Shown here: positions 1 through 64,000 of the stretch, in pieces | How the letters are laid out: every line of letters starts with the position of its first letter | How positions within the stretch are numbered: position 1 is the first letter of the stretch | Assembly: GCF_904426505.1 (NCBI RefSeq) | Contig: NZ_CAJGBN010000023.1 | Coordinates: forward strand, 186,001 to 250,000 | Origin: Rubrivivax sp. A210 | GTDB taxonomy: Bacteria; Pseudomonadota; Gammaproteobacteria; Burkholderiales; Burkholderiaceae_C | Direction: 5' to 3' | DNA length: 64,000 nucleotides | Made by a program: the position numbers and the translations under genes | The notes under the pieces: generated by a model | Database searches by the model: none | What the model was told of the DNA's origin: nothing | The model's input: the letters and a program-made list of their open reading frames with translations, nothing else

Positions 1-663
1 GCTCTTGATGTGGGGCAGGGCCGAGGGCAGGTTGTCGAACATGAGATCGACGTTGCCGGCCATCAGGTCGATCAGCGCCGGCCCCGAGCCGCGGTAGGGC
101 AGGTGCAGCATGAAGGTGCCGGTCAGGCTCTTGAACAGCTCGCCCGCGAGGTGGATGCTGGTGCCGTTGCCCGAGCTGGCCATGTTGAGCCGGCCCGGGT
201 TGGCGCGCGCCGCCTTCACCAGATCGGCCACCGAGCGTATGCCGTACTTCCGGGCCGTGGCCGGGTTCAGCACCAGCACATTGGGCACGCCGGCCACCAG
301 CGTGACGGGGGCGAAGTCGCGCACATGGTCATACGGCATCTTCGGGTAGAGCGACGGGTTGATGGCGTGCGTGCCCACCGTGCCCATCAGGAAGGTGTAG
401 CCGTCGTTCGGCGCCTTGGCCACCTCGGCGGCGCCGGTATTGCCGCCGGCGCCGGGCTTGTTGTCGACGACGAAGGGCTGGCCGAAGGCGCGCTGCAACT
501 CGGGCGCGATGGCGCGCGCCAGGATGTCGGTGGTGCCGCTGGCGGCGAAGGGCACGACGATGCGCACCGGCTTGGCCGGCCAGGCGCCCTGGGCGCGGGT
601 GGCGCGGGGCAGGGCAGTCGTGGCCGCTGCGGCGGCGAGGAGGTGGCGGCGGGATATCGTCAT
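1..663 (-). CDS. Bug-family tripartite tricarboxylate transporter substrate-binding protein (C-terminus outside window)
   Basis: Periplasmic solute receptor of the TctC/Bug family, which captures carboxylates for a TctAB-type permease or acts as an orphan sensor. The first 221 codons are present and the C-terminus runs off the left edge. The N-terminus ([13 protein letters not shown]) is a twin-arginine-like signal peptide ending near residue 25. The mature part begins with the family hallmark [19 protein letters not shown], followed by [23 protein letters not shown] and later [22 protein letters not shown], all typical Bug signatures. The substrate cannot be predicted. No tctA or tctB is adjacent, as is usual for the many orphan Bug proteins of Burkholderiales. 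The ATG at 663 is the only good start before the signal peptide. Confidence 0.93.
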
Positions 664-758
664 GGGCTGGGGCTCTGGGCAGGCAGTCGGAAGCGGTGTG
701 CCCCAGTGTGCCCCGCACCCCGGCCCGACACAGCCGGGGCCTGCCCTTAGGCGCTGGC

Positions 759-1829
759 TCAGTCGCCCTTGCCGCGACCGCGGAACAGGCGCAGCGCCAC
801 CAGCCCGGCCAGCGCCAGCCCCGACAGCGTCAGCGTGCCGGGCTCGGGCAGCGGCCGCGGCGCGCTGGCCGCAGCCGCCGGGTCGGCGACCAGGTTGGTG
901 ACTCTGAAGCCGTGGTCCTGCTCCAGCGGATCGGCTGCCGCCAGCACCACCGGCAGCGAACCGCCTCCGCCGGCGCGCCGGCGCGGCTCGGCAATCACGG
1001 TGACGTTGCCGCAGACCTTGGGCACCATCACCGCGTAGACGCGGCCGGCGGCGTCGGCCGCCTCGTACAGCGCCGCCGGCTCGGTGTGGCCGTCGGTGAA
1101 ATTGACGCGCGTACCTACGCACAGCGTGAGGCCGTAGGTCATGGCCATGCTGGCGGGGTCGAAGACACGCCCGCTGCCCAAGGCGCGAATGCCGTCGCGG
1201 TCTATCACCAGCTGGTCGGCCGGCTTGCCGACGCGCACCTGGGCGGCGATGAGGCGCACCACCTCGGGCGGCAGGGCGGCCGCCTCCAGCGCCTGCTCCA
1301 CCGTGCCGCGGTAGGGATTGCCGCCCGGCTTGCCCCACAGGCAGTGGCGGCGCAGCGCCAGCGGCGGCGCGCTGGCGGCCTCGGGCGCCTTCAGGCGTTC
1401 GGCCCAGCGCACCTTGAGCGGATGGACGGCCGGCAGCGGCAGGCCTTCGAAGGTCTCGCCCGCTGCCAGGCGCGGCGGACCCGGCTCGGGCCGCGGCGCC
1501 AGCTGCATGACGCCGGCCACGGCGGCCAGCAGCGTGAAGGCCAGGCCGGGCCCGGCCCAGTGGCGCAGCGCTTCCATCCAGCGGCGCAGCGGCACGAACC
1601 AGGTCCGCCGCCGCCGGCGCCCGGCTCCGGCCTGCAGCCGGGGCAGGCGCGGCAACAGGCCCTGCCAGCCACAGGCCGCATCGTCGCAGTGGTAGTGGCG
1701 CAGGCCGGCCGCGGCCCCGGCCGGCCGCCTGGCACCGCTGCGCCACACGCCGAGTCCGCACTGGGGGCAGCGCTGGACATAACTGGAACGGGCAGAGTGG
1801 GCAGGCATCGCGGCGGCGGGCCCGCGCAT
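759..1829 (-). CDS. Zinc-ribbon membrane protein with PEP-CTERM sorting signal (MHFG-like family)
   Basis: Up to 356 residues; a second in-frame ATG at 1808 would give 349. The order is an N-terminal zinc ribbon (CPQCG, then HCDDAACGW), a basic stretch, a transmembrane segment ([19 protein letters not shown]), an extracytoplasmic region with [19 protein letters not shown], and a C-terminal PEP-CTERM tripartite signal: [20 protein letters not shown], then [18 protein letters not shown] proteins are cleaved and anchored by the exosortase EpsH/XrtA, which is not in this window. The central block resembles what I know as the MHFG family of PEP-CTERM proteins in Burkholderiales, although the MHFG motif reads MTYG here. 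The cytoplasmic-type zinc ribbon ahead of an exported domain is unusual. Molecular function is unknown. Confidence 0.75.
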
Positions 1830-1915
1830 CCGCTCATCGGAGGCAGGGGCTCAATCCTTGATCGGCCCCCGCCGCCGCGATTGGAGGACCGAAGTCACAC
1901 CCGGCCCTCGGTCGG

Positions 1916-4189
1916 CTAGAGCTTCAGCTCCAGCCGCAGCTGCCAGTTGGCATAGCTGGGGTTCAGCGTGCGCGAGCTGTCACGCGTGGTGGCGGTGACG
2001 AACTCGGTGCTGCTGGCGTAGTCGCGCGGCGCCAGGTTGTTGGCCAGCAGGCGCAGGCCCGTCTCGGGGTTGACGGTCCACAGCACGAAGGCGTCCCAGA
2101 TGGTCTTGATGCTGGCCCAGGTGGCGCGGTCGCTGGCTTGCTGAGTGCGGTAGCCGGGCGTCCAGTTGACATTGGCGCCCAGCGTGAAGGGTGCGCCGCG
2201 CAGCCGGTAGTCGGCGCCCAGGTTGGCGCTGGCCGGGGCCTGGCTGTCGAGCCGGTTGTCGGGGCCGGGGATGCCCTGCACGCGCGAGCGGTACAGGCTC
2301 AGGTTGTGGCGCAGCTCGATGCGCGGCGCGGCGGCGACGAGCTGGTCGAGGCGGTACTTGGCCTCCAGTTCGATGCCGGTGGTGCTGGCCTTGCCGATGT
2401 TCTGCGGCCGCGCCACATAGCGCTGGGACTGCGGGCTCCAGCTCACCGTTTCGAGTTCGGTGACGCTGCGCATCAAGTCCTTGATCTCGCGGTAAAAGAG
2501 GTTGGCGCTGATCAGCCCGCCGCCTTCCAGATAGCGCTCGAAGGCGAGGTCGATGCCGCGCGCCAGCTCCGGCCGCAGCGTCGGGTTGCCGGCGCTGTCG
2601 GGGTTGCCGGGCTTGTTGAGCGTGTTCACCGGGTCGCGGTTGTTGATCACCGGGCGTGCGATCAGCTGGCTCACGGCGGGGGCGCGGTAGCTGCGCGTCA
2701 GGCTCAGCCGCACCTGGTCGCGCACCTTGGGGTCGGGCTTCCACAGCAGGTGGACGAGGGGCGTCCAGACGCTGCTCTCGTTGCGCGGCCGCCTGCCGTC
2801 GCCGGCGTCGCCGCGCGTCGTGATGCCCTCCCAGCGCAGGCCGGCGTGCAACGCCCATTGCGGCGTCAGGCTCCACTCGTCCTGGGCCCAGGCCGCCAGA
2901 CGCAGGCTGCTGGCCTGCAGGTTGCTACCGAAGTCGGTGAGCAGATCCGCGCCATCCTGCAGCGAGACGCGCTCGTCGACGCGGCGCACGCTCTCGGCCT
3001 CGATGCCGCCGACCAGGTTGTGCTCGCTGCCCGGCTGGGCCTCGTCGCCGCCGAGCAGGCTGCTGAGCTTGAGCGCGAGGTTGGCGGAACGCTCGCGCGA
3101 GTGGCTGTCGTCCTGCGCCTGGCGCAGCGCCAGGGCCTGGCCGGCGCGGAACTCGCTGCGCTCGGTCTGGCCGCTGGCACGCCACTGGCCCAGGCCACCG
3201 TCGAGCTCCAGCCGCGTGGCCGGCGTCAGGCGCTGGCGCCACTGCGTGCCCAGGCGCAGGTTGGTGAAGCTGTTCTCGTTGTTCTGGGTGCCGAGGTCGT
3301 ACAGCGGCAGCGCCGGCGGCGGCGGCACGCTCTGCGCGAGGCTGAAGCGGCGCGCCGTCGTGCTCTTGCTGGTGAAGAGGTTGGGCATCAGCATCAGCTG
3401 GTCGCCGTTCTCGGACAGGCGCCATTGCAGCCGCCCGCCCAGGTTCAGGCCCTGGCGACGCTCCTGCGAGTCCTGCCGCGTCTGCTGGTGCAGCACGGTG
3501 GCGCCGGTGGCCAGATCCTGGCTCTCGTCCACGGTCTCGCTGCTGGAGTGGCGGCGGTTGTCGAACAGACCGGCCGAGAGGTTGTAGGTGAGCGGCCCGC
3601 GGCTGTCGTTGTGGGTCCAGAACAGGCCGGGAGTCAGCTCGCCGTCTTCCACGGCCAGGCTCATGCGCAGGTCGTTCAGGCGCCGCCTCAGGCCTTCGCG
3701 CGTGATGATGTTGATGGTGCCGGCGATGGCCCGCGCGCCGGTCTCGGCGGTGGGCGCGCGCAGCACCTCGATGCGCTCGACCTGCTCGGGCGTGAGCGAC
3801 TCCAGGCTGAAGCCGGGCGGCACGCGCTGGCCGTCGATGAGCAACTGGGTGTAGCCGCCGCCCAGCCCGCGCATGCGCGGCGGCCCGCCGCGCCCGGGCG
3901 CGCCCGGCGTGCTGACGCCGGGCAGGCGGCGCAGCACCTCGCCGACGGTGGCGTCACCGAATTTCTCGATCTCCTCGCGGCCGATCACGATCTTGGCCGC
4001 CGTGCTCTGGCGGCGCTGATCGGTGTCGGCGACGCGGCCGCCGGTGATCTGCACCTCCTGGCCGGCGGCCACGGGCGCCGAGGCGGCGGGAGCGGGCGCT
4101 GGCGCCGCGGTCTGGGCCTGGGCGGCGGCGGATGCGGCGGCAAGGACAAAGGCCGTCAGGGCGCGGCGCGGCAAGGATGGGCAAGGCAT
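1916..4189 (-). CDS. TonB-dependent outer membrane receptor
   Basis: About 757 residues. It starts with a signal peptide (MPCPSLPRRALTAFVLAAASAAAQAQ) and an Ala/Pro-rich linker, then a plug domain: KIVIGREEIEKFGDATVGEVLRRLPGV, MRGLGGGYTQLLIDGQRVPPG and ERIEVLRAPTAETGARAIAGTINIITRE are classic TonB-plug motifs. The remainder is a 22-strand-type barrel ending in YANWQLRLELKL. The receptor would import a chelated metal or other scarce ligand with energy from TonB-ExbBD. An ORF extension exists upstream to 4213, but the ATG at 4189 places the signal peptide correctly and lies 6 nt after a GACAAT hexamer. The gene is divergent from the radical SAM gene across 85 bp. No Fur box was recognised, so the ligand is not assignable. 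Confidence 0.93.
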   Translation of the reverse strand: MPCPSLPRRALTAFVLAAASAAAQAQTAAPAPAPAASAPVAAGQEVQITGGRVADTDQRRQSTAAKIVIGREEIEKFGDATVGEVLRRLPGVSTPGAPGRGGPPRMRGLGGGYTQLLIDGQRVPPGFSLESLTPEQVERIEVLRAPTAETGARAIAGTINIITREGLRRRLNDLRMSLAVEDGELTPGLFWTHNDSRGPLTYNLSAGLFDNRRHSSSETVDESQDLATGATVLHQQTRQDSQERRQGLNLGGRLQWRLSENGDQLMLMPNLFTSKSTTARRFSLAQSVPPPPALPLYDLGTQNNENSFTNLRLGTQWRQRLTPATRLELDGGLGQWRASGQTERSEFRAGQALALRQAQDDSHSRERSANLALKLSSLLGGDEAQPGSEHNLVGGIEAESVRRVDERVSLQDGADLLTDFGSNLQASSLRLAAWAQDEWSLTPQWALHAGLRWEGITTRGDAGDGRRPRNESSVWTPLVHLLWKPDPKVRDQVRLSLTRSYRAPAVSQLIARPVINNRDPVNTLNKPGNPDSAGNPTLRPELARGIDLAFERYLEGGGLISANLFYREIKDLMRSVTELETVSWSPQSQRYVARPQNIGKASTTGIELEAKYRLDQLVAAAPRIELRHNLSLYRSRVQGIPGPDNRLDSQAPASANLGADYRLRGAPFTLGANVNWTPGYRTQQASDRATWASIKTIWDAFVLWTVNPETGLRLLANNLAPRDYASSTEFVTATTRDSSRTLNPSYANWQLRLELKL

Positions 4190-4195
4190 GGCGGC

Positions 4196-4201
4196 ATTGT
4201 C
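4196..4201 (-). promoter_or_regulatory. -10-like GACAAT 6 nt before the TonB-receptor start
   Basis: Read on the minus strand, GACAAT is followed by GCCGCC and then the ATG at 4189. Transcription starting about 7 nt after a -10 element would begin at or beside the start codon, giving a leaderless mRNA. No convincing -35 is seen. Other starts in the window show the same arrangement. Confidence 0.4.
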
Positions 4202-4261
4202 GACGCCGGCCACACCCGGGCTGGCGCCGGCTTTCGCAAAAGGTCATGCGCTGCGCGCGAC

Positions 4262-4267
4262 GACAAT
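4262..4267 (+). promoter_or_regulatory. -10-like GACAAT 7 nt before the radical SAM gene
   Basis: GACAAT is followed by seven bases and then the ATG at 4275, with no Shine-Dalgarno sequence between. This matches the leaderless arrangement seen at the TonB receptor, ampG, amiD and mnmA. No -35 hexamer is evident. Confidence 0.4.
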
Positions 4268-4274
4268 CACGGCC

Positions 4275-5357
4275 ATGGACATCGAGCAGCTGCGCACCCG
4301 CCTGCGCGCCCTGGGCGCGGACGCGGACCACGAGCGCCATGTGCTGACGCGCTGGCTCCAGGCTCAGCCGCAGGAAGGCGGCCGGCGCCGGCTGCAGGAC
4401 TTCATGCCGCTGGCGCTGCGCCAGGCCTTGCCAGGGCTGGAAGCCGAACTGGCCGGGCTGGCGCGCCTGGAATCCGAACACCCCGGCGAGGACGGCTCGG
4501 CGCGCCTGCTCGTGGCCCTGCACGACGGCCAGACGGTGGAGGCGGTGCGCCTGCCGCGCGATGGGCTGTGCGTCTCCAGCCAGGTTGGCTGCGCCGTCGG
4601 CTGCCTGTTCTGCATGACCGGCCGCGGCGGCCTGCTGCGCCAGCTGGGCAGCGCCGAGATCGTCGCCCAGGTCGTGCTGGCGCGCTCCAGCCAACCCGCC
4701 CGCGCGCTGCGCAAGGTGGTCTTCATGGGCATGGGCGAGCCGGCCCACAACCTCGACGCGGTGCTGGAGGCCATCACCCTGCTGGGCACGGTGGGCGGCA
4801 TCGGCCACAAAAGCCTGGTCTTCTCGACCGTGGGCGACCCGCGCGCCTTTGCGCGCCTGCTGGCGCTGCAGCCGGGCCAGGTGCGGCCGGCGCTGGCGCT
4901 GTCGCTGCACAGCACCGTGGCCGAACGCCGCGCCGAACTGCTGCCGCGCGCCCCGCGCCTGGCGCCGGAAGAACTGGTGGCGGTGGGCGAGCGCTATGCC
5001 CGCGCCACCGGCTATCCCATCCAGTACCAGTGGACGCTGATAGAAGGTGTCAACGACGGGCCGCAAGAGATGGACGGCATCGTGCGCCTGCTGGCCGGAA
5101 AGTACGCGCTGATGAACCTCATCCCCTACAACGCGGTCGAGGGCCTGGCCTGGCGACGCCCGAGCTGGGAGCGCGCCAGCGAGCTGGCCCGCGGGCTGCA
5201 CCGCCGCGGCGTGCTGACCAAGCTGCGCCACTCGGCCGGCCAGGATGTCGATGCCGGCTGCGGCCAACTGCGGGCGCGGGCGGCCCCGCGCGCCGCGGCG
5301 CCCGTGCCCGTACACATGGCGCTGCAGCCGCGGCCGTCAGGGCCGTCAGGGCCTTGA
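4275..5357 (+). CDS. RlmN/Cfr-family radical SAM RNA methyltransferase paralogue
   Basis: 360 residues. The radical SAM cluster motif CxxxCxxC is CAVGCLFC (C106, C110, C113). The two extra cysteines needed by RlmN/Cfr enzymes are also present: C99 in GLCVSSQVGC and C329 in QDVDAGCGQL. SAM-binding FMGMGEPAHN and the LSLHS motif follow. The enzyme should therefore methylate an adenine (C2 or C8) in RNA by the methyl-carrier-cysteine mechanism. It lacks the ndk/pilF neighbourhood of the housekeeping rlmN, FCMT replaces the FCST of E. coli RlmN, and the C-terminus carries an Ala/Pro/Arg-rich extension. It is probably a second, lineage-specific RlmN-like protein; the rRNA or tRNA target is unknown. 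It overlaps the convergent 3' end of the next gene by 12 bp. Confidence 0.85.
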   Translation: MDIEQLRTRLRALGADADHERHVLTRWLQAQPQEGGRRRLQDFMPLALRQALPGLEAELAGLARLESEHPGEDGSARLLVALHDGQTVEAVRLPRDGLCVSSQVGCAVGCLFCMTGRGGLLRQLGSAEIVAQVVLARSSQPARALRKVVFMGMGEPAHNLDAVLEAITLLGTVGGIGHKSLVFSTVGDPRAFARLLALQPGQVRPALALSLHSTVAERRAELLPRAPRLAPEELVAVGERYARATGYPIQYQWTLIEGVNDGPQEMDGIVRLLAGKYALMNLIPYNAVEGLAWRRPSWERASELARGLHRRGVLTKLRHSAGQDVDAGCGQLRARAAPRAAAPVPVHMALQPRPSGPSGP

Positions 5358-6176
5358 GGGCAGGGGCTGGCGCTGCCGCCGCAGCTCGAGGCGGCCGTCG
5401 GCAGCCACGCTCTCGGCCTCGCAGCTGAGGACCGGCTGCGCCGCCTCGGCCCAGCGCGGGTTGCGGCAGCGCTCGAAACGGCCCCACTCGGCACCGGCCG
5501 CGCTGTAGGCATGAACGCGGTGCAAGAGGTGGTCGGCAGCCTGCTCGCTGGCGCACTGCAGGGCGACGTCACCCTGGCGCGACACCGCGGCCGGCGCGGC
5601 GCCGATCAGGCAGTGTTCCAGCAGCAAGCGCGCCTGGCCATCGGCGCCGATCAGGCTCAGGCGCGTGCGGCGGCCTTCCAGTTCATCGTTGGGCCGGGCG
5701 TCGAAATGGCGCGTGACGAGCAGGCTGCGCCCTGCGCCCAGCGTGCGCAGTTCCGAGACGCGGTCTTCGTCGCCCCAGTTCACCGCATCCTCGGGCACGG
5801 CGGCGATGCTGGCGTCGATGGCCGGGATGCGCCGCGCCAGCAGCGAGCCCGCCACCGCGTCGCAGCGCTTGACATAGGCGTCGGCGGCATAGGTGCGCGC
5901 CCGCGCCAGCGCGGCCTGGGCCGCCTCGGCCGAGCTGGCGACCTCAGCCACCCAGGCATAGGCCTGGCGGGCCGCGCCGCAATCGCGCATCTGCACCACC
6001 AGGCCCGCGCTGGCCCGCGGTGCCAGCGCCTGCGCCTGGCGCGCCAGCCGCGCCGCCGAGGTATCACTGGCGCCCACCACCAGCCACAGCCGCTCGGCCG
6101 CCGCCACCACTGGCAGGCTGGCCAGCACCAAGGCCAGGCATGCCACCCGGGCGGCCAGGCCGAAAGCCGATCTCAC
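5346..6176 (-). CDS. Exported protein of unknown function, second gene after the M15 peptidase
   Basis: 276 residues. A clear Sec signal peptide (GLAARVACLALVLASLPVVAAA) is followed by a mature domain with several cysteines (MRDCG, KRCDA, EHCLIG, LQCAS, ERCRN, LSCEA) that could form disulfides in the periplasm. No family was recognised. The start is GTG at 6176, overlapping the peptidase stop by 4 bp (GTGA), so the two genes are translationally coupled. A signal-less cell-wall peptidase followed by a coupled, disulfide-rich periplasmic protein is the layout of an effector and its immunity protein, but that is inference from arrangement only. A co-export chaperone or modulator is also possible. 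Confidence 0.72.
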   Translation of the reverse strand: MRSAFGLAARVACLALVLASLPVVAAAERLWLVVGASDTSAARLARQAQALAPRASAGLVVQMRDCGAARQAYAWVAEVASSAEAAQAALARARTYAADAYVKRCDAVAGSLLARRIPAIDASIAAVPEDAVNWGDEDRVSELRTLGAGRSLLVTRHFDARPNDELEGRRTRLSLIGADGQARLLLEHCLIGAAPAAVSRQGDVALQCASEQAADHLLHRVHAYSAAGAEWGRFERCRNPRWAEAAQPVLSCEAESVAADGRLELRRQRQPLPSRP

Positions 6177-6856
6177 AGTCCGCTTTCCCTCTTCAGCCGC
6201 GCCAGCTCGCCGTTGTCGACCAGCTGTACATGGGCCCAGTCACGGAACGAAACCCAGTCGCCGCCCCAGATCAGGCCCTCCTTCTTGGCGGCGGCGCCCA
6301 GCGCCTGCCAGAAGCCCGAGCTTTCGGCCTGCGGGCTCCAGGCGTAGCGGGCGTCGATGATGTCGGCGGCGTGCGACAAGGGCGTGCCATCGGGCTTTTG
6401 CACATTGTGGAAGCTGAAGCGCACCTTGCTGTTGCCAGCCAGGAACAGGCGCTGCTGCACCTCCACCGAGCGCCAGCCGTAATAGACCTTGGGCTGGAAG
6501 CCGGCGTCGCGCAGGGCGACCAGCACAGCCTGCACCTTCTGGCTCAGCTGCGGGTGCATGCTGCGCAGCTTCTTGTCCTCGGGCCATTGCGCGCTGTCGC
6601 CACTCCACTGCACCAGCGTCGCCGTGTTGGCGTCGGTGAGCTTGCGCCAGGTGCCGCCACCGGGCGAGATGAGGCCGTCGGGCAGCGCCATGAACCCCGC
6701 CTGGAACTTGCGGATCGCCGCGATCGTGCGCTCACCGCACTGCCCGTCGGCCGCGCCGGGGTCGCCGCCCTTGGCGGCCAGCAGTGTCTGGACCTGGGTC
6801 ACGTCGGCCGGCGCATTGCGCCCGCCCTGCCCTACCGAACCTGTCAATGCAGCCAC
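6173..6856 (-). CDS. Peptidoglycan-binding domain plus M15-family peptidase
   Basis: 227 residues without a signal peptide. Residues about 15-75 form a PG_binding_1-like repeat (DVTQVQTLLAAKGGDPG, CGERTIAAIRKFQ). The C-terminal half is an M15 zinc peptidase of the VanY/phage L-alanyl-D-glutamate endolysin type: YYGWRSVEVQQRLF, then the zinc-ligand pair SHAADIID and DWAHVQL. It should cleave stem peptides of peptidoglycan. The start is GTG at 6856 with GGGAG six bases upstream. The absence of a signal peptide means export by lysis, holin or a contractile system, or else a cytoplasmic role. It is the first gene of a two-gene unit with the exported protein downstream. Confidence 0.85.
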   Translation of the reverse strand: MAALTGSVGQGGRNAPADVTQVQTLLAAKGGDPGAADGQCGERTIAAIRKFQAGFMALPDGLISPGGGTWRKLTDANTATLVQWSGDSAQWPEDKKLRSMHPQLSQKVQAVLVALRDAGFQPKVYYGWRSVEVQQRLFLAGNSKVRFSFHNVQKPDGTPLSHAADIIDARYAWSPQAESSGFWQALGAAAKKEGLIWGGDWVSFRDWAHVQLVDNGELARLKRESGL

Positions 6857-6952
6857 CTTGATCTCCCATAGGATTGCGGCGCCCGAGTATGCACAAGGGC
6901 TTGCCGCATCGGCCTGCGCCTTCCGGCGCCCACCTCAATCGAAACGGGGGAT

Positions 6953-6969
6953 TGCACCGACATGGCGCA
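6953..6969 (+). promoter_or_regulatory. Predicted NtrC-binding site upstream of amtB
   Basis: TGCACC, five bases, then GGCGCA matches the NtrC consensus TGCACY-N5-GGTGCA at 11 of 12 positions. It lies about 90 bp upstream of the sigma-54-like element at 7039-7054, a normal enhancer distance. A weaker second copy follows 20 bp downstream. Confidence 0.6.
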
Positions 6970-6972
6970 TGC

Positions 6973-6989
6973 GGCACCACATTGATGCG
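6973..6989 (+). promoter_or_regulatory. Second, weaker NtrC-like site
   Basis: GGCACC, five bases, then GATGCG matches the NtrC consensus at 9 of 12 positions. It is centred exactly 20 bp (two helical turns) from the stronger site, as expected for cooperative paired NtrC dimers. Confidence 0.4.
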
Positions 6990-7038
6990 CTCCACGCCCA
7001 TCTGCGCACGGATTCATCCTCCTGCGCCGCCCCAAGTC

Positions 7039-7054
7039 GGGCCTGAAATTTGCA
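7039..7054 (+). promoter_or_regulatory. Predicted sigma-54 promoter of amtB
   Basis: GGGCCTG, four bases, then TTTGCA holds the invariant GG and GC dinucleotides at the required spacing and a perfect TTGCA -12 box. The -24 box is weaker: GGC is kept, the rest of GGCAC is not. With the upstream NtrC-like pair this predicts nitrogen-limitation control of amtB. Confidence 0.5.
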
Positions 7055-7129
7055 TCAATGGTGCGCTTCGGCGGCCTGTGGTGCATGCGCACCGCCTTCG
7101 ATCGGGGCCCGCCCCAGGAGACAAGACAA

Positions 7130-8332
7130 GTGGATCAGATCAAGCCGGGCACCGACGCCCTCTTCATCCTGCTCGGCGCCATCATGGTGCTGGCCATGCA
7201 CGCCGGCTTCGCCTTTCTGGAGCTGGGCACGGTGCGCAAGAAGAACCAGGTCAATGCCCTGGTCAAGATCCTGGTCGACTTCGCGGTCTCGACCATCGCC
7301 TATTTCTTCGTCGGCTATGCCGTCGCCTATGGCGTGAGCTTCTTCACCGGCGCCGAGGTGCTGGCGGCGCACAACGGCTACGGGCTGGTGAAGTTCTTCT
7401 TCCTGCTCACCTTTGCGGCAGCGATACCGGCCATCGTCTCGGGCGGCATCGCCGAGCGTGCGCGCATGGGGCCGCAGCTCATCGCCACCGCGGCCCTGGT
7501 GGGCCTGGTCTACCCGGTGTTCGAGGGCGTGGCCTGGAACCAGCGCCTGGGCATCCAGGAATGGCTCAAGGCCGCCACCGGCGCCGAGTTCCATGACTTC
7601 GCCGGCAGCGTGGTGGTGCATGCGGTGGGCGGCTGGATCGGCCTGGCCGCGGTGCTGCTGCTGGGGCCGCGCGCCAACCGCTACCGCAAGGACGGCGGTA
7701 TCAGCGCCCACCCGCCGTCGAGCATCCCCTTCCTGGCCCTGGGCGCCTGGATCCTGGCCGTGGGCTGGTTCGGCTTCAATGTGATGAGCGCCCAGACCAT
7801 CGACAAGATCTCGGGCCTGGTGGCGGTGAATTCGCTCATGGCCATGGTGGGTGGCACCCTGGTGGCCACGCTGATGGGCCGCAACGACCCCGGCTTCGCC
7901 TACAACGGCCCGCTGGCCGGCCTGGTGGCGGTGTGCGCCGGCTCCGACGTGATGCACCCGCTGGGCGCGCTCGTCACCGGCGGCGCCGCGGGTGCGATCT
8001 TCGTCGTCATGTTCACGCTGACGCAGAACCGCTGGAAGATCGACGACGTGCTGGGCGTGTGGCCGCTGCACGGCCTGTGCGGCGCCTGGGGCGGCATCGC
8101 CTGCGGTGTCTTCGGCCTGCCGGCCCTGGGCGGCCTGGGCGGGGTGAGCCTGGCGGCCCAGTTGCTGGGCACCCTGCTGGGCGTGGCCTGGGCCCTGGCC
8201 GGCGGCTTTGCCGTCTACGGCGTGCTCAAGGCCACGCTGGGGCTGCGCCTGACGCAGGAAGAAGAGTACGACGGCGCCGATATTTCCATCCACCGCATCG
8301 GTGCCACGCCCGAGCGCGAAGTGAGCTGGTAG
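7130..8332 (+). CDS. amtB: Ammonium transporter AmtB
   Basis: 400 residues from a GTG at 7130, chosen because AGGAG sits 9 nt upstream; the in-frame ORF extends further but without membrane-protein character. The Amt/Rh fold is complete, with about 11 membrane segments. Signatures include the conserved D156 with twin-His H164 (DFAGSVVVHAVGG) and the second pore His H314 (LHGLCGAWGG), equivalent to E. coli D160, H168 and H318. It conducts NH4+/NH3 across the inner membrane under nitrogen limitation and would normally be blocked by GlnK. No glnK is next to it in the window, which is unusual but not unique. A predicted NtrC/sigma-54 region precedes it. Confidence 0.96.
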   Translation: MDQIKPGTDALFILLGAIMVLAMHAGFAFLELGTVRKKNQVNALVKILVDFAVSTIAYFFVGYAVAYGVSFFTGAEVLAAHNGYGLVKFFFLLTFAAAIPAIVSGGIAERARMGPQLIATAALVGLVYPVFEGVAWNQRLGIQEWLKAATGAEFHDFAGSVVVHAVGGWIGLAAVLLLGPRANRYRKDGGISAHPPSSIPFLALGAWILAVGWFGFNVMSAQTIDKISGLVAVNSLMAMVGGTLVATLMGRNDPGFAYNGPLAGLVAVCAGSDVMHPLGALVTGGAAGAIFVVMFTLTQNRWKIDDVLGVWPLHGLCGAWGGIACGVFGLPALGGLGGVSLAAQLLGTLLGVAWALAGGFAVYGVLKATLGLRLTQEEEYDGADISIHRIGATPEREVSW

Positions 8333-8425
8333 GTCACGGCCGGAAGAGACCGCGCTGCGCGCCCGGCCGGCACTTGAGGTGACGCAACCGGGGCCGCAGC
8401 GGCCGGGCTATGCTCGCGCCTCACT

Positions 8426-8448
8426 GCCGGTCGCGGCTTGCGACCGGC
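8426..8448. terminator. Perfect hairpin between amtB and the GGDEF gene
   Basis: A 9-bp perfect stem (GCCGGTCGC / GCGACCGGC) with a 5-nt loop lies 94 bp after the amtB stop. No T-run follows, so it is either a weak terminator for amtB or an RNA/DNA regulatory element in the leader of the downstream gene. Confidence 0.35.
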
Positions 8449-8512
8449 GCAAAGCCGGGGCCCAACGACAACACAGCCCGGCGAGGGGCTCGCCTTCAAC
8501 AACGGCGCCTGG

Positions 8513-11500
8513 ATGGTCGCACCGCTGCGACGAGGGACTGCACGGGGGTTTGCGCTTGTAAGGGCCACCCTCTGCGCCGCGTTTCTTGCCGCCACGGCGC
8601 CCGCCAGCGCCGCCAGCGCGGCCACCGCGCCCGCATCCCTGGCCGAGCCGGTGTTCGAGTCCATAGGCCGCTCGGCCATCGCCCGCGACGTCGTCGCCGG
8701 CCTCGCACAAGACCGCGCCGGCTTCCTGTGGGTGGGCACGGGCGACGGCCTGATGCGCTACGACGGCTACCAGTTTCGTCCCCAGGAGCGCCAGACCCTC
8801 GATCCCACCCGCCGCAACCTGGGCTGGGTGAGCGCCATGCTGTCGGCACGCGACGGCAGGCTCTGGATAGGCACCGAGACCCAGGGCCTGGCCAGCTTCG
8901 ACCCGCGCACCGGCAGCGTCACGCTGTATGGCGGCCAGGAGGGCAAGCCCGAGGCGACGAGCCGCATCCTGGCCCTTGCCGAAGGCGCCGACGGCGCGAT
9001 CTGGGCCGGCCACCTTGCCGATGGCCTGGTGCGCCACGACCCGCGCACCGGCGCCCGCACGCACTACCGCCAGGGCGAACAGGCGGGCAGCCTGCCCGGC
9101 AACCGGGTCGAGGCCCTGCTGATGGACCGTGCCGGCACGCTGTGGGTGGGAACCTGGCAGGGACTGAGCCGGCTGGCGGCCGGCAGCGAGCGCTTCGAGA
9201 CCGTGCTGTCGCGCCCAGCGGCCGAGCCCGCCAGCCGCGTCGTGCAAAGCCTGCTGGAAGCGCCCGACGGCCGCATCTGGGTCGGCATGCAGGACGGCGA
9301 GCTGGCCTGGGTCGACCCCCACGGCGGCAACGGCCCGACCGTGTACCCGGCGCCGGCGGCGGCCGGCCGCGGCGGCATCACCAGCATGGTGCTGGCGCCG
9401 GGCGGGCCGCTGTGGGTGGGCCACGGCACCGGCATCGACCTCGTAGCCCCCGCCGAAGGCCATCTGCTGCGACGCCTGAGCCGCGACCCCTCCAACCCCG
9501 ATGGCCTGGCGGCCAATGAAGTGACCAGCCTGCTGCTCGACAGCTCAGGCAGCATCTGGGTGGGCGGCATCGGCGTGGGCCTGCAGCGGCACGACCCCGG
9601 CAACCGCGGCATCGTGGTGCTCGGCGTTGCCGCCGCAGCCGGTGCGCCGCTGCGCGAGGTCGATGTGCGCGGCGTGCTGCCGCTGGACAACGGCGACATC
9701 TGGCTGGCCATCAACGGCGGCGAGCTGGCCGTGCTCGATCCCGGATGGAAGCTGCGGCTGCGCTTCGAGCCGCCGCTGCCCGCCATCCAGGCCATGGCCC
9801 AGCACCGGGATGGCACGGTCTGGCTCGGTACCCACGACGCCCTGCACCAGTTCAGCCGCGAGCGGCGGCCGTTGCGGGTGCTGAGCCACGATGGCGGCAA
9901 CGCGCACCGCATCCTGGCCAGCGGCGATGGCAGCCTGTGGGTCGGCACCCAGGACGGCCTTCATGTGCTGCGACCCGGCACGGCGGCACTGGCGCGCATC
10001 GTCCAGGCCGGCGGCGCGGTGCTGTCCGGCGACATCTATGCCCTGGCCGAGGCGCCCGACGGCAGCCTCTGGGTGGGCGCTGCGGGCGGCCTCTACACCG
10101 TCGACCCGGCAAGCAACGCGGCCCGGCCGGTGGGCGAGCCGCAGGGCCGCGGCCTCGGCAGCCCGGTCGTCATCGGCCTGCTCTTCGACCGCCAGGGCGT
10201 GTTGTGGGTGGACACCGCGGTGGCCGGCCTGCACCGGCGCGTGGGCTGGGATGGCGAACACGCCAGCTTCGACCGCATCAGCGCCCGCCACGGGGTCACC
10301 AACCGCCCCTTCGGCTCCAACCTGCTCGACGATGGCCGTGGCCGCATCTGGACGCACATGTACGTCTACGACCGGGCGCGCGACCACCTGCACGAGCTGA
10401 CCCCCGCCGACGGCGCACGCCTGGGCAATGGCCGCTTCCTTGCCTATGCCAAGACCGCCGACGGCCACCTGCTCTTCGGCGGCACCAAGGGCCTGATGGT
10501 GGTGCGGCCCGAGGCCTTCGACCGCTCGGCCTACTCGCCGCAGCTGGTGGCGTCGGAACTGCGCGTCAACGGCGAGCCGCGCAAGCTCGGTGAGCTGCAG
10601 GACAGGCTGCAGATCGCCCCGCCCGACCGCGCCTTCAGCCTGGAGTTCGCCGCGCTGGACTACGCCGACCCGCGCCACATCCGCTATGCCTACCGGCTGA
10701 TGGGCTACGACCCCGAATGGATAGCCACCGGCGCCGACCTGCGCGTGGCCAGCTACAGCAACCTGCTGCCGGGCGACTATGTGCTGCAGGTGCGCGCCAC
10801 CAACCGCAGCGGGCTGTGGAGCCCCAACGAGCTGGCCATCAAGGTGCAGGTGCTGCCGGCCTGGTGGCAGACCAAGAGCTTCGGCGCTGCCGTGGTGCTG
10901 ACCGTGCTGCTGACCGCCGGACTGGCTGTCTACGGCGCCGTGGCCCGCCACACCGCGGTGCTGCGGCGCCGGCAGGAAGCGCTGGAAGCCCAGGTGCGGG
11001 AGCGCACGGCCACGCTGGAGGCGATGTCCGACGAACTGCGCACCAAGACGGCCGAACTCGAACGCTCCAGCCAGACCGACCCCCTCACCGGCATGGCCAA
11101 CCGCCGCTTCCTGGCCGAGCACATCGAGCACGACGTGGCGCTGTCGCTGCGGCGCCATGAAGACGTGTTGCTGCACGGCGCACCGCCGCACGAGGACGCC
11201 GACATCGTCTTCTTCCTCGTCGACATCGACCACTTCAAGGCCGTCAACGACGACTACGGCCACCCCGCCGGCGACGAGGTGCTGATCGAGATGCACCAGC
11301 GCCTGCGCCTGGTCTTCCGCGAGACCGACTACCTGGTGCGCTGGGGTGGCGAGGAATTCCTCATCGTCGCCCGCAGCACCACGCGCGCCTGCGCCGCCGA
11401 ACTGGCCGAACGCGTGCGCACGACCGTGGGCAACCTGCCCTTCGTGCTGAGCGAAGGCGTGCGGGTGCAGAAAACCTGCTCCATCGGCTACGCCTGCTTC

Positions 11501-11746
11501 CCGCTGTCACCCCGCCATCCGCGTGCGCTGGACTGGTCGGCCGTGGTCAAGGTGGCCGACCAGTCGCTCTACCTCGTCAAGCGCGGCGGACGCGACGGCT
11601 GGCTGGGCGCCGAATGGGCCGAAGCCGAATCGCCCGAAGCCCTGCAAGACTGGGCCGGCGGGCCACTGGAGGCCTGGCGCACCTCGGGGTGGCTGAAGAT
11701 GGCGGGCAGCGGGGGTGGGGCGAGTGGGTGGGTGGGGTTGGGGTAG
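8513..11746 (+). CDS. Membrane diguanylate cyclase with two-component-type beta-propeller sensor
   Basis: About 1077 residues. Order: signal peptide (ending near APASAASA); long periplasmic region of Reg_prop repeats (FLWVGTGDGLMRYDG, RLWIGTETQGL, SLWVGTQDGLHVL and others) forming two propellers; a Y_Y_Y domain (IRYAYRLMGYDPEW); one membrane helix (FGAAVVLTVLLTAGLAVYG); a coiled coil; and a GGDEF domain. The active site is RWGGEEFLIV, and the product-inhibition I-site RETD lies exactly five residues before it. It should make c-di-GMP in response to an extracytoplasmic signal. Start: the longer frame begins at a TTG inside the hairpin, so the ATG at 8513 directly before the signal peptide is preferred. 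The C-terminal tail is Gly-rich because of a G-rich DNA tract. Confidence 0.92.
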   Translation: MVAPLRRGTARGFALVRATLCAAFLAATAPASAASAATAPASLAEPVFESIGRSAIARDVVAGLAQDRAGFLWVGTGDGLMRYDGYQFRPQERQTLDPTRRNLGWVSAMLSARDGRLWIGTETQGLASFDPRTGSVTLYGGQEGKPEATSRILALAEGADGAIWAGHLADGLVRHDPRTGARTHYRQGEQAGSLPGNRVEALLMDRAGTLWVGTWQGLSRLAAGSERFETVLSRPAAEPASRVVQSLLEAPDGRIWVGMQDGELAWVDPHGGNGPTVYPAPAAAGRGGITSMVLAPGGPLWVGHGTGIDLVAPAEGHLLRRLSRDPSNPDGLAANEVTSLLLDSSGSIWVGGIGVGLQRHDPGNRGIVVLGVAAAAGAPLREVDVRGVLPLDNGDIWLAINGGELAVLDPGWKLRLRFEPPLPAIQAMAQHRDGTVWLGTHDALHQFSRERRPLRVLSHDGGNAHRILASGDGSLWVGTQDGLHVLRPGTAALARIVQAGGAVLSGDIYALAEAPDGSLWVGAAGGLYTVDPASNAARPVGEPQGRGLGSPVVIGLLFDRQGVLWVDTAVAGLHRRVGWDGEHASFDRISARHGVTNRPFGSNLLDDGRGRIWTHMYVYDRARDHLHELTPADGARLGNGRFLAYAKTADGHLLFGGTKGLMVVRPEAFDRSAYSPQLVASELRVNGEPRKLGELQDRLQIAPPDRAFSLEFAALDYADPRHIRYAYRLMGYDPEWIATGADLRVASYSNLLPGDYVLQVRATNRSGLWSPNELAIKVQVLPAWWQTKSFGAAVVLTVLLTAGLAVYGAVARHTAVLRRRQEALEAQVRERTATLEAMSDELRTKTAELERSSQTDPLTGMANRRFLAEHIEHDVALSLRRHEDVLLHGAPPHEDADIVFFLVDIDHFKAVNDDYGHPAGDEVLIEMHQRLRLVFRETDYLVRWGGEEFLIVARSTTRACAAELAERVRTTVGNLPFVLSEGVRVQKTCSIGYACFPLSPRHPRALDWSAVVKVADQSLYLVKRGGRDGWLGAEWAEAESPEALQDWAGGPLEAWRTSGWLKMAGSGGGASGWVGLG
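11711..11743 (+). other. G-rich tract with quadruplex potential
   Basis: Six runs of three to five G (11711-11715, 11717-11720, 11726-11728, 11730-11732, 11734-11737, 11740-11743) are separated by 1-5 nt. This meets the usual G-quadruplex rule. It covers the last codons of the GGDEF gene, just before the lower-G+C restriction-modification segment. Confidence 0.6.
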
Positions 11747-11751
11747 GAGAT

Positions 11752-12060
11752 CTACTGCGTCTTCACGGCAGCCATGCGCGTCGCGAACTGCGGCGGAAAC
11801 TGATCCACCGCGAAATCGTGTACGGCGCAGGCGGCCCAATCCAAACCGTCGTCGGCAAGCAATGACTCGACGGCGTCTGCCTGCGCCTCGGCGCGGGAGG
11901 GGAAGTCATCGCCGCATTCAATGCCGCTCCAACCGTCGCGGCTGAGGGTCCACCAATAGCGGCCGACCAGGACGCCATCGCGCGGTCCTCCCGGACCTTC
12001 GACGCGGTAACCGGCCTCCTCCAGAAGGTCGGCCAAGGAAAGTTTCAGTTCTCGCGCCAT
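11752..12060 (-). CDS. Small protein of unknown function downstream of the restriction gene
   Basis: 102 residues, ATG start. Acidic, soluble, no signal peptide or membrane segment. It contains GRYWWTLSRDGWSGIECGDDFPS followed by an AEAQADAVESLL helix. No family was recognised. It lies 60 bp after the stop of the endonuclease gene on the same strand. Its codon use is richer in G+C than the restriction-modification genes, so it may belong to the resident chromosome rather than the cassette. It has no helix-turn-helix and is not an obvious controller protein. Confidence 0.55.
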   Translation of the reverse strand: MARELKLSLADLLEEAGYRVEGPGGPRDGVLVGRYWWTLSRDGWSGIECGDDFPSRAEAQADAVESLLADDGLDWAACAVHDFAVDQFPPQFATRMAAVKTQ

Positions 12061-12120
12061 CGGTTAGTGTCCCCAGAGCTTTCATGGGCCCGCGCCGAGC
12101 AGAGTACAGGGAGACTGGCC

Positions 12121-12933
12121 CTACCTGTAAGCAGTGATTTCTCCACGATCCAGTTCGAACGACGGAACAAGCTTGTAATGACGCTCTTCGACGAGCCTGA
12201 TCTCGTCGTCATCGATAGTCAGCTCGAACAACGCAATCTGGTCCGTCGCAATGAACTGAGCCGAGATCGGTCTGCAACGCAGTTCGGGAAACCTCTGCTT
12301 GCACCAAGTCATGTCCTGACGGGTCTGCACGATGGAAATCTGGTCCGTGCCACCTTTGGCCTGGACCGGGATGACATAGTGGCAGCCGAACTTGTCGAGT
12401 CCGACATAGAGTTCGTCGATCTCGATCTGTCCGACCCCTTTTGCCGTGGTGCGCAAGTGATTCTGCAGCGAAAAGGTCGTCAATCCGAGAAAGACGTCGA
12501 TCAATCGGTTGTAGCGTACCTTCGCGAGGAGGGCCTGTTCATCGTCCAGCGCGTAACCCGCAATGATTTCTGGGGTGCTGTCCGGTATCTTGATCCGCGC
12601 AAGCGCTTCGTTGGGAACTATGCGGCTCCTCTTGGTGAGGGCAAATTTATACCGGGCCCGGCCGGCGAGTTCGATGATCCATTCGTAACCTGGGGGCTGG
12701 GTTGCAACCACTTTCGCTGGCATTGGCGTCCGAAATCGAAGCGCATAGATCACGTCGCCCTGGTTCTTTGGCAACTTGATGCCCAACGCAATTGCCGCAT
12801 GTTCGATCTCTTCCCGCACAAATGCCATCTCCTTTGCGCCCTCATGAAAATGGGCAAAGAAGATGCGTTCAATCAGTGCGTGATAGCGATTCTGTGCCAC
12901 CGGCACTGCAGCGACGATTGCCCGCGGGCTCAT
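12121..12933 (-). CDS. Candidate type II restriction endonuclease
   Basis: 270 residues. Assigned from position: it overlaps the C5-methyltransferase stop by 4 bp (ATGA) and is clearly lower in G+C than surrounding genes. The segment IEIDELYVGLD followed by YVIPVQAKGG has the layout of a PD-(D/E)XK nuclease core in which the last motif is QxK, a variant known in some type II enzymes such as BglII. It should cut the same site that the neighbouring methyltransferase protects. The recognition sequence cannot be read from the sequence. No transmembrane segments. Confidence 0.72.
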   Translation of the reverse strand: MSPRAIVAAVPVAQNRYHALIERIFFAHFHEGAKEMAFVREEIEHAAIALGIKLPKNQGDVIYALRFRTPMPAKVVATQPPGYEWIIELAGRARYKFALTKRSRIVPNEALARIKIPDSTPEIIAGYALDDEQALLAKVRYNRLIDVFLGLTTFSLQNHLRTTAKGVGQIEIDELYVGLDKFGCHYVIPVQAKGGTDQISIVQTRQDMTWCKQRFPELRCRPISAQFIATDQIALFELTIDDDEIRLVEERHYKLVPSFELDRGEITAYR

Positions 12934-14231
12934 GCGAAGAGATCTTCCACGAACAGGGGGGCTTCCTGCCTGCGCCGCTTGCCGGTTTCGGCATCACCCT
13001 GCTTTTGCGCCGGCTTCTGCCTTTTCGCGATGACATCGCCCGGTACGCCGAACATTCGCGCGGCGTCCGCCATCGAAATCGAGAGCAAGCAATCCGGACC
13101 GAGTTGCATCACCTCGGCCGGTTTGAAAGCCTCGCCGCCAAGGGCTTTCATTACCTCCGAGCCAACGGCCCTCCCCAGCTTCGGGGGAACGGAGTTGCCG
13201 ATCTGGCGGAAGCCGTGCCACTTGGTGACATGAAATCGGAACCAATCCGGGTATGAGTGAAGCCTGGCGGCCTCGCGCACTGTAATCACCCGCGGCGAGA
13301 AAGGATGAATCGGCCGCGGCGATGTGAATGCGCCGCGATCACTGGCAGTGCCGGCGCGCAGGGTGTTGCAGACGCCGTCCGGGTCGAGTTTGAGGAATCG
13401 ACTCACCGGCTCGGTGGCTCCATGCGCCGTGTCGGCGAAGCGTTGGCGGGAAAGGTCTGTATGTGCGGTAAGCATGCTCGAAGTGAGCAAGGTCGGATCG
13501 AACTGGCGCCCATGACCAAAATCGGTCGGGTCGTCGGCCTTGCCTCGCAGGACAGCAGCGTACGGCGAAGGACGGCCGAACCTGGTCTTCGTCCAGTCGC
13601 GATGCATCAACTCGGGAAACGCCTCTGCTTCGGGCAAATCGCCGATGGCCTGGCGAACAGTGGCGCTGCCAGAGGGTTCCGGATAGATTGGGATCCTCGA
13701 GCCCTTGCGGGTTCCCATCAAGAACAAGCGGCGGCGGCTCTGAGGGACGCCGTAGTCGGCTGCATTGAGTACCTTGTAGGGAAGCTGAAGCTCATAGCCA
13801 CAGTCTTCAAAGGCCTGGATGATTTCCTGCAGAAAGCGCTTGTGCGCACCCACCGTCAGGCCCTTGACGTTCTCGAACACAAAGGACTTCGGCTGCAACT
13901 CGCGCACCATGCGCACGAAATGGTAGACAAGTTGGTTGCGCGGATCGTCCATTGCGCGCTTGCCGATCAGTGAGAACCCCTGGCACGGCGCTCCACCCAT
14001 GACGACGTCGATCTCGCGTTGGCCTATGCCTGCACGCTCGCGCAGTTCGGTGCCGGTCAACTCGGCCACGGATCTGCAGATCGTTGCCGTACACGGGAAG
14101 TTGTACTTGTGTGCGGCGCAATGAATCGGGTCAATATCGACCGCAGCCACCACGTCAAACCCAGCCTGCTCGAACCCGAGACTCAGGCCTCCGACCCCAG
14201 CGAAGAGGTCAATACCGATGGGACGTGCCAT
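12930..14231 (-). CDS. DNA (cytosine-5)-methyltransferase
   Basis: 433 residues from the ATG at 14231; a TTG at 14234 would add one residue. Motif I is IDLFAGVGGLSLGFEQAG, motif IV is GGAPCQGFS with the catalytic Cys, motif VI is FVFENVKGL, motif VIII is QSRRRLFLMG, and motif X is QIGNSVPP. The target-recognition region lies between about residues 190 and 310. It modifies cytosine at C5 and protects host DNA from the adjacent endonuclease. There is no Shine-Dalgarno sequence; its ATG overlaps the stop of a 28-codon reading frame (TGATG), so translation is probably coupled to that upstream frame. A basic tail (KRQKPAQKQGDAETGKRRRQ) follows motif X. Confidence 0.95.
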   Translation of the reverse strand: MARPIGIDLFAGVGGLSLGFEQAGFDVVAAVDIDPIHCAAHKYNFPCTATICRSVAELTGTELRERAGIGQREIDVVMGGAPCQGFSLIGKRAMDDPRNQLVYHFVRMVRELQPKSFVFENVKGLTVGAHKRFLQEIIQAFEDCGYELQLPYKVLNAADYGVPQSRRRLFLMGTRKGSRIPIYPEPSGSATVRQAIGDLPEAEAFPELMHRDWTKTRFGRPSPYAAVLRGKADDPTDFGHGRQFDPTLLTSSMLTAHTDLSRQRFADTAHGATEPVSRFLKLDPDGVCNTLRAGTASDRGAFTSPRPIHPFSPRVITVREAARLHSYPDWFRFHVTKWHGFRQIGNSVPPKLGRAVGSEVMKALGGEAFKPAEVMQLGPDCLLSISMADAARMFGVPGDVIAKRQKPAQKQGDAETGKRRRQEAPLFVEDLFA

Positions 14232-14317
14232 CAAGCGACTCGCCCGCCGGAGTGCCCGGCCCTGGCCATGCCCAGTTCAAAACCGCCGATTCCGGCGAAC
14301 AGCCCGGCAATTCGCAT
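14231..14317 (-). pseudogene. 28-codon remnant of a second C5-methyltransferase, or leader cistron
   Basis: This frame encodes MRIAGLFAGIGGFELG followed by MARAGHSGGRVA and a stop. The first part is an excellent N-terminus and motif I of a different C5-methyltransferase, not a copy of the downstream enzyme, which reads LFAGVGGLSLGFEQAG. The homology stops right after motif I and the stop codon overlaps the real methyltransferase start by one base. It looks like the 5' stub left when one methyltransferase gene was replaced by another. It may now serve as a translation-coupling leader. Confidence 0.65.
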
Positions 14318-14341
14318 ATGGATGCCTATACAGTTGTCGGC

Positions 14342-14371
14342 ATGATAGCGGCTGCGCCCAGGATTCGCCAA
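14342..14371 (-). promoter_or_regulatory. Likely sigma-70 promoter of the restriction-modification operon
   Basis: On the minus strand TTGGCG (14371-14366), 18 bases, then TATCAT (14347-14342). The -10 matches the consensus at 5 of 6 positions and the -35 keeps TTG. Transcription would begin about 20 bp before the methyltransferase remnant. Confidence 0.5.
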
Positions 14372-14374
14372 TCA

Positions 14375-16089
<1,715 letters not shown>

Positions 16090-16093
<4 letters not shown>

Positions 16094-17154
16094 TCCAGCC
16101 CCCGCAGCTTGGGGTCGAGCGCATCGCGCAGCGCATCGGCCATCAGCGAGAAGGCGGTGACGAAGACCGCCATGAAGAGCGTGGCCGTGGCCAGTTGCCA
16201 CCAATGGCCCAGGATCAGCTCGCTCTGCGCCTCGGCCAGCATGGTGCCCCAGCTGACCTGGTCGACGCGCACGCCCAGGCCCAGGTAGCTGAGGATGACC
16301 TCGGCCTTGATGAAGCCCACCGTGAGCAGGCTCATGCGCACCAGCACCACATGGCTGACGTTGGGCAGGATGTGGCGGAACATGCGGCTGCCCGCGCTGG
16401 CGCCGATCGCTTCGGCGGCGCGCACGTATTCGCGCCCGCTGTGCTTGATGAACTCGGCGCGCACCTGGCGGTACATGCCGGTCCAGCCGGTGAGGGCCAG
16501 GATGATGACCACGCTCTCCACGCCGCGCCCCACCACGGCGGCGAAGGCGAAGATGAGCAGGATGTTGGGGATGCTCTCGAAGACGTTGTAGACCCACTCC
16601 AGCAGGTCACCCACCTTGCCGCCGAAGAAGCCGCCGAAGGCGCCCAGCAGCGTGCCCACCAGGGTGGCCGCCAGCGCCGCCATCACGCCCACGAAAACCG
16701 AGATCTCGGTGCCCTTCACGGCCTTGGCCAGCACGTCGCGGCCCAGGCGGTCGCCACCGAAGGGCAGGGTGGGCGCCTTGACGGATTCGGTGGACTGGAA
16801 GGCCTTGGCGCGCTCTTCCCATTCCTTGTAGCGCGGCGCCAGCGGGTCGAGGTCCGACAGGTCGACATTCGGGCCCTTGGGCGCTTCGATGGCGCCCACG
16901 GCCTGCGACGGCGCCGGCCCCATCAGCGTGGGCGGCGCATTGGGCACGCCCACCTCGGCCTGCCAGCCGCTGGCCACCAGGCCCAGGGCCGAGCACGCGA
17001 TCAGCAGCAGAAAGGCCAGCACGACCAGCAGCGAGACAAGGCCCACGCGGTCGGCCTTGAAGCGCCGCCAGGCGGCATGCCAGACACCTTCGCTCTGCTG
17101 TTGCGAACTGCCGTAGGCCTCGTCGGCGTGCTCCATGATGAGGGTGGAGGTCAT
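16090..17154 (-). CDS. Peptide ABC transporter permease (OppC/YejE-like)
   Basis: 354 residues. An N-terminal cytoplasmic segment and first membrane helix (VSLLVVLAFLLLIACSALGLV) are followed by a long extracytoplasmic insert of about 90 residues, as in YejE. The BPD_transp_1 domain carries the EAA loop EYVRAAEAIGASAGSRMFRHILPN that contacts the ATPase. It ends with DALRDALDPKLRGLE, a standard OppC-type tail. It is translationally coupled on both sides by ATGA overlaps. Confidence 0.95.
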
Positions 17155-18089
17155 TTGAGGACGACGCGCGGATCGACCAGCTTGTAGGCCAGGTCGGTGA
17201 GGAGGTTGATCACCATGGTCAGCACGGCAAGGTAGATGGTGACGGCCTGGATGACCGGGAAATCGCTGCGGTTGACGGCCAGCAGCACCTCGCGGCCGAG
17301 GCCGGGGATGGAGAAGAAGACCTCGATCAGGAAGCTGCCGACGAAGATGCCCGGCAGCTGCAGGCCGATGTTGGTGAGGATGGGGATCATCGCGTTGCGC
17401 AGCACATGGCGAAACAGCACCACGCCCTCGCCCATGCCCTTGGCGCGCGCCGTGCGCACGTAGTCCTGGCCCAGCTCGTCGAGCAGGAAGCTGCGGTACA
17501 GCCGCGTCTGCGGCGCCAGCCCCACCATCACCGCCAGCAGCACCGGCAGCGGCGTGTAGATGAGCAGGTTGGTGGCCAGGCTGTCGCTCCAGCCCTGCAC
17601 CGGAAACCAGCCGAGCTGAAAGCCGAAGAGGTACTGGCCGATGATGACGTAGACCAGGAAGCTGATCGACAGCGCCACCGTGGTGGCCACCATGATGCTG
17701 CGGTCGGTCAGGCTGCCGCGGCGGTAGGCCACCCACATCGCGATGGGCAGGGCCAGCGTCACGTCGAGGACCAGGATGGGCGTCATCACCGTCAGCGTGG
17801 CCGGCAGCCGGGTGGCGAAGAGGTTGCTCACCGCCTCATTGGTGGCCCAGCTCTTGCCCCAGTCGAAGGTGAGGATCTGCTTGACGAAGATCCACAGCTG
17901 CACCCACACCGGCTCGTTCAGGCCCAGCTGCTGGCGTATGGCCTCGATCTGTTCCTTGCTGGCATTCAGGCCGCCCAGCACCTCGGCCGGATCGCCGCCG
18001 AAGTACTTGAAGAGGAAGAACACCAGCAGCACCACGCCGGCCAGCGTGGGCACCATCTGCCACAGGCGCCGTATCAGGTATGCGGCCAT
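17151..18089 (-). CDS. Peptide ABC transporter permease (OppB/YejB-like)
   Basis: 312 residues from the ATG at 18089 (MAAYLIRRLWQMVPTLAGVV). An upstream ORF extension to 18140 is not membrane-protein-like and was not used. It has the OppB N-terminal helix and FGGDP motif, six membrane helices, and the EAA loop DYVRTARAKGMGEGVVLFRHVLRN. It ends in DPRVVLK. First gene of the leftward operon; the binding proteins are divergent across a 190-bp gap. Confidence 0.95.
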   Translation of the reverse strand: MAAYLIRRLWQMVPTLAGVVLLVFFLFKYFGGDPAEVLGGLNASKEQIEAIRQQLGLNEPVWVQLWIFVKQILTFDWGKSWATNEAVSNLFATRLPATLTVMTPILVLDVTLALPIAMWVAYRRGSLTDRSIMVATTVALSISFLVYVIIGQYLFGFQLGWFPVQGWSDSLATNLLIYTPLPVLLAVMVGLAPQTRLYRSFLLDELGQDYVRTARAKGMGEGVVLFRHVLRNAMIPILTNIGLQLPGIFVGSFLIEVFFSIPGLGREVLLAVNRSDFPVIQAVTIYLAVLTMVINLLTDLAYKLVDPRVVLK

Positions 18090-18245
18090 CGCGAACAAGC
18101 TCCCGGGCCGCCGCGCGAACGCCGGCCACCCAATGCACAAAGGTCGAAGATGCGCGAGTGTAGGGGCCGACCCCGGCCCGGCCCGGCGGTGATTTCCCCG
18201 CCGGATCGCGGGGGATCACGGGCCCAAAGGCCGCTGCGGCAGCCC

Positions 18246-18283
18246 TAGACTCTGCGCCTTTCATGCTGGGCCTCGCGCCATGA
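18246..18283 (+). promoter_or_regulatory. -10-like element and micro-ORF in front of the first binding protein
   Basis: TAGACT (18246-18251) precedes a six-codon reading frame (ATG at 18263, encoding MLGLAP). Its stop overlaps the ATG of the binding-protein gene (ATGA, 18280-18283). If the hexamer is a -10, the transcript would start within a few bases of the micro-ORF, which could couple translation. Weak evidence, pattern only. Confidence 0.3.
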
Positions 18284-20118
18284 CCATCGCAAGCCATCGC
18301 CGCTGGGCCGCCGTGCTGGGCCTGGCCTTCACGACGCTGCTGCAGCCGGCCGCCGCCGCCGAGCCGCGCGTGCTGCGCTATGCCTTCCCCATCGCCGAGA
18401 GCAGCTTCGATCCGGCGCAGATCACCGACCTCTATTCGCGCACCCTGGTCGCCGGCATCCTCGAGGCGCCGCTGGAATTCGCCTTCCTCGCCAGGCCGAC
18501 GCGCATGCGGCCCAACACGGCCGCTGCCCTGCCCGAGGTCAGCGACGACTTCAAGACCTTCACCTTCCGCATCAAGCCGGGCATCTATTTCGCCGACGAC
18601 CCGGCCTTCAAGGGCCCCGACGGTCGTCAGGTCAGGCGCGAGCTGGTGGCGGCCGACTACGTCTACTCGCTCAAGCGCCACTACGACCCGCGCTGGAAGA
18701 GCGGCAACCTCTACCTGCTCGAGAACGCCGGCATCCTGGGCCTGAGCGAGCTGCGCCGGCGGCTCATCGCCGAGAAGAAGCCCTTCGACTACGACGCGCC
18801 GGTGGAGGGCCTGCGCACGCTGGACCGCTACAGCTTCCAGATCCGCCTGGCCGAGCCGGCGCCGCGCTTTCTCTACAACTTCGCCGACGCCTCCTTCACC
18901 GGCGCGCTGGCGCGCGAGGTGGTGGAGTTCTACGGCGACAAGATCGGCGAGCACCCGGTGGGCACCGGCCCCTTCCGCCTGGCGGCCTGGAAGCGCAGCT
19001 CGCGCATCACGCTGGCCCGCAATCCCGCCTACCGCGAGGTGCTCTACGACGAAGAGGCGCCTGCCGGCGATGCGCGGCTGCAGGCCGTGGCCAGGCAGTT
19101 CAAGGGCCGGCGCCTGCCCCTGCTGGACCAGGTGGTGGTCTCGGTCATCGAGGAGACGCAGCCGCGCTGGCTGAGTTTTCTGAATGAGGAGCAGGACCTG
19201 GCGGCCGAGGTGCCGCCCGAGTTTGCCGGCGTGGCCTTCCCCAACAACCGCCTCGCGCCCAACCTGGCCAAGAAGGGCCTGCTGATGGTGCGCTATCCGC
19301 GCCCCGAGGTCTCGGTGTCCTACTTCGGCATGGAGAACCCGCTCGTCGGCGGCTACGAGCCGCACAAGGTGGCGCTGCGCCGCGCCATCAGCCTGGCGGT
19401 GGACCTGGACCGCGAAATTCGCCTGGTGCGGCGCGGCCAGGCCATCCCGGCCCAGGGCCCGATAGGCCCCGAGGTGACGGGCTACGACCCCGCCTTCAAG
19501 ACCGAGATGAGCGATTACGACCTGGCGCGCGCCAAGGCCCTGCTCGACATGCACGGCTACGTCGACCGCAACCGCGACGGCTGGCGCGACCTGCCGGACG
19601 GCCAGCCGCTGCTGCTGGAGTACCACACCCAGCCCGACCAGCTGAGCCGCCAGCTCATCGAGCAGTGGCAGAAGAACATGAAGGCACTGGACATCAGGAT
19701 CGAGTTCAAGACCGCCAAGTGGCCCGAGAACCTGAAGAGCAGCCGCGCCGGCAAGCTGATGATGTGGGGCGTGGGCTGGAGCGCCGCCCAGCCCGACGGC
19801 GACACCTTCCTGGGCCTGGGCTACGGCCCCAACAAGGGCCAGTCCAACCACGCGCGCTTCGACCTGCCGGCCTTCAACGCGCTGTACGCGCGCCAGCGCA
19901 GCCTGCCCGACGGGCCCGAGCGCCTGGCCCTGATGACCGAGGCGTCCAAGCTGATGGTGGCCTACATGCCCTACAAGACCCACGTCCACCGCATCCAGAC
20001 CGACCTCGCCCAACCCTGGGTGCAGGGCTACCACCGCAACGTCTACGTGCGCGAGTTCTGGAAGTACATCGATGTCGATCCGGCCCTGGTGCGGCGCGGT
20101 GCGGAGGCTGCGCCATGA
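18280..20118 (+). CDS. ABC transporter extracellular substrate-binding protein 1 (SBP_bac_5)
   Basis: 612 residues. The signal peptide ends near AAAA at residues 24-27. The SBP_bac_5 family is recognised from the N-terminal RVLRYAFPIAESSFDPAQITDLYSR, the GEHPVGTGPFRLAAW block and the VDLDREIRLVRRGQ region. Length is that of YejA-type receptors. It captures peptides or related ligands for the divergent transporter. Followed by a paralogue through a 4-bp overlap. Confidence 0.93.
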   Translation: MTIASHRRWAAVLGLAFTTLLQPAAAAEPRVLRYAFPIAESSFDPAQITDLYSRTLVAGILEAPLEFAFLARPTRMRPNTAAALPEVSDDFKTFTFRIKPGIYFADDPAFKGPDGRQVRRELVAADYVYSLKRHYDPRWKSGNLYLLENAGILGLSELRRRLIAEKKPFDYDAPVEGLRTLDRYSFQIRLAEPAPRFLYNFADASFTGALAREVVEFYGDKIGEHPVGTGPFRLAAWKRSSRITLARNPAYREVLYDEEAPAGDARLQAVARQFKGRRLPLLDQVVVSVIEETQPRWLSFLNEEQDLAAEVPPEFAGVAFPNNRLAPNLAKKGLLMVRYPRPEVSVSYFGMENPLVGGYEPHKVALRRAISLAVDLDREIRLVRRGQAIPAQGPIGPEVTGYDPAFKTEMSDYDLARAKALLDMHGYVDRNRDGWRDLPDGQPLLLEYHTQPDQLSRQLIEQWQKNMKALDIRIEFKTAKWPENLKSSRAGKLMMWGVGWSAAQPDGDTFLGLGYGPNKGQSNHARFDLPAFNALYARQRSLPDGPERLALMTEASKLMVAYMPYKTHVHRIQTDLAQPWVQGYHRNVYVREFWKYIDVDPALVRRGAEAAP

Positions 20119-21926
20119 GGCGGCGCCAGGCCCTCGCGTTGGGCGCGGCGCTGGCGCTGCCAGGGCAGGCGGTCCGGGCCGCTGCGGCCGATGGCGGCGG
20201 CCCGCGCAAGGTGCTGCGCCTGGCCTTCCCGGTGGCCGAGACCGGCTTCGACCCGGCGCGCATCAGCGATCTCTATTCGCGCACCATCACGCCGCACATC
20301 TTCGAGGCGCTCTACCGCTACGATCATCTGGCGCGGCCCATCCTGATCAAGCCGCTCACGGCCGAGGCCCTGCCCGAGATCGCCGACGAATTCCGCAGCT
20401 ACACCGTGCGCCTGAAGCGCGGCATCCTGTTCCAGGACGACGCCGCCTTCCAGGGTCAGCCGCGCGAGCTGACCGCAGCCGACTACGTCTACAGCTTCAA
20501 GCGCTTTGCCGACCCGGCCACCAAGTCGCCCGGCTGGGCCACGGTGGAAGACTTCCGCATCCTCGGCCTGGCCGAAGTGCGCCAGCGGGCGCTGGCCAAC
20601 AAGCAGCCCTTCGACTACGACGCCGAGGTCGAGGGCCTGCGCGCGCTCGACCGCTACACGCTGCAGATCCGCATCGAGAAGCCGCGTCCGCGCTTCACCG
20701 AGACCCTGGCCGCCAGCGACCTCTACGGCGCGGTGGCGCGCGAGGTGGTGCAGCACTACGGCGACAGGATCGCCGAACACCCGGTGGGCACCGGGCCCTA
20801 CCGGCTGGCGCAGTGGCGGCGCTCGTCCTTCATCGCCCTCGAACGCAACCCCGGCTACCGCGAAGTGCGGTGGGACGCCGAACCGGCACCCGGCGATGCC
20901 GAGGGCCAGGCCATCGCCGCGCGGCTCAAGGGCCAGCGCCTGCCGCTGATCGACCGCGTCGAGGTCTCCATCATCGAAGAAGCGCAGCCGCGCTGGCTGT
21001 CGTTCCTGAACGGGCAGATCGACCTCGTCGCGGTGCCGGGCGAGTTCGTGCCGGCGGCCATGCCCGGCGGCAAGGTTGCGCCCCACCTGGCGCGGCGCGG
21101 CGTGCGCGGCCAGCATGTGCTGCGCTCCGACGCCACGCTGAGCTACTTCAACATGGAAGACCCGGTGGTCGGCGGGCTGGCGCCGGCCCAGGTGGCGCTG
21201 CGCCGCGCCATCTGCCTGGGCGTGGACATCGAGCGCGAGGTGCGCCTGGCCTGGCGCGGCATGGCGCTGCCGGCGCAGTCCATCATCGTGCCCCACACCA
21301 GCGGCTACGACGCCCGCTTCAAGAGCAGCAACGGCGAATACAGCCCGGCACGCGCCAAGGCCCTGCTCGATCTCTACGGCTACACCGACCGCGACGGCGA
21401 CGGCTGGCGCGAGCGCCCCGACGGCAGCCCGCTGCTGATCCGCTACGCCACCCAGCCCGACCAGAACAGCCGCCAGCTCATCGAGCTGTGGCAGCGCAAC
21501 ATGCTGGCCATCGGCATCCGCATGGAATTCGTGGCCGCCAAATGGCCCGAGAACCTCAAGGCGGCGCGTGCCGGCAAGCTGCAGATGTGGGGCCTGGGCT
21601 CACTGGCCGATTCCAGCGACGGCCAGAGCTCGCTGACCCGCCTGTACGGCCCGCAGGCCGGCCAGGGCAACCTGGCGCGCTTCCGGCTGCCGGCCTTTGA
21701 CGCCGTCTTCGACAAGCTCACCGTGCTGCCCGACGGCCCCGAGCGCATGCAGTTGTTCGAGCAGGCCAAGCGCCTGCAGGTGGCCTACGCACCCTACAAG
21801 GTCCACGTCCACCGCATCCTCGCCGACCTCCAGCATCCCAAGGTCTACGGCTGGCGCCGGCCACTGTTCTGGCAGGAGTGCTGGCACATGCTGGACGTGC
21901 TGCCGCCCGGCCCCCCGGCCGCCTGA
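20115..21926 (+). CDS. ABC transporter extracellular substrate-binding protein 2 (paralogue)
   Basis: 603 residues, ATG at 20115 preceded by GCGGAGG. Signal peptide MRRRQALALGAALALPGQAVRA. It aligns with the preceding gene nearly end to end: SSFDPAQITDLYSR versus TGFDPARISDLYSR, EHPVGTGPFRLAAW versus EHPVGTGPYRLAQW, and AKWPENLKSSRAGKLMMWG versus AKWPENLKAARAGKLQMWG. It is therefore a tandem duplication that has diverged substantially. Two receptors sharing one permease normally widen the ligand range. Confidence 0.93.
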   Translation: MRRRQALALGAALALPGQAVRAAAADGGGPRKVLRLAFPVAETGFDPARISDLYSRTITPHIFEALYRYDHLARPILIKPLTAEALPEIADEFRSYTVRLKRGILFQDDAAFQGQPRELTAADYVYSFKRFADPATKSPGWATVEDFRILGLAEVRQRALANKQPFDYDAEVEGLRALDRYTLQIRIEKPRPRFTETLAASDLYGAVAREVVQHYGDRIAEHPVGTGPYRLAQWRRSSFIALERNPGYREVRWDAEPAPGDAEGQAIAARLKGQRLPLIDRVEVSIIEEAQPRWLSFLNGQIDLVAVPGEFVPAAMPGGKVAPHLARRGVRGQHVLRSDATLSYFNMEDPVVGGLAPAQVALRRAICLGVDIEREVRLAWRGMALPAQSIIVPHTSGYDARFKSSNGEYSPARAKALLDLYGYTDRDGDGWRERPDGSPLLIRYATQPDQNSRQLIELWQRNMLAIGIRMEFVAAKWPENLKAARAGKLQMWGLGSLADSSDGQSSLTRLYGPQAGQGNLARFRLPAFDAVFDKLTVLPDGPERMQLFEQAKRLQVAYAPYKVHVHRILADLQHPKVYGWRRPLFWQECWHMLDVLPPGPPAA

Positions 21927-21941
21927 GCGGCTCGGGCTGTC

Positions 21942-21961
21942 GGGCTGTCGGGCCTCAGCCC
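21942..21961. terminator. Possible bidirectional terminator hairpin
   Basis: GGGCTG and CAGCCC, separated by 8 nt, sit in the 28-bp gap between convergent genes. A second small stem (GCCGC-CTGA-GCGGC) spans the preceding stop codon. No T-run, so the call rests on position and stem only. Confidence 0.3.
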
Positions 21962-22542
21962 GGCTGGGCGACGATGGTGACGCGGCGGTTCTCGGCCGCG
22001 GCCGGGTCGGCGGTGTTCATCAGCGCGGTCGAGCCCTTGCCGACGGCGTTGATGCGGTCGGCCGCCAGGCCGTGCTGCGCCATCAGGTAGTTGCGCACGC
22101 TCTCGGCGCGCGACTGGCTGAGCTTGAGATTGCGCTCGTCGCCGCCGCGCGGGTCGGCATGGCCTTCGATGGTGAACTTCACCTTCTCCAGCTTTTCGGA
22201 CTTCATCGCCGCGGCCAGCACGTCGAGGGCGCTCTTGGCGCGCGGCGTCAGATCGGCCGAATCGGTGACAAAGGTGACCAGGATGGAGGCGCGGCCCGAC
22301 TGCGCCGCGGTGGCGGCCGTGCCGGCAGCGGCCACGGCCGGGCGCACCGCGGGCTTGAAGCCGCGCGTGCGCGGCTGCTGCTCATCAGCGGCCGAGGCGG
22401 CGGCGGCGGGCGGCTTGAGCGCGTCGATCAGCGCCTGCTCGGTGACCTGGCCCTCGCGCAAGACCTTCTCCTGGGCGCTGGCGGGGCCGGCGGCGAGCAG
22501 CGCGGCGAGGGCGAGCACGGCGAGCTGGGATGGGAGCTTCAT
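21955..22542 (-). CDS. OmpA-family peptidoglycan-binding protein
   Basis: 195 residues from the ATG at 22542, which has GAAGGA upstream; a longer frame to 22680 lacks a signal peptide. Signal peptide MKLPSQLAVLALAALLAAGPASAQ, then EQALIDALKPP and TRGFKP, a linker, and an OmpA C-terminal domain: VTFVTDSADLTPRAKSALDVLA, TIEGHADPRGGDERNLKLSQSRAESVRNYL, and AAAENRRVTIV. It should bind peptidoglycan in the periplasm. The ALIDALKP...TRG signature is shared with the OmpA protein at 27639. Confidence 0.9.
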   Translation of the reverse strand: MKLPSQLAVLALAALLAAGPASAQEKVLREGQVTEQALIDALKPPAAAASAADEQQPRTRGFKPAVRPAVAAAGTAATAAQSGRASILVTFVTDSADLTPRAKSALDVLAAAMKSEKLEKVKFTIEGHADPRGGDERNLKLSQSRAESVRNYLMAQHGLAADRINAVGKGSTALMNTADPAAAENRRVTIVAQPG

Positions 22543-22751
22543 GGCGATCCTTCGGGTGCGGGTTGACCGGAATGCTAACGCTCGGACGCCCTTCCTGGGC
22601 CGGGCCGGGCACTTCCTGGCATGGCTGTCATTTCGCCACGGCCGCGGCCGCCTGCACAGGACACCTTGGTATAGCTCCACGTTTGCTTCATGCTTGCGGC
22701 CATGCCCGTGTTACCTTGCTGCTGCCAAACTGCCCGGCAACACCCGCCCAG

Positions 22752-23495
22752 ATGAACGCACCCGCCACCGACCCCGGCGCCCACCCGCGCGGCTCGCTGC
22801 TGCTGGCCGATGACCACGGCCTGGTACGCCACGGCCTGCAGCTGCTGATCGCCGAGGTGCTGCCCCAGCTGCGCGTGCAGCTGGCCGGCTCGCTGGCCGA
22901 GACGGTGGCCACACTCAAGAGCGCCGGCCGCTTCGATCTGGTGCTGCTCGACCTGACGCTGTCCGACGTCCACGGCCTGGCCGGCCTGCACCGGCTGCGC
23001 GAAGACTTCCCCTATGTGCCGGTGGTCATCCTCAGTGCCCAGGACGACCGCGACACCGTGCTGGCGGCGCTGGACGGCGGCGCCATGGGCTTCATCAGCA
23101 AGGCGGCCTCGCCGGCCGAGCTGAAGGAGGCACTGACGCGCGTGCTGGTCGAGCACCGCATCCACCTGCCGCAATCGGTCTCGGGCGGCATGGCCGCCGT
23201 GCCGGCGCTGGGCGCCGACGGCGGCGGCGGGCGCGAGCTGGCCGAGCTGTCGGCGCTGGGCCTCACCGAGCGCCAGATCGAGGTGCTGGGTTACGTGGTG
23301 CAGGGCCTGCGCAACAAGGAGATCGCGCGCCTGCTCGACCGCAGCGAGGTGGTCGTCAAGAAGCACGTCACCGCCACCTTGCAGGCCCTGGGCGCACCCA
23401 ACCGCACCAAGCTGCTGGTGCTGCTGAGCCAGCGCGGCTACCGCGTGCCCTCGATGCGCGCCGGCACCGTGGAAGGCGCGGACGGCGGGCCATGA
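22752..23495 (+). CDS. LuxR/NarL-type response regulator
   Basis: 247 residues. Receiver domain with acidic pair ADDH (D20, D21), phosphoacceptor D67 (LVLLDLTLSD), conserved Ser (VVILSAQDD) and Lys (GFISKAASPAEL). C-terminal helix-turn-helix LTERQIEVLGYVVQGLRNKEIARLLDRSEVVVKKHVTA. It is a DNA-binding output regulator for the hybrid kinase encoded next, with which it overlaps by 4 bp. Proximity suggests the exported caspase cluster downstream as a target, which is inference. Confidence 0.94.
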   Translation: MNAPATDPGAHPRGSLLLADDHGLVRHGLQLLIAEVLPQLRVQLAGSLAETVATLKSAGRFDLVLLDLTLSDVHGLAGLHRLREDFPYVPVVILSAQDDRDTVLAALDGGAMGFISKAASPAELKEALTRVLVEHRIHLPQSVSGGMAAVPALGADGGGGRELAELSALGLTERQIEVLGYVVQGLRNKEIARLLDRSEVVVKKHVTATLQALGAPNRTKLLVLLSQRGYRVPSMRAGTVEGADGGP

Positions 23496-25357
23496 CCACG
23501 GCCGAGCTGCCCCGGCGCGAAGAGGGTCGCGAATCAGGGCGCGAGGGCGGGCCCGAAGGCACGGCGGCGGCCATCGGCGACCAGCTGCCGCGGCGGCGCC
23601 GCCGCCTGGGACTGTCGCTGATGGGACTGGGCGTGCTGGCGCTGGCGCTGCAGGGCTTCAGCGAATGGCTGCTGCCCTATGACGTGGCGGCGCTGGAAGC
23701 CGTGCGCCGCCTGACCGACTGGCCCCGGCTCTCGGCCGCCCGCCTGGTGTGGATCTGGGCCCTGCTCTGCGGTGCGCTGCTGGCGCTGCTCGCGCGGCGC
23801 CGGCGCCCACCGTTGGCGCTGGCGCCCCTCACCGGCTTGGTGCTGGGCTCGGCCCATGTCGCCGCCGGCGGCGCCGCGGCCTCGCTGGCCCTGCTGCTGC
23901 TGGTGGGCGTGGCCAGCCTGGGCTGGCATGCGCGCCGCGAGGGCGGCATGGCCCTGCTGCTGGGCTGCGCACTGGCGATGGCGAGCTGGGACGCGGTGCT
24001 GTCGAGCTACGCCACGCTATGGGGCTCGGCCGCGGTGCTGTCGGCCATGTTCGTCTGGATCGACCGCATGCACATCCGCGCCAACGACCGCCGCCTCTAC
24101 AGCGCGCTGGCCGAGCGCGACCGATTGATCACCCGGCTCGACCAGCGCACCGAGGAGTTGACGGCGCTGCAGGGCGCGCGCACGCGCCTGCTGGCCAGCA
24201 TCAGCCACGACCTGCGCCAGCCGCTGCAGGCGGTGCGCCTGTTTGCCGAGGCGCTGCAGGCGCCGGGCGACGGGAACGCACTGCAGGCGCCGGGCGGCGC
24301 AGATGCACGCCGCCAGGACCTGCTGCGCCAGCAGATGCGCGCCGCCGACGACGCCGTGGCCATGCTCGACCAGTTCAGCGAGTTCAGCGCCATCGAGCAG
24401 GGCGCGCTGCAATCCCACCCCGAGGTGGTGGACCTGCGCGATCTGCTCGACGGCGTTGCCGCCAGTCTCCAGGCCACCCACCCGCCGGAACTGCTGCGCC
24501 TGCGCGTACACGGCCGCCACCACGGTCTCTACACCGACCGCACCCAGCTCGCCCGCCTGGTGCAGAACCTGGCCGGCAACGCGGTGCGCTACAGCCTGGG
24601 CGCGCAGCCGGGACGGCCGGCGCGCGTGGTGCTGGCCGTGCGCCCGCGGCGGGCCGCCGACGGCGCCGAGGAGTTGCTGATCGACGTACACGACAACGGC
24701 CGCGGCATCCCGCACGACAAGCTCGAGGCGGTGTTCGAGCCCTATGTGCAGCTGAGCGGCGCCGGCAGCGGCGCCTCGCGCGGCGGTCGCGGCCTGGGCC
24801 TGGCCATCGTACGTGGCCTGGCGGCCCAGCTCGGGCTGCAGCTGGCGCCGGTGGTCTCGCGCCTGGGCCGCGGCACGCGTTTTCGCGTCGTCGTGCCGGC
24901 AGCGCTGCGCCGCGCGCCGCAGGAAGCCGCCGTCGCGCCGGTGGCGCCCGTCGTGCAGGCCGACCGCCTGGACGGCTGGCTGCTGGCCCTGCTGGAGGAC
25001 GAGGACGCGCCGCGCGTGGCGCTGCGCGCCGCACTCGAAGGCGTGGGCGCCACCATCGTCGCCGCGGCCACGCTGGATCAGCTCAAGAGCCAGCTCGACG
25101 CGGAGCCGCGCTTCCCCGACGCCCTCGTCTTCGACCTCGACCTCGGCCCCGGCCGCCCCGACGGCCTGGCCGCGGTGGCCGAGCTGCGCGACGAGTGGGA
25201 GCTGCTGGTGCCGGCCGTCATCGTCACCGGCCGCATCGCGGTGATGGGCACGGTGCCCATGCCCAAGCGCTGCACCCTGCTGGGCAAGCCGGTGCCGCTG
25301 GCGGTGCTGGTGGGTACGCTGCGCCGCATTGCGCCGCCGGCGCGCGCCGCGGCCTGA
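23492..25357 (+). CDS. Hybrid sensor histidine kinase with C-terminal receiver domain
   Basis: 621 residues. N-terminal cytoplasmic arm, about six membrane helices (residues 40-190) without a recognised sensor domain, a coiled coil, a HisKA box (SISHDLRQPLQAV, H239), an HATPase_c domain (NLAGNAVRYSLG, DNGRGIPHDK, GGRGLGLAIV), and a C-terminal receiver with LVFDLDLG, VTGR and LLGKPV. SHDLRQPLQAV is characteristic of kinases that pair with LuxR-type regulators. The membrane-embedded input suggests it senses something in or at the membrane. Confidence 0.93.
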   Translation: MTTAELPRREEGRESGREGGPEGTAAAIGDQLPRRRRRLGLSLMGLGVLALALQGFSEWLLPYDVAALEAVRRLTDWPRLSAARLVWIWALLCGALLALLARRRRPPLALAPLTGLVLGSAHVAAGGAAASLALLLLVGVASLGWHARREGGMALLLGCALAMASWDAVLSSYATLWGSAAVLSAMFVWIDRMHIRANDRRLYSALAERDRLITRLDQRTEELTALQGARTRLLASISHDLRQPLQAVRLFAEALQAPGDGNALQAPGGADARRQDLLRQQMRAADDAVAMLDQFSEFSAIEQGALQSHPEVVDLRDLLDGVAASLQATHPPELLRLRVHGRHHGLYTDRTQLARLVQNLAGNAVRYSLGAQPGRPARVVLAVRPRRAADGAEELLIDVHDNGRGIPHDKLEAVFEPYVQLSGAGSGASRGGRGLGLAIVRGLAAQLGLQLAPVVSRLGRGTRFRVVVPAALRRAPQEAAVAPVAPVVQADRLDGWLLALLEDEDAPRVALRAALEGVGATIVAAATLDQLKSQLDAEPRFPDALVFDLDLGPGRPDGLAAVAELRDEWELLVPAVIVTGRIAVMGTVPMPKRCTLLGKPVPLAVLVGTLRRIAPPARAAA

Positions 25358-25490
25358 GCGGCGGCGCACTGCCGGCACGCCGTGCGGTATCCCTCAGGAT
25401 CATTCGCCGTCTGTCCATCCGGTGTTGCAATGGCCTTCAAGTTGCCGGAGAAGTCTCTTCCCGCCACGTTGACCCGAAAGAGGAAGTGAA

Positions 25491-25994
25491 ATGTCCAAGT
25501 TGATGCGCGGCCTGGCCCTGTCGGGCGTGGCCCTGCTGATGGTGGTGCTGAACGACGCCCGCGCCCAGCGTGGCTTCGAGCTGATCTCGCCGGCCGAGGC
25601 GCAGAGCGAGGCGCGCGCCCAGGCCGACGCGCCCGAGCAGATCGCGCCGCGTGCCGCCGCGTCGCCGCGCGGCGACGCCACCGCGATCCGCGTCGTCTCG
25701 CCCACCACGGTGGCTGGAGGTGGCGGCGTGGCCGCGCCGGTGCGCATCGAGGTCGCCTTCAAGCCGGCGCCGGGTGCGCGCATCGTGCCCAGCAGCTTTC
25801 GCGTGCTCTACGGCTTGCTCAAGATCGACCTCACCGACCGCCTGCGCAAGCACGCCACGGTCAGCGAAAGCGGCGTCGTGGTCGAGCAGGCCCAGGTGCC
25901 CGACGGCCAGCACCGGCTGATCCTGCAGGTGGCCGACGACCAGGGCAACACGGCCGAGCAGGAACTGCGGCTGCGCGTCGGCGCGGCGTCCTGA
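25491..25994 (+). CDS. Secreted protein of unknown function, first gene of the caspase cluster
   Basis: 167 residues with a good ribosome binding site (GAGGAAG) before the ATG. Signal peptide MSKLMRGLALSGVALLMVVLNDARAQ, an Ala-rich linker, then a compact domain (PVRIEVAFKPAPGARIVPSS, DLTDRLRKHATV, HRLILQVADDQGNTAEQELRLRV) that looks like an Ig-like beta sandwich. No family was named with confidence. It lies 13 bp before a caspase-like gene, and co-transcription suggests a partner or substrate role. Confidence 0.75.
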   Translation: MSKLMRGLALSGVALLMVVLNDARAQRGFELISPAEAQSEARAQADAPEQIAPRAAASPRGDATAIRVVSPTTVAGGGGVAAPVRIEVAFKPAPGARIVPSSFRVLYGLLKIDLTDRLRKHATVSESGVVVEQAQVPDGQHRLILQVADDQGNTAEQELRLRVGAAS

Positions 25995-26007
25995 GCTTCA
26001 GCCTCCG

Positions 26008-27603
26008 ATGACGCCGCACCTGCCCATCCTGACGCGCCGCGGCACGCTGCGCCTGGGCCTGGCGGCCTCGTTCGCACGCGCTTGGCCGGCGGTGGCCCAA
26101 GCCCCGGAGGGGCAGCGCACGGGCCCGGCCCCGGAGGGGCCTCGTGTCGCCCTCGTCATCGGCAACGCCGCCTATGACGCGGCACCACTGCCCAATGCCG
26201 CCAACGACGCACGCGCGATGGCCGCGCTCTTGGCCGAGATGGGCTTTCGCGTCGTCACGGTGCGCGACGCCGGCCGTGCGCGCATGGAGCAGGCGCTGGC
26301 GCAGGCGCGCGAGCTGCTGGCCGGCCGCGGCGGCACGGGCCTGCTCTATTACGCCGGACACGGCCTGCAGCTCGACTGGCGCAACTACCTGCTGCCGGTG
26401 GATGCCGCGCCGGCCAGCGCCGCCGAGGTGCCGCGCCTGGCCTTCGACATCCAGGTGGCGCTCGACGCCTTCCGCGAGGCCGGCAACCGCATGAACATCG
26501 TCGTGCTCGACGCCTGCCGCGACAACCCCTTCGGCCGCAGCGCCACGGGCCGTGGCCTGGCGCCGCTGGACGCACCGCCGGGCAGCTTCCTGGCCTATGC
26601 CACGGCACCCGGCAATGTCGCCGAAGACGGCACGGCGGCCGATGGCAACGGCCTCTACACCCGCTTCCTGCTGCAAGAGCTGCGCCGGCCCGAGGCGCAC
26701 ATCGAAGACGTCTTCAAGCGCGTGCGCCTGCAGGTGCGCCGGGCCAGCCAGGGCCGCCAGGTGCCCTGGGAAAGCACCAGCCTGGAAGATGATTTCGTCT
26801 TTGCCAGTGGCGCCAAGCCGCCCGTGCCGCCGCCGGCCGAGCGCGAGGCGCAGATGCGGCGCGAGCTGGCCGACTGGGAGGCCGTGCGCACGACCCAGAA
26901 GGCCGACGCGCTTTTTGATTACCTCCAGCGCTACCCCGACGGCTGGTTTGCCGAGCCGGCGCAGTACCGGCTCGACCGCCTGCAGGCGCCCCAGGTCCTG
27001 GCCCAGGCCGATCCGCGCCTGGCCGCCCCGCCGCGCCCGGGCGCCGACCGCTGGGCGCTGGGCGACACCCTGGTCTGGGAACAGCTGGACCGCCGCAGCG
27101 GGCGCATCGAGCGCATCGAGGAGCGCGTCACCGGCCGCGACGGCGAGCGCGTGCTCATCAATGGCGGCACCATCGTGCGTGACCCCATGGGCGCCCAGTT
27201 GCAGAACGCCCACGGCCGCATCGACCCGCCGCTGCTGCTGGCCCCGGCCGACATCGCCGTCGGCAAGCGCTGGCGCAGCGCCACCCGGCTGCCGCTGGAC
27301 GGTGGCGCGCCCTGGCAGGGCGCCATCGAGGCGCGTGCGGTGGCGCTGGAAGACATCGCCGTGCCGGCCGGCAGCTACCGCGCCTTCCGCGTCGAGTTTC
27401 GCGGCGAGCTGGTGCGCGCGGCGAGCAAGCTGGTGCTCGAAGAGACGCACTGGCTGGACCCCGCGACGCTGCATGTGCTGCGCCAGGAGCTGCGCTGGCA
27501 CGAGGACGGCGCCCTGCGCGCCGACACCTCGCGCCGGCTGCTGAGCTTCACCCGCCAGCCGATGCCGTCGCGCCCGGCGGCACCGGCCTACCGGCGCTAC
27601 TGA
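26008..27603 (+). CDS. Exported caspase-family (C14) protein 1
   Basis: 531 residues. A signal peptide with RRGTLRLGLAAS suggests Tat-type export. The caspase p20-like domain spans about residues 45-260: RVALVIGNAAY, catalytic His in YYAGHG (H118) and catalytic Cys in LDACRDNPFG (C170). DDFVFA follows. The C-terminal half (VTGRDGERVLINGGTIVRDPMG, VPAGSYRAFRVEF) is a separate beta-rich domain shared with the paralogue at 29860. The catalytic dyad is intact, so a protease of Arg/Lys (metacaspase) specificity acting in the periplasm is expected. The substrate is unknown. Confidence 0.9.
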   Translation: MTPHLPILTRRGTLRLGLAASFARAWPAVAQAPEGQRTGPAPEGPRVALVIGNAAYDAAPLPNAANDARAMAALLAEMGFRVVTVRDAGRARMEQALAQARELLAGRGGTGLLYYAGHGLQLDWRNYLLPVDAAPASAAEVPRLAFDIQVALDAFREAGNRMNIVVLDACRDNPFGRSATGRGLAPLDAPPGSFLAYATAPGNVAEDGTAADGNGLYTRFLLQELRRPEAHIEDVFKRVRLQVRRASQGRQVPWESTSLEDDFVFASGAKPPVPPPAEREAQMRRELADWEAVRTTQKADALFDYLQRYPDGWFAEPAQYRLDRLQAPQVLAQADPRLAAPPRPGADRWALGDTLVWEQLDRRSGRIERIEERVTGRDGERVLINGGTIVRDPMGAQLQNAHGRIDPPLLLAPADIAVGKRWRSATRLPLDGGAPWQGAIEARAVALEDIAVPAGSYRAFRVEFRGELVRAASKLVLEETHWLDPATLHVLRQELRWHEDGALRADTSRRLLSFTRQPMPSRPAAPAYRRY

Positions 27604-27638
27604 CCGCAAGCCGCCACAAGAGCACACAGGGAGACAAC

Positions 27639-28241
27639 GTGCAGACCCGCAGAACCCTCATGCTGATGCTGGCGCTGGCGCCGCTGGCGGCCCCGGCGCA
27701 GACGGCCGCGCCCGACACGCCCACGATGATCGAGGCGCTCAAGCCTGCGGCCACGCGGGGGCTGCGCAACCTGGTGGTAAGACAGAAGGCCGAGGCCGAG
27801 CCGGCGTCGGCCTCGGCCGCCTCGGCACCTGCCGCGGCGCCGATGCAGGCCGCGGCCAACGCGGCGCCACCGCCAGCTGCCCTGACCGCACCGGCCGGCC
27901 CGCCGCCCAGCCTTTCGCTGGCCATCCAGTTCGAGAACAACTCGGCCCAGGTGCGCCCCGAAAGCGGCCGCGTGCTCGGCAACCTGGTGGCCGCGATGCA
28001 GTCGCCCGAGTTGAAGGGCGTGCGCTTCGCCATCGAGGGCCACACCGATGCACGCGGTGGTGCCCAGGCCAACCAGGCACTGTCGCAGCAGCGCGCCGAC
28101 GAGGTGCGCCTGTACCTCATCGCGCTGGGCGTACACCCGGCGCGGCTGAGAGCCGTCGGCAAGGGCGCCAGCGAGCCGGCCAATCCCTTCGATCCGGCCG
28201 CGTCCGAGAACCGCCGCGTGCGCGTGGTGACGCTGGAATGA
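27639..28241 (+). CDS. OmpA-family protein within the caspase cluster
   Basis: 200 residues. Signal peptide (LMLMLALAPLAAPAQ), then MIEALKPAATRGLRNLVV, an Ala/Pro-rich linker, and an OmpA domain (AIQFENNSAQVRPESGRVLGNL, IEGHTDARGGAQANQALSQQRADEV, ASENRRVRVV). It would tether to peptidoglycan. Its N-terminal IEALKP...TRG motif matches that of the OmpA protein at 21955. The start is GTG at 27639 after an AGGGAGA site. Its stop overlaps the next caspase gene by 4 bp. Confidence 0.92.
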   Translation: MQTRRTLMLMLALAPLAAPAQTAAPDTPTMIEALKPAATRGLRNLVVRQKAEAEPASASAASAPAAAPMQAAANAAPPPAALTAPAGPPPSLSLAIQFENNSAQVRPESGRVLGNLVAAMQSPELKGVRFAIEGHTDARGGAQANQALSQQRADEVRLYLIALGVHPARLRAVGKGASEPANPFDPAASENRRVRVVTLE

Positions 28242-29764
28242 AACCGCAGCCTGGACTCGTGACGATTGCAGCGCTCTGCGCCGCGCTGCTGGCCGCGCCG
28301 GCGCTGGCGCTGGCGCAGACCACGCCGCCGGCCGAGCGCCAGACCCGCCACGCACTGATCATCGGCATCGGCGAATACGCCGACCCCAACGTGCCTGAGC
28401 TGCGCGGCATGCGCCACGACATCGCCAGCGCCCGCCGCATGGCCGCGGCGATGGCCGTGCCCGAGGCCAACACCACCGTGCTGCGCGACGGCGCCGCCAC
28501 CGCCGAGCGCATCCGCGCCGAGATCGCCGCGCTGGACGCCCGCGTCGCCGACGGCGACCGCGTCTTCGTCTACTACTCGGGCCACGGCACGCGCTGGGCC
28601 GAGGCCCAGGTCGACGGCAAGGCCGGCGACCAGGGCTGCATTGAAGGCTTGCTGGCCGCCGACGGTCAGGCGCTGACGAATGTCGAGATCGGCCAGCGCC
28701 TGGCCCCGTTGGCGCGCCGCGCCGACAAGATGCTGGTCTTCTACGACGCCTGCTTCTCGGGCGGCCTGGCCGGCGTGCCGCCGCGCACGCGCAGCCTGCT
28801 CGGCGGCGACGACACCATCACACCCAAGTTCACGCCCAAGTTCACGCGTGCGGGTGCGGCCGACGCCTGCGCCCAGCCCAGCAACTACCGCTCGCGCAGC
28901 CTGGCCGCCGTGCTGCGCCAGCAGCAGGCCCTGCCCGAGAACGTGGTTCACATCGCCGCCAGCCGGCCCGACGAGCTGAGCTTCGACAGCAGCACGCGCG
29001 GCGGCTTTGCCACCAGCCAGTGGCGCGACTGCCTGCTCGGCCAGGCGCAAGACCTGGACGGCAGCGGCGCCATCACGGTCGACGAGGTCACGCAGTGCGC
29101 CCAGGCCCGGGTGACGCGGGCGCTGGCCGGTCAGCCCGGCATCAGCGGCCAGCACCTGGCCATCGCCGGCAATGCCGGCTTCGTGCCGGCCTGGATGGGT
29201 GCCGACTTCGCGCCCGCCGCCGCTCCCAGTACAGCCCCGGCCCGGCGCGCCACGCCGGCGCAAATCCTGGCCGAGCTGCACGGCCAGCGCGACGGCGAGC
29301 GCCGCGTCGTCGCCACGCTGCGCCAGCCGCGCCTGAAGATCGGCGTCGATGCGCTGCAGCTCGACGTGACGCCGGCGCGCGACGGATTTCTCTACGTCGC
29401 GCTGGCCGCCAGCGACGGCCAGAGCCTGTACCTGCTTTACCCCAACGATTTGGCGAGCGACAACCGCGTGCGTGCTGGCCAGCGCCTGGCCCTGCCGGGC
29501 AAGGGCTGGGAGATCCAGGCCGCCGGCCCGCCCGGCACCGAGACCCTGCTGGTGCTGGTGAGCGACGCGCCGCGCGACCTCAGCGGTCTTGCGCGCGAGA
29601 AGGCCGGGCCCTTCGTCAAGACCCTGCTCGACGACCAGGGCCGGGCGCGGCTGCAGGGCGTGCTGGCCAACGGCACGCCGCGCGCCGGCTGCGGCAAGGC
29701 CGGCGCGGCCAGCTGTTCCGACGCCTTCGGCGCCGCGCTGCTGACGGTGGAATCCGTGCGCTGA
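28238..29764 (+). CDS. Exported caspase-family protein 2 with DUF4384-like domain
   Basis: 508 residues. Signal peptide to ALALAQ, caspase domain with HALIIGIGEYADP, catalytic His in VYYSGHG (H116) and Cys in FYDACFSGG (C172). Around residues 270-285, DLDGSGAITVDEV is a good single EF-hand-type calcium loop within the caspase region. The C-terminal part (GVDALQLDVTPARDGFLYVAL, LYLLYPND, LLVLVSDAPRDL) is a DUF4384-like beta domain. It belongs to a different caspase subgroup from the flanking two genes. The EF-hand loop suggests Ca2+ control, as in several metacaspases; that is inference. Confidence 0.9.
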   Translation: MKPQPGLVTIAALCAALLAAPALALAQTTPPAERQTRHALIIGIGEYADPNVPELRGMRHDIASARRMAAAMAVPEANTTVLRDGAATAERIRAEIAALDARVADGDRVFVYYSGHGTRWAEAQVDGKAGDQGCIEGLLAADGQALTNVEIGQRLAPLARRADKMLVFYDACFSGGLAGVPPRTRSLLGGDDTITPKFTPKFTRAGAADACAQPSNYRSRSLAAVLRQQQALPENVVHIAASRPDELSFDSSTRGGFATSQWRDCLLGQAQDLDGSGAITVDEVTQCAQARVTRALAGQPGISGQHLAIAGNAGFVPAWMGADFAPAAAPSTAPARRATPAQILAELHGQRDGERRVVATLRQPRLKIGVDALQLDVTPARDGFLYVALAASDGQSLYLLYPNDLASDNRVRAGQRLALPGKGWEIQAAGPPGTETLLVLVSDAPRDLSGLAREKAGPFVKTLLDDQGRARLQGVLANGTPRAGCGKAGAASCSDAFGAALLTVESVR

Positions 29765-29859
29765 TGCGCGCCTCTGCGCCCCGGTAGCCGGCGCGGGCGG
29801 TCAGGGCCGATGCCGGCCGGCCTAGCATCAGGGCTCCGCCGCATCCAGGCCGCCCCGAC

Positions 29860-31383
29860 TTGAATCCCTTGCCATCGTCCCTTTCCCGCCGCCACCTGCT
29901 CGCCGCCGCGGCCGGCAGCTTTGTCTGCCCGGCACGGGCCCAGGCCGAGGCGCCACGCGTGGCCGTCGTCATCGGCAATGCCGCCTACGCGGGGGCGCCG
30001 CTGGCCAACCCGGTGAACGACGCCCGCCTGATGACGGCCACGCTCGCCGGCATGGGTTTCGAGGTCGTCGAGGCGCGCGACGCCAGCCGCACCCGCATGC
30101 TCGAGGCGCTGGCCGAGGCCGGGCGCCGCCTCGCCGGCCGCCAGGGCACAGGCCTGCTCTACTACGCCGGCCACGGCCTGCAGGTCGACTGGCGCAACTA
30201 CATGCTGCCGGTGGACGCCAGCCCGCGCAGCGCGGCCGAGGTCGCGGCCCAGGCGCTGGACGTGCAGGCCGGGCTCGATGTCTTCCGCGCCGCCGGCTGC
30301 CGCATGAACATCGTCGTGCTCGACGCCTGCCGCGACAACCCCTTCGGCGCCAGCGCCTCGGGCCGGGGCCTCGCGCCGGTGGACGCGCCGCCGGGCAGCT
30401 TTCTGGCCTACGCCACGGCGCCCGGCCACCTGGCCGAGGACGGCAGCGTCACCGACGGCAACGGCCTCTACACCCGCCACCTGGCGCGCGAGATGCAGCG
30501 CGCCGACGCCCGCATCGAGGACGTCTTCAAGCGCGTGCGCCTGCAGGTGCGCCAGTTCAGCCAGGGCCGCCAGGTGCCGTGGGAGAGCACCAGCCTGGAG
30601 GACGATTTCGTCTTCGCCACCGGGCGCCGCGCCGACGCCGCGCCGGAAGCCCGCCGCGATGCCGATTTCGACGCCGAGAAGGCCGAGTGGGACCGCGTCA
30701 AGGACAGCAGCCGCGCCGCCGATCTGTACGACTTCCTGCAGCGCCACCCCGGGGGCCGCCTGGCCGAGCAGGCGCAGTTCCGGCTCGACCAGCTGGCGCG
30801 GCCCGTGGTGCAGCCGGTGCTGGCGGTCAAGGCCTTGGCCAGCGGCGTCGCGCGTTACCGCGTCGGCGACGCCTGGACGCTGGAGCGCCAGGATCGCCAG
30901 GGCGGCGGCACCACGAGGCCGCATGCCGAGGTCACGGCCATCGAGGGCGGGCGCGTGCTCGTGAACGGCGGCGAGATCGTGCTCGACCAGATGGGCGGCA
31001 TCCTGCTCAACCGCTTCGGCGCCAAGGACCCGGCGCTGCTGGTGGCGCCGGCCGACATGCAGGTGGGCAAGCGCTGGCGCACCGCCTTCACCAACAAGCA
31101 GCCGGGCCGGCCGCCGGGGCGCAGCTATTACGAGTGCCGCGTCACCGCGCTGGAAGCGGTCACGGTGCCGGCCGGCCGTTTCCGCGCCTTTCGCGTCGAA
31201 TGCAGCGGCGAGGCCATCGGACCGCGCGGCGGTGGCCGCCGCCTGCAGATCAAGACCTGGTTCGACCCCGCCACCATGACCCTGGTGCGCCACGAGGTGC
31301 GCCAGACCTCGCTGGACGGCGCCACGGTGCTGGAAGACACGATCGATCAGCTCGTCTCACGCAAGCTCGCCCAGCGCGACTGA
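29860..31383 (+). CDS. Exported caspase-family protein 3
   Basis: 507 residues from a TTG start at 29860. Twin-arginine-like signal ([13 protein letters not shown]). Caspase domain with VAVVIGNAAYAGAPL, catalytic His in YYAGHG (H105) and Cys in LDACRDNPFG (C157). The C-terminal domain (ILVNGGEIVLDQMGG-type and VPAGRFRAFRVEC) matches the protein at 26008, so the two are paralogues flanking a third caspase. The 95-bp gap before it contains TAGCAT (29823-29828), a possible -10. Confidence 0.9.
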   Translation: MNPLPSSLSRRHLLAAAAGSFVCPARAQAEAPRVAVVIGNAAYAGAPLANPVNDARLMTATLAGMGFEVVEARDASRTRMLEALAEAGRRLAGRQGTGLLYYAGHGLQVDWRNYMLPVDASPRSAAEVAAQALDVQAGLDVFRAAGCRMNIVVLDACRDNPFGASASGRGLAPVDAPPGSFLAYATAPGHLAEDGSVTDGNGLYTRHLAREMQRADARIEDVFKRVRLQVRQFSQGRQVPWESTSLEDDFVFATGRRADAAPEARRDADFDAEKAEWDRVKDSSRAADLYDFLQRHPGGRLAEQAQFRLDQLARPVVQPVLAVKALASGVARYRVGDAWTLERQDRQGGGTTRPHAEVTAIEGGRVLVNGGEIVLDQMGGILLNRFGAKDPALLVAPADMQVGKRWRTAFTNKQPGRPPGRSYYECRVTALEAVTVPAGRFRAFRVECSGEAIGPRGGGRRLQIKTWFDPATMTLVRHEVRQTSLDGATVLEDTIDQLVSRKLAQRD

Positions 31384-31386
31384 TCG

Positions 31387-31407
31387 CATCGTGACTGTGT
31401 CACGATG
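31387..31407. promoter_or_regulatory. Perfect 9-bp inverted repeat before the sigma-factor gene
   Basis: CATCGTGAC and GTCACGATG flank TGT, just after the caspase stop and 58 bp before the sigma-factor ATG. Symmetry without a T-run favours a protein operator over a terminator, although attenuation of the upstream transcript is possible. Confidence 0.5.
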
Positions 31408-31464
31408 GCCTGGCCCGCCCGTCCCGCGGCGGAATAAGCCAGAACCCCCACTCGTATCCCCACT

Positions 31465-31995
31465 ATGGACGCCCCCCCGGCCTTCCGCAGCCAGCTGCTC
31501 GACGCCCTGCCGCGCCTGCGGCGCTATGCGCGTTCGCTGGCCTATGACAGCGCGGTCGCCGACGACCTGACCCAGCAGACGCTGGAGCGCGCGCTGTCGC
31601 ACTGGCGCCAGTTCGACCCCCGCCGCGACATGGGCGTGTGGCTGTTGTCCATCGCCCACAACGCGCACATGGACACGCTGCGGCGCGAATCGCGCATGAC
31701 CGTGACCGACCCCGAAGACCTGCAGCGCGTGCAGGACGAGGCCGGCGGCGACCTCGGCCATGACGTCGGCCTGCGCATGGACCTGCGGGCCGCGCTCGCC
31801 CTGCTCTCGCCCGAGCAGCGCCAGCCGCTGCTGCTGGTGTGCGTGGAGCAGCTGAGCTACGCCGAGGTGGCCGAGGTGATGAACATTCCGGTGGGCACGG
31901 TGATGTCCAGGGTGTGCCGGGCGCGGGCGACGCTGCGGCGTTTTCTGGAAGGCGAGGTGCGCCCCGGTGCGCCTGCGCTGCGACGGGTGGTTTGA
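31465..31995 (+). CDS. ECF-type RNA polymerase sigma factor
   Basis: 176 residues. Region 2 (LRRYARSLAYDSAVADDLTQQTLERAL, then WLLSIAHNAHMD) and region 4 (ALALLSPEQRQPLLLVCVEQLSYAEVAEVMNIPVGTVMSRVCRARATLRRFL) are intact. It redirects RNA polymerase to a small regulon, probably including its own gene. The next gene, 1 bp away, encodes its apparent anti-sigma partner. Placement directly after three caspase genes suggests a shared envelope-related stimulus. Confidence 0.95.
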   Translation: MDAPPAFRSQLLDALPRLRRYARSLAYDSAVADDLTQQTLERALSHWRQFDPRRDMGVWLLSIAHNAHMDTLRRESRMTVTDPEDLQRVQDEAGGDLGHDVGLRMDLRAALALLSPEQRQPLLLVCVEQLSYAEVAEVMNIPVGTVMSRVCRARATLRRFLEGEVRPGAPALRRVV

Positions 31996-31996
31996 A

Positions 31997-32830
31997 ATGA
32001 GCAGTACCGAACGTATCAATGACGAAGAATTGAGCGCCTGGGTCGACGGCGAGCTCGATGCTGGCGCGCGCCAGCGCGTCGACGCCTGGCTGCAAACCCA
32101 TCCCGACGACGCCGCCCGCGTGCGGCGCTGGGAGGCCGACCGCGACGCCCTGCGCGAGCTGTTCGCGGCGCCGGTCGTCGACCCCGTGCCGCCGCGCCTG
32201 CACAACGCCGTCTGGCGCCCTGCGCGCACGCCGCGCTGGGCCCTGGCCGCCGCCGCGGCCGGCCTGCTGGTCGCCGGCGCGCTGGCCGGTGGCGCCGGCA
32301 TCTGGCGCTGGCAGCAGCAGGAAATGGCTTCGCTGCAGGTAAGGCTGGCCGCCGGCACCGCACAGGGCTGGGTGCGGCGCGCGGCGCTGGCGCACAGCGT
32401 CTACACCATCGAGCCGCGCCACGCGGTCGAGGTCAAGGCCCAGGAAGAGCATCTGGCGCGCTGGCTCACGCGGCGCATCGAGGTGCCGGTGAAGCTGTTT
32501 GACCTGCACGCCCAGGGCTGGGATCTCGTGGGTGGGCGCCTGCTGCCCGACGGCCCCGGCAAGAGCGCCCAGCTCATGTACCAGGACGGCAAGGGCCAGC
32601 GCGTCACGGTCTATCTGCGCAAGCCCGAGGTGGGCGCCGAAACCGCCTTCCGTTACGAGCAGCAGGGCGAGCTGGGCCTGTTCTACTGGGTCGAGGAAGG
32701 CGCCGGCTACGCCCTGGTGGGCAAGCTGCCGCGCGCCACCCTGCTGGCCCTGGCCGAGGCCATCTACCAGCAGCAGACGACGCCGGCCCCGGCGCCGCCG
32801 GCGCCCGCCGTCTCGGCGCCGACAAGTTAA
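31997..32830 (+). CDS. Membrane anti-sigma factor
   Basis: 277 residues. The N-terminal anti-sigma domain (INDEELSAWVDGELDAGARQRVDAWL, RVRRWEADRDALRELF) lacks the HxxxCxxC zinc motif. It is followed by a single membrane helix (LAAAAAGLLVAGALAGGAGIW) and a periplasmic sensor domain (VEVKAQEEHLARWLTRRIEVPV, LVGGRLLPDGPGKSAQLMYQD, TAFRYEQQGELGLFYWVEEGAGYALVG). This is the layout of the widespread anti-sigma factors that hold an ECF factor at the membrane. The start at 31997 is one base after the sigma stop. Confidence 0.9.
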   Translation: MSSTERINDEELSAWVDGELDAGARQRVDAWLQTHPDDAARVRRWEADRDALRELFAAPVVDPVPPRLHNAVWRPARTPRWALAAAAAGLLVAGALAGGAGIWRWQQQEMASLQVRLAAGTAQGWVRRAALAHSVYTIEPRHAVEVKAQEEHLARWLTRRIEVPVKLFDLHAQGWDLVGGRLLPDGPGKSAQLMYQDGKGQRVTVYLRKPEVGAETAFRYEQQGELGLFYWVEEGAGYALVGKLPRATLLALAEAIYQQQTTPAPAPPAPAVSAPTS

Positions 32831-32856
32831 GGGCGGGCCTGGCGCAGCGGCCTACC

Positions 32857-32862
32857 TAGAAT
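32857..32862 (+). promoter_or_regulatory. -10-like TAGAAT 7 nt before ampG
   Basis: TAGAAT matches TATAAT at 5 of 6 positions and is followed by seven bases and the ATG. There is no Shine-Dalgarno sequence, so transcription from it would be leaderless. No -35 recognised. Confidence 0.45.
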
Positions 32863-32869
32863 CCGCCGC

Positions 32870-34447
32870 ATGCCGCTGAACCGGCGCCTGGCGGCGCTGC
32901 ACCGCTTCGCCGTCGTCGCCCTGCTCGGCTTTGCCTCGGGCCTGCCGCTGGCCCTCACCGGCCAGGCCCTGCAGGCCTGGCTCACGGTCGAGGGCCTGAG
33001 CCTGGCCACCATCGGCTTTCTCAGCCTGGTCGGCCTGCCCTACACCTTCAAGTTTTTGTGGGCGCCGCTGCTCGACCGCTTCGACCTGCCCTGGCTGGGC
33101 CGCCGCCGCGGCTGGCTGGTGCTGAGCCAGCTGGCCCTGGCCGCCGCGCTGTGGGCCCTGGCTGCCACCGCGCCGCGCGACGCCATCCGCGCCTTCGCGC
33201 TGCTGGCGCTGGCGGTGGCCTTTCTCTCGGCCTCGCAGGACGTGGTCATCGACGCCTACCGCACCGACCTGCTGCCGCCGCCCGAGCGCGGCCTGGGCGC
33301 CTCGCTGGGCGTGATGGGCTACCGGCTGGCGATGATCCTCTCGGGCGGCATCGCCCTGATCTGGACCGACGCGGCCCAGGGCGGCGGCTGGACCTGGCCC
33401 GAGGTCTACCGCTTGATGGGGGTGCTGATGGCCTGCGCGGCCGTGCTCTCGGCCCTGATCCTGCCGCCCCTGCCACCGTTGCCGCCCTCTCGCGAGAAGC
33501 CGGCCAGCGCCGCCGGCGACCTGCGCGGCTTTGCCGCCATGCTGGCCGCGGTGGCGGCCGGGGTCTGGGCCAGCGACCGCTGGGCCCCCGGGCTGGCCTC
33601 GGCCCTGCTGGCGCCGCTGCTGGCCGGCGGCTCGCTGCCGGCGGCGCTGCAGCAGCGCTGGATCGACCTCGCGGCGCTGCTGCTGGGCATTGCCTTCACG
33701 CTGCCGCTGGCGGCCTGGGTGGCGCGCCGCGCCGGCTTCGAGACCCTGCTGGGCGGCCTGCGTGGCTATTTCAGCCAGCGCGGCGCCGGCGCCTTTTTGC
33801 TCTTCATCGTGCTCTACAAGCTGGGCGATGCCTTCGCCGGCTCGCTGATGACGCCCTTTCTGCTCAAGAGCATGGCCTACACCTCGGCCGAGGTCGGCGT
33901 CGTCAACAAGGTGCTGGGGCTGTGGATGACGCTGGGCGGCGCCCTGCTCGGCGGCACGCTGATGCTGCGCCTGGGCCTGTGGCGCTCGCTGATGCTCTTC
34001 GGCCTGCTGCAGATGGCCAGCAATCTGGGCTTCTGGTGGCTGGCCGTGGCCGGCAAGGGCGTGCTGCCCGGCGCCACGCTGCCGCCCTTCGACTGGGGCT
34101 TCGTCAAGCTGGCCGCGGCCACCCCGGTGGACGGCGGCCTGCTGATGGTGGTGGCCTTCGAGAACCTCAGCGGCGGCATGGGCACGGCCGCCTTCGTGGC
34201 CTTCTTGATGAGCCTGTGCGACCGCCGCTTCACGGCCACGCAGTACGCGCTGCTGAGCGCCTTTGCCGCGGTGGGCCGGGTCTGGGTCGGGCCGCTGGCC
34301 GGTGTGCTGGCCGAAAGCATAGGCTGGCCCACCTTCTTCGTCGTCAGCACCGTGCTGGCGGTGCCGGCGTTGCTGCTGCTGCTGCAACTGCGCGCCAGCG
34401 TGCAAGCCTTGGAACTGCCGCCCCCCGGCACGGCGGCCGAAGACTGA
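32870..34447 (+). CDS. ampG: AmpG-type muropeptide permease (MFS)
   Basis: 525 residues, 12 or more membrane helices. The N-terminus GFASGLPLALTGQALQAWLT and the LVGLPYTFKFLWAPLLDRFDLPWLGRRRGWL stretch are diagnostic of AmpG; QDVVIDAYRTDLL and the SGGMGTAAFVAFLMSLCDRRFTATQYALLSA segment complete it. AmpG imports GlcNAc-anhydro-MurNAc peptides for wall recycling. The gene stands alone, but the peptidoglycan turnover operon at 39981-44087 uses the same pathway. Confidence 0.95.
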   Translation: MPLNRRLAALHRFAVVALLGFASGLPLALTGQALQAWLTVEGLSLATIGFLSLVGLPYTFKFLWAPLLDRFDLPWLGRRRGWLVLSQLALAAALWALAATAPRDAIRAFALLALAVAFLSASQDVVIDAYRTDLLPPPERGLGASLGVMGYRLAMILSGGIALIWTDAAQGGGWTWPEVYRLMGVLMACAAVLSALILPPLPPLPPSREKPASAAGDLRGFAAMLAAVAAGVWASDRWAPGLASALLAPLLAGGSLPAALQQRWIDLAALLLGIAFTLPLAAWVARRAGFETLLGGLRGYFSQRGAGAFLLFIVLYKLGDAFAGSLMTPFLLKSMAYTSAEVGVVNKVLGLWMTLGGALLGGTLMLRLGLWRSLMLFGLLQMASNLGFWWLAVAGKGVLPGATLPPFDWGFVKLAAATPVDGGLLMVVAFENLSGGMGTAAFVAFLMSLCDRRFTATQYALLSAFAAVGRVWVGPLAGVLAESIGWPTFFVVSTVLAVPALLLLLQLRASVQALELPPPGTAAED

Positions 34448-34455
34448 AGGCCCTG

Positions 34456-34467
34456 GTCAATATTGAC
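34456..34467. promoter_or_regulatory. 12-bp palindrome overlapping a -35-like TTGACA
   Basis: GTCAATATTGAC is a perfect palindrome and its right half contains most of a consensus TTGACA (34463-34468). It lies 98 bp before the LuxR-type regulator gene. The matching -10 is poor. A DNA-binding operator, possibly autoregulatory, is the simplest reading. Confidence 0.4.
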
Positions 34468-34565
34468 AGCGCGACTGCGCGGCTCTGACTTTCTTGGACG
34501 GGGTGCGGTCCCTAACGTGGCAAGCCTGGGCCCGGACGAAGGCCCGCCACCGCAGGAGCCCCGCC

Positions 34566-35237
34566 ATGATCACCGCCCACTTCCCCTTGCCCACCGTCCA
34601 CACCCCGGTCGCGCGCACCGAGACGCTGCGGCCCCACGCGGTCGAGGAATCGACGCTGACGCGCTGGCTGGCACAGTCGCTGGACCACGTCGGCCACGGC
34701 ATGCTGCTGGTGAGCGCCGGCGCCCGCGTGCTGCACGCCAACCGCCAGGCCCACGCCGCGCTGGACGAGCTGGCGCCGCTGCGCATCGAATGCGGCCGCC
34801 TGGTGGCGCGCACCGCCGTTGACACCGCCGCGCTGCAGGATGCGCTGCAGGCCGCCATCCAGCGCGGCCTGCGCCGCATGATCAGCCTGGGCAGCGGCAG
34901 CCAGGCGGCGACGCTGGCGGTGCTGCCGCTGGCCAGCGCAGGTGAAGACGGCAGCAGCGGCGCGGCCCTGGTGTCGCTGCCGCAGTCGCGCCGCACCCAT
35001 GACCTGGCGGTACACAACTTCGCCCGCATGCACGGCTTCACGGCCGCCGAGACCGCAGTGCTCGAAGGCCTGCTCGAAGGCCAGCGCCCGACCGACATCG
35101 CGCTGGCCAAGGGCGTGCAGCTCTCGACCATCCGCACGCAGATCGGCCAGCTGCGCCAGAAGTGCGGCGCCCACAGCATCCGCGAGCTGCTGGCCCGCGT
35201 CGCCGCGCTGCCGCCGATGCTGGCGCTGGTGCAGTAA
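34566..35237 (+). CDS. LuxR-family transcriptional regulator
   Basis: 223 residues, ATG at 34566 after AGGAG. The N-terminal half (LAQSLDHVGHGMLLVSAGARVLHANRQAHAALD) resembles a PAS-like sensory fold. The C-terminal helix-turn-helix is HGFTAAETAVLEGLLEGQRPTDIALAKGVQLSTIRTQIGQLRQKCGAHSIRELL. There is no receiver domain, so it is not a classical response regulator. Regulon unknown; convergent with the Crp/Fnr gene, leaving only 5 bp. Confidence 0.88.
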   Translation: MITAHFPLPTVHTPVARTETLRPHAVEESTLTRWLAQSLDHVGHGMLLVSAGARVLHANRQAHAALDELAPLRIECGRLVARTAVDTAALQDALQAAIQRGLRRMISLGSGSQAATLAVLPLASAGEDGSSGAALVSLPQSRRTHDLAVHNFARMHGFTAAETAVLEGLLEGQRPTDIALAKGVQLSTIRTQIGQLRQKCGAHSIRELLARVAALPPMLALVQ

Positions 35238-35242
35238 GCGTC

Positions 35243-35890
35243 TTACCAGCGCGGCGGCAGCGGCCGCAGCAGGCGCCAGCGGCGCTGGTCCTGGCGCAGA
35301 TAGCCGCCGCGCACCAGGTCGCCCAGCAGCTTGGTGACCATGGTGCGCGAGCAGCCCACCTGCTGCGCCAGCTGCTCCTGGGTCAGCGCCACCGGCATCC
35401 AGCGCGTGCCGTCGGGCTGGGGCAGGGCGGCGTCGCGCAGCAGCGGCACCAGGCGGCTGTAGGCATCGCCCAGCGCCAGGTCGCGCGCCCGCGTCGAGAG
35501 GTTGCGGGCGCGGTGGATCACCTTGGCCAACAGCTCGAAGGCCAGCTCGGGGCGCTCGGCGATGCACTGCTCCAGCGTCTGCCTCGTCACGATGCGGCAC
35601 ACCGCCGCCTGCTCGACGATGACATTGGCCGAGCGCGGGCCGCCGTCCAGGCTCAGCTCGCCCATGTACTCGCCGGCGCCGTAGATGCCGTAGGTGAACT
35701 CCTGGCCATCGGCGCTGGCGGCATAGGCACGCAGGCGACCGCGCACGATGAAGTAGAGCGTGCCGCCGGGGTCGCCCTCCTGGATCAGCAGCGCGCCGCG
35801 GCGGTAGCGGCGCTCGGCGCCGCGCTCGGCGACGCCGCGCATGGCCGGTGAGAGCAGGGCAAGGCCATCTTCGTCGGCAGGGTGGGTCAT
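35243..35890 (-). CDS. Crp/Fnr-family transcriptional regulator
   Basis: 215 residues. Cyclic-nucleotide-binding fold (RYRRGALLIQEGDPGGTLYFIVRGRLRAYAA, GEYMGELSLDGGPRSANVIVEQAAVC) and Crp-type helix-turn-helix (LTQEQLAQQVGCSRTMVTKLLGDLVRGGYL). There is no N-terminal cysteine cluster, so it is Crp-like rather than oxygen-sensing Fnr. Second gene behind the molybdenum hydroxylase subunit, 17 bp downstream of its stop on the same strand, so the two are probably co-transcribed. Confidence 0.92.
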   Translation of the reverse strand: MTHPADEDGLALLSPAMRGVAERGAERRYRRGALLIQEGDPGGTLYFIVRGRLRAYAASADGQEFTYGIYGAGEYMGELSLDGGPRSANVIVEQAAVCRIVTRQTLEQCIAERPELAFELLAKVIHRARNLSTRARDLALGDAYSRLVPLLRDAALPQPDGTRWMPVALTQEQLAQQVGCSRTMVTKLLGDLVRGGYLRQDQRRWRLLRPLPPRW

Positions 35891-35907
35891 GGGCTTGGAC
35901 TGCAACT

Positions 35908-38250
35908 TCAAAACAGGCGCAGCGGCAGGCTGCGCAACCTCTGGCCGGTCAATGCGAACAGCGCATTGGCCAGCGCCGGCGCCAGCGGCGGCACGCCGGG
36001 CTCGCCCACGCCCTCGGGGTGGGCGTCGCTGGCGATGATGTCGGTGACGATCTCGGGGCAGGCCGCCAGGCGCAGCACCGGCTGGTCGTGGAAATTGCTC
36101 TCCTGCACGCGGCCCGCCACGATGGTGGTCTCGCCAAAGAGCGCGGCCGAGAGCCCGAAGACCACCGCGCTTTCGAGCTGCTGGCGGATCAGGCCGGGGT
36201 TGACCGGCGTGCCGCAATCGATGACGGCGACGACGCGGTGCACGCGGATCGACCTGTCGCCGGCCAGCGAGGCCTCCACCACCTCGGCCACCACCGAGCC
36301 GAAGCTCTGGTGCAGCGCCACACCGCGCGCCACGGGCGCGCCATCGGCGGCGGGCTGCAACGGCTTGCCCCAGCCGGCCAACTCGGCGGCACGCTGCAGC
36401 ACGCGCAGGTGTCGCGGGTGCTTGCCCAGCAGGCCGGCGCGCAAGGCCACCGGGTCCTGGCCGGCCGCGTGCGCCACCTCGTCGAGGAAGCTCTCCTTGA
36501 AGAAGGCCTGGTGCGAATGGCCGACCGAGCGCCAGAAGCCCACCGGCAGTGCCGCCTCCACCAGCGTGTGGCCCACCCGTGCGGCGGCAAACTCGTAGGG
36601 CTGGTCGAACGAGCCCTCGGCCGCGGTCTTGTCCATGCCCATGCCGGGCAGGTAGCCCAGGCCGCGCGTGGCCCGCCCGAGCGCCAGCTGTCCTTGCGCC
36701 AGCTGCGGCAGGCCGGCCACACCGGCGGCATAGCGCGCCATCGCCTGCGGCACGATGGCCTGGCTGGCCGACTGGTGGCTCCAGGCGACGAGCCGGCCTT
36801 GCGCATCGAGCCCGGCGGCCAGGCGCGCCACCGCGCCCGGGCGGTAGAAGTCGTGCGTCGTGTCCTGCTCGCGCGACCAGATCAGCTGCACCGGCCGCCC
36901 CGGCAGGGCCTGGGCGATGAGGGCGGCCTGGGCGACGAAGTCGGTGTCGAGCCGGCGCCCGAAGCCGCCGCCAATCAGCTGCACGCGCATCTCGACCTTG
37001 CTCTCGTCCAGCCCGAGCGCGCGTGCGGCGACGGCGCGTGCGATGTCGGGCACCTGGGTCGAGGCCCAGACTGTGGCCGCGCCGTCCTTCACGAGCACGG
37101 TGCAGTTGATGGGCTCCAGCGCCAGGTGGGCCAGGTAGGGCGCGCGGTACTCGGCCTTGAGCGTGTGCGCGGCGCCGGCCAGCGCGGCATCCACATCGCC
37201 GCGGCTGAAGTAGGTGAAGCTCTCGTCGCGGTCCAGCGCGGTGGCAAAGCTGTCCATCAGCGCCGCGCTGGACAGCGTGGCCACGGCACCATGCTCCCAC
37301 TGCACCGCCACATCCCTGGCCGCGGCCAGCGCCTGCCAGGGCCGCTCTGCGATGACCGCCACGCCGCCGCTGGCGCCGGCCTGCTGCGGCGGCAGCGCCA
37401 GCAGCTTCAGCACGCCGGGGCGGCCCGACGCCGCCGCGGCGTCGAAGCGGGCGACACGGCCACCCAGCGTGGGACACATCTGCACGCTCGCGTAGACCAT
37501 GCCGGGTTCGCGCACGTCGATGCCGAAGCGCGCGCTGCCGTCGGTCTTGGAGGCAGCTTCGATGCGCGGCACGGCGCGGCCGATCAGGCTGAACTCGGCC
37601 GGCGTCTTGAGCCGCGGACGCGGCGGGATGGGCAACCGCGCCGCCGCTTCGGCCAGCTCGCCCATGCGCGCCGACTTGCCCGAGGCATGGCTCAGCACAC
37701 CCGCCTTGACGCCAATCTCGGCCGGGGCCACGCCCCAGCGTGCCGCCGCCGCGGCCACCAGCATGGCGCGCGCCGAGGCGCCGGCCTCGCGCATGGGCAG
37801 CCACAAGTCCTTCAGGCTGGACGAGCCGCCGGTCATCATCAGCCCGAACTCACGCGCCGCCTTGGCCGTGACCCATTCCAGGCCGCGCCTCAGCGTGCCG
37901 GCGTCGTCGGGGTGGAAGGGCAGGGCATCGACGACGGTGGCGATGTTGTTGTAGATCGCGTCCACCGGCGCCGGCTCCACCTGCACGCGGGACCAGTCGG
38001 CGTCCAGCTCGTCGGCCAGCACCATGGCCAGGCCGGTGTGTACGCCCTGGCCCATCTCGCTGCGCGCCACCACCACCGTGATGCGGTCGTCGCTGCCGAT
38101 GCGCAGCCAGCCGTTGAAGGCGCGCTGGCCGGCCACGGCGGGCAGCGGCCGGCTGCCGACGAGGCGGCGGCGCGGCGGCAGCAGGGTCCAGCCCAGGCCC
38201 AGGGCGCAGGCGGCGGCCAGCGGGCCCAGCACGAAATGACGTCTTTTCAT
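35908..38250 (-). CDS. Molybdopterin-binding large subunit, isoquinoline 1-oxidoreductase type (IorB-like)
   Basis: 780 residues from the ATG at 38250. A signal/anchor with KRRHFVLGPLAAACALGLGW resembles a Tat signal. Molybdopterin-binding features include VVVARSEMGQGVHTGLAMVLADELDAD, IGGGFGRRLDTDFVAQAALIAQ, VGFWRSVGHSHQAFFKESFLDEVAHAAG, and the catalytic-Glu motif GVGEPGVPPLAPALANAL. Such subunits hydroxylate N-heterocycles or oxidise aldehydes with a small [2Fe-2S] partner (IorA). No such partner gene lies beside it; the neighbours are a regulator and gshA. Either the partner is elsewhere or electrons leave by another route. Confidence 0.92.
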   Translation of the reverse strand: MKRRHFVLGPLAAACALGLGWTLLPPRRRLVGSRPLPAVAGQRAFNGWLRIGSDDRITVVVARSEMGQGVHTGLAMVLADELDADWSRVQVEPAPVDAIYNNIATVVDALPFHPDDAGTLRRGLEWVTAKAAREFGLMMTGGSSSLKDLWLPMREAGASARAMLVAAAAARWGVAPAEIGVKAGVLSHASGKSARMGELAEAAARLPIPPRPRLKTPAEFSLIGRAVPRIEAASKTDGSARFGIDVREPGMVYASVQMCPTLGGRVARFDAAAASGRPGVLKLLALPPQQAGASGGVAVIAERPWQALAAARDVAVQWEHGAVATLSSAALMDSFATALDRDESFTYFSRGDVDAALAGAAHTLKAEYRAPYLAHLALEPINCTVLVKDGAATVWASTQVPDIARAVAARALGLDESKVEMRVQLIGGGFGRRLDTDFVAQAALIAQALPGRPVQLIWSREQDTTHDFYRPGAVARLAAGLDAQGRLVAWSHQSASQAIVPQAMARYAAGVAGLPQLAQGQLALGRATRGLGYLPGMGMDKTAAEGSFDQPYEFAAARVGHTLVEAALPVGFWRSVGHSHQAFFKESFLDEVAHAAGQDPVALRAGLLGKHPRHLRVLQRAAELAGWGKPLQPAADGAPVARGVALHQSFGSVVAEVVEASLAGDRSIRVHRVVAVIDCGTPVNPGLIRQQLESAVVFGLSAALFGETTIVAGRVQESNFHDQPVLRLAACPEIVTDIIASDAHPEGVGEPGVPPLAPALANALFALTGQRLRSLPLRLF

Positions 38251-38407
38251 GGGGGTGCGCGGCGGCGCGGGCGGTGCGGCGGCGACCGCGGCAGCATAAC
38301 GCCGGCACGCGGCCGTCACCGGCTTGTGTCAAGCTATTGCAGCCGCGCCGGCAGGATGGCGGCCGAACGCTTACCCTTCGCATCCTTTTCGAACCTAGAG
38401 AACCTGT

Positions 38408-39943
38408 ATGAGCCTGGCCGACCGACTGCGCCGCCTGAGCCCCGAGCGCCTGCAAGGCATGCGCCGCGGCATCGAGAAGGAAAGCCTGCGCGCCAAGCCC
38501 AGCGGCGCGCTGGCGCTCACGCCCCACCCGGCGGCGCTGGGTTCGCCGCTGACCCACCCGCGCATCACCACCGACTACTGCGAGAGCCAGCTCGAGCTGA
38601 TCACCGGCGTGCACGGCAGCGTGCAGGCCTGCCTGGACGAGCTGACCGAGATCCACCAGTTCGTCGTGCGCGAGCTCGCCGACCCCTGCTGCGGAGCCGG
38701 CGACGAACGCCTGTGGGTGGGCAGCATGCCCTGCGGCCTGCCGCCCGACGAGACCATCCCCATCGGCAGCTACGGCCGCAGCAACATCGGCCGCGCCAAG
38801 AGTGTCTACCGCATGGGCCTGGGCCACCGCTACGGCCGCCGCATGCAGACCATCAGCGGCATCCACTACAACTGGTCGCTGCCGGGCCTGTCCAACGACG
38901 AGTACTTCGCCCTCATCCGCAACTTCCGCCGCCACGCCTTCGTGCTGCTCACGCTCTTTGGCGCCAGCCCCGCGCTGTGTCCGAGCTTCGTCGCCGGGCG
39001 CGACCACGGCCTGCAGCGCCTGTCCGACAGCACGCTCTACCTGCCCCACGCCACCAGCCTGCGCATGGGCCGGCTGGGCTACCAGAGCGAGGCGCAGTCG
39101 CAGCTGGCCGTCAGCTACAACAGCCTGGACGGCTACGCCGATTCGCTGCACGACGCGATGACGCAGCCCTACCCTGCCTACGAGAAGATCGGCGTGCGCA
39201 ACCTGGGCGGCGAGTACAACCAGCTCTCGACAGCGCTGCTGCAGATCGAGAACGAGTTCTACGGCACCATCCGCCCCAAGCGCGTCATCAAGAGCGGCGA
39301 GCGCCCGCTGCACGCGCTGCGCGAGCGCGGCGTCGAGTATGTCGAGGTGCGCTGCATGGACCTCGATCCCTTCGTGCCGGTGGGCATCGCGGCGCCGACC
39401 ATGCGCTTCATCGACGTCTTCCTGTTGCACTGCCTGCTGCACGAGAGCCCGCCCGACACGCCGGAAGAGATCGCCGCCCTCGGCCGCAACCAGCACCGCA
39501 CGGCCGCCTTCGGGCGCGAGCCGGGGTTGGAGCTCGAACGCGACGGCGCCATGGTGCCGCTGCTCGATTGGGCGGCCGAACTGCTGGAGCAATGCGTGCC
39601 CATCGCCGCCGCGCTGGACGCCGCCGGCCGCGGCAACGAGCACACCGCGGCGCTGGCCGCCGCCCGCGCCGCGCTGGACCAGCCTGCCACCCTGCCCTCG
39701 GCACGCGCGCTGGCCACCATTGAACGCGACTTCGACAAGTCCTACACCGGCTTCATCCGCGCCCAGGCCGAGCAGACGCGCAACCACCTGATGGGCCTGC
39801 CCTGGAGCCTGGCCCAGCAGGCCGGCTTCGAGGTGATGGCGCGCGAATCGCTGCAACGCCACGCCGCGCTCGAGGCCGCCGACACGGTGGACTTCGAGAC
39901 CTTCCGCCTGGCCTATCTCGACGCCGACCAGCTCGCCGTCTGA
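38408..39943 (+). CDS. gshA: Glutamate-cysteine ligase
   Basis: 511 residues, the gamma-proteobacterial GshA type. Signatures: GIEKESLRA, TDYCESQLELITGVH, MQTISGIHYNWSLP, GRLGYQS and YVEVRCMDLDPF. It makes gamma-glutamylcysteine, the first and limiting step of glutathione synthesis. Stands alone; gshB is not in the window. Divergent from the molybdenum subunit across 157 bp. Confidence 0.97.
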   Translation: MSLADRLRRLSPERLQGMRRGIEKESLRAKPSGALALTPHPAALGSPLTHPRITTDYCESQLELITGVHGSVQACLDELTEIHQFVVRELADPCCGAGDERLWVGSMPCGLPPDETIPIGSYGRSNIGRAKSVYRMGLGHRYGRRMQTISGIHYNWSLPGLSNDEYFALIRNFRRHAFVLLTLFGASPALCPSFVAGRDHGLQRLSDSTLYLPHATSLRMGRLGYQSEAQSQLAVSYNSLDGYADSLHDAMTQPYPAYEKIGVRNLGGEYNQLSTALLQIENEFYGTIRPKRVIKSGERPLHALRERGVEYVEVRCMDLDPFVPVGIAAPTMRFIDVFLLHCLLHESPPDTPEEIAALGRNQHRTAAFGREPGLELERDGAMVPLLDWAAELLEQCVPIAAALDAAGRGNEHTAALAAARAALDQPATLPSARALATIERDFDKSYTGFIRAQAEQTRNHLMGLPWSLAQQAGFEVMARESLQRHAALEAADTVDFETFRLAYLDADQLAV

Positions 39944-39967
39944 GACCCCGCCGGCGCGGCACGGCCG

Positions 39968-39973
39968 CACAAT
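39968..39973 (+). promoter_or_regulatory. -10-like CACAAT 7 nt before the AmiD gene
   Basis: CACAAT plus seven bases, then ATG, without a Shine-Dalgarno sequence. Same leaderless arrangement as at 4262 and 32857. Confidence 0.35.
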
Positions 39974-39980
39974 CGCGGCC

Positions 39981-40793
39981 ATGCACGCGCCCCTGCATGC
40001 GCTGACAGCCACCCTGCTTGCGCTGACGACCCTGGCGCTGGCCGGCTGCGCCCTGGCGCCCAACGGCCCGGCCATCGACGACAGCCGCCGCGCACGCGGC
40101 CAGGACAGCCGCGTGCTCTTCGTCGTGCTGCACTACACGGTGGGTGACTTCCGCCGCGCCATGCAGGTGCTGACCGAGGGCGAGGTCTCGGCCCACTACC
40201 TGCTGAGCGACGAGGTGCCGCCGCGCATCTACCGCCTGGTCGACGAGACGCGGCGCGCCTGGCACTCCGGCAACAGCGCCTGGCAGGGCCACCGGCTGCT
40301 CAACGCCAGCAGCATCGGCATCGAGATCGTGCACCCGGGGCCGCGCACCGACGGCGAGGGGCGGCGCGTCGACATCCCGTTTCCCGAGGCGCAGATCGAG
40401 GCCCTGATTCCGCTGCTGCGCGACATCGCCGCGCGCCACGCCATCCGCCCCGAGCGCATCCTGGGCCATGGCGAAGTCAGCCCCTCGTACAAGGAAGACC
40501 CGGGGCCCACCTTCCCCTGGCGCCGCCTGGCCGAGGCCGGCCTCACCCCGCCCTGGCCCGACGCCGCCGCAGTGACGGCGCAGCAGGCGCTGTTCGAGGC
40601 CGCGCCGCCCGAGGCCGCCTGGTATCAGCAGGCGCTGGCCCGCCACGGCTATGCGGTCGAGCCAAGCGGCAGCTTCGACGCCCAGACCGCCCGCGTGCTG
40701 ATGAATTTCCAGATGCGCTACCGTCCGGTCCGCTTCGATGGCCGCCCCGACGCCGAAACCGCCGCCTTGCTGCAGGTGCTGACCCGCCCATGA
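39981..40793 (+). CDS. amiD: N-acetylmuramoyl-L-alanine amidase, AmiD-type lipoprotein
   Basis: 270 residues. Lipobox LAGC after a hydrophobic signal. Amidase_2 domain with zinc-ligand His in VVLHYT, then HYLLSDE, IGIEIVHPG, and the second ligand region GHGEVSPSYKEDPGPTFPW. A C-terminal PG_binding_1-like domain (YQQALARHGYAVEPSGSFD, AQTARVLMNFQMRYR) completes the AmiD architecture. It cuts stem peptides from murein or anhydro-muropeptides at the outer membrane. First gene of a four-gene operon with 4-bp overlaps. Confidence 0.93.
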   Translation: MHAPLHALTATLLALTTLALAGCALAPNGPAIDDSRRARGQDSRVLFVVLHYTVGDFRRAMQVLTEGEVSAHYLLSDEVPPRIYRLVDETRRAWHSGNSAWQGHRLLNASSIGIEIVHPGPRTDGEGRRVDIPFPEAQIEALIPLLRDIAARHAIRPERILGHGEVSPSYKEDPGPTFPWRRLAEAGLTPPWPDAAAVTAQQALFEAAPPEAAWYQQALARHGYAVEPSGSFDAQTARVLMNFQMRYRPVRFDGRPDAETAALLQVLTRP

Positions 40794-41809
40794 ACACCCC
40801 GCCATCGTCATCGCCGATCCCGCTGGAACTGGCCCGCCTGCGCCTGCGTGCGTTGCGCGAGGGCGATCTCGACCGCTACCAGGCCTACCGCGGCGACCCG
40901 CATGTCTCGGGCTGGCAGGGCTGGCGCGAGTTGTCGCGCTCCCAGGCGCAGGCCTTCCTGGTGGAGATGGCGGCGCAGCCCTTCTGCCCGCCGGGCCGCT
41001 GGTGCCAGATCGCGGTGGCCGAGCGCGACGGCGATGCGCTGCTGGGCAATATCGGCCTGCTGCTGCGCGAGGAGGGCGACGGCGCCGGTGCGGTCAAGAT
41101 CGGCATCACGCTGGCCCGAGCCGCCCAGGGCCGCGGCCTCGCCACCGAGGCGCTGCAGGCCATCGCCGACCTCGTCTTCGCGCGCACCTCGGCCAACCGG
41201 CTGGAAGCGGTGAGCGACACCCGCCATGTCGCCGCGCTGCGCCTGCTCGAGCGCTGCGGCTTCGTGCCGGTGGCCACGCTGCCTGCCCTGCAGGACGGCG
41301 AACCCTGCGCCGTGCGGCACTTCGTGCGCCACCGCCGCCGCCAGCTGCCGGTGCAGCTGCGCCCGGCCCGGGCCGACGATGCCGCGGCCGTGGCCCAGGT
41401 GATGCTGGACGCGCGCCGCCAGCGCATGCCCTTTGCGCCGCTGGTACACGGCGACGACGAGGTGCGGCAGTGGGTGGCCGGCGAGTTGCTGCCGGCCGGC
41501 GGCGTCACGGTGGCCGAACTCGACGGCCGCGTCGTCGGCATGCTGGCCGTCCGCCAGGGCCTTGACGCCGGCTGGATCGAGCAGCTCTATGTGGCCCCGG
41601 CCGCGGCCGGCGGCGGCGGCGGCGCGGCGCTGCTGAAGCGGGCCCTGACGCTGCTGAAGCCGCCGGTGCGGCTCTACGCCTTCCAGGCCCATCTGCATGC
41701 GCGCGGCTTCTACGAGCGCCACGGCTTCACTGCCATCGCCTTCGGCGACGGCAGCGACAACGAGGAAGGCCTGCCGGACATCCTGTTCGAGCGGCGCGTC
41801 TCGGCTTGA
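40790..41809 (+). CDS. Tandem GNAT acetyltransferase
   Basis: 339 residues with two GNAT domains. The first (about 10-175) is of the RimJ/RimL type: LARLRLRALREGDLDRYQAYRGDPHV, KIGITLARAAQGRGLATEALQAIADLVF, ANRLEAVSDTRHVAALRLLERCGFV. The second (about 185-335) has QLYVAPAAAGGGGGAALLKRAL and FYERHGFTAIAFGDG. Acceptor unknown. Its place inside a peptidoglycan-turnover operon suggests an amino-sugar or muropeptide substrate, but nothing in the sequence proves this. Confidence 0.88.
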   Translation: MNTPPSSSPIPLELARLRLRALREGDLDRYQAYRGDPHVSGWQGWRELSRSQAQAFLVEMAAQPFCPPGRWCQIAVAERDGDALLGNIGLLLREEGDGAGAVKIGITLARAAQGRGLATEALQAIADLVFARTSANRLEAVSDTRHVAALRLLERCGFVPVATLPALQDGEPCAVRHFVRHRRRQLPVQLRPARADDAAAVAQVMLDARRQRMPFAPLVHGDDEVRQWVAGELLPAGGVTVAELDGRVVGMLAVRQGLDAGWIEQLYVAPAAAGGGGGAALLKRALTLLKPPVRLYAFQAHLHARGFYERHGFTAIAFGDGSDNEEGLPDILFERRVSA

Positions 41810-43203
41810 ACCTTTCCCGCGCCGTGGCACGCGCGCAGCTGCGGCGGCTGGCGCTGCTGGCGGCGGCCCTGCTGGCCGCCTGCGCAGAGGCGCCACTGGC
41901 ACCGCCGCTGGCACCCCCGCCGGTACTACCGAGGGCCGAGCCCGCGCTGGCGCCTGCCACGCCCCCAGCCTCCCATCCAGCCACGCCCCCCGCAGCGCCG
42001 GCATCGGCGCCCGCCGGCATGCCACGCGAGTTCCGCGCCGCCTGGGTCGCGACGGTGGCCAATATCGACTGGCCCAGCAAGCCCGGCCTGGCCGCCGCCA
42101 CCCAGCGCGCCGAGGCGCTGGCCATCCTCGACCGGGCGCGCGCCATCGGCCTCAACGCCCTCATCCTGCAGGTGCGGCCGGCCGGCGACGCCCTCTACCC
42201 CTCGGCGCTGGAACCCTGGAGCGAGGTGCTGAGCGGCGAGCAGGGCCGCGCCCCGGTGCGCGCCGGCGAGCCGGCCTGGGATCCGCTGGCCTTCTGGGTG
42301 GCCGAGGCCCACAGCCGCGGGCTCGAACTGCACGCCTGGTTCAACCCCTTCCGCGCCCGCCACTCCACTGCCAAATCGCCGCTGGCGGCGCCGCATCTGG
42401 CGCAGCGGCGTCCGGCGCTGGCACGCCGCTATGGCGACCAGCTCTGGTTCGACCCCGGCGAGCCGGCCGCCGTGGCCCACACGCTGGCCGTGATGGCCGA
42501 TGTGCTGCGCCGCTACGAGGTCGACGGCGTCCACTTCGATGACTACTTCTACCCCTATCCGCAGGCCGGCGCGGGCGGCGCCGACATCCCCTTTCCCGAC
42601 GACGAGTCCTATGCCGTCTACCGCCTGGGTGGCGGTGCGCTGGCGCGCGACGACTGGCGGCGCGCCAATGTCGACGGCCTGGTGCAGGCGATCTTTCGCA
42701 CCGCACGCGAGATCAGGCCCTGCGCGCGAGTGGGCATCAGCCCCTTCGGCATCGGCCGGCCCGACCGCCGCCCGGCCGGCATCAGCGGTTTCAGCCAGTA
42801 CGACCGGCTCTATGCCGATGTCGAGCGCTGGCTGGCCCAGGGCTGGTTGGACTACCTGGCGCCCCAGCTCTACTGGCCCATCACGCGCGAGGGCCAGGCC
42901 TTCCCGGTGCTGCTGGACTACTGGGCGGCCCAGAACCCGGCGCGGCGCCAGATCTGGCCCGGGCTCTTCACCAGCCAGATCGCGGCCCTGAACGCCACGC
43001 CGCGGCCCTGGCCGGCGCGCGAGATCGCCGAGCAGATCGAACTCGTGCGCAGCCGCCACGGCGAAGGTCTCGTCGGCGGCCACGTCCACTTCAGCATGAC
43101 CGCGCTGATGCAGGACCGCGACGGCATCGCCACCCTGCTGAGGAAAGGCCTCTACGCCACGCCGGCCCTGCCGCCACCCCCACCCTGCGAAGCCAAGCCA
43201 TGA
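41806..43203 (+). CDS. DigH-like glycosyl hydrolase lipoprotein (GHL10 family)
   Basis: 465 residues from a TTG at 41806 that overlaps the upstream stop (TTGA). Lipobox LLAAC at Cys26, a Pro/Ala-rich linker, then the PF02638-type domain: REFRAAWVATVANIDWPSKPG, LNALILQVRPAGDALYPS, LELHAWFNPFRARH, VDGVHFDDYFYPYP and DYLAPQLYWPI. E. coli DigH (YddW) of this family cleaves denuded glycan strands at the septum. That role fits its partner AmiD, which generates peptide-free strands. Confidence 0.9.
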   Translation: MNLSRAVARAQLRRLALLAAALLAACAEAPLAPPLAPPPVLPRAEPALAPATPPASHPATPPAAPASAPAGMPREFRAAWVATVANIDWPSKPGLAAATQRAEALAILDRARAIGLNALILQVRPAGDALYPSALEPWSEVLSGEQGRAPVRAGEPAWDPLAFWVAEAHSRGLELHAWFNPFRARHSTAKSPLAAPHLAQRRPALARRYGDQLWFDPGEPAAVAHTLAVMADVLRRYEVDGVHFDDYFYPYPQAGAGGADIPFPDDESYAVYRLGGGALARDDWRRANVDGLVQAIFRTAREIRPCARVGISPFGIGRPDRRPAGISGFSQYDRLYADVERWLAQGWLDYLAPQLYWPITREGQAFPVLLDYWAAQNPARRQIWPGLFTSQIAALNATPRPWPAREIAEQIELVRSRHGEGLVGGHVHFSMTALMQDRDGIATLLRKGLYATPALPPPPPCEAKP

Positions 43204-44087
43204 AGACACTTGCCACCGAAGAAGCCCATCCGGCCCATGCCGGACTCGACCGCCTGGACACTGCGTCGCTGGTCGAGGCCCTGGTGTCCGACCAGCTGCA
43301 AGCCGTGGCCGCGGTGCAGGCGGCCCAGCCCCAGCTGGCCGAGGCGGTGGATGCCGCCGTGCCGCGCCTGCGCGCCGGCGGCCGCCTGCTCTATGCCGGC
43401 GCCGGCACCAGCGGCCGGCTGGGCGTGCTGGACAGCGTCGAGCTGCCGCCCACCTTCTCCTGGCCGCGCGAACGCGCCCGCGCCCTGCTGGCCGGCGGCG
43501 ACGGCGCCATGTTCCAGGCCGTCGAGGGCGCCGAGGACGACGCCGCCCAGGGCGCGGCCGACCTCGCGGCGCTGCAACCCGGCGCCCATGACGTGTTGCT
43601 GGCCATCGCGGCCTCGGGCAGCACGCCCTATGCGCTGGGCGCGGCGGCGGCAGCGCGCGCCGCCGGCGCCTTGACGGTGGCCCTGGTCAACAACCCGGGC
43701 GCGCCGCTGGCGGCGGCCTGCGAAATTGCCGTTGTGCTGGACACCGGGCCCGAGGTCATTGGCGGCAGCACGCGGCTCAAGGCCGGCACGGCGCAGAAGA
43801 TCGCGCTCAACAGCTTCAGCAGCGCGGTGATGGTGCGGCTGCACAAGGTCTACGGCAACCTGATGGTCGACCTGCGCGCCAGCAATACCAAGCTGGTGCG
43901 GCGCGCGCTGCGCCTGACGGTGCAGGCCAGCGGTGCCGACGAGACCGCCGCCGCCGCCGCGCTGGCCGCCTGCGGCGCACGCGTCAAGGTGGCCATCGTG
44001 ATGCTCAGGCGCGGCATCGGCGTGGCCGAGGCCGAGCAGCGCCTGGCGGCCGCCGAGGGCAGCGTGTACGCCGCCCTGCTGCCCTGA
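43200..44087 (+). CDS. murQ: N-acetylmuramic acid 6-phosphate etherase
   Basis: 295 residues. SIS fold with GRLLYAGAGTSGRLGVLDSVELPPTF, LLAIAASGSTPYALGAAAAAR, and the diagnostic TGPEVIGGSTRLKAGTAQKIALN and VYGNLMVDLRASN. It splits MurNAc-6-P to GlcNAc-6-P and lactate in the cytoplasm during wall recycling. It needs AnmK to make its substrate from anhydro-MurNAc; anmK is not in the window. Overlaps the DigH-like gene by 4 bp. Confidence 0.96.
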   Translation: MKTLATEEAHPAHAGLDRLDTASLVEALVSDQLQAVAAVQAAQPQLAEAVDAAVPRLRAGGRLLYAGAGTSGRLGVLDSVELPPTFSWPRERARALLAGGDGAMFQAVEGAEDDAAQGAADLAALQPGAHDVLLAIAASGSTPYALGAAAAARAAGALTVALVNNPGAPLAAACEIAVVLDTGPEVIGGSTRLKAGTAQKIALNSFSSAVMVRLHKVYGNLMVDLRASNTKLVRRALRLTVQASGADETAAAAALAACGARVKVAIVMLRRGIGVAEAEQRLAAAEGSVYAALLP

Positions 44088-44130
44088 ATCCGCGCCATTG
44101 GTGCGCAGAAGAAAAGCGTGAAAGCCGCCC

Positions 44131-44158
44131 TACAGTTTGGCTTGGGAGCTGCCGATAC
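44131..44158 (+). promoter_or_regulatory. Sigma-28 (FliA)-like promoter
   Basis: TACAGTTT, 12 bases, GCCGATAC. The FliA consensus is TAAAGTTT-N11-GCCGATAA, so each box differs at one base and the spacer is one longer. The ATG of the downstream small gene lies about 80 bp away. Confidence 0.45.
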
Positions 44159-44238
44159 CGACGACAAGAACCGAAAAAGGGTTCGAGGCCCGTCACACGG
44201 ATACCCCAGCGGGGGACACCTTTACGGAGTTCCCGACC

Positions 44239-44709
44239 ATGATTGCTCCCGTAACGTTCAGCACCGTCCCGTCCGCGGTGCCCCAGCGACCCTTGTCGGA
44301 CGAAGTGCTCAAGCGGGCCCTGGACCCGGGCAAAGGCGCACGCGCGCCCAGTGAAGCGGGCGAATCGCGCGTCGACATCTCGCCCGAGGGCGCTGCCCAG
44401 GCCCAGGCCGAGGCGCGCGCCGTGCAGCCGCCCACCGCGGCCCCGGCCAACGCGGCCGAGGCACCCGTGCCGACGCCATCGGCCGAGGCCAGCGTGCCCG
44501 AGATGCTGCGGGCCCGTCCGGGCCTGTCGTTCTCCAAGGCCGATGCCAACGAGGATGGCGTCGTCAGCCTGCCCGAGGAACACGCCTACGAGACGCGGCA
44601 CCTGCAGCGCACGGCCGAACCCGAGGCGCCGGCCGGGCCGGGTGCGGCGGCCCAGAGCGAGCCGATACGCACGTACCGCTCGGTCGAGGCCACGATGGCC
44701 AGCATCTGA
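44239..44709 (+). CDS. Small EF-hand protein of unknown function
   Basis: 156 residues, ATG at 44239 with GGAG upstream. No signal peptide. The N-terminal region is disordered and Ala/Pro-rich and includes RVDISPEGAAQAQAEARAV, a motif style seen in flagellar-regulon proteins such as FlgM. One EF-hand-type loop is DANEDGVVSLPEE. The predicted sigma-28 promoter suggests expression with motility genes. No family was identified. Confidence 0.75.
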   Translation: MIAPVTFSTVPSAVPQRPLSDEVLKRALDPGKGARAPSEAGESRVDISPEGAAQAQAEARAVQPPTAAPANAAEAPVPTPSAEASVPEMLRARPGLSFSKADANEDGVVSLPEEHAYETRHLQRTAEPEAPAGPGAAAQSEPIRTYRSVEATMASI

Positions 44710-44718
44710 GCGCAGGGT

Positions 44719-46413
44719 TCAGTTCAGCCTTGCAATGCGATCCAGCGCGCCGGGCCCATAGCCCGGGCGCTGGCGCAGCCAGCTTTCGAGCGCATCGACG
44801 TCCATCACGCCGGTGCGCCGCTCGCTCGCGCGCCGCAGCTTCGTGAAACCGTCGCCGCCCTCGGCGAGAAAGGCATTGACAGTGACGCGGTAGGGGGCCG
44901 CCGGGTCCAGCGCCTTGCCGTCCAGGACCACGCTGCCCGGCACGATGCGCTGGCCCTGCGGTCGCGCCGCATCCCATTGGTAGGTGAAGCCCCGGCTCAC
45001 CTGCAGCACGCGCTGACGACCGCCCGCCGGCCACTGCTGCTCCAGAACCTCCAGCAGCTGCGCACCGCTGAGCGTGAGCGTGACCAGGTTGTTGGCAAAG
45101 GGCTGCACCGAGAACAGATCTTCGTAGCGCAGCACGCCGTCGGCCGGCCTCGGCAGCGGTGCGCGCATGCCACCCGGGTTGGTGAGCGCGAGCCGGGCGC
45201 CGGCCTCGCGCGTGGCCTCGAGCTGGGCATCGGCGATGAGCTGGCCCAGCGTGCTTTCGCCGGCCGCATTGGCCTCGCGCGTGAACCCGGCGGCGACCCG
45301 ACCGACGACGCGACGCGCCAGCGGCTGCACCAGGCGTTCGTAGGTTTCTATCAACGCCGTCTGGCGCGCGTCCTTGGCAAAGCTCTCGCGCACGACCACG
45401 TTCTGGGCGCGCGCACTCGCCACATCGCCGCTCCGGGTGTCGAGCTGCAGGTCGATCTGCGTCACCAGCGTGCCGTACTTGTCGCCGCTGGTGACGAGGC
45501 GGCCATCGATGCGGCAGATGTAGGCACGGTGGGTGTGGCCGCTGACAATGAGGTCGACCGCCGGGTCCAGCCGCCTGACGATGTCGACGATGCGGCCACT
45601 GATGTCGGGGCAGTCGTTGATGCCGCCGGTGGTGGCGCCGCCCTCGTGGATGAGCAGCACGATGGCTTCTATGCCTTGGGCGCGCAGCCCGGGCACGAGG
45701 CGGTTCACCGTGTCGGCCTCGTCGTCGAAGCGCAGCCCGGCCACGCCGGCCGGCACCACGATGGCCGGCGTGCCCTTGAGCGCCAGGCCGATGAAGGCCA
45801 CCGGGATGCCCTGGAAGCGCTTGACCACGAAAGGCGGCAGCAGGGTCTGGCCGCTGGCCTTGTCCACCGTGCTCGCCGCCAGGTACTGGAAGGCGGCGCC
45901 GGCCCAGGGCCGCGGGCCGCGGCAGCCGTCCACCGGGTGGCAGCCGCCGCGCTGCAGGCGCAGCAGCTCGGCCGCGCCCTTGTCGAACTCGTGGTTGCCG
46001 ACGGCGCTGACCTCCAGCCCCATCAGGCCCAGCGATTCGATGGTGGGCTCGTCGTGCAGCAGCGCGCTGAGCAGCGGCGTGGCGCCGATCAGGTCGCCGG
46101 CGGCGACGAAGATGTGGTTGGCCTGGCCGGCGCGCAGCGTCTCCAGCGCGGTGGCCAGGTGCTCGGCACCGCCGGCCGCGACCTCGATGGTTGCGCCAGG
46201 CCGCGCCGGGTCGGCCATGCGCAGGCCGCCGCTGGGCGGCTTGAGGTTGCCGTGGAAATCGTTGATGGCCAGCACACGCAGCGGCACCAGGGCCGAAGTC
46301 GCCGCGGCAGGCGACGCGGCGGCCGGTGGGGCCACCGGCGTGGACTGCGGCGGGCTGGCGCAGGCAGCCAGCGCCGCGAGTGCGGCAGCGAGGGCCGGAC
46401 GTTGAAGCGTCAT
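44719..46413 (-). CDS. 5'-nucleotidase/UshA-like metallophosphatase lipoprotein
   Basis: 564 residues from the ATG at 46413. Lipobox LAAC at Cys18. The metallophosphatase domain has INDFHGNL, GDLIGATPL, GNHEFDKG and SGHTHRAY; the C-terminal 5'-nucleotidase domain has GQLIADAQL, LTNPGGMRAPL, LFSVQPFANNLVTLTLSGAQL and VTVNAFLAEGGDGF. It dephosphorylates nucleotides outside the cytoplasm so that nucleosides can enter. Last gene of a leftward operon whose other members consume nucleosides. Confidence 0.94.
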   Translation of the reverse strand: MTLQRPALAAALAALAACASPPQSTPVAPPAAASPAAATSALVPLRVLAINDFHGNLKPPSGGLRMADPARPGATIEVAAGGAEHLATALETLRAGQANHIFVAAGDLIGATPLLSALLHDEPTIESLGLMGLEVSAVGNHEFDKGAAELLRLQRGGCHPVDGCRGPRPWAGAAFQYLAASTVDKASGQTLLPPFVVKRFQGIPVAFIGLALKGTPAIVVPAGVAGLRFDDEADTVNRLVPGLRAQGIEAIVLLIHEGGATTGGINDCPDISGRIVDIVRRLDPAVDLIVSGHTHRAYICRIDGRLVTSGDKYGTLVTQIDLQLDTRSGDVASARAQNVVVRESFAKDARQTALIETYERLVQPLARRVVGRVAAGFTREANAAGESTLGQLIADAQLEATREAGARLALTNPGGMRAPLPRPADGVLRYEDLFSVQPFANNLVTLTLSGAQLLEVLEQQWPAGGRQRVLQVSRGFTYQWDAARPQGQRIVPGSVVLDGKALDPAAPYRVTVNAFLAEGGDGFTKLRRASERRTGVMDVDALESWLRQRPGYGPGALDRIARLN

Positions 46414-46427
46414 CGGTGTTCCTGCAA

Positions 46428-47207
46428 TCAATAGCCGTTGCTGGCCGCCGCCGGCGCGCGGCCGGCCAGCACCGTCTCGATGTCGTCGAGCAGGCCGCTG
46501 GCGCCCAGGCGCAGCCGTGCCGGCGTGAGCGCGGCGGCACCCAGGATCTCGGCCGTGAGGTCGATGTAGACGCCGGCATCGGCGACGCGGCGAATGCCGC
46601 CGGCCGGCTTGAAGCCGACACGCCCGCGCGCACCGGCGTCCAAGGCAATGGCCTGCAGCAGCAGCCGTGCCGCCGCCGGCGTGGCGCCCACCGGGTGCTT
46701 GCCGGTGCTGGTCTTGAGGAAGTCGGCGCCGCCGTCCAGCGCCACGCGGCAGGCGCGCATCACCTGGGCCGCGTCGGCCAGCGCGCCGGTCTCCAGGATC
46801 ACCTTGAGCGTGAGCCCGGTGCTGGCCCGCCGCACCGCGGCCAGCAGGGCCGGCGCGGCCTCCGGCTCGCGCCAGGGCAGGACCACATCGACCTCTTGCG
46901 CGCCAGCCTGGGCGATCTGCGCCACCTCGCGCATCACACCAGCGATGTCGCTGCTGCCCTCGGGAAAGTTGGCCACCGCCGCCACGCGCACGGCAGCCGG
47001 CAGCAGGGCGCGGGCGCGGCCGGCCAGGCGCGGCCAGACGCAGACCGCCGCCACCGCGCCACCGGGGCCCAGAGCCCGCGTACACAGGCGCTCGACCTCG
47101 GCCTCGCCGCCCGCTGCATCGTGGCCCCGCTCCAGGCTGGTCAGGTCCAGGCAGGCAAGGGCGAGGCGGGCCGTGGCCTCGACGGCGGCGGCCGGGGCGG
47201 GACTCAT
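46428..47207 (-). CDS. deoC: Deoxyribose-phosphate aldolase
   Basis: 259 residues. Class I aldolase with the Schiff-base Lys in ADFLKTSTGK (K165), the second Lys in VGFKPAGGI (K200) and the acid in EVDVVLPW (D107). Splits 2-deoxyribose-5-phosphate to glyceraldehyde-3-phosphate and acetaldehyde. Start at 47207 overlaps the upstream stop by 4 bp. With the phosphorylase and nucleotidase it forms a salvage pathway; the phosphopentomutase (deoB) is missing here. Confidence 0.95.
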   Translation of the reverse strand: MSPAPAAAVEATARLALACLDLTSLERGHDAAGGEAEVERLCTRALGPGGAVAAVCVWPRLAGRARALLPAAVRVAAVANFPEGSSDIAGVMREVAQIAQAGAQEVDVVLPWREPEAAPALLAAVRRASTGLTLKVILETGALADAAQVMRACRVALDGGADFLKTSTGKHPVGATPAAARLLLQAIALDAGARGRVGFKPAGGIRRVADAGVYIDLTAEILGAAALTPARLRLGASGLLDDIETVLAGRAPAAASNGY

Positions 47208-48022
47208 GGCTGCTTGAAATACTCCTGCACCGTGTCCCAGGCCGCCTGCTGCAGCAGCGCCGCCAGCTCGGGGGCGAGGCCGGCCGTGTAGCTGTTGCCC
47301 ACCGGCGACTTGCGGTACAGCGTGGCGTAGACGGTGCAGGTGGCGAGGTAGGTGCCGGCCAGGCTGGGGTGGCGCTTGTCGCTCTCGTAGAGCTCGATCT
47401 CGGGCTTGCGCGCGATGGCCTTGGCGAAGGCCAGGCCGGCCGGGATCACCAGTGCGTCGTTGGCATTGGCGGCCAGCGTGTACTGCTCGGCCAGGGCGGC
47501 CGTCATCTCGGGCTTGTCCTTGTAGGCCCAGGACATGAAGAGCGCCGGGCGCACGCCGGCCTTGGCCAGGATTTGCGCGTTCTTGCGCACCGTCTCGTGG
47601 AAGACCGGGCCCAGCTGCGGGTGGATGGGGCACTGGCTGCAGTCCATCATGATCACGGTGTCGTACTGGCGGCCGGCCTTGTTGAAGCGCAGCTCGTTGT
47701 CGCCGACGAAGGAATAGCGGCCCAGGCCGTCGGGGCGCAGCAGCGACTCCATGTCGTGCCAGTCCAGGCCCGAGCCGCTGACCGTGACCGAGGTGCTGCG
47801 TGCGCGCGGGCCTTGCGGCACGGCGCCGAGCAGGCGGCCGAAGTGGCCGTGCATGCTGTTGTTGTAATAGAAGAAGCTGTTGCCGACCCAGAGGATGGAC
47901 TCGGGCGGCGACGCAGGCGCCGTCAGCTTGGGCCGCGTCTGCGCCTGCAGCGCGCCCGGCAGGGCCAGCAGCGCGCACAGCGCGAAGGTGGCCAGGCGGC
48001 CGGCGAGGGTAGCGATGTTCAT
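47204..48022 (-). CDS. Exported SGNH-hydrolase-like protein
   Basis: 272 residues from the ATG at 48022, chosen because AAGGAGA lies 9 nt upstream. Signal peptide to ALQAQ. Block I is ILWVGNSFFYYNNS with Ser as likely nucleophile, and block V is the ESDKRHPSLAGTYLATC segment (DxxHPS dyad). This is the layout of SGNH/GDSL-type hydrolases (esterase, lipase or sugar deacetylase). Substrate unknown. It sits between purine nucleoside phosphorylase and DeoC, an unexpected position for an exported esterase. Confidence 0.85.
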   Translation of the reverse strand: MNIATLAGRLATFALCALLALPGALQAQTRPKLTAPASPPESILWVGNSFFYYNNSMHGHFGRLLGAVPQGPRARSTSVTVSGSGLDWHDMESLLRPDGLGRYSFVGDNELRFNKAGRQYDTVIMMDCSQCPIHPQLGPVFHETVRKNAQILAKAGVRPALFMSWAYKDKPEMTAALAEQYTLAANANDALVIPAGLAFAKAIARKPEIELYESDKRHPSLAGTYLATCTVYATLYRKSPVGNSYTAGLAPELAALLQQAAWDTVQEYFKQP

Positions 48023-48056
48023 CTCGTGTGTCTCCTTCTTCTGGGGTGGTGGCAAT

Positions 48057-48878
48057 TCAGGGTTCGAGCGCCTGCAGCACGGTGGCCAGCAGGTCCACCG
48101 CGCCGGCGCCGGTGGCCTCGGCGGCAGCCAGGGTGTGGGCGTGGCTCAGGGCCTGTTGCTGCAGGCCGGCCGCCATATTGGTGATGAGCGAAAAGGCCAG
48201 CACGCGCAGGCCGGCGTGGCGGGCCAGGATGGTCTCGGGCACCGTGCTCATGCCCACGGCGCGTGCGCCCAGCAGCGCCAGCATGCGGATCTCGGCCGGC
48301 GTCTCGAACTGCGGCCCCAGCACCCAGGCGTAGACGCCTTCGTGCAGCGCCAGCCCGGCGCCGCGTGCGGCGGCCAGGGCCTGGTTGCACAGCGCCGGGT
48401 CGTAGGCCGCGGTCATGTCGATGAAGCGCGTGTCGCCCTGGGTGCCGACCAGCGGCGACTGCTGTACCAGGTTGAGGTGGTCGCGCACCAGCATCACCGC
48501 GCCCGGCGGCATCGCGGCGTCCAGGCTGCCGGCGGCATTGGTCTGCACCAGCAGCAGCACGCCCAGCGCCGCCAGCGTGGCGATGGCGCCAGCCATGGCG
48601 TCGGCGCGGCCGTGCTCGTAGGCGTGCTCGCGGCCGGCCAGCACGATGAGCTCGACCGCACCCAGGCGGCCGGCGATCAGCCTCCCGGCATGGCCGACTA
48701 CGCCCAGGCGTGGAAAGGCGGGCAGATCGGCATAGGGCAGCTCGACCGCATCCGAAAGCCTTGGCGCGAACGAGCCCCAACCCGAGCCCAGCAGCACCGC
48801 GGTGCGCGGCCGGCGAGCGCCCAGCCGCTCGCGCAGCAAGGCGACCGTGGCGGCAAGGGCAGGGGCGGCGGGGGGCAA
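48057..48878 (-). CDS. Purine nucleoside phosphorylase (trimeric, PNP-II type)
   Basis: 273 residues from a TTG at 48878; no ATG or GTG is available in frame upstream. Signatures: VLLGSGWGSFAPRL, AGREHAYEHG with catalytic His (H85), NAAGSLD, LGPQFETPAEIRML (purine-site Glu) and SLITNMAAG (N234). It phosphorolyses purine (deoxy)nucleosides to base and (deoxy)ribose-1-phosphate. First gene of the salvage operon; punA/xapA-like by family. Confidence 0.92.
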   Translation of the reverse strand: MPPAAPALAATVALLRERLGARRPRTAVLLGSGWGSFAPRLSDAVELPYADLPAFPRLGVVGHAGRLIAGRLGAVELIVLAGREHAYEHGRADAMAGAIATLAALGVLLLVQTNAAGSLDAAMPPGAVMLVRDHLNLVQQSPLVGTQGDTRFIDMTAAYDPALCNQALAAARGAGLALHEGVYAWVLGPQFETPAEIRMLALLGARAVGMSTVPETILARHAGLRVLAFSLITNMAAGLQQQALSHAHTLAAAEATGAGAVDLLATVLQALEP

Positions 48879-48960
48879 GGCGCGTCGGTGCGGTGAGGTC
48901 GCCGCAGGATAGTCGAAGGCGCCCGGCCGGCGGCCGAAGAGTGGCCGCGAAGCCGCTGCC

Positions 48961-49572
48961 TCAGGGGCCGGCGGCGGAGGGCAGGCGCAGCGTCAGCGCG
49001 GCGCCTTCATCGGCAAGCACCAGGGCCTCGTCGCGCGCCGGCGCTTCGGCCCCCAGGCCAGGGTGCCAGGCGCGCAGCCGGTAGCGGCCCGGCGGCACGC
49101 CGGCGATGCGCAGGCGGCCATCGCTGCCGGTGAGGCCGTGGTAGGGCGTCTCGACCACCACCACCCAGGCCCGCATGGCCGGATGCACGGCACAGGCCAG
49201 CGGCACGATGCCGGCGCGATCAAGGCGCAGCGGCGACGATTCGGCGCCGGGCGGAAGCTTGATCTCGAAGCTCTGCTCGGGCGCGCTGGCACGCACGCGG
49301 TGCAGCACCTGGTCGCGGTTGGGCAGGCGCAGCACGCTGCCGCGGGCGACGACGCTGACGCGCTGGGTGTAGGCGCGTGCGGCCTGCTCGACCTCGACGC
49401 CCACGCTGGGGCCGAGCGCGGCAAGTGCCGCCGGCGATTCGAGATAGACCACGGCGTCGGCGAGCGCGCGGCCATCCACGCCCAGGGCCTGGATGTCGAG
49501 CACCGCGGCGGCGGCGGGCAGGGCCAGCGCCGCGCCACACAGGGCTGCGGCGCGCTTGAAGAGTGCGTCCAT
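48961..49572 (-). CDS. Exported cupredoxin-like protein with amicyanin-type copper site
   Basis: 203 residues. Signal peptide to about residue 23. Copper-ligand candidates are H91 in NRDQVLHRVR and the trio C127, H130, M133 in CAVHPAM, which is the Cys-x2-His-x2-Met spacing of amicyanin. A carboxypeptidase-regulatory-like stretch follows (GLTGSDGRLRIAGVPPGRYRLRAWHPG). Such genes are often annotated methylamine utilization protein, but no methylamine dehydrogenase is nearby. A periplasmic electron carrier or copper sensor is plausible. Confidence 0.8.
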   Translation of the reverse strand: MDALFKRAAALCGAALALPAAAAVLDIQALGVDGRALADAVVYLESPAALAALGPSVGVEVEQAARAYTQRVSVVARGSVLRLPNRDQVLHRVRASAPEQSFEIKLPPGAESSPLRLDRAGIVPLACAVHPAMRAWVVVVETPYHGLTGSDGRLRIAGVPPGRYRLRAWHPGLGAEAPARDEALVLADEGAALTLRLPSAAGP

Positions 49573-49696
49573 GCCCGCCTATCGACGCCGGCGGCGGCGC
49601 TTCGAGGGCCGGGGCTCGGGCGGCATGCTGCGCCGTCGACGATTTCGAGCCTTGCTGCACGCCCGGCCGGCATCAGGCCGCCGTTGCGGCCGGGCT

Positions 49697-50878
49697 TCAG
49701 CCCGAAGGGGGGCGAAGGCCAGGCCGCGACCGCCCGCGCTGCCCGCCGCGGCGCGGCGCGGCGGGCAGCGCCGCCGGCGGCTCGGGCGCCTGCGCGCGGG
49801 CAATGACACCGCCGCCCAGGCAGACCTCGCCGTCGTAGAGCACGGCGCTCTGGCCCGGGGTGACGGCCCATTGCGGGGCGTCGAATTCCAACCGCAAGCC
49901 GCCATCGGCCTCTCGGTAGGCGCAGGCCGCATCGGCCTGGCGGTAGCGCGTCTTGGCCGCCAGCCGCCCCGGCGGGGGCGGCGTGCCGGCCACCCAGCTC
50001 AGGTCTTCGGCCTCGAGCCAGGGCGACTGCAGCCAGGGGTGGGCGTGGCCCTGCACCACATGCAGGCTGTTGCGCGCCAGATCCTTGTGCGCCACATACC
50101 AGGGCGCGTGCTCGCCGCCGCCCTCGCTGACCCCGCCTATGCCCAGGCCCTGGCGCTGGCCCAGGGTATAGAACGACAGGCCGACATGGCGGCCCAGCTC
50201 GCGCCCGCGCTCGTCGAGCATGGGCCCGGGCTCGTCGCTCAGGTAGCGCTGCAAAAACTCGCGGAAGGGGCGCTCGCCGATGAAGCAGATGCCGGTGCTG
50301 TCCTTCTTTTTCGCATTGGGCAGGCCGATCTCGGCGGCGATGCGGCGCACTTCGGTCTTGGCCAGCTCGCCCACCGGGAACAGCGTGTACGCCAGCTGGG
50401 CCTGGTTCAGGCGGTGCAGGAAATAGCTCTGGTCCTTGGCCGGGTCCAGGCCCTTGAGCAGCTGAAAGCGGCCGCCGACCTCGCGCACGCGGGCGTAATG
50501 TCCAGTGGCGATGCGCTCGGCGCCCAGGCGCATGGCATGGTCGAGGAAGGCCTTGAACTTGATCTCGGCATTGCACAGCACGTCGGGGTTGGGCGTGCGC
50601 CCGGCCTTGTACTCGCGCAGGAACTCGGCGAAGACGCGGTCCTTGTAGTCGGCGGCGAAGTTGACGTGCTCGATCTCGATGCCGATGACATCGGCCACCG
50701 CGGCGGCATCGACGAAGTCGATGTTGCTGGAGCAGTACTCGCTGTCGTCGTCGTCTTCCCAGTTCTTCATGAACAGGCCGACGACGTCAAAACCCTGCTG
50801 CTTGAGCAGCCAGGCGCTGACCGCGGAGTCGACGCCGCCCGAAAGACCCACCACCACGCGCTTGCTGCCTGTTGTCAC
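49697..50878 (-). CDS. mnmA: tRNA-specific 2-thiouridylase
   Basis: 393 residues from a GTG at 50878. PP-loop [12 protein letters not shown], catalytic cysteines C102 (LCNAEIKF) and C198 ([11 protein letters not shown]), tRNA-binding GHYARV and the C-terminal beta barrel. It installs the 2-thio group on wobble uridine-34 of Lys, Glu and Gln tRNAs. The C-terminus carries about 30 extra Pro/Arg/Gly-rich residues. GATAAT lies 6 nt before the start. Confidence 0.96.
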
Positions 50879-50884
50879 GCCTCG

Positions 50885-50890
50885 ATTATC
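50885..50890 (-). promoter_or_regulatory. -10-like GATAAT 6 nt before mnmA
   Basis: On the minus strand GATAAT (5 of 6 matches to consensus), CGAGGC, then the GTG start. A leaderless transcript is likely. A Shine-Dalgarno-like CGAGG is too close to the start to work as one. Confidence 0.45.
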
Positions 50891-50934
50891 CCGGCGCGTC
50901 AGAATCGCGCCCTCGCCACTGCACCAGCCCGCCC

Positions 50935-51513
50935 ATGTCCGGTCACGGTTTCCACGTCCACGGTCCTCACGACCACGAACTCGAACATGCCACCCACGCC
51001 GAAGCCAAACACCCCTCGTCGGGCACCATTGCCGTCGTCACCGCGGTGTTGGCCACGGTGGGCGCGCTGTTCTCCTACATGGGCGGCGCCACCCAGGCCA
51101 ATGCCGGCCTGTACAAGAACAACGCCGCGATCAAGAAGACCGAGGCTTCCAACCAGTGGAACTACTACCAGGCCAAAAGCAGCAAGCAGAACCTGGCCGA
51201 GATCGCGCTGGTGCTGGTAAGCGACGACAAGCGCGCCGCCTTCAAGGAAGACGTCGAGCGTTACAAGAAGGAAAAGGCCGAGATCAAGGCCGCCGCCGAG
51301 AAGCTGGAGGCCGAATCGACCGACTGGGACAAGCAGTCCGATGGCCAGATGCACCTGCACCACCGCTGGGCCCAGGCCACGACGGCACTGCAGATCTCCA
51401 TCGCACTGGCCGCGATGGCCCTGCTCACCGGGCGCAAGTGGCTGGAGTGGGGGATGTTCGGCGTCGCCGGGCTGGGGGGTCTACTCGGCGTCGCGGCGCT
51501 GCTGCATTTCTGA
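50935..51513 (+). CDS. DUF4337-family membrane protein
   Basis: 192 residues. A His-rich start ([26 protein letters not shown]) that could bind metal, a membrane helix ([22 protein letters not shown]), the conserved [24 protein letters not shown] segment, a coiled-coil region rich in Lys/Glu, and two C-terminal helices. This matches DUF4337 proteins. Function unknown. Divergent from mnmA across 56 bp. Confidence 0.88.
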
Positions 51514-51514
51514 T

Positions 51515-51769
51515 TCAGCAGGCCAGCATTTCCGAGCGCGAGCGGATCAGCTCGCGCGCCCGGTTCAGCGCGTACTGGAGGGCCTCGTCGGCCGAGCGCC
51601 AGCGATAGCCGCAGGCCAGGCTGTCGTCGCGGAAGGCCTCGCGCCGCCCAGCCGCCGCGCCCTGGACGCGGTTGACGATGAGGGCGGCGATATAGCCGTC
51701 GCCGCGCGGCGCTTCGAGCGCACCGACGAAGATGCGGTAGTCGCCTTCATGGCATTCGTCGAATCGCAT
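51515..51769 (-). CDS. Small protein of unknown function
   Basis: 84 residues from the ATG at 51769, preceded by GTGAGG; a longer frame to 51841 reads through sequence that looks non-coding. It contains YRIFVGALEAPRGDGYIAALIVNRVQG and a helical C-terminus (SADEALQYALNRARELI). No family recognised. Soluble, no signal peptide. Its stop abuts the stop of the DUF4337 gene. Confidence 0.6.
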   Translation of the reverse strand: MRFDECHEGDYRIFVGALEAPRGDGYIAALIVNRVQGAAAGRREAFRDDSLACGYRWRSADEALQYALNRARELIRSRSEMLAC

Positions 51770-51940
51770 GGATGCCTCACAGGGGGCGGCCGCCTTGGCC
51801 GCGATGCAGCGATCATCAACCCACCTTGGGGGGTGGCCCATCCCCCGCCGGGGGGAATCCTCCTTTAGGGGGAGCCTGAAGGCCGACAGGCACGCGGACG
51901 CATGGGATCATGGCCGCCCGCTGCCGCAAGGAGGCCGACC

Positions 51941-54900
51941 ATGTCGCCCGACACCCCGCCTGCCGCTCCGCCTGTCGTCCCGCCCCCAGCCTATTTCCGC
52001 CAGCCCGGCCTGCAGGGCGAGACCGTGGTCTTCGTCGCCGACGACGACCTCTGGCGCGCCAGCATCCACGGCGGCCCGGCCCAGCGCCTGAGCGCCGGCC
52101 TCTCCGAGCCGGCCACGCCCTGCCTCTCGCCCTGCGGCCAGTGGCTGGCCTTCGCCGGCCGCGACGAGCAGCACAGCGAGGTCTGGCTGATGCCAGCCGT
52201 GGGCGGACCGGCGCGCCGCCTCAGCTGGCTGGGCAGCGAGCTGGCGGTGCGCGGCTTCCTGCCCGACGGCCGCATCCTCTTCACCAGCAACCATGGCCAG
52301 CCCTTCTTCCGCAACGGCCACGCCTGGGCAGTGTCGCCCGCCGGCGGTCTGCCCGAACGCCTGCCGCTGGGCCAGGTCCAGCACCTGGCCTTCGGCCCTG
52401 GCGGCCGCCGCGTCATCGGCCGCAACACCGCCGACCCGGCGCGCTGGAAGCGCTACCGCGGCGGCACGGCCGGCCACCTGTGGGTGGAAGACGACGAGTC
52501 CGGCGGCACCTTTACCCGCCTCGCCGGCCTGAAGGGCAACCTCACCTGCCCGATGTGGCTGAACGGACGCATCTACTTCCTAGGCGACGGCGAGGGCGTC
52601 GGCAACCTCTACTCCGTGCTGCCCGACGGCAGCGGCCTGCGCCGCCACAGCGACCACGCCGATTTCTACGCCCGCCATGCCGCATGCGACGGCCGGCGCA
52701 TCGTCTACCAGTGCGGCGCCGAACTCTGGCTTTACGACCCGGTCGATGACCGCACGCGGCGGCTCGACATCGCCGTGCCCAGCGCCCGCACCCAGGCGGC
52801 GCGGCGCTTCGTGCCGGCGGCCGAGCACCTCCAGGGCCTGGCCCTGCACCCGGCCGGCCACAGCCTGGCGCTGGAGGCGCGCGGCCAGCTCTTCACGATG
52901 GCGCTGTGGGAAGGCGCGGTGCGCAGGCACGGCCTGGCGCCGGCGCGACGCCGCCTGGGCCAGTGGCTGGCCGATGGCGAGCGCCTGGTGGCCACCAGCG
53001 ACGCCAGCGGCGAGGATCGCATCGAGCTGCTGGGCCCGGCCGGCGTGCGCGAACTGCCCTGGGACGCCTTCGGCCGCCCCACCGCGCTGGCCACCGCGCC
53101 CACGGGCGCGCGCCTGGCGCTGGCCAACCACCGCAACGAGCTGTGGCTGGGCGATGTGGACAGCGGCAGCCTGAGCCTGGTCGACCGCAGCGAGTTCGGT
53201 CGCATCGAGGGCCCGGCCTGGTCGCCCTGCGCCGGCTGGCTGGCCTACACCTACCCCACCAGCGCCCGCCACACGGCCATCAAGCTGTTCGAGGTGGCCA
53301 GCGGACGCAGCCTGCTCGCCACCGAGCCGGCTTTCCGCGACTGGGCGCCGGCCTTCGACCCCAGCGGGCGCTATCTCTACTTCCTCTCGCTGCGCACCTT
53401 CGACCCCGTCTATGACGCGGTGCAGTTCGATCTGAGCTTTCCGCGCGCCGCCCGGCCTTATCTGCTGGCGCTGCAGGCAGGTGGCCCGCCGCTCTTCGAG
53501 CCGGCGCCGCGCGGCATGAAGTCCGAAGAGCCCGCGGCCGGCGCCGATGCCAAAGCGCCGCTGCCAGCCATAGAACCTGAAGGCCTGGCGCGCCGCGTCG
53601 CCGCCTTTCCGGTGCCCGAGGGCCGTTTCGGCCAGATCGCCGGCGTGGCCGGCGGCAAGGTGATCTGGACCGCCCTGCCCATCCCCGGCGCCCACGGCCG
53701 CGGCGGCCACAAGGAATCACCGGGCCGCCTCGAGGTCTACGACCTCGCCAGCGGCGAGCTCAAGACCCTGGCGGCCCAGGCCGATGCCTTCGTGATTGCC
53801 GCCGACCACCAGACCCTGCTCGTGCGCACCGGCCAGAAGCTGCGCGCGCTGGACGCCGCCAAGGCGCCCGAGGACAAGCCGGCGGCGGCGGACGACAAGC
53901 CCTCGCGCAAGAGCGGCCACATCGACCTGGCCCGCGTGCGCCTGGCCGTGGATCCACCCCAGGAATGGGCGCAGATCCTGCGCGAGGTGTGGCGGCTGCA
54001 GCGCGACCACTTCTGGGTCGAGGACATGTCGGGCGTCGCCTGGACCGCGATGCTCGAGCGCTACGCGCCGCTGCTGGCGCGCGTGGCCACGCGCGGCGAG
54101 CTGTCCGACCTGATCTGGGAGCTGCAGGGCGAGCTCGGCACCTCGCACGCGTATGAGATGGGTGGCGACCACCGCAAGCCGCCCGCCGTGGCCCTGGGCC
54201 ATCTGGCGGCTGATCTGAAACCTGCTGCGAACGGCTGGGAAATCATGCGCACGGTGCAGGGCGACGCCTGGGACGCGACGGCCGATTCGCCGCTCAACGC
54301 CGTCGGCGTGCAGGTGCGGCCGGGTGAAGCCATCGTCGCCGTTGGCGGCCAGCCGGTCAGCGCTGAGCAGCCGCCCCAGGCCCTGCTCGTCAACCAGGCC
54401 GGCGCCAAGGTCGCGCTGACGCTGGCCGCGGCCGATGGCAGCACGCGCGAGGTGCTGGTCACGGCGCTGGCCGACGAGACACCGGCGCGCTACCGCGAAT
54501 GGGTGGAGCGCAACCGCGCATGGGTACACGCAGCCGGCGGCGGGCGCGTGGGCTATCTGCACCTGCCCGACATGATGTCGGCCGGCTTTGCCGAGTTCCA
54601 CCGTGCTTTCGCCGCCGAGAGCGACCGCGACGCGCTCATCGTCGACCTGCGCTACAACCGCGGCGGCCACGTCAGCCAGTTGCTGCTGGAGAAGGTGGCG
54701 CGCAGGCGCATCGCCTGGAACACGCTGCGCTGGGGCCAGCCCGAGAGCTACCCCGACGCGGCGCCAACCGGCGCCGTGGTGGCGCTGACCAACGAGCACG
54801 CCGGCAGCGACGGTGACATCTTCAGCCACGGTTTCAAGCTGATGGGCCTGGGCACGCTGGTGGGCATGCGCACCTGGGGCGGGGTGATCGGCATCTGGCC

Positions 54901-55180
54901 CCGCCACGCGCTGGTGGACGGCACGCTGACGACCCAGCCCGAGTACTCGTTCTGGTTCAAGGACGTCGGCTGGGGTGTCGAGAACTACGGCACCGATCCG
55001 CAGATCGAGGTCGACAACGCGCCGCAGGACGACGCCTTCAATGCACCCGAGCGCGACCGACAACTCGCCGCCGCGCTGGCCGAGGCGCTGGCGGCGCGCG
55101 AGCGCGTCGGCGTCGCGCGGCCGGCCTTCGGGCCGCGGCCGCGGCTGGCGGCACCCCAGCTGCCGCCGCGGCCGCAATGA
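51941..55180 (+). CDS. Tricorn protease homologue (S41 family)
   Basis: 1079 residues, ATG at 51941 with a perfect AAGGAGG six bases upstream. Order: two beta-propellers (VVFVADDDLWRASIHGG, and RWKRYRGGTAGHLWVEDDE through LFEVASGRSLLATEPAFRDWAP), the core C1 domain, a PDZ domain (GVQVRPGEAIVAVGGQPV), and the C2 catalytic domain. Catalytic residues correspond to His in GTSHAYE, Ser in NEHAGSDGD and Glu in VENYGTDPQIEV. It is a cytoplasmic oligopeptide-trimming protease. The LHLPDMMSAGFAEF and DLRYNRGG motifs are typical. It starts an operon with the methyltransferase and the small unknown gene. Confidence 0.95.
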   Translation: MSPDTPPAAPPVVPPPAYFRQPGLQGETVVFVADDDLWRASIHGGPAQRLSAGLSEPATPCLSPCGQWLAFAGRDEQHSEVWLMPAVGGPARRLSWLGSELAVRGFLPDGRILFTSNHGQPFFRNGHAWAVSPAGGLPERLPLGQVQHLAFGPGGRRVIGRNTADPARWKRYRGGTAGHLWVEDDESGGTFTRLAGLKGNLTCPMWLNGRIYFLGDGEGVGNLYSVLPDGSGLRRHSDHADFYARHAACDGRRIVYQCGAELWLYDPVDDRTRRLDIAVPSARTQAARRFVPAAEHLQGLALHPAGHSLALEARGQLFTMALWEGAVRRHGLAPARRRLGQWLADGERLVATSDASGEDRIELLGPAGVRELPWDAFGRPTALATAPTGARLALANHRNELWLGDVDSGSLSLVDRSEFGRIEGPAWSPCAGWLAYTYPTSARHTAIKLFEVASGRSLLATEPAFRDWAPAFDPSGRYLYFLSLRTFDPVYDAVQFDLSFPRAARPYLLALQAGGPPLFEPAPRGMKSEEPAAGADAKAPLPAIEPEGLARRVAAFPVPEGRFGQIAGVAGGKVIWTALPIPGAHGRGGHKESPGRLEVYDLASGELKTLAAQADAFVIAADHQTLLVRTGQKLRALDAAKAPEDKPAAADDKPSRKSGHIDLARVRLAVDPPQEWAQILREVWRLQRDHFWVEDMSGVAWTAMLERYAPLLARVATRGELSDLIWELQGELGTSHAYEMGGDHRKPPAVALGHLAADLKPAANGWEIMRTVQGDAWDATADSPLNAVGVQVRPGEAIVAVGGQPVSAEQPPQALLVNQAGAKVALTLAAADGSTREVLVTALADETPARYREWVERNRAWVHAAGGGRVGYLHLPDMMSAGFAEFHRAFAAESDRDALIVDLRYNRGGHVSQLLLEKVARRRIAWNTLRWGQPESYPDAAPTGAVVALTNEHAGSDGDIFSHGFKLMGLGTLVGMRTWGGVIGIWPRHALVDGTLTTQPEYSFWFKDVGWGVENYGTDPQIEVDNAPQDDAFNAPERDRQLAAALAEALAARERVGVARPAFGPRPRLAAPQLPPRPQ

Positions 55181-56829
55181 ACGGGCCGGCCCCGCTGCCC
55201 ACCGCAGCGCCCGATCTGGCCATGCGCCTGGCCCAGGCCGGTGGCTGGCGCCGGCTGATCCAGGATTTCCGGCCGCTGTGCCAGAGCCTGGAATGGCGAC
55301 TGGGCCAGCAGGCCTGGAAGACGCAGGGTGCGCGCACCTTCAGCGAAGGCGGCGTGCCCTACATCGTCAACAACTCGGGCACGCTGTCGGCCTGCGTCGC
55401 GCGGCTGCTGCTGGACGGCCTGGAAGAAGCGCCAGTCACCGGGCCGATCCGCCTGCTTGAACTGGGCGCCGGCAACGGCCTGTTCGCGCGCTACCTGCTG
55501 GACGAGTTGCAGCGCCTTTGCGCCGAGCAGGGCCGCAGCGACTACGAGCGATTGGAGTTCTGGGTCAGCGACGCCTCGCCGGCGATGGTGGACGCATGGC
55601 GACAGCGCGGCCAGTTCGAACCCCACGCCGCCCGCGTGCAGTTGCACGCCTGCCCGGCCGCAGCAGCGGCGGCCCTGCAGCCCGGGCCCTGGCACGCCGT
55701 GTTTGCCAACTACGTGCTCGACGTGCTGCCAGCCGACGTGGTGCGCCGTGGCGAGGCCGGCTGGGAACAGCTGCATCTGCGCTGCTGGACGCAGGCCGAC
55801 GCCGCCACGCTGCGCCAGTACACCGCACAGTCCGTCGAGGCCCTGCAGGCCCTGGCCGAAACCGACGACGAGGCGGCGCACGAGGCGCTGGCCCCGCTGT
55901 TGCCGGTGCTGGAGAGCGAAGCCGCCTTCCGGCCCGCCGACGGGGCCCAGGCGGCGCGCTGGCACCTGGACGACGGCGCGGCGGCGACAGAAAGGCCGTT
56001 CACCGTCAACTGGGGCGCGCTGGACTGCCTGGACGCCTTGTTGCCGCGCCTGGCTGCCGGCGGCTTCTGCCTGATCAGCGACTTCGTCGCCGAACCCGGC
56101 CAGGGCGCCCAGCGTTTCGGCCCGACGACGGCGCTGGGGCTGAACCTGGAAGCGCTCGAGCGCCATGTGCGGGGCGCCGGCTTCGACATCGCCGCCGCCG
56201 CGGGTGACGGCGAGCTGCCGCTGCGCCACCGCTTGATCACGCCGGGCCTGTCGCCGCGGCTGGCGGCTCGCTTCGATCACGAACTGGGCGCACCGGCCTG
56301 GCGTTGGCGCGACGAGCCGCGCGAACAAGCGCAGGCCCGCGCTGCGGCGGGCCATACGGCGCAGGCGCTCGAGCAGTTCCGGCTGGCCCTCGAACGCGTG
56401 CCCGGCGACTGGGCCGTGCTGCACCTGGCGGCCGAGTTCGCCACGGCACAGCTGCGTGACTTCGCGCTGGCGCGCGACCTGGCCCAGGCCGCGCTGGCGC
56501 GCAACCCCTGGACCGACCACCGCCTGTGGAACACGCTGGGCGAGGCCTGGCTGGGCCTGGGCCAGCCGGCGCAGGCGCTGGGCTGCCACCTGCAGGCGCT
56601 GCGCCTCCACGCCCGCGACGCCGGCACCTGGCTGGCACTGGCGCGCTGCCGGCTGGCGCTGGAACAGCCCGGCGAGGCCCTGGAAGCCATCGCCCGCGGC
56701 CTGGCCTGCGACACGCAGGCCATGTATCGCCACCTGCTGCTGGCCGAGCAGCCCCGGGCGCTGGACCTGCTGGCGCGAAGTTTCGGTGCCGAGCGCGCAG
56801 CACAGGCACGCCGTCGCGCAGGCTGTTAG
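55177..56829 (+). CDS. SAM-dependent methyltransferase with TPR repeats
   Basis: 550 residues. The N-terminal methyltransferase domain has SAM motif I LLELGAGNGLFARYLLDEL (about residues 92-110), FWVSDASPAMVDAW and FANYVLDVLPADVV, close in style to MidA/NDUFAF7-like protein-arginine methyltransferases. The C-terminal 170 residues contain about four TPR-type repeats (AQALEQFRLALERVPGDWAV, RDLAQAALARNPWTDHRLW, ALGCHLQALRLHARDAGTW). It probably modifies a protein. Coupled to the tricorn gene by a 4-bp overlap. Confidence 0.85.
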   Translation: MNGPAPLPTAAPDLAMRLAQAGGWRRLIQDFRPLCQSLEWRLGQQAWKTQGARTFSEGGVPYIVNNSGTLSACVARLLLDGLEEAPVTGPIRLLELGAGNGLFARYLLDELQRLCAEQGRSDYERLEFWVSDASPAMVDAWRQRGQFEPHAARVQLHACPAAAAAALQPGPWHAVFANYVLDVLPADVVRRGEAGWEQLHLRCWTQADAATLRQYTAQSVEALQALAETDDEAAHEALAPLLPVLESEAAFRPADGAQAARWHLDDGAAATERPFTVNWGALDCLDALLPRLAAGGFCLISDFVAEPGQGAQRFGPTTALGLNLEALERHVRGAGFDIAAAAGDGELPLRHRLITPGLSPRLAARFDHELGAPAWRWRDEPREQAQARAAAGHTAQALEQFRLALERVPGDWAVLHLAAEFATAQLRDFALARDLAQAALARNPWTDHRLWNTLGEAWLGLGQPAQALGCHLQALRLHARDAGTWLALARCRLALEQPGEALEAIARGLACDTQAMYRHLLLAEQPRALDLLARSFGAERAAQARRRAGC

Positions 56830-56876
56830 GATTTTGCGGCGGCACTTTGCCGCCCGGAACCAGGGAGGTTCACACC

Positions 56877-57302
56877 ATGCTCACGCTCGCCAAGAACGCC
56901 ATCGCTGGTACCGTGATGGGTCGGCCGGTCAACGCCTTCGCGCTCGACGGCAAGGCCGATGCCGCCCCGGCGCCCGGTGAATACGACCTGCTGCCACCGC
57001 TGGAAGACCCGGTCTTCGGCGTCTACATCATCGCGGTGCGCCGCGGCTCGGGCTTCAAGCCCGGCTACGACTGGCGCAAGCTGACGGCCGAACCCGGGGT
57101 GGCGGTGCGCCACGAGGGCATCAAGCTGCCGACCACGCGCATGGTCGAATGGAAGATGCCCGCAGGAGCTTCCAGCGAAGACTCCTTCGTGCTGAGCAAG
57201 CAGCCGATTCCAGGCCGCAATTGCGTCGTGCTGGCCTCCGGCTTTGCGGACCTGCTGGAAGCCTTGAAGGGCGCACCCGAGGCGGCGTTGACCGTCATTT
57301 GA
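56877..57302 (+). CDS. 141-residue protein of unknown function
   Basis: ATG at 56877 with AGGGAGG 9 nt upstream. No signal peptide and no membrane helix. It has MGRPVNAFALDGKADAAPAPGEYDLLPPLEDPVFGVYIIAV, then two further beta-rich stretches ending in APEAALTVI. Not recognised. It lies 47 bp after the methyltransferase on the same strand and its 3' end overlaps the convergent TfuA gene by 8 bp. It is the smallest gene beside the YcaO-TfuA pair, which makes it worth testing as a substrate or partner, although it lacks a leader/core layout. Confidence 0.72.
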   Translation: MLTLAKNAIAGTVMGRPVNAFALDGKADAAPAPGEYDLLPPLEDPVFGVYIIAVRRGSGFKPGYDWRKLTAEPGVAVRHEGIKLPTTRMVEWKMPAGASSEDSFVLSKQPIPGRNCVVLASGFADLLEALKGAPEAALTVI

Positions 57303-58449
57303 GGCCGGCCCCGCGCGCCAGCCAGTGGCGGTACTGGCCGCTGGCCTTGACCTCGTCCAGCAGGGCCTGATCGAACGGGCCGGGGCGGCTGGCGGCCCAG
57401 CGCGCGGCGCGGGCCTGCGTCGCAAGCCAGCGCATCAGGTCGTCGCGGCTGGCATGTTGCTCGGCCAGCCAGCGCCGCACCGCGACTTCGTCGCCCAGGC
57501 CGTGCCGCGCACACAAGGCCTGCGACTGCGCCAGCAGCTCGGTCGCTTCCGGCCAGGGCGGCTCGCCGTGTCCACCGCCGTCGGCCAGCATCCGGGCCAA
57601 GGCCGCGGCCTGCACCGCTGCAGCACCCGCCGGGTCGCGCGCCAGCGCCGCCAGCACCTGCCGGTCTTCTTCGCAGCGGGCCTCGTCCCGGGCGTCTTCC
57701 CCGGCCTCGACTTCGGCCTGCAGCACGGCCCAGTCCAGTGTCGGCTCGAAGCGGAAGGCCGGCTGCGGCACGGGCCTGCCCTGCGCCGCCAGCCCGGCCA
57801 GTTGCCGCAGCAACGCTTGCGCATCGGCCGCTTTCTGGTCAAGGCGCCCCAGCGGCCACCAGGCGCGCAAGGCCGCGGCCGCGGCGGCCGCCAGGCCTTG
57901 CTCCAGCGCCACGTCCAGCGCGGCATCGAAGCTGCGCGCCGGGTAGTAGAGGCTCCTGGCGGCGGCCCGCACGCGCTGCGCGTCGGCGGGCGCCAGCACG
58001 CCGGCAGCCTGCGCCGCGTCCAGCGTGGCGCGCAGGTTCACCAAGGGTTCGGACAAGGGCAGCCAGCCGGTTTCGGCAGGACCGTGGAGCAGCGCCACCT
58101 CGTCGTCGTCTTCCAGCACGCCGTCGCGGTAGGCCTCGTAGATGCGACCGACGCCGACCATGCCGAAGGCAGCGGTCTCGGACGCGCGCAGCGCTCCCAT
58201 GCTGGCGGCACCCAGCACATGGATGCCTTCGCTCAGCGCCCACAGGATCTCCTTGTGCCAGACCGAGGGCTGGGCATGGAAGACGCCGTCGATGAGGCCG
58301 ATGGCGAAGGGCCGCGACAGTGCGGCGCGGTAGAGATCGCCTTGCGCAGCCGGGGGCCGGTAGTCGGCATCCAAGAGAGCGCGCGCCTGCGCCAGCGGCA
58401 GCGAGGGGCCCAGGAAGACGATGCAACGGCGGGTGTCGGGCAGCGCCAT
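57295..58449 (-). CDS. TfuA-like thioamidation partner protein
   Basis: 384 residues. The TfuA domain (about 10-130) is clear: IVFLGPSLPLAQARALL, YRPPAAQGDLYRA, IGLIDGVFHAQPSVWHKEIL, HVLGAASMGALRASETAAFGM and YRDGVLEDDDEVALLHGP. TfuA proteins partner a YcaO enzyme and are thought to deliver sulfide or activate the peptide for thioamide formation. The remaining 250 residues are helical, Ala/Arg-rich and resemble the extended C-terminus of stand-alone TfuA proteins. Start and YcaO stop share one base (TGATG). Confidence 0.92.
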   Translation of the reverse strand: MALPDTRRCIVFLGPSLPLAQARALLDADYRPPAAQGDLYRAALSRPFAIGLIDGVFHAQPSVWHKEILWALSEGIHVLGAASMGALRASETAAFGMVGVGRIYEAYRDGVLEDDDEVALLHGPAETGWLPLSEPLVNLRATLDAAQAAGVLAPADAQRVRAAARSLYYPARSFDAALDVALEQGLAAAAAAALRAWWPLGRLDQKAADAQALLRQLAGLAAQGRPVPQPAFRFEPTLDWAVLQAEVEAGEDARDEARCEEDRQVLAALARDPAGAAAVQAAALARMLADGGGHGEPPWPEATELLAQSQALCARHGLGDEVAVRRWLAEQHASRDDLMRWLATQARAARWAASRPGPFDQALLDEVKASGQYRHWLARGAGLK

Positions 58450-59627
58450 CAGTCCTCCTGCGGCTCGCGCAGCCCAGGCACCACCACCCGCACCACGCTG
58501 GCCGGGATGCCCGGCAACGACAGGTCCAGCACGGCCACCTGTTCCAGCCCGGCACGGCGCAGCAGATCGAGCGCCAGCGCCACGTCCTCGTCGAAGCTGG
58601 CGAAATCGTGGCTGGGCGCCGCGGCGAAGGCGCGCGTGGCCGGCTCTCGCGCCTGGTCGCGCAACAGGCGCAGGTTGTCGCGGCTGCAGGCGCGCTCGTA
58701 ATCCGAGCGCCGGATGTCGTCGCGCGCACCGGCGATCAGCGTCACGCGGCTCTGCGCCGCCTCGGTGAGCGCGCGCAGCAGCGCGATGGCGCGCAGCGGG
58801 TGGCAGCCGCTGCCCCGGGCCGGCACCTGGGCCATGGCGGCGTCTTCGGCGGCGTCGACGATCAGGCACTCGAAGACCGGCAGGCCGATGGCGCCGCTCA
58901 GATCCCACACCGCCACCGCCATCTCGGCGCGGGCGAAGCGGCGCAGCGCGCTGCGGCAGTCGGCATCGTCGATGCTCGCCAGGTCGACCCGGCGGGCCTG
59001 TTGTTCGGCCGCCGTCTGGCCCTCGAACGTGCGCCGCGCGTCGCGCTCGACCAGTTCGCACAGCGCATGCGACACCGCCTCCAGCCGGTGGTTGCCCGAG
59101 GCCAGCCCATTGCTCGAGCCGGCAAAGCACTGCGGCTCGAGCAGGCGCGCGGGCGTGGCGTTCATGTGTACGCACTGGTAGGGCACCCACACCGGCTCCT
59201 GCCGCAGCCAGTCTTCGCCGGCCACCCACAGCAGCGGCAGCTGGCGGTGGAAGGGACTGCCCGGCTCCCGCGGCAGGCCATCGACATCGATCACCGCATG
59301 GCGGCGCGCCATCTCGGCGGCAGTGCCCAGGGCCAGCGGCAGGCGCATGTTCTCGGCGTGGTGGGCCTCGACGCTCTCCATGATCGCCGAGACACGCGCC
59401 GCGTCGGCGTCGAGGCCCTTGCCCTGCGATACCGACAGAGACCGCGAATTGGGGCGGCAGGCCTGGAACACCGGGATGCCGATGTGGTCCAGCCCGGTGA
59501 CGTTGGCCACCCGCGTGATGCCCAGGGCCGGGAGCAGCGGCCGCATGCGCGCCAGCGTCTCGGCCGGCGGCACCGCGCGGTGGGTGCCCGCCCGGTGAAG
59601 TTTGGGGGTGCGCTCGCCGTCCTGCAT
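58449..59627 (-). CDS. YcaO-family ATP-dependent cyclodehydratase/thioamidase
   Basis: 392 residues. The YcaO ATP-binding features are SQGKG (67-71), SAIMESVEAHHAE (80-92), HALCELVERDA (187-197) and ALTEAAQSRVTLIAGARDD (286-304). The C-terminus VVPGLREPQED lacks the PxPxP ending used by azoline-forming YcaOs. Coupling to TfuA predicts backbone amide-to-thioamide conversion on a peptide or protein, as in TfuA-YcaO systems such as methanogen McrA modification and thioviridamide/thiopeptin-type RiPPs. No precursor peptide gene with a typical leader/core is visible within several kb. Upstream gap to the DUF11 gene is only 38 bp, so all three may be co-transcribed. Confidence 0.93.
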   Translation of the reverse strand: MQDGERTPKLHRAGTHRAVPPAETLARMRPLLPALGITRVANVTGLDHIGIPVFQACRPNSRSLSVSQGKGLDADAARVSAIMESVEAHHAENMRLPLALGTAAEMARRHAVIDVDGLPREPGSPFHRQLPLLWVAGEDWLRQEPVWVPYQCVHMNATPARLLEPQCFAGSSNGLASGNHRLEAVSHALCELVERDARRTFEGQTAAEQQARRVDLASIDDADCRSALRRFARAEMAVAVWDLSGAIGLPVFECLIVDAAEDAAMAQVPARGSGCHPLRAIALLRALTEAAQSRVTLIAGARDDIRRSDYERACSRDNLRLLRDQAREPATRAFAAAPSHDFASFDEDVALALDLLRRAGLEQVAVLDLSLPGIPASVVRVVVPGLREPQED

Positions 59628-59665
59628 CGCCGTGCCATCTTCGCACGGGCGATGCGGGGCCTGGC

Positions 59666-61282
59666 TCAGCGGCGCACGGTGGTGCCCACGCTGGCGGCGT
59701 TGTTAACGCTGTTCGGGTCGGGCTGCGCGCCGCCGACGCTGGCGCTGCTGGTCCAGTTGCCGCGGCTCTGCGCGCGCAGGTTCAGCGTCACTGTGGCGCT
59801 GGCACCGGGGGCCAGGCTGCCGAAGGCGCAGCGCAGCGCGGTGCTGCCGCTGCAACCGCCCTGGCTGGGGACGATGCCCAGCAGCGTCAGGCCGGCCGGC
59901 AGCGTGGCGTTCAGTGCCACCAGCGTCGCCGTGCCGGGGCCGGCATTGGAGACAGTGGCGGTCACGCTCAGCCGGGCGCCGACGCGCACCGGGTCGGGCC
60001 GGTCGATCAGGGTCAGGCCCAGATCGGCGGTGACGACGGCCGGCGGAGGCGGCGGGGGCGGAAGTGGCGGATTCAGGGGGGGCGGCAACGTGGTGCCGCC
60101 CGCCTGGTCGATGCGCGCCGTGGTGCCGCCGGTCAGGAACACCCGCTGCGCGCTGCCGAAGGCCAGGGCCTGGGCGTAGCCGAAGGGCACCAGCACAGTC
60201 CAGGCCGCGGCGCCGTTGGCGTAGACCTTGGCCACCCCCATCTGCGACATGCTGCCGGCCGCGAGATAGGCGCTGCCCTCGGCATCGAGCTTCATCTGCG
60301 CCAGCGCCAGCAGGGCCACGCCCGGACCGTCGGCGTCCAGGTTGGTCCACAGCAGCTGGCCGTCGGCGCTGTGCTTCGTGAAGGCGGCGCCGAAGCCACC
60401 GCTCGCATAGCCGCCAACGACAGGTGCGCCATCGCTGCCGACCTCGACCCGCAGCCCGGTCATCGCGTGCGCGCGCTGCCACACCAGGTTGCCGTCGGGA
60501 GCCAGCTTGCGCAACAGGCTGCCGCTGCGCGCCGCGTAGTCGGAGTCAATGAGATAGCTGTTGCCGGCGGCGTCGCCTGCGGCGTCACCCGCGGTCAGGC
60601 TGGGCACGCCGGGCAGGGTCCAGACCGCCTGACCGTTGCGGTCGAGCCGGGCATAGCCGTTGAAGGTGCCGGTGAGGCCGCGTGCGCTGACCAGCAGGGC
60701 GCCGTCGGCGCCCCACTTCAGGTTCAGCGGCGCGCCGATGCCGATGGGGTCGGACCAGGCCCAGACGGTGGCGCCGTCGGGGCCGAACTTGCGCACCGTC
60801 GTGCGCTGGCCTGCGGCGCTCATGCCCAGGCCCAGCACATAGGCGTTGCCCAGCGTGTCGACCAGAACCTTGCGCGTGTACGAACCGTCGAAGGCCTCGC
60901 CCCAGACCTGGCGCCAGAGCAGGCGGCCGTCGGGCGCAAACTTCATCAGCAGGCTGTTGACGACCACCGGATTCGAAATGCCCGAGCGCAGCGTGCCGCT
61001 GACGAAGACATTGCCCTGCGCGTCGGTCTCGACCCAGGTGGCCACCTCGTGGCGGTTGCTGTCGGTGTTGTCGTGGCGCACCTCCCACAGCAGCGCGCCG
61101 GCGGCATTGCGCTTGGCGACGAAGATGTCGCCGGCCGGGTTGAAATCCCAGCGCGCGGTGTAGACGTTGTCGCCGGCGTCCACGGCCACCGCAACCCCGC
61201 CCGGATCGTTGGTCCAGACGATGGTCTGGGCCTGGGTGGCGCCCGCCAGGCCCAGGGCCAGCAGTACGGCAATGCATCTCAT
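59666..61282 (-). CDS. Exported beta-propeller protein with DUF11 domain
   Basis: 538 residues. Signal peptide MRCIAVLLALGLAGATQAQ. The propeller region spans about residues 20-400, with repeats such as NVYTARWDFNPAGDIFVAKRN, GNVFVSGTL and GNAYVLGLGMS (SBBP/NHL-like). A Pro-rich linker (LPPPLNPPLPPPPPPPAV) precedes a DUF11 domain (LIDRPDPVRVGARLSVTATVSNAGPGTA). It ends with NAASVGTTVRR, so no PEP-CTERM or anchor. Secreted or surface protein of unknown role. Confidence 0.88.
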   Translation of the reverse strand: MRCIAVLLALGLAGATQAQTIVWTNDPGGVAVAVDAGDNVYTARWDFNPAGDIFVAKRNAAGALLWEVRHDNTDSNRHEVATWVETDAQGNVFVSGTLRSGISNPVVVNSLLMKFAPDGRLLWRQVWGEAFDGSYTRKVLVDTLGNAYVLGLGMSAAGQRTTVRKFGPDGATVWAWSDPIGIGAPLNLKWGADGALLVSARGLTGTFNGYARLDRNGQAVWTLPGVPSLTAGDAAGDAAGNSYLIDSDYAARSGSLLRKLAPDGNLVWQRAHAMTGLRVEVGSDGAPVVGGYASGGFGAAFTKHSADGQLLWTNLDADGPGVALLALAQMKLDAEGSAYLAAGSMSQMGVAKVYANGAAAWTVLVPFGYAQALAFGSAQRVFLTGGTTARIDQAGGTTLPPPLNPPLPPPPPPPAVVTADLGLTLIDRPDPVRVGARLSVTATVSNAGPGTATLVALNATLPAGLTLLGIVPSQGGCSGSTALRCAFGSLAPGASATVTLNLRAQSRGNWTSSASVGGAQPDPNSVNNAASVGTTVRR

Positions 61283-61399
61283 GGTCTTCTCCGGTGCGCC
61301 GGCATCGGCTTGCCGACCCCGGCTTCCCCGCCAGGAATCCCGGCGGATGGGACACTTCTACGCCGGCGCCACAGAGATGTCTGTGCGTTTGCGACCCGA

Positions 61400-61447
61400 G
61401 CTTGTGACGATGTGAATCGCGCGGTCGCGATGCATGTCTTCACAAGC
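61400..61447. other. Nested inverted repeats before the DUF11-YcaO-TfuA genes
   Basis: Outer arms GCTTGTGA (61400-61407) and TCACAAGC (61440-61447) enclose a second hairpin ATCGCG-CGGT-CGCGAT (61416-61431). It lies 118 bp upstream of the DUF11 gene start and 13 bp after the GNAT stop. It may be an operator, or a terminator for the GNAT gene; no T-run. Confidence 0.4.
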
Positions 61448-61459
61448 GCTGAGGCTCAG

Positions 61460-61897
61460 TCAGCGGCCCAGCACCTTGTGCATCGTGTGCTTGACGATGC
61501 CCTCGGTATAGCCCTCGGTGCGCAGCACGGTGCGATAGCCCAGCCTTTCATAGAAGGCCGGGGCCTGGAAGGAGAAGGTGTCGAGATAGACCAGGTCGCA
61601 GCCACGCTCGGCGGCGGCCTGCTCGAAGCGCCGCATCAGCGCGCTGGCGATGCCGTGGCCGCGATGGCGGGCGTCCACCCACAGCTGCAGCAGCTCGCAG
61701 CAGCGGCCCCAGCTGCGACCCACGGCGCCGGCTATCACCTCGCCGCCCGCGGTGGGGCCGCCGTCGTCGCGCGCCAGCACGGTCAGCGGCTGCACCGCGC
61801 GCAGTGCAGGCTGCGCGGTATTGAAGGCATCAAGCCCGGCATCGACGCGCGCCAGGTCGGCCTCGGGCGCCGCCGCGTACACCGCGAAGGCCGCCAT
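61460..61897 (-). CDS. GNAT-family N-acetyltransferase
   Basis: 145 residues from the ATG at 61897. GNAT core: ELLQLWVDARHRGHGIASALMRRFEQAAAERGC (acetyl-CoA-binding RGHGIA) and VYLDTFSFQAPAFYERLGYRTV. Similar to small acetyltransferases acting on amino acids or small molecules. It starts 7 bp after the stop of the M48 gene and is probably in the same transcription unit. Substrate unknown. Confidence 0.88.
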   Translation of the reverse strand: MAAFAVYAAAPEADLARVDAGLDAFNTAQPALRAVQPLTVLARDDGGPTAGGEVIAGAVGRSWGRCCELLQLWVDARHRGHGIASALMRRFEQAAAERGCDLVYLDTFSFQAPAFYERLGYRTVLRTEGYTEGIVKHTMHKVLGR

Positions 61898-61904
61898 GGC
61901 TCGC

Positions 61905-62819
61905 TCAGGCGGCCGGCGGGGGGCCGAAACGCTGGGTCGGCTTCTCGGCGCGCTGGTACAGCGGCAGCACCTTGGGCAGCTTGCCCTGGATGTCGCGGAT
62001 GCGGGTGTCGCCCGAGGGGTGGGTGGACATCCATTGCGGCGGTGCGCCCTTGTTGGCGGCCAGCATCTTCTGCCACAGCGTGACGCCGGCGCCGGGGTCG
62101 TAGCCGGCGCGGGCGGCGAGGTCCATGCCGACGATGTCGGCCTCGGATTCGTCATCGCGGCCGAACTTGAGCGTGAGCAGCTGGCCGCCCATGTCGGCCG
62201 CCATGCGCGCCGCGCCGCCGAAGCCGAAGAGCGCGGCGCCGATCTCGATGGCCCCGCGCGTGGCCATGGTCTTGCCCATGCGCTCGCGTGCATGCTCGCG
62301 CAGCGCGTGGGCAACCTCGTGGCCCATGATGGTGGCGACCTCTTCGTCGCTGAGCTGCAGCTTCTGCAGGATGCCCGAGTAGAAGGCGATCTTGCCGCCC
62401 GGCATGCAGAAGGCGTTGAGCTGGGGGTCGATGAGCAGGTTGACCGACCACTTCCACTCGGTGGCGCGCGGGTTCCAGGGCGCGGCATGCGGGATGATGC
62501 GGCGCGCGATGGTGCGCAGCCGCTGCACCTGGGGGTGGTCGGCCGGCGCCAGCTGGCCCTTGGACGCCGCCTGCTGCGCCATCTGCGTGTACTGCTGGGT
62601 GGCGGCCGACTCCACCTGCTCGGCCGAGACCAGCTTGGTGAAGCTCGAGGCACGGCCGACATCGCGGCGCACGCCTTCCTCGGCCGCGGGCTGCTGCTGG
62701 GCCAGCGCCGGGCCGGCCAGCGCCAGCGCGCCGCCGGTGGCGAGCAGCCTGGTGAACTGGCGCCGGCCGTGCAGGGCACAGAGGAAGCAAGCAGTGTGGG
62801 ATTCGGTTTCGGCGTTCAT
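61905..62819 (-). CDS. M48-family metallopeptidase
   Basis: 304 residues. The N-terminus (GRRQFTRLLATGGALALAGPALAQ) looks like a twin-arginine-type export signal. Zinc site HEVAH (167-171) with third ligand in ESEADIVGMDLAARAGYDP. The C-terminus includes STHPSGDTRIRDIQ, typical of BepA/LoiP-type periplasmic proteases that degrade misassembled outer-membrane proteins. An extra N-terminal 15 residues with CFLC precede the Tat-like motif. Confidence 0.93.
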   Translation of the reverse strand: MNAETESHTACFLCALHGRRQFTRLLATGGALALAGPALAQQQPAAEEGVRRDVGRASSFTKLVSAEQVESAATQQYTQMAQQAASKGQLAPADHPQVQRLRTIARRIIPHAAPWNPRATEWKWSVNLLIDPQLNAFCMPGGKIAFYSGILQKLQLSDEEVATIMGHEVAHALREHARERMGKTMATRGAIEIGAALFGFGGAARMAADMGGQLLTLKFGRDDESEADIVGMDLAARAGYDPGAGVTLWQKMLAANKGAPPQWMSTHPSGDTRIRDIQGKLPKVLPLYQRAEKPTQRFGPPPAA

Positions 62820-62871
62820 GGCATTTCAGAGGCCGCGGGGGCGCGACAGTTCCGGCCGATTCTAGGAAGGC

Positions 62872-64000
62872 TCACTCCGGGCCGCTGCGCCGCCACACCG
62901 CGAAGAAGGCGCGCGCCTTGGTCCAGGCCGGCACCCGCTCTTCCGAGAGCACGTCGAGGAAATCGGACAGGCGCTTGCTCTTGACCATGGTGTAGATGGT
63001 CAGCGCCGCACTGGCCACGGCCACCGCGGCAAACAGCGCCAGCCGCCGCCACAGCGGCGCCTCGGCCTCGGCCAGCAAATTCATGCCCAGGAAGCCGGTG
63101 GTGACGGTGCCGATGAGGCCGAAGATGGTGACCACGGTCAGCCGCACCACGGTATTGGCCTGGCGGCGCAGGCTGTCGGCGTCGAGGTAGGCGCTCATGT
63201 CGGCGATGCGTTGCTTGACGTCGGCATACAGCGTGTCGGTCTCCAGCTGGCCGACCGTGAGGCGGAACAACGCCCGCGCCTGGGCCTGCTCGGCCACCTC
63301 GTGGAACCAGTAGCGGTGGGTGAAGCGCAGAAAGCCCTCGAAGCTGGCGCGGATGGCGCGCTTGAAGCGGCGCACGCTGTCGGCGTCGCGCACATGCAGG
63401 CGCTTGAGGGCCTCGACCAGGCGGTCGCTGAACATCATCAGCGCCGCCTTCTGGAAGTGGGCGATGAGGAAGATCAGGAAGTGCTCGTGGCGGAACTGCG
63501 CCAGCACGCCGCGCTCGGCGCAGCGGAAGAACGGGGTGTCGGCCCGCCCCAGCACCACCATGGCGTGGCCGCAGCACAGGTAGCGTGTGTCGGGCGCCAG
63601 GCCGTGCGGCGACCAGTGGCGGTCATAGCAGTGGCGGGCCTCGAAGTCGGCCAGGTAGGGCTCGGAATAGGGCAGCACCGCGTCACTGCCTGCGCCGGTG
63701 ACCAGGCCCAGGCGCACGAAGTCGCCGCGCGTCAGCGCGCGTGGCTCGTCCAGCGCCAGGTAGGCCATGGTGGGCATGCGGTAGTACTCGATCTGGCGCA
63801 GGCGCAGCGCGCCCTCGCGGCCCGAGTGGTCGGCCACCAGCGGCTCGAGCAGCCAGGCCCAGTGCGCCGACAGCCGCGGCGCGCGGTGGTCGGCCACATG
63901 GGCCAGAAAGGCCTCGCGCTGCTGGGCGTCGGAAGCCGCGAGCACGCGGCCGTCGGCGCCCAGCCATTCGGCTCCCGACAGGCAGTGCATGGGCTCGCCG
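62872..64000 (-). CDS. CorA-like membrane protein (N-terminus probably outside window)
   Basis: At least 372 residues counting from the ATG at 63990; the frame stays open to the right edge, so the true start may lie beyond. A long soluble region (EYYRMPTMAYLALDEPRALTRGDFVRLGL, CCGHAMVVLG) is followed by helices and two C-terminal membrane segments around TIFGLIGTVTTGFLGMNLL, which contains the Gly-Met-Asn motif of CorA/ZntB cation channels. The soluble part is not the usual CorA funnel. A divalent-cation transport role is plausible but unproven. Confidence 0.75.
   Translation of the reverse strand, partial: GEPMHCLSGAEWLGADGRVLAASDAQQREAFLAHVADHRAPRLSAHWAWLLEPLVADHSGREGALRLRQIEYYRMPTMAYLALDEPRALTRGDFVRLGLVTGAGSDAVLPYSEPYLADFEARHCYDRHWSPHGLAPDTRYLCCGHAMVVLGRADTPFFRCAERGVLAQFRHEHFLIFLIAHFQKAALMMFSDRLVEALKRLHVRDADSVRRFKRAIRASFEGFLRFTHRYWFHEVAEQAQARALFRLTVGQLETDTLYADVKQRIADMSAYLDADSLRRQANTVVRLTVVTIFGLIGTVTTGFLGMNLLAEAEAPLWRRLALFAAVAVASAALTIYTMVKSKRLSDFLDVLSEERVPAWTKARAFFAVWRRSGPE

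Follow-up and report, generated by a model that had tools for sequence, protein, structure and literature searches.

Backbone thioamides occur, to our knowledge, in very few proteins, and McrA and uL16 are the known ones. The thioamide of uL16 is at Met82, within Arg81-Met82-Gly83, and PMC13063428 describes uL16 as a folded protein whose loop was modelled in the YcaO active site and whose G83A variant is a poor substrate. In the methanogen pair responsible for the McrA thioglycine, ycaO precedes tfuA, and the stop codon of the first gene overlaps the start codon of the second (PMC5589413), as it does in the window analysed here, that is, the whole stretch of 64,000 nucleotides. The window also has YcaO and TfuA in common with the thioamidated RiPPs thioviridamide and thiovarsolin; the thiovarsolin precursor has a repeated core (PMC6511847).

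The YcaO–TfuA pair and its surroundings

The pair consists of YcaO (392 residues; minus strand, 58449–59627), a candidate ATP-dependent backbone-amide activating enzyme by its match to PF02624, and TfuA (384 residues; minus strand, 57295–58449). The original prediction that both proteins carry full family signatures and that their genes overlap by one base was borne out: PF02624 matched YcaO with an E-value of 6.8e-75 and 252.8 bits (cut-off 25.7) over profile positions 1–325 of 325, PF07812 matched TfuA with an E-value of 1.3e-48 and 164.1 bits (cut-off 30), and base 58449 is common to the two genes. The solved structure closest to YcaO is that of MJ1094 (6pe3; E 2.3e-26). Residues kept relative to MJ1094 include E84, E87, E191, E194-R195-D196, R285, E289, Q292, and R294, all of which are invariant columns in an alignment of 9 YcaOs. 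Among them, E84, E87, E191, E194-R195, R285, and E289 are presumably the Glu and Arg residues of the ATP site, and a check for loss of catalytic ATP-binding residues thus found them retained. Judged from its sequence, the pair is real and intact, and that the window encodes a thioamide-forming enzyme follows from the family membership of YcaO and TfuA.

The best NCBIfam matches of both proteins were the families for McrA-glycine thioamidation, TIGR03266 (226.5 bits, cut-off 365) and NF033432 for TfuA (218.2 bits, cut-off 235.2; E 8.2e-65), both below their cut-offs. McrA, as far as we know, is not expected in a bacterium of this type. The family of uL16/S12-type YcaO proteins, NF040716, gave 27.5 bits against a cut-off of 700. 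A second YcaO of the same genome (L002) adjoins nitroreductase-like and radical-SAM/SPASM-like proteins, as read from their sequences; its surroundings therefore look like an azole-type RiPP cluster, and it was dropped as a candidate uL16 enzyme.

Reading of the open reading frames revealed neither a short gene of the leader/core type nor an exporter gene next to the pair, in line with the original prediction, and a tandem-repeat scan returned nothing near it. An S41 protease gene overlaps by four bases the start of the methyltransferase gene described below, but this S41 gene also occurs in three relatives that do not have the gene set described below. A DUF11/SBBP secreted protein had been named as a possible partner or substrate; its gene shares the strand of ycaO and is separated from the start of ycaO by 38 bases, so that the two may form one transcript. 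However, tblastn at 1e-3 found no homologue of the DUF11 protein in 87 other YcaO loci (including L024 and L025, see below), nor on contig L107, which rules it out as a conserved partner and makes it a highly improbable substrate.

The small neighbour H and a recurring four-gene module

Downstream of tfuA lies a gene for a protein of 141 residues (plus strand, 56877–57302), which we designate H and consider a candidate substrate with a two-part scaffold around a variable loop. Its GC content by codon position (0.67/0.49/0.85) is of the coding type, and it is oriented tail-to-tail with tfuA, with an overlap of 8 bases in the window. The other neighbour of interest is a protein of 550 residues (plus strand, 55177–56829), designated TPRM, a Methyltransf_28-type protein with C-terminal TPR repeats and a candidate second modifying enzyme; it matched PF02636 with 44.3 bits (cut-off 23.3), and its counterpart at L024 with 35.6 bits.

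Relatives of YcaO were obtained from a genome scan with an alignment query; a scan of genome contigs with a single YcaO query gave no relative. When the neighbours of the window pair were compared with 87 other YcaO loci by tblastn, H and TPRM each matched exactly two, L024 and L025, which are the two best YcaO relatives in the genome scan and both belong to Bryobacterales. TPRM is 44% and 40% identical to the L024 and L025 proteins, respectively. As an independent test of the module, the order of genome G100 was searched with the H profile alone: 3 of 257 genomes were positive, the two already known and a new one, G184, on whose contig L107 YcaO, TfuA, and TPRM (38% over 525 columns, E 3e-71) adjoin H, making it the third relative with all four genes. 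YcaO of L107 is broken into two frames, which may reflect either a pseudogene or a fault in the assembly. YcaO, TfuA, H, and TPRM thus form a compact four-gene module that is also present in distantly related bacteria; our literature searches, which were not aimed at H itself, found no description of it.

The YcaO proteins of the four loci form one group, with support of 94/87, in a tree of 67 rows. By contrast, the four TfuA rows are not grouped in a weakly resolved tree with unsettled bootstrap, and the window row pairs at 99/86 with L062, a locus without an H or TPRM match. The window TfuA has a C-terminal extension of approximately 150 residues that is similar in the aligned TfuAs of L024 and L025; its residues 302–374 match L107 (E 4e-7), and the extension is thus shared in part. 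In a search with TPRM, 281 of 396 genomes in the phylum of G100 had a match, and among the matches listed only that in G100 was full length, the others being partial and mostly covering the TPR part.

H was found in four genomes overall, those of the window and three Bryobacterales, each time with the module and in tail-to-tail orientation to tfuA. In searches of relatives (1/61) and of a phylum sample (1/398), the sole positive was the genome of the window itself; plasmids and phages gave no match at E 0.1, and viral contigs yielded no confirmed relative. H of L107 matched phrog_35828, a family annotated as "unknown function", with an E-value of 0.0015. H without the module was not found among relatives, the order of G100, the phylum sample, plasmids, or phages.

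The genome-neighbourhood comparison therefore did reveal a small gene and TPRM recurring beside the closest YcaO–TfuA relatives. The candidacy of the 141-residue protein and the TPR methyltransferase, and the proposal of a non-RiPP protein as the target, both gained support, because H and TPRM accompany this YcaO–TfuA lineage in all four genomes with H. The co-occurrence would also fit H as a chaperone, an immunity protein, or a binding partner. Neighbourhood alone can mislead, as illustrated by tandem-repeat proteins, another neighbour family of YcaO–TfuA loci, which also occur without an adjacent YcaO. The P family (structure model with mean pLDDT 49) showed no relation to H in hhalign (probability 0.1%), and a search of the genome of the window returned no member of it, an empty result that carries no weight on its own.

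We consider it somewhat more likely than not that the four genes are a self-contained module in which H is the dedicated folded substrate, its loop being thioamidated and possibly methylated. A substrate encoded elsewhere, as for McrA and uL16, with H acting as an accessory chaperone, adaptor, or sensor, seems unlikely on present evidence. Such a reading would be in keeping with the strand of H, which is opposite to that of the pair in 4/4 loci, so that H is not co-transcribed with it, and with E. coli, whose YcaO acts on uL16 although uL16 is not encoded beside it (PMC13063428). On the other hand, H was found solely with this YcaO lineage, and a housekeeping substrate predicts a wide, vertical distribution, whereas a similar TfuA was present in 7 of the 100 genomes searched (the window's own included) and H in none of the 36 genomes searched out of the 59 others on the genus list. 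Nor does an adaptor role agree well with the most variable part of H, which is a loop predicted to be disordered, unlike a conserved adaptor surface.

The scaffold of H and its variable loop

The four H proteins matched no Pfam family at E up to 10, the PDB sequence search with H gave no match at E 10, and Foldseek with the H model returned nothing at E ≤ 0.001. VIA-align with the same model gave a best Z of 7.3 over 103 residues and Z of at least 5.0 in 25 rows (86–103 residues); 25 of the 27 rows listed were L,D-transpeptidases by title or proteins (Pgp2, Csd6, DpaA, Bd1075, and Tlde1a) that we take to be their relatives, and rows 4xxt and 7ogp bore other names; a protein missing from this list is no evidence against similarity. 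An hhalign comparison of H with three Tlde1_dom homologues aligned 23–28 columns with single-pair E-values of 0.03–0.07, which are not significant. As we read the alignment, the His position of the L,D-transpeptidase motif is Ser or Thr in 4/4 H proteins and the Cys position is Ser in 2/4. By the VIA-align matches of its model, H may have the fold of a degenerate L,D-transpeptidase.

Alignment of the four H proteins, three of which come from one order, revealed conserved halves flanking a loop that varies in length and sequence. In the AlphaFold2 model (mean pLDDT 68.8), pLDDT is below 50 over residues 63–98 (plus strand, 57063–57170); this loop is predicted to be disordered and is the proposed region of modification. 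Two loop columns in all are invariant among the four members, V77 and M94. The pattern [KRDE]M[GP] occurs in 4/4 loops and is the sole tested class-rare-class tripeptide common to all four. When the loops were shuffled, it appeared in all four in 0/5000 trials and any class-rare-class pattern did so in 4/5000, figures to be read with the pattern having been picked after inspection, the loops cut by hand, and relatedness lying outside the shuffle model. In the window H, Met94 (codon at 57156–57158, plus strand; KMP context) is followed by Pro rather than Gly. We propose, as a hypothesis, that the likeliest thioamide site of H is the invariant loop Met in the [KRDE]-M-[GP] context.

The loop also bears on whether H is a RiPP precursor from which the thioamidated loop would be excised and the resulting small peptide exported. 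The loop is variable and in L025 contains a repeated IGWxxPAAIxFDMGPA, which recalls thiovarsolin precursors (PMC6511847), and many bacterial TfuA–YcaO loci look like RiPP clusters. One of these is the locus of G031, a member of the genus of the window, where reading of the open reading frames showed genes of LanB-like, nitroreductase-like, and ABC type. H, though the recurring small neighbour of the pair, has conserved scaffold halves flanking its loop instead of a leader-core order, and no protease or exporter common to the four loci was seen in their open reading frames, the contigs of three spanning 8.8–10.6 kb, beyond which genes are not visible; the S41 gene is unmatched on L107. We regard a RiPP precursor as improbable, although H could be one of an unusual kind.

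With H as a folded substrate, the following mechanism may be envisaged. From family knowledge, TfuA would free sulfide from a ThiS-type thiocarboxylate carrier, and YcaO would phosphorylate the backbone amide with ATP and convert it to a thioamide; for TfuA the chemistry follows in part the discussion in PMC13063428. The ThiS family, PF02597, is matched three times in the genome of the window. The H scaffold would offer its flexible variable loop to YcaO, by analogy with the uL16 loop and E. coli YcaO, and the thioamide would be placed on the invariant loop Met of [KRDE]-M-[GP]. TPRM, as a Methyltransf_28 enzyme, probably methylates H as well. After modification, H would stay folded and whole instead of yielding an excised peptide, since no protease or exporter was seen to accompany the module in the other loci.

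Relation to known thioamidation systems

If this mechanism is true, "orphan" YcaO–TfuA pairs can have folded partners that precursor-peptide finders overlook, and a compact module with its own enzyme pair, candidate folded substrate, and methyltransferase would allow the rules that govern thioamidation of whole proteins to be tested directly in E. coli. A bolder possibility, which we hold only tentatively and think doubtful, is a third style of YcaO–TfuA system, neither a RiPP factory nor a modifier of a housekeeping protein, in which a dedicated, catalytically dead transpeptidase-like scaffold carries a fast-varying loop that is thioamidated at Met and methylated by the TPR-methyltransferase. 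The outcome would be a folded protein whose loop, diversified and chemically altered, serves in binding or is reactive.

Comparison with the known systems revealed that (i) H resembles the L,D-transpeptidase (YkuD/Tlde1) fold in its VIA-align matches, but differs from that family in having no Pfam or Foldseek match and in the motif, where His and, in 2/4, Cys read as replaced; (ii) unlike thioamidated RiPPs, the window revealed no short leader-core precursor when the open reading frames beside the pair were read, no shared protease or exporter was seen, and conserved halves of the candidate substrate flank the variable part; (iii) E. coli YcaO has a TPR domain and no TfuA (PMC13063428), whereas the window YcaO has TfuA, H, and a methyltransferase alongside; and (iv) the E. 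coli YcaO/uL16 system would share with the H system, as predicted for the latter, a whole folded substrate, a flexible loop, and the absence of a precursor peptide nearby. Both Met82 of uL16 and Met94 of H stand between a charged residue on the N-terminal side and a small residue on the C-terminal side.

Probable conserved partners of an intact YcaO–TfuA pair

The window encodes a YcaO protein (58449–59627, minus strand, 392 aa) and a TfuA protein (57295–58449, minus strand, 384 aa), which match PF02624 and PF07812, respectively, far over the cut-offs and whose genes have one base in common; the pair had been claimed in the original prediction with exact coordinates, and the claim holds. The closest solved relative of this YcaO is MJ1094 (6pe3; E 2.3e-26). 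The ATP-site-region residues, which the prediction had proposed to compare with characterised YcaO proteins, are kept: they align with those of MJ1094 and are invariant across 9 YcaOs. For both proteins, the best NCBIfam likeness is the McrA pair, with scores under its equivalog cut-offs, and the YcaO is far from the NCBIfam model of uL16/S12-type YcaO. As judged from the family matches, the kept ATP-site residues, and the sub-cut-off equivalog scores, the pair is an intact TfuA-YcaO of a separate lineage. The MnmA encoded 8 kb away has its closest plasmid matches in records of Neisseria (62%) and E. coli (60%), as would be expected of a high-GC member of the Pseudomonadota.

A scan of genome contigs with an alignment of the 9 YcaOs revealed 371 relatives, the best 80 of which were kept and gave 79 loci; with eight others and the window, the total came to 88 YcaO loci, of which 87 had TfuA as well. 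Comparison of seven window genes with these loci (tblastn, 1e-3) revealed that (i) outside the window, the 141-residue protein (designated H; 56877–57302, plus strand) had matches in L024 (E 1e-16) and L025 (E 9e-7) alone; and (ii) the 550-residue Methyltransf_28/TPR protein (designated TPRM; 55177–56829, plus strand), which we take to be of the MidA/NDUFAF7 type, matched the same two (E 7e-92 and 2e-77). Both loci are from MAGs of Bryobacterales (Acidobacteriota), and their two YcaOs ranked highest in the contig scan. In an independent test, an H profile matched 3 of the 257 genomes of the order to which the L024 genome belongs, namely the two already known and a third, whose contig L107 carries all four genes arranged as in the window, with YcaO split into two frames; its YcaO, TfuA, H, and TPRM each match the window protein (tblastn). 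The suspicion that H and TPRM are partners was thus well placed, as both co-occur with YcaO-TfuA in L024, L025, and L107. H and tfuA are always tail-to-tail, at distances of −8, −20, −4, and +35 bases (window, L024, L025, and L107), and TPRM comes next after H, 47–102 bases apart, co-directional with H in three loci and opposite to it in L024.

The DUF11 protein, also proposed as a partner, is not supported: it had no match in the other YcaO loci (tblastn, 1e-3) or in L107. The M48 and GNAT proteins had no match in the other YcaO loci at the same threshold, and the S41 protease had none in L107 (tblastn). In two further samples (the genome sets used here overlap), H was not found in 60 of 61 genomes of relatives or in 397 of 398 genomes of the phylum, the exception in each being its own genome. 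No match to H was found in plasmids or phages, no confirmed relative among viral contigs, and no match to TPRM in plasmids.

Descent and distribution of the four-gene module

In a 67-row YcaO tree, for which six of an original 28 Azospirillum-type rows were retained and L107 was represented only by its longer intact frame, the four H-module YcaOs formed one group (94/87), and the three of Bryobacterales grouped at 98/87. The tree built from 88 TfuA cores is weakly resolved, its bootstrap had not settled, and the H rows stood apart in it: the window with L062 (99/86), L024 with L025 (100/96), and L107 elsewhere. L062 gave no match to H or TPRM, and neither was recognised in its ORF list. Because the YcaO group is kept and the TfuA rows are scattered, these trees support common descent with the module for YcaO and leave it unproven for TfuA.

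A similar TfuA is present in 7 of the 100 genomes searched, its own included, and two of the six others, G064 (same order) and G031 (same genus), carry it at 49–50% identity. By reading, the G031 locus is an ordinary RiPP-type cluster, in which TfuA-YcaO adjoins LanB-like, nitroreductase-like, and ABC-type genes (L015:8974–19721); Paracoccus aminophilus pAMI4 carries an annotated cluster of similar make-up. A second YcaO of the A210 genome (G000:C1:203496–204452; L002) adjoins nitroreductase-like and radical-SAM/SPASM-like proteins (by reading), and its locus looks like an azole-type RiPP cluster.

In three same-genus relatives (G023, G014, and G010), the S41 protease gene adjoins the small gene located at 51515 in the window. 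The regions around their S41 genes (14–20 kb, 1e-5; the G010 contig extends just 4.2 kb past the gene) gave no match to TPRM, H, TfuA, or YcaO, nor to the DUF11, GNAT, M48, or CorA-like gene. Since these regions gave no match to the module genes, the module is a patchy addition downstream of the S41 gene and was probably acquired; its base composition is not unusual. In L107, transposase-like frames (3029–3943 and 10058–10639; ORF reading) flank the four genes, which suggests mobility of the module.

Candidate partners at other YcaO–TfuA loci

In 12 of the 88 loci, unnamed proteins (P family) are encoded on the YcaO-TfuA strand, downstream of the pair (L012:11587–12147, L013:5733–6230, L014:6185–7081, L046:14130–14759, L054:13954–14505, L063:6094–6717, L069:4697–5296, L071:7511–8134, L075:13428–14765, L082:12595–13092, L089:14058–14552, and L101:14051–14647). 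The YcaO rows of these twelve loci, together with L043 (short contig), lie in a fork (89/93) drawn open by the program. The P-family proteins share a conserved domain, followed in 10 of 12 by group-specific C-terminal tandem repeats, including YSGGKA (three loci), SGKRV (two near-identical loci), GASVR, SGANLG, SSGASL, SGQRVRA, and RGMSV; five of the repeat strings had no match in the papers searched. They are candidate repeat-core precursors. Among plasmids, 51 records match the family, 49 of them from Rhizobium. In two Rhizobium plasmids (L168:5989–6567 and L169:5977–6567), a P-family protein with SGGxxSR-type repeats neighbours an adenylate cyclase and a metalloprotease-like protein, with no annotated YcaO-TfuA in the 12 kb covered, which argues against a strict link of the family to YcaO. 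A metalloprotease-like protein with the motif AHEFGHS (by reading; L014:7149–8417 and 10 further loci) occurs mostly in loci with the P family and is possibly a maturation protease. In 27 of 87 clustered loci, mostly of Azospirillum (L010:8634–8831, L011:8647–8844, and 25 further loci), ycaO is preceded at a distance of ~190 bases by the gene for a conserved protein of ~65 residues, another candidate substrate. A cluster spanning 30 loci comprises a Crp/Fnr-type regulator encoded after tfuA.

The H protein and its proposed modification

The four H members (125–192 aa) align in two halves, the N-terminal one centred on PxGxYxxLxPxxDPxYG and the C-terminal one on FVLSxxPIxGxNxVxxxSGFxDLxxxL, around a middle variable in length and sequence. 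H had no match in Pfam (E up to 10) and one chance-level match in NCBIfam (searched to E 0.01 with the window member and to E 1 with the other three). An AlphaFold2 model from the four sequences had a mean pLDDT of 68.8 and a pTM of 0.67, with residues 63–98 below a pLDDT of 50, and Foldseek returned no match at E ≤ 0.001. When 226 chains were re-aligned to the model using VIA-align, 25 of the 27 entries listed were L,D-transpeptidases or relatives, those not so titled being presumably akin to that family. Since their Z scores (Pgp2 7.3, LdtMt1 6.7, Csd6 6.3, DpaA 6.2, and Tlde1a 5.5) are below 8 and may reflect mere arrangement, an L,D-transpeptidase-like fold of H is a lead from the predicted model. 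Comparing the H profile with Tlde1_dom homologues gave no significant match. The catalytic His position of L,D-transpeptidases is Ser/Thr in all four H members (S107 in the window), and the catalytic Cys position is Ser in two of the four (C116 in the window); thus, H would be catalytically inactive.

Gene content, co-occurrence, the YcaO grouping, and the predicted disorder of the loop are observed here, whereas H as the substrate of the pair, the site in its loop, its methylation, and the role of the product are inferences. TfuA would obtain sulfide from a thiocarboxylated ThiS-type carrier, a supply route put forward in the discussion of PMC13063428; three matches to the ThiS family are present in the A210 genome. 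YcaO would activate the amide with ATP, the target being H through its loop, and TPRM may also methylate H.

The invariant loop columns of H (n = 4) are V77 and M94 (window numbering). M94 lies in KMP in the window, RMG in L107, KMG in L024, and DMG in L025, where DMG occurs twice inside the repeat IGWxxPAAIxFDMGPA. This pattern is the sole tested class-rare-class tripeptide common to all four loops; it recurred in all four in 0 of 5000 shuffles, and any such pattern in 4 of 5000, a test that used hand-set loop boundaries and a pattern class picked post hoc, and that took the H sequences as unrelated. According to PMC13063428, E. coli YcaO thioamidates uL16 at Met82, flanked by Arg81 and Gly83, leaves digested uL16 unmodified, and is modelled with the uL16 loop in its active site. 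The context of Met82 resembles that of M94 in the H loop, an analogy that is at most suggestive of a comparable thioamide site.
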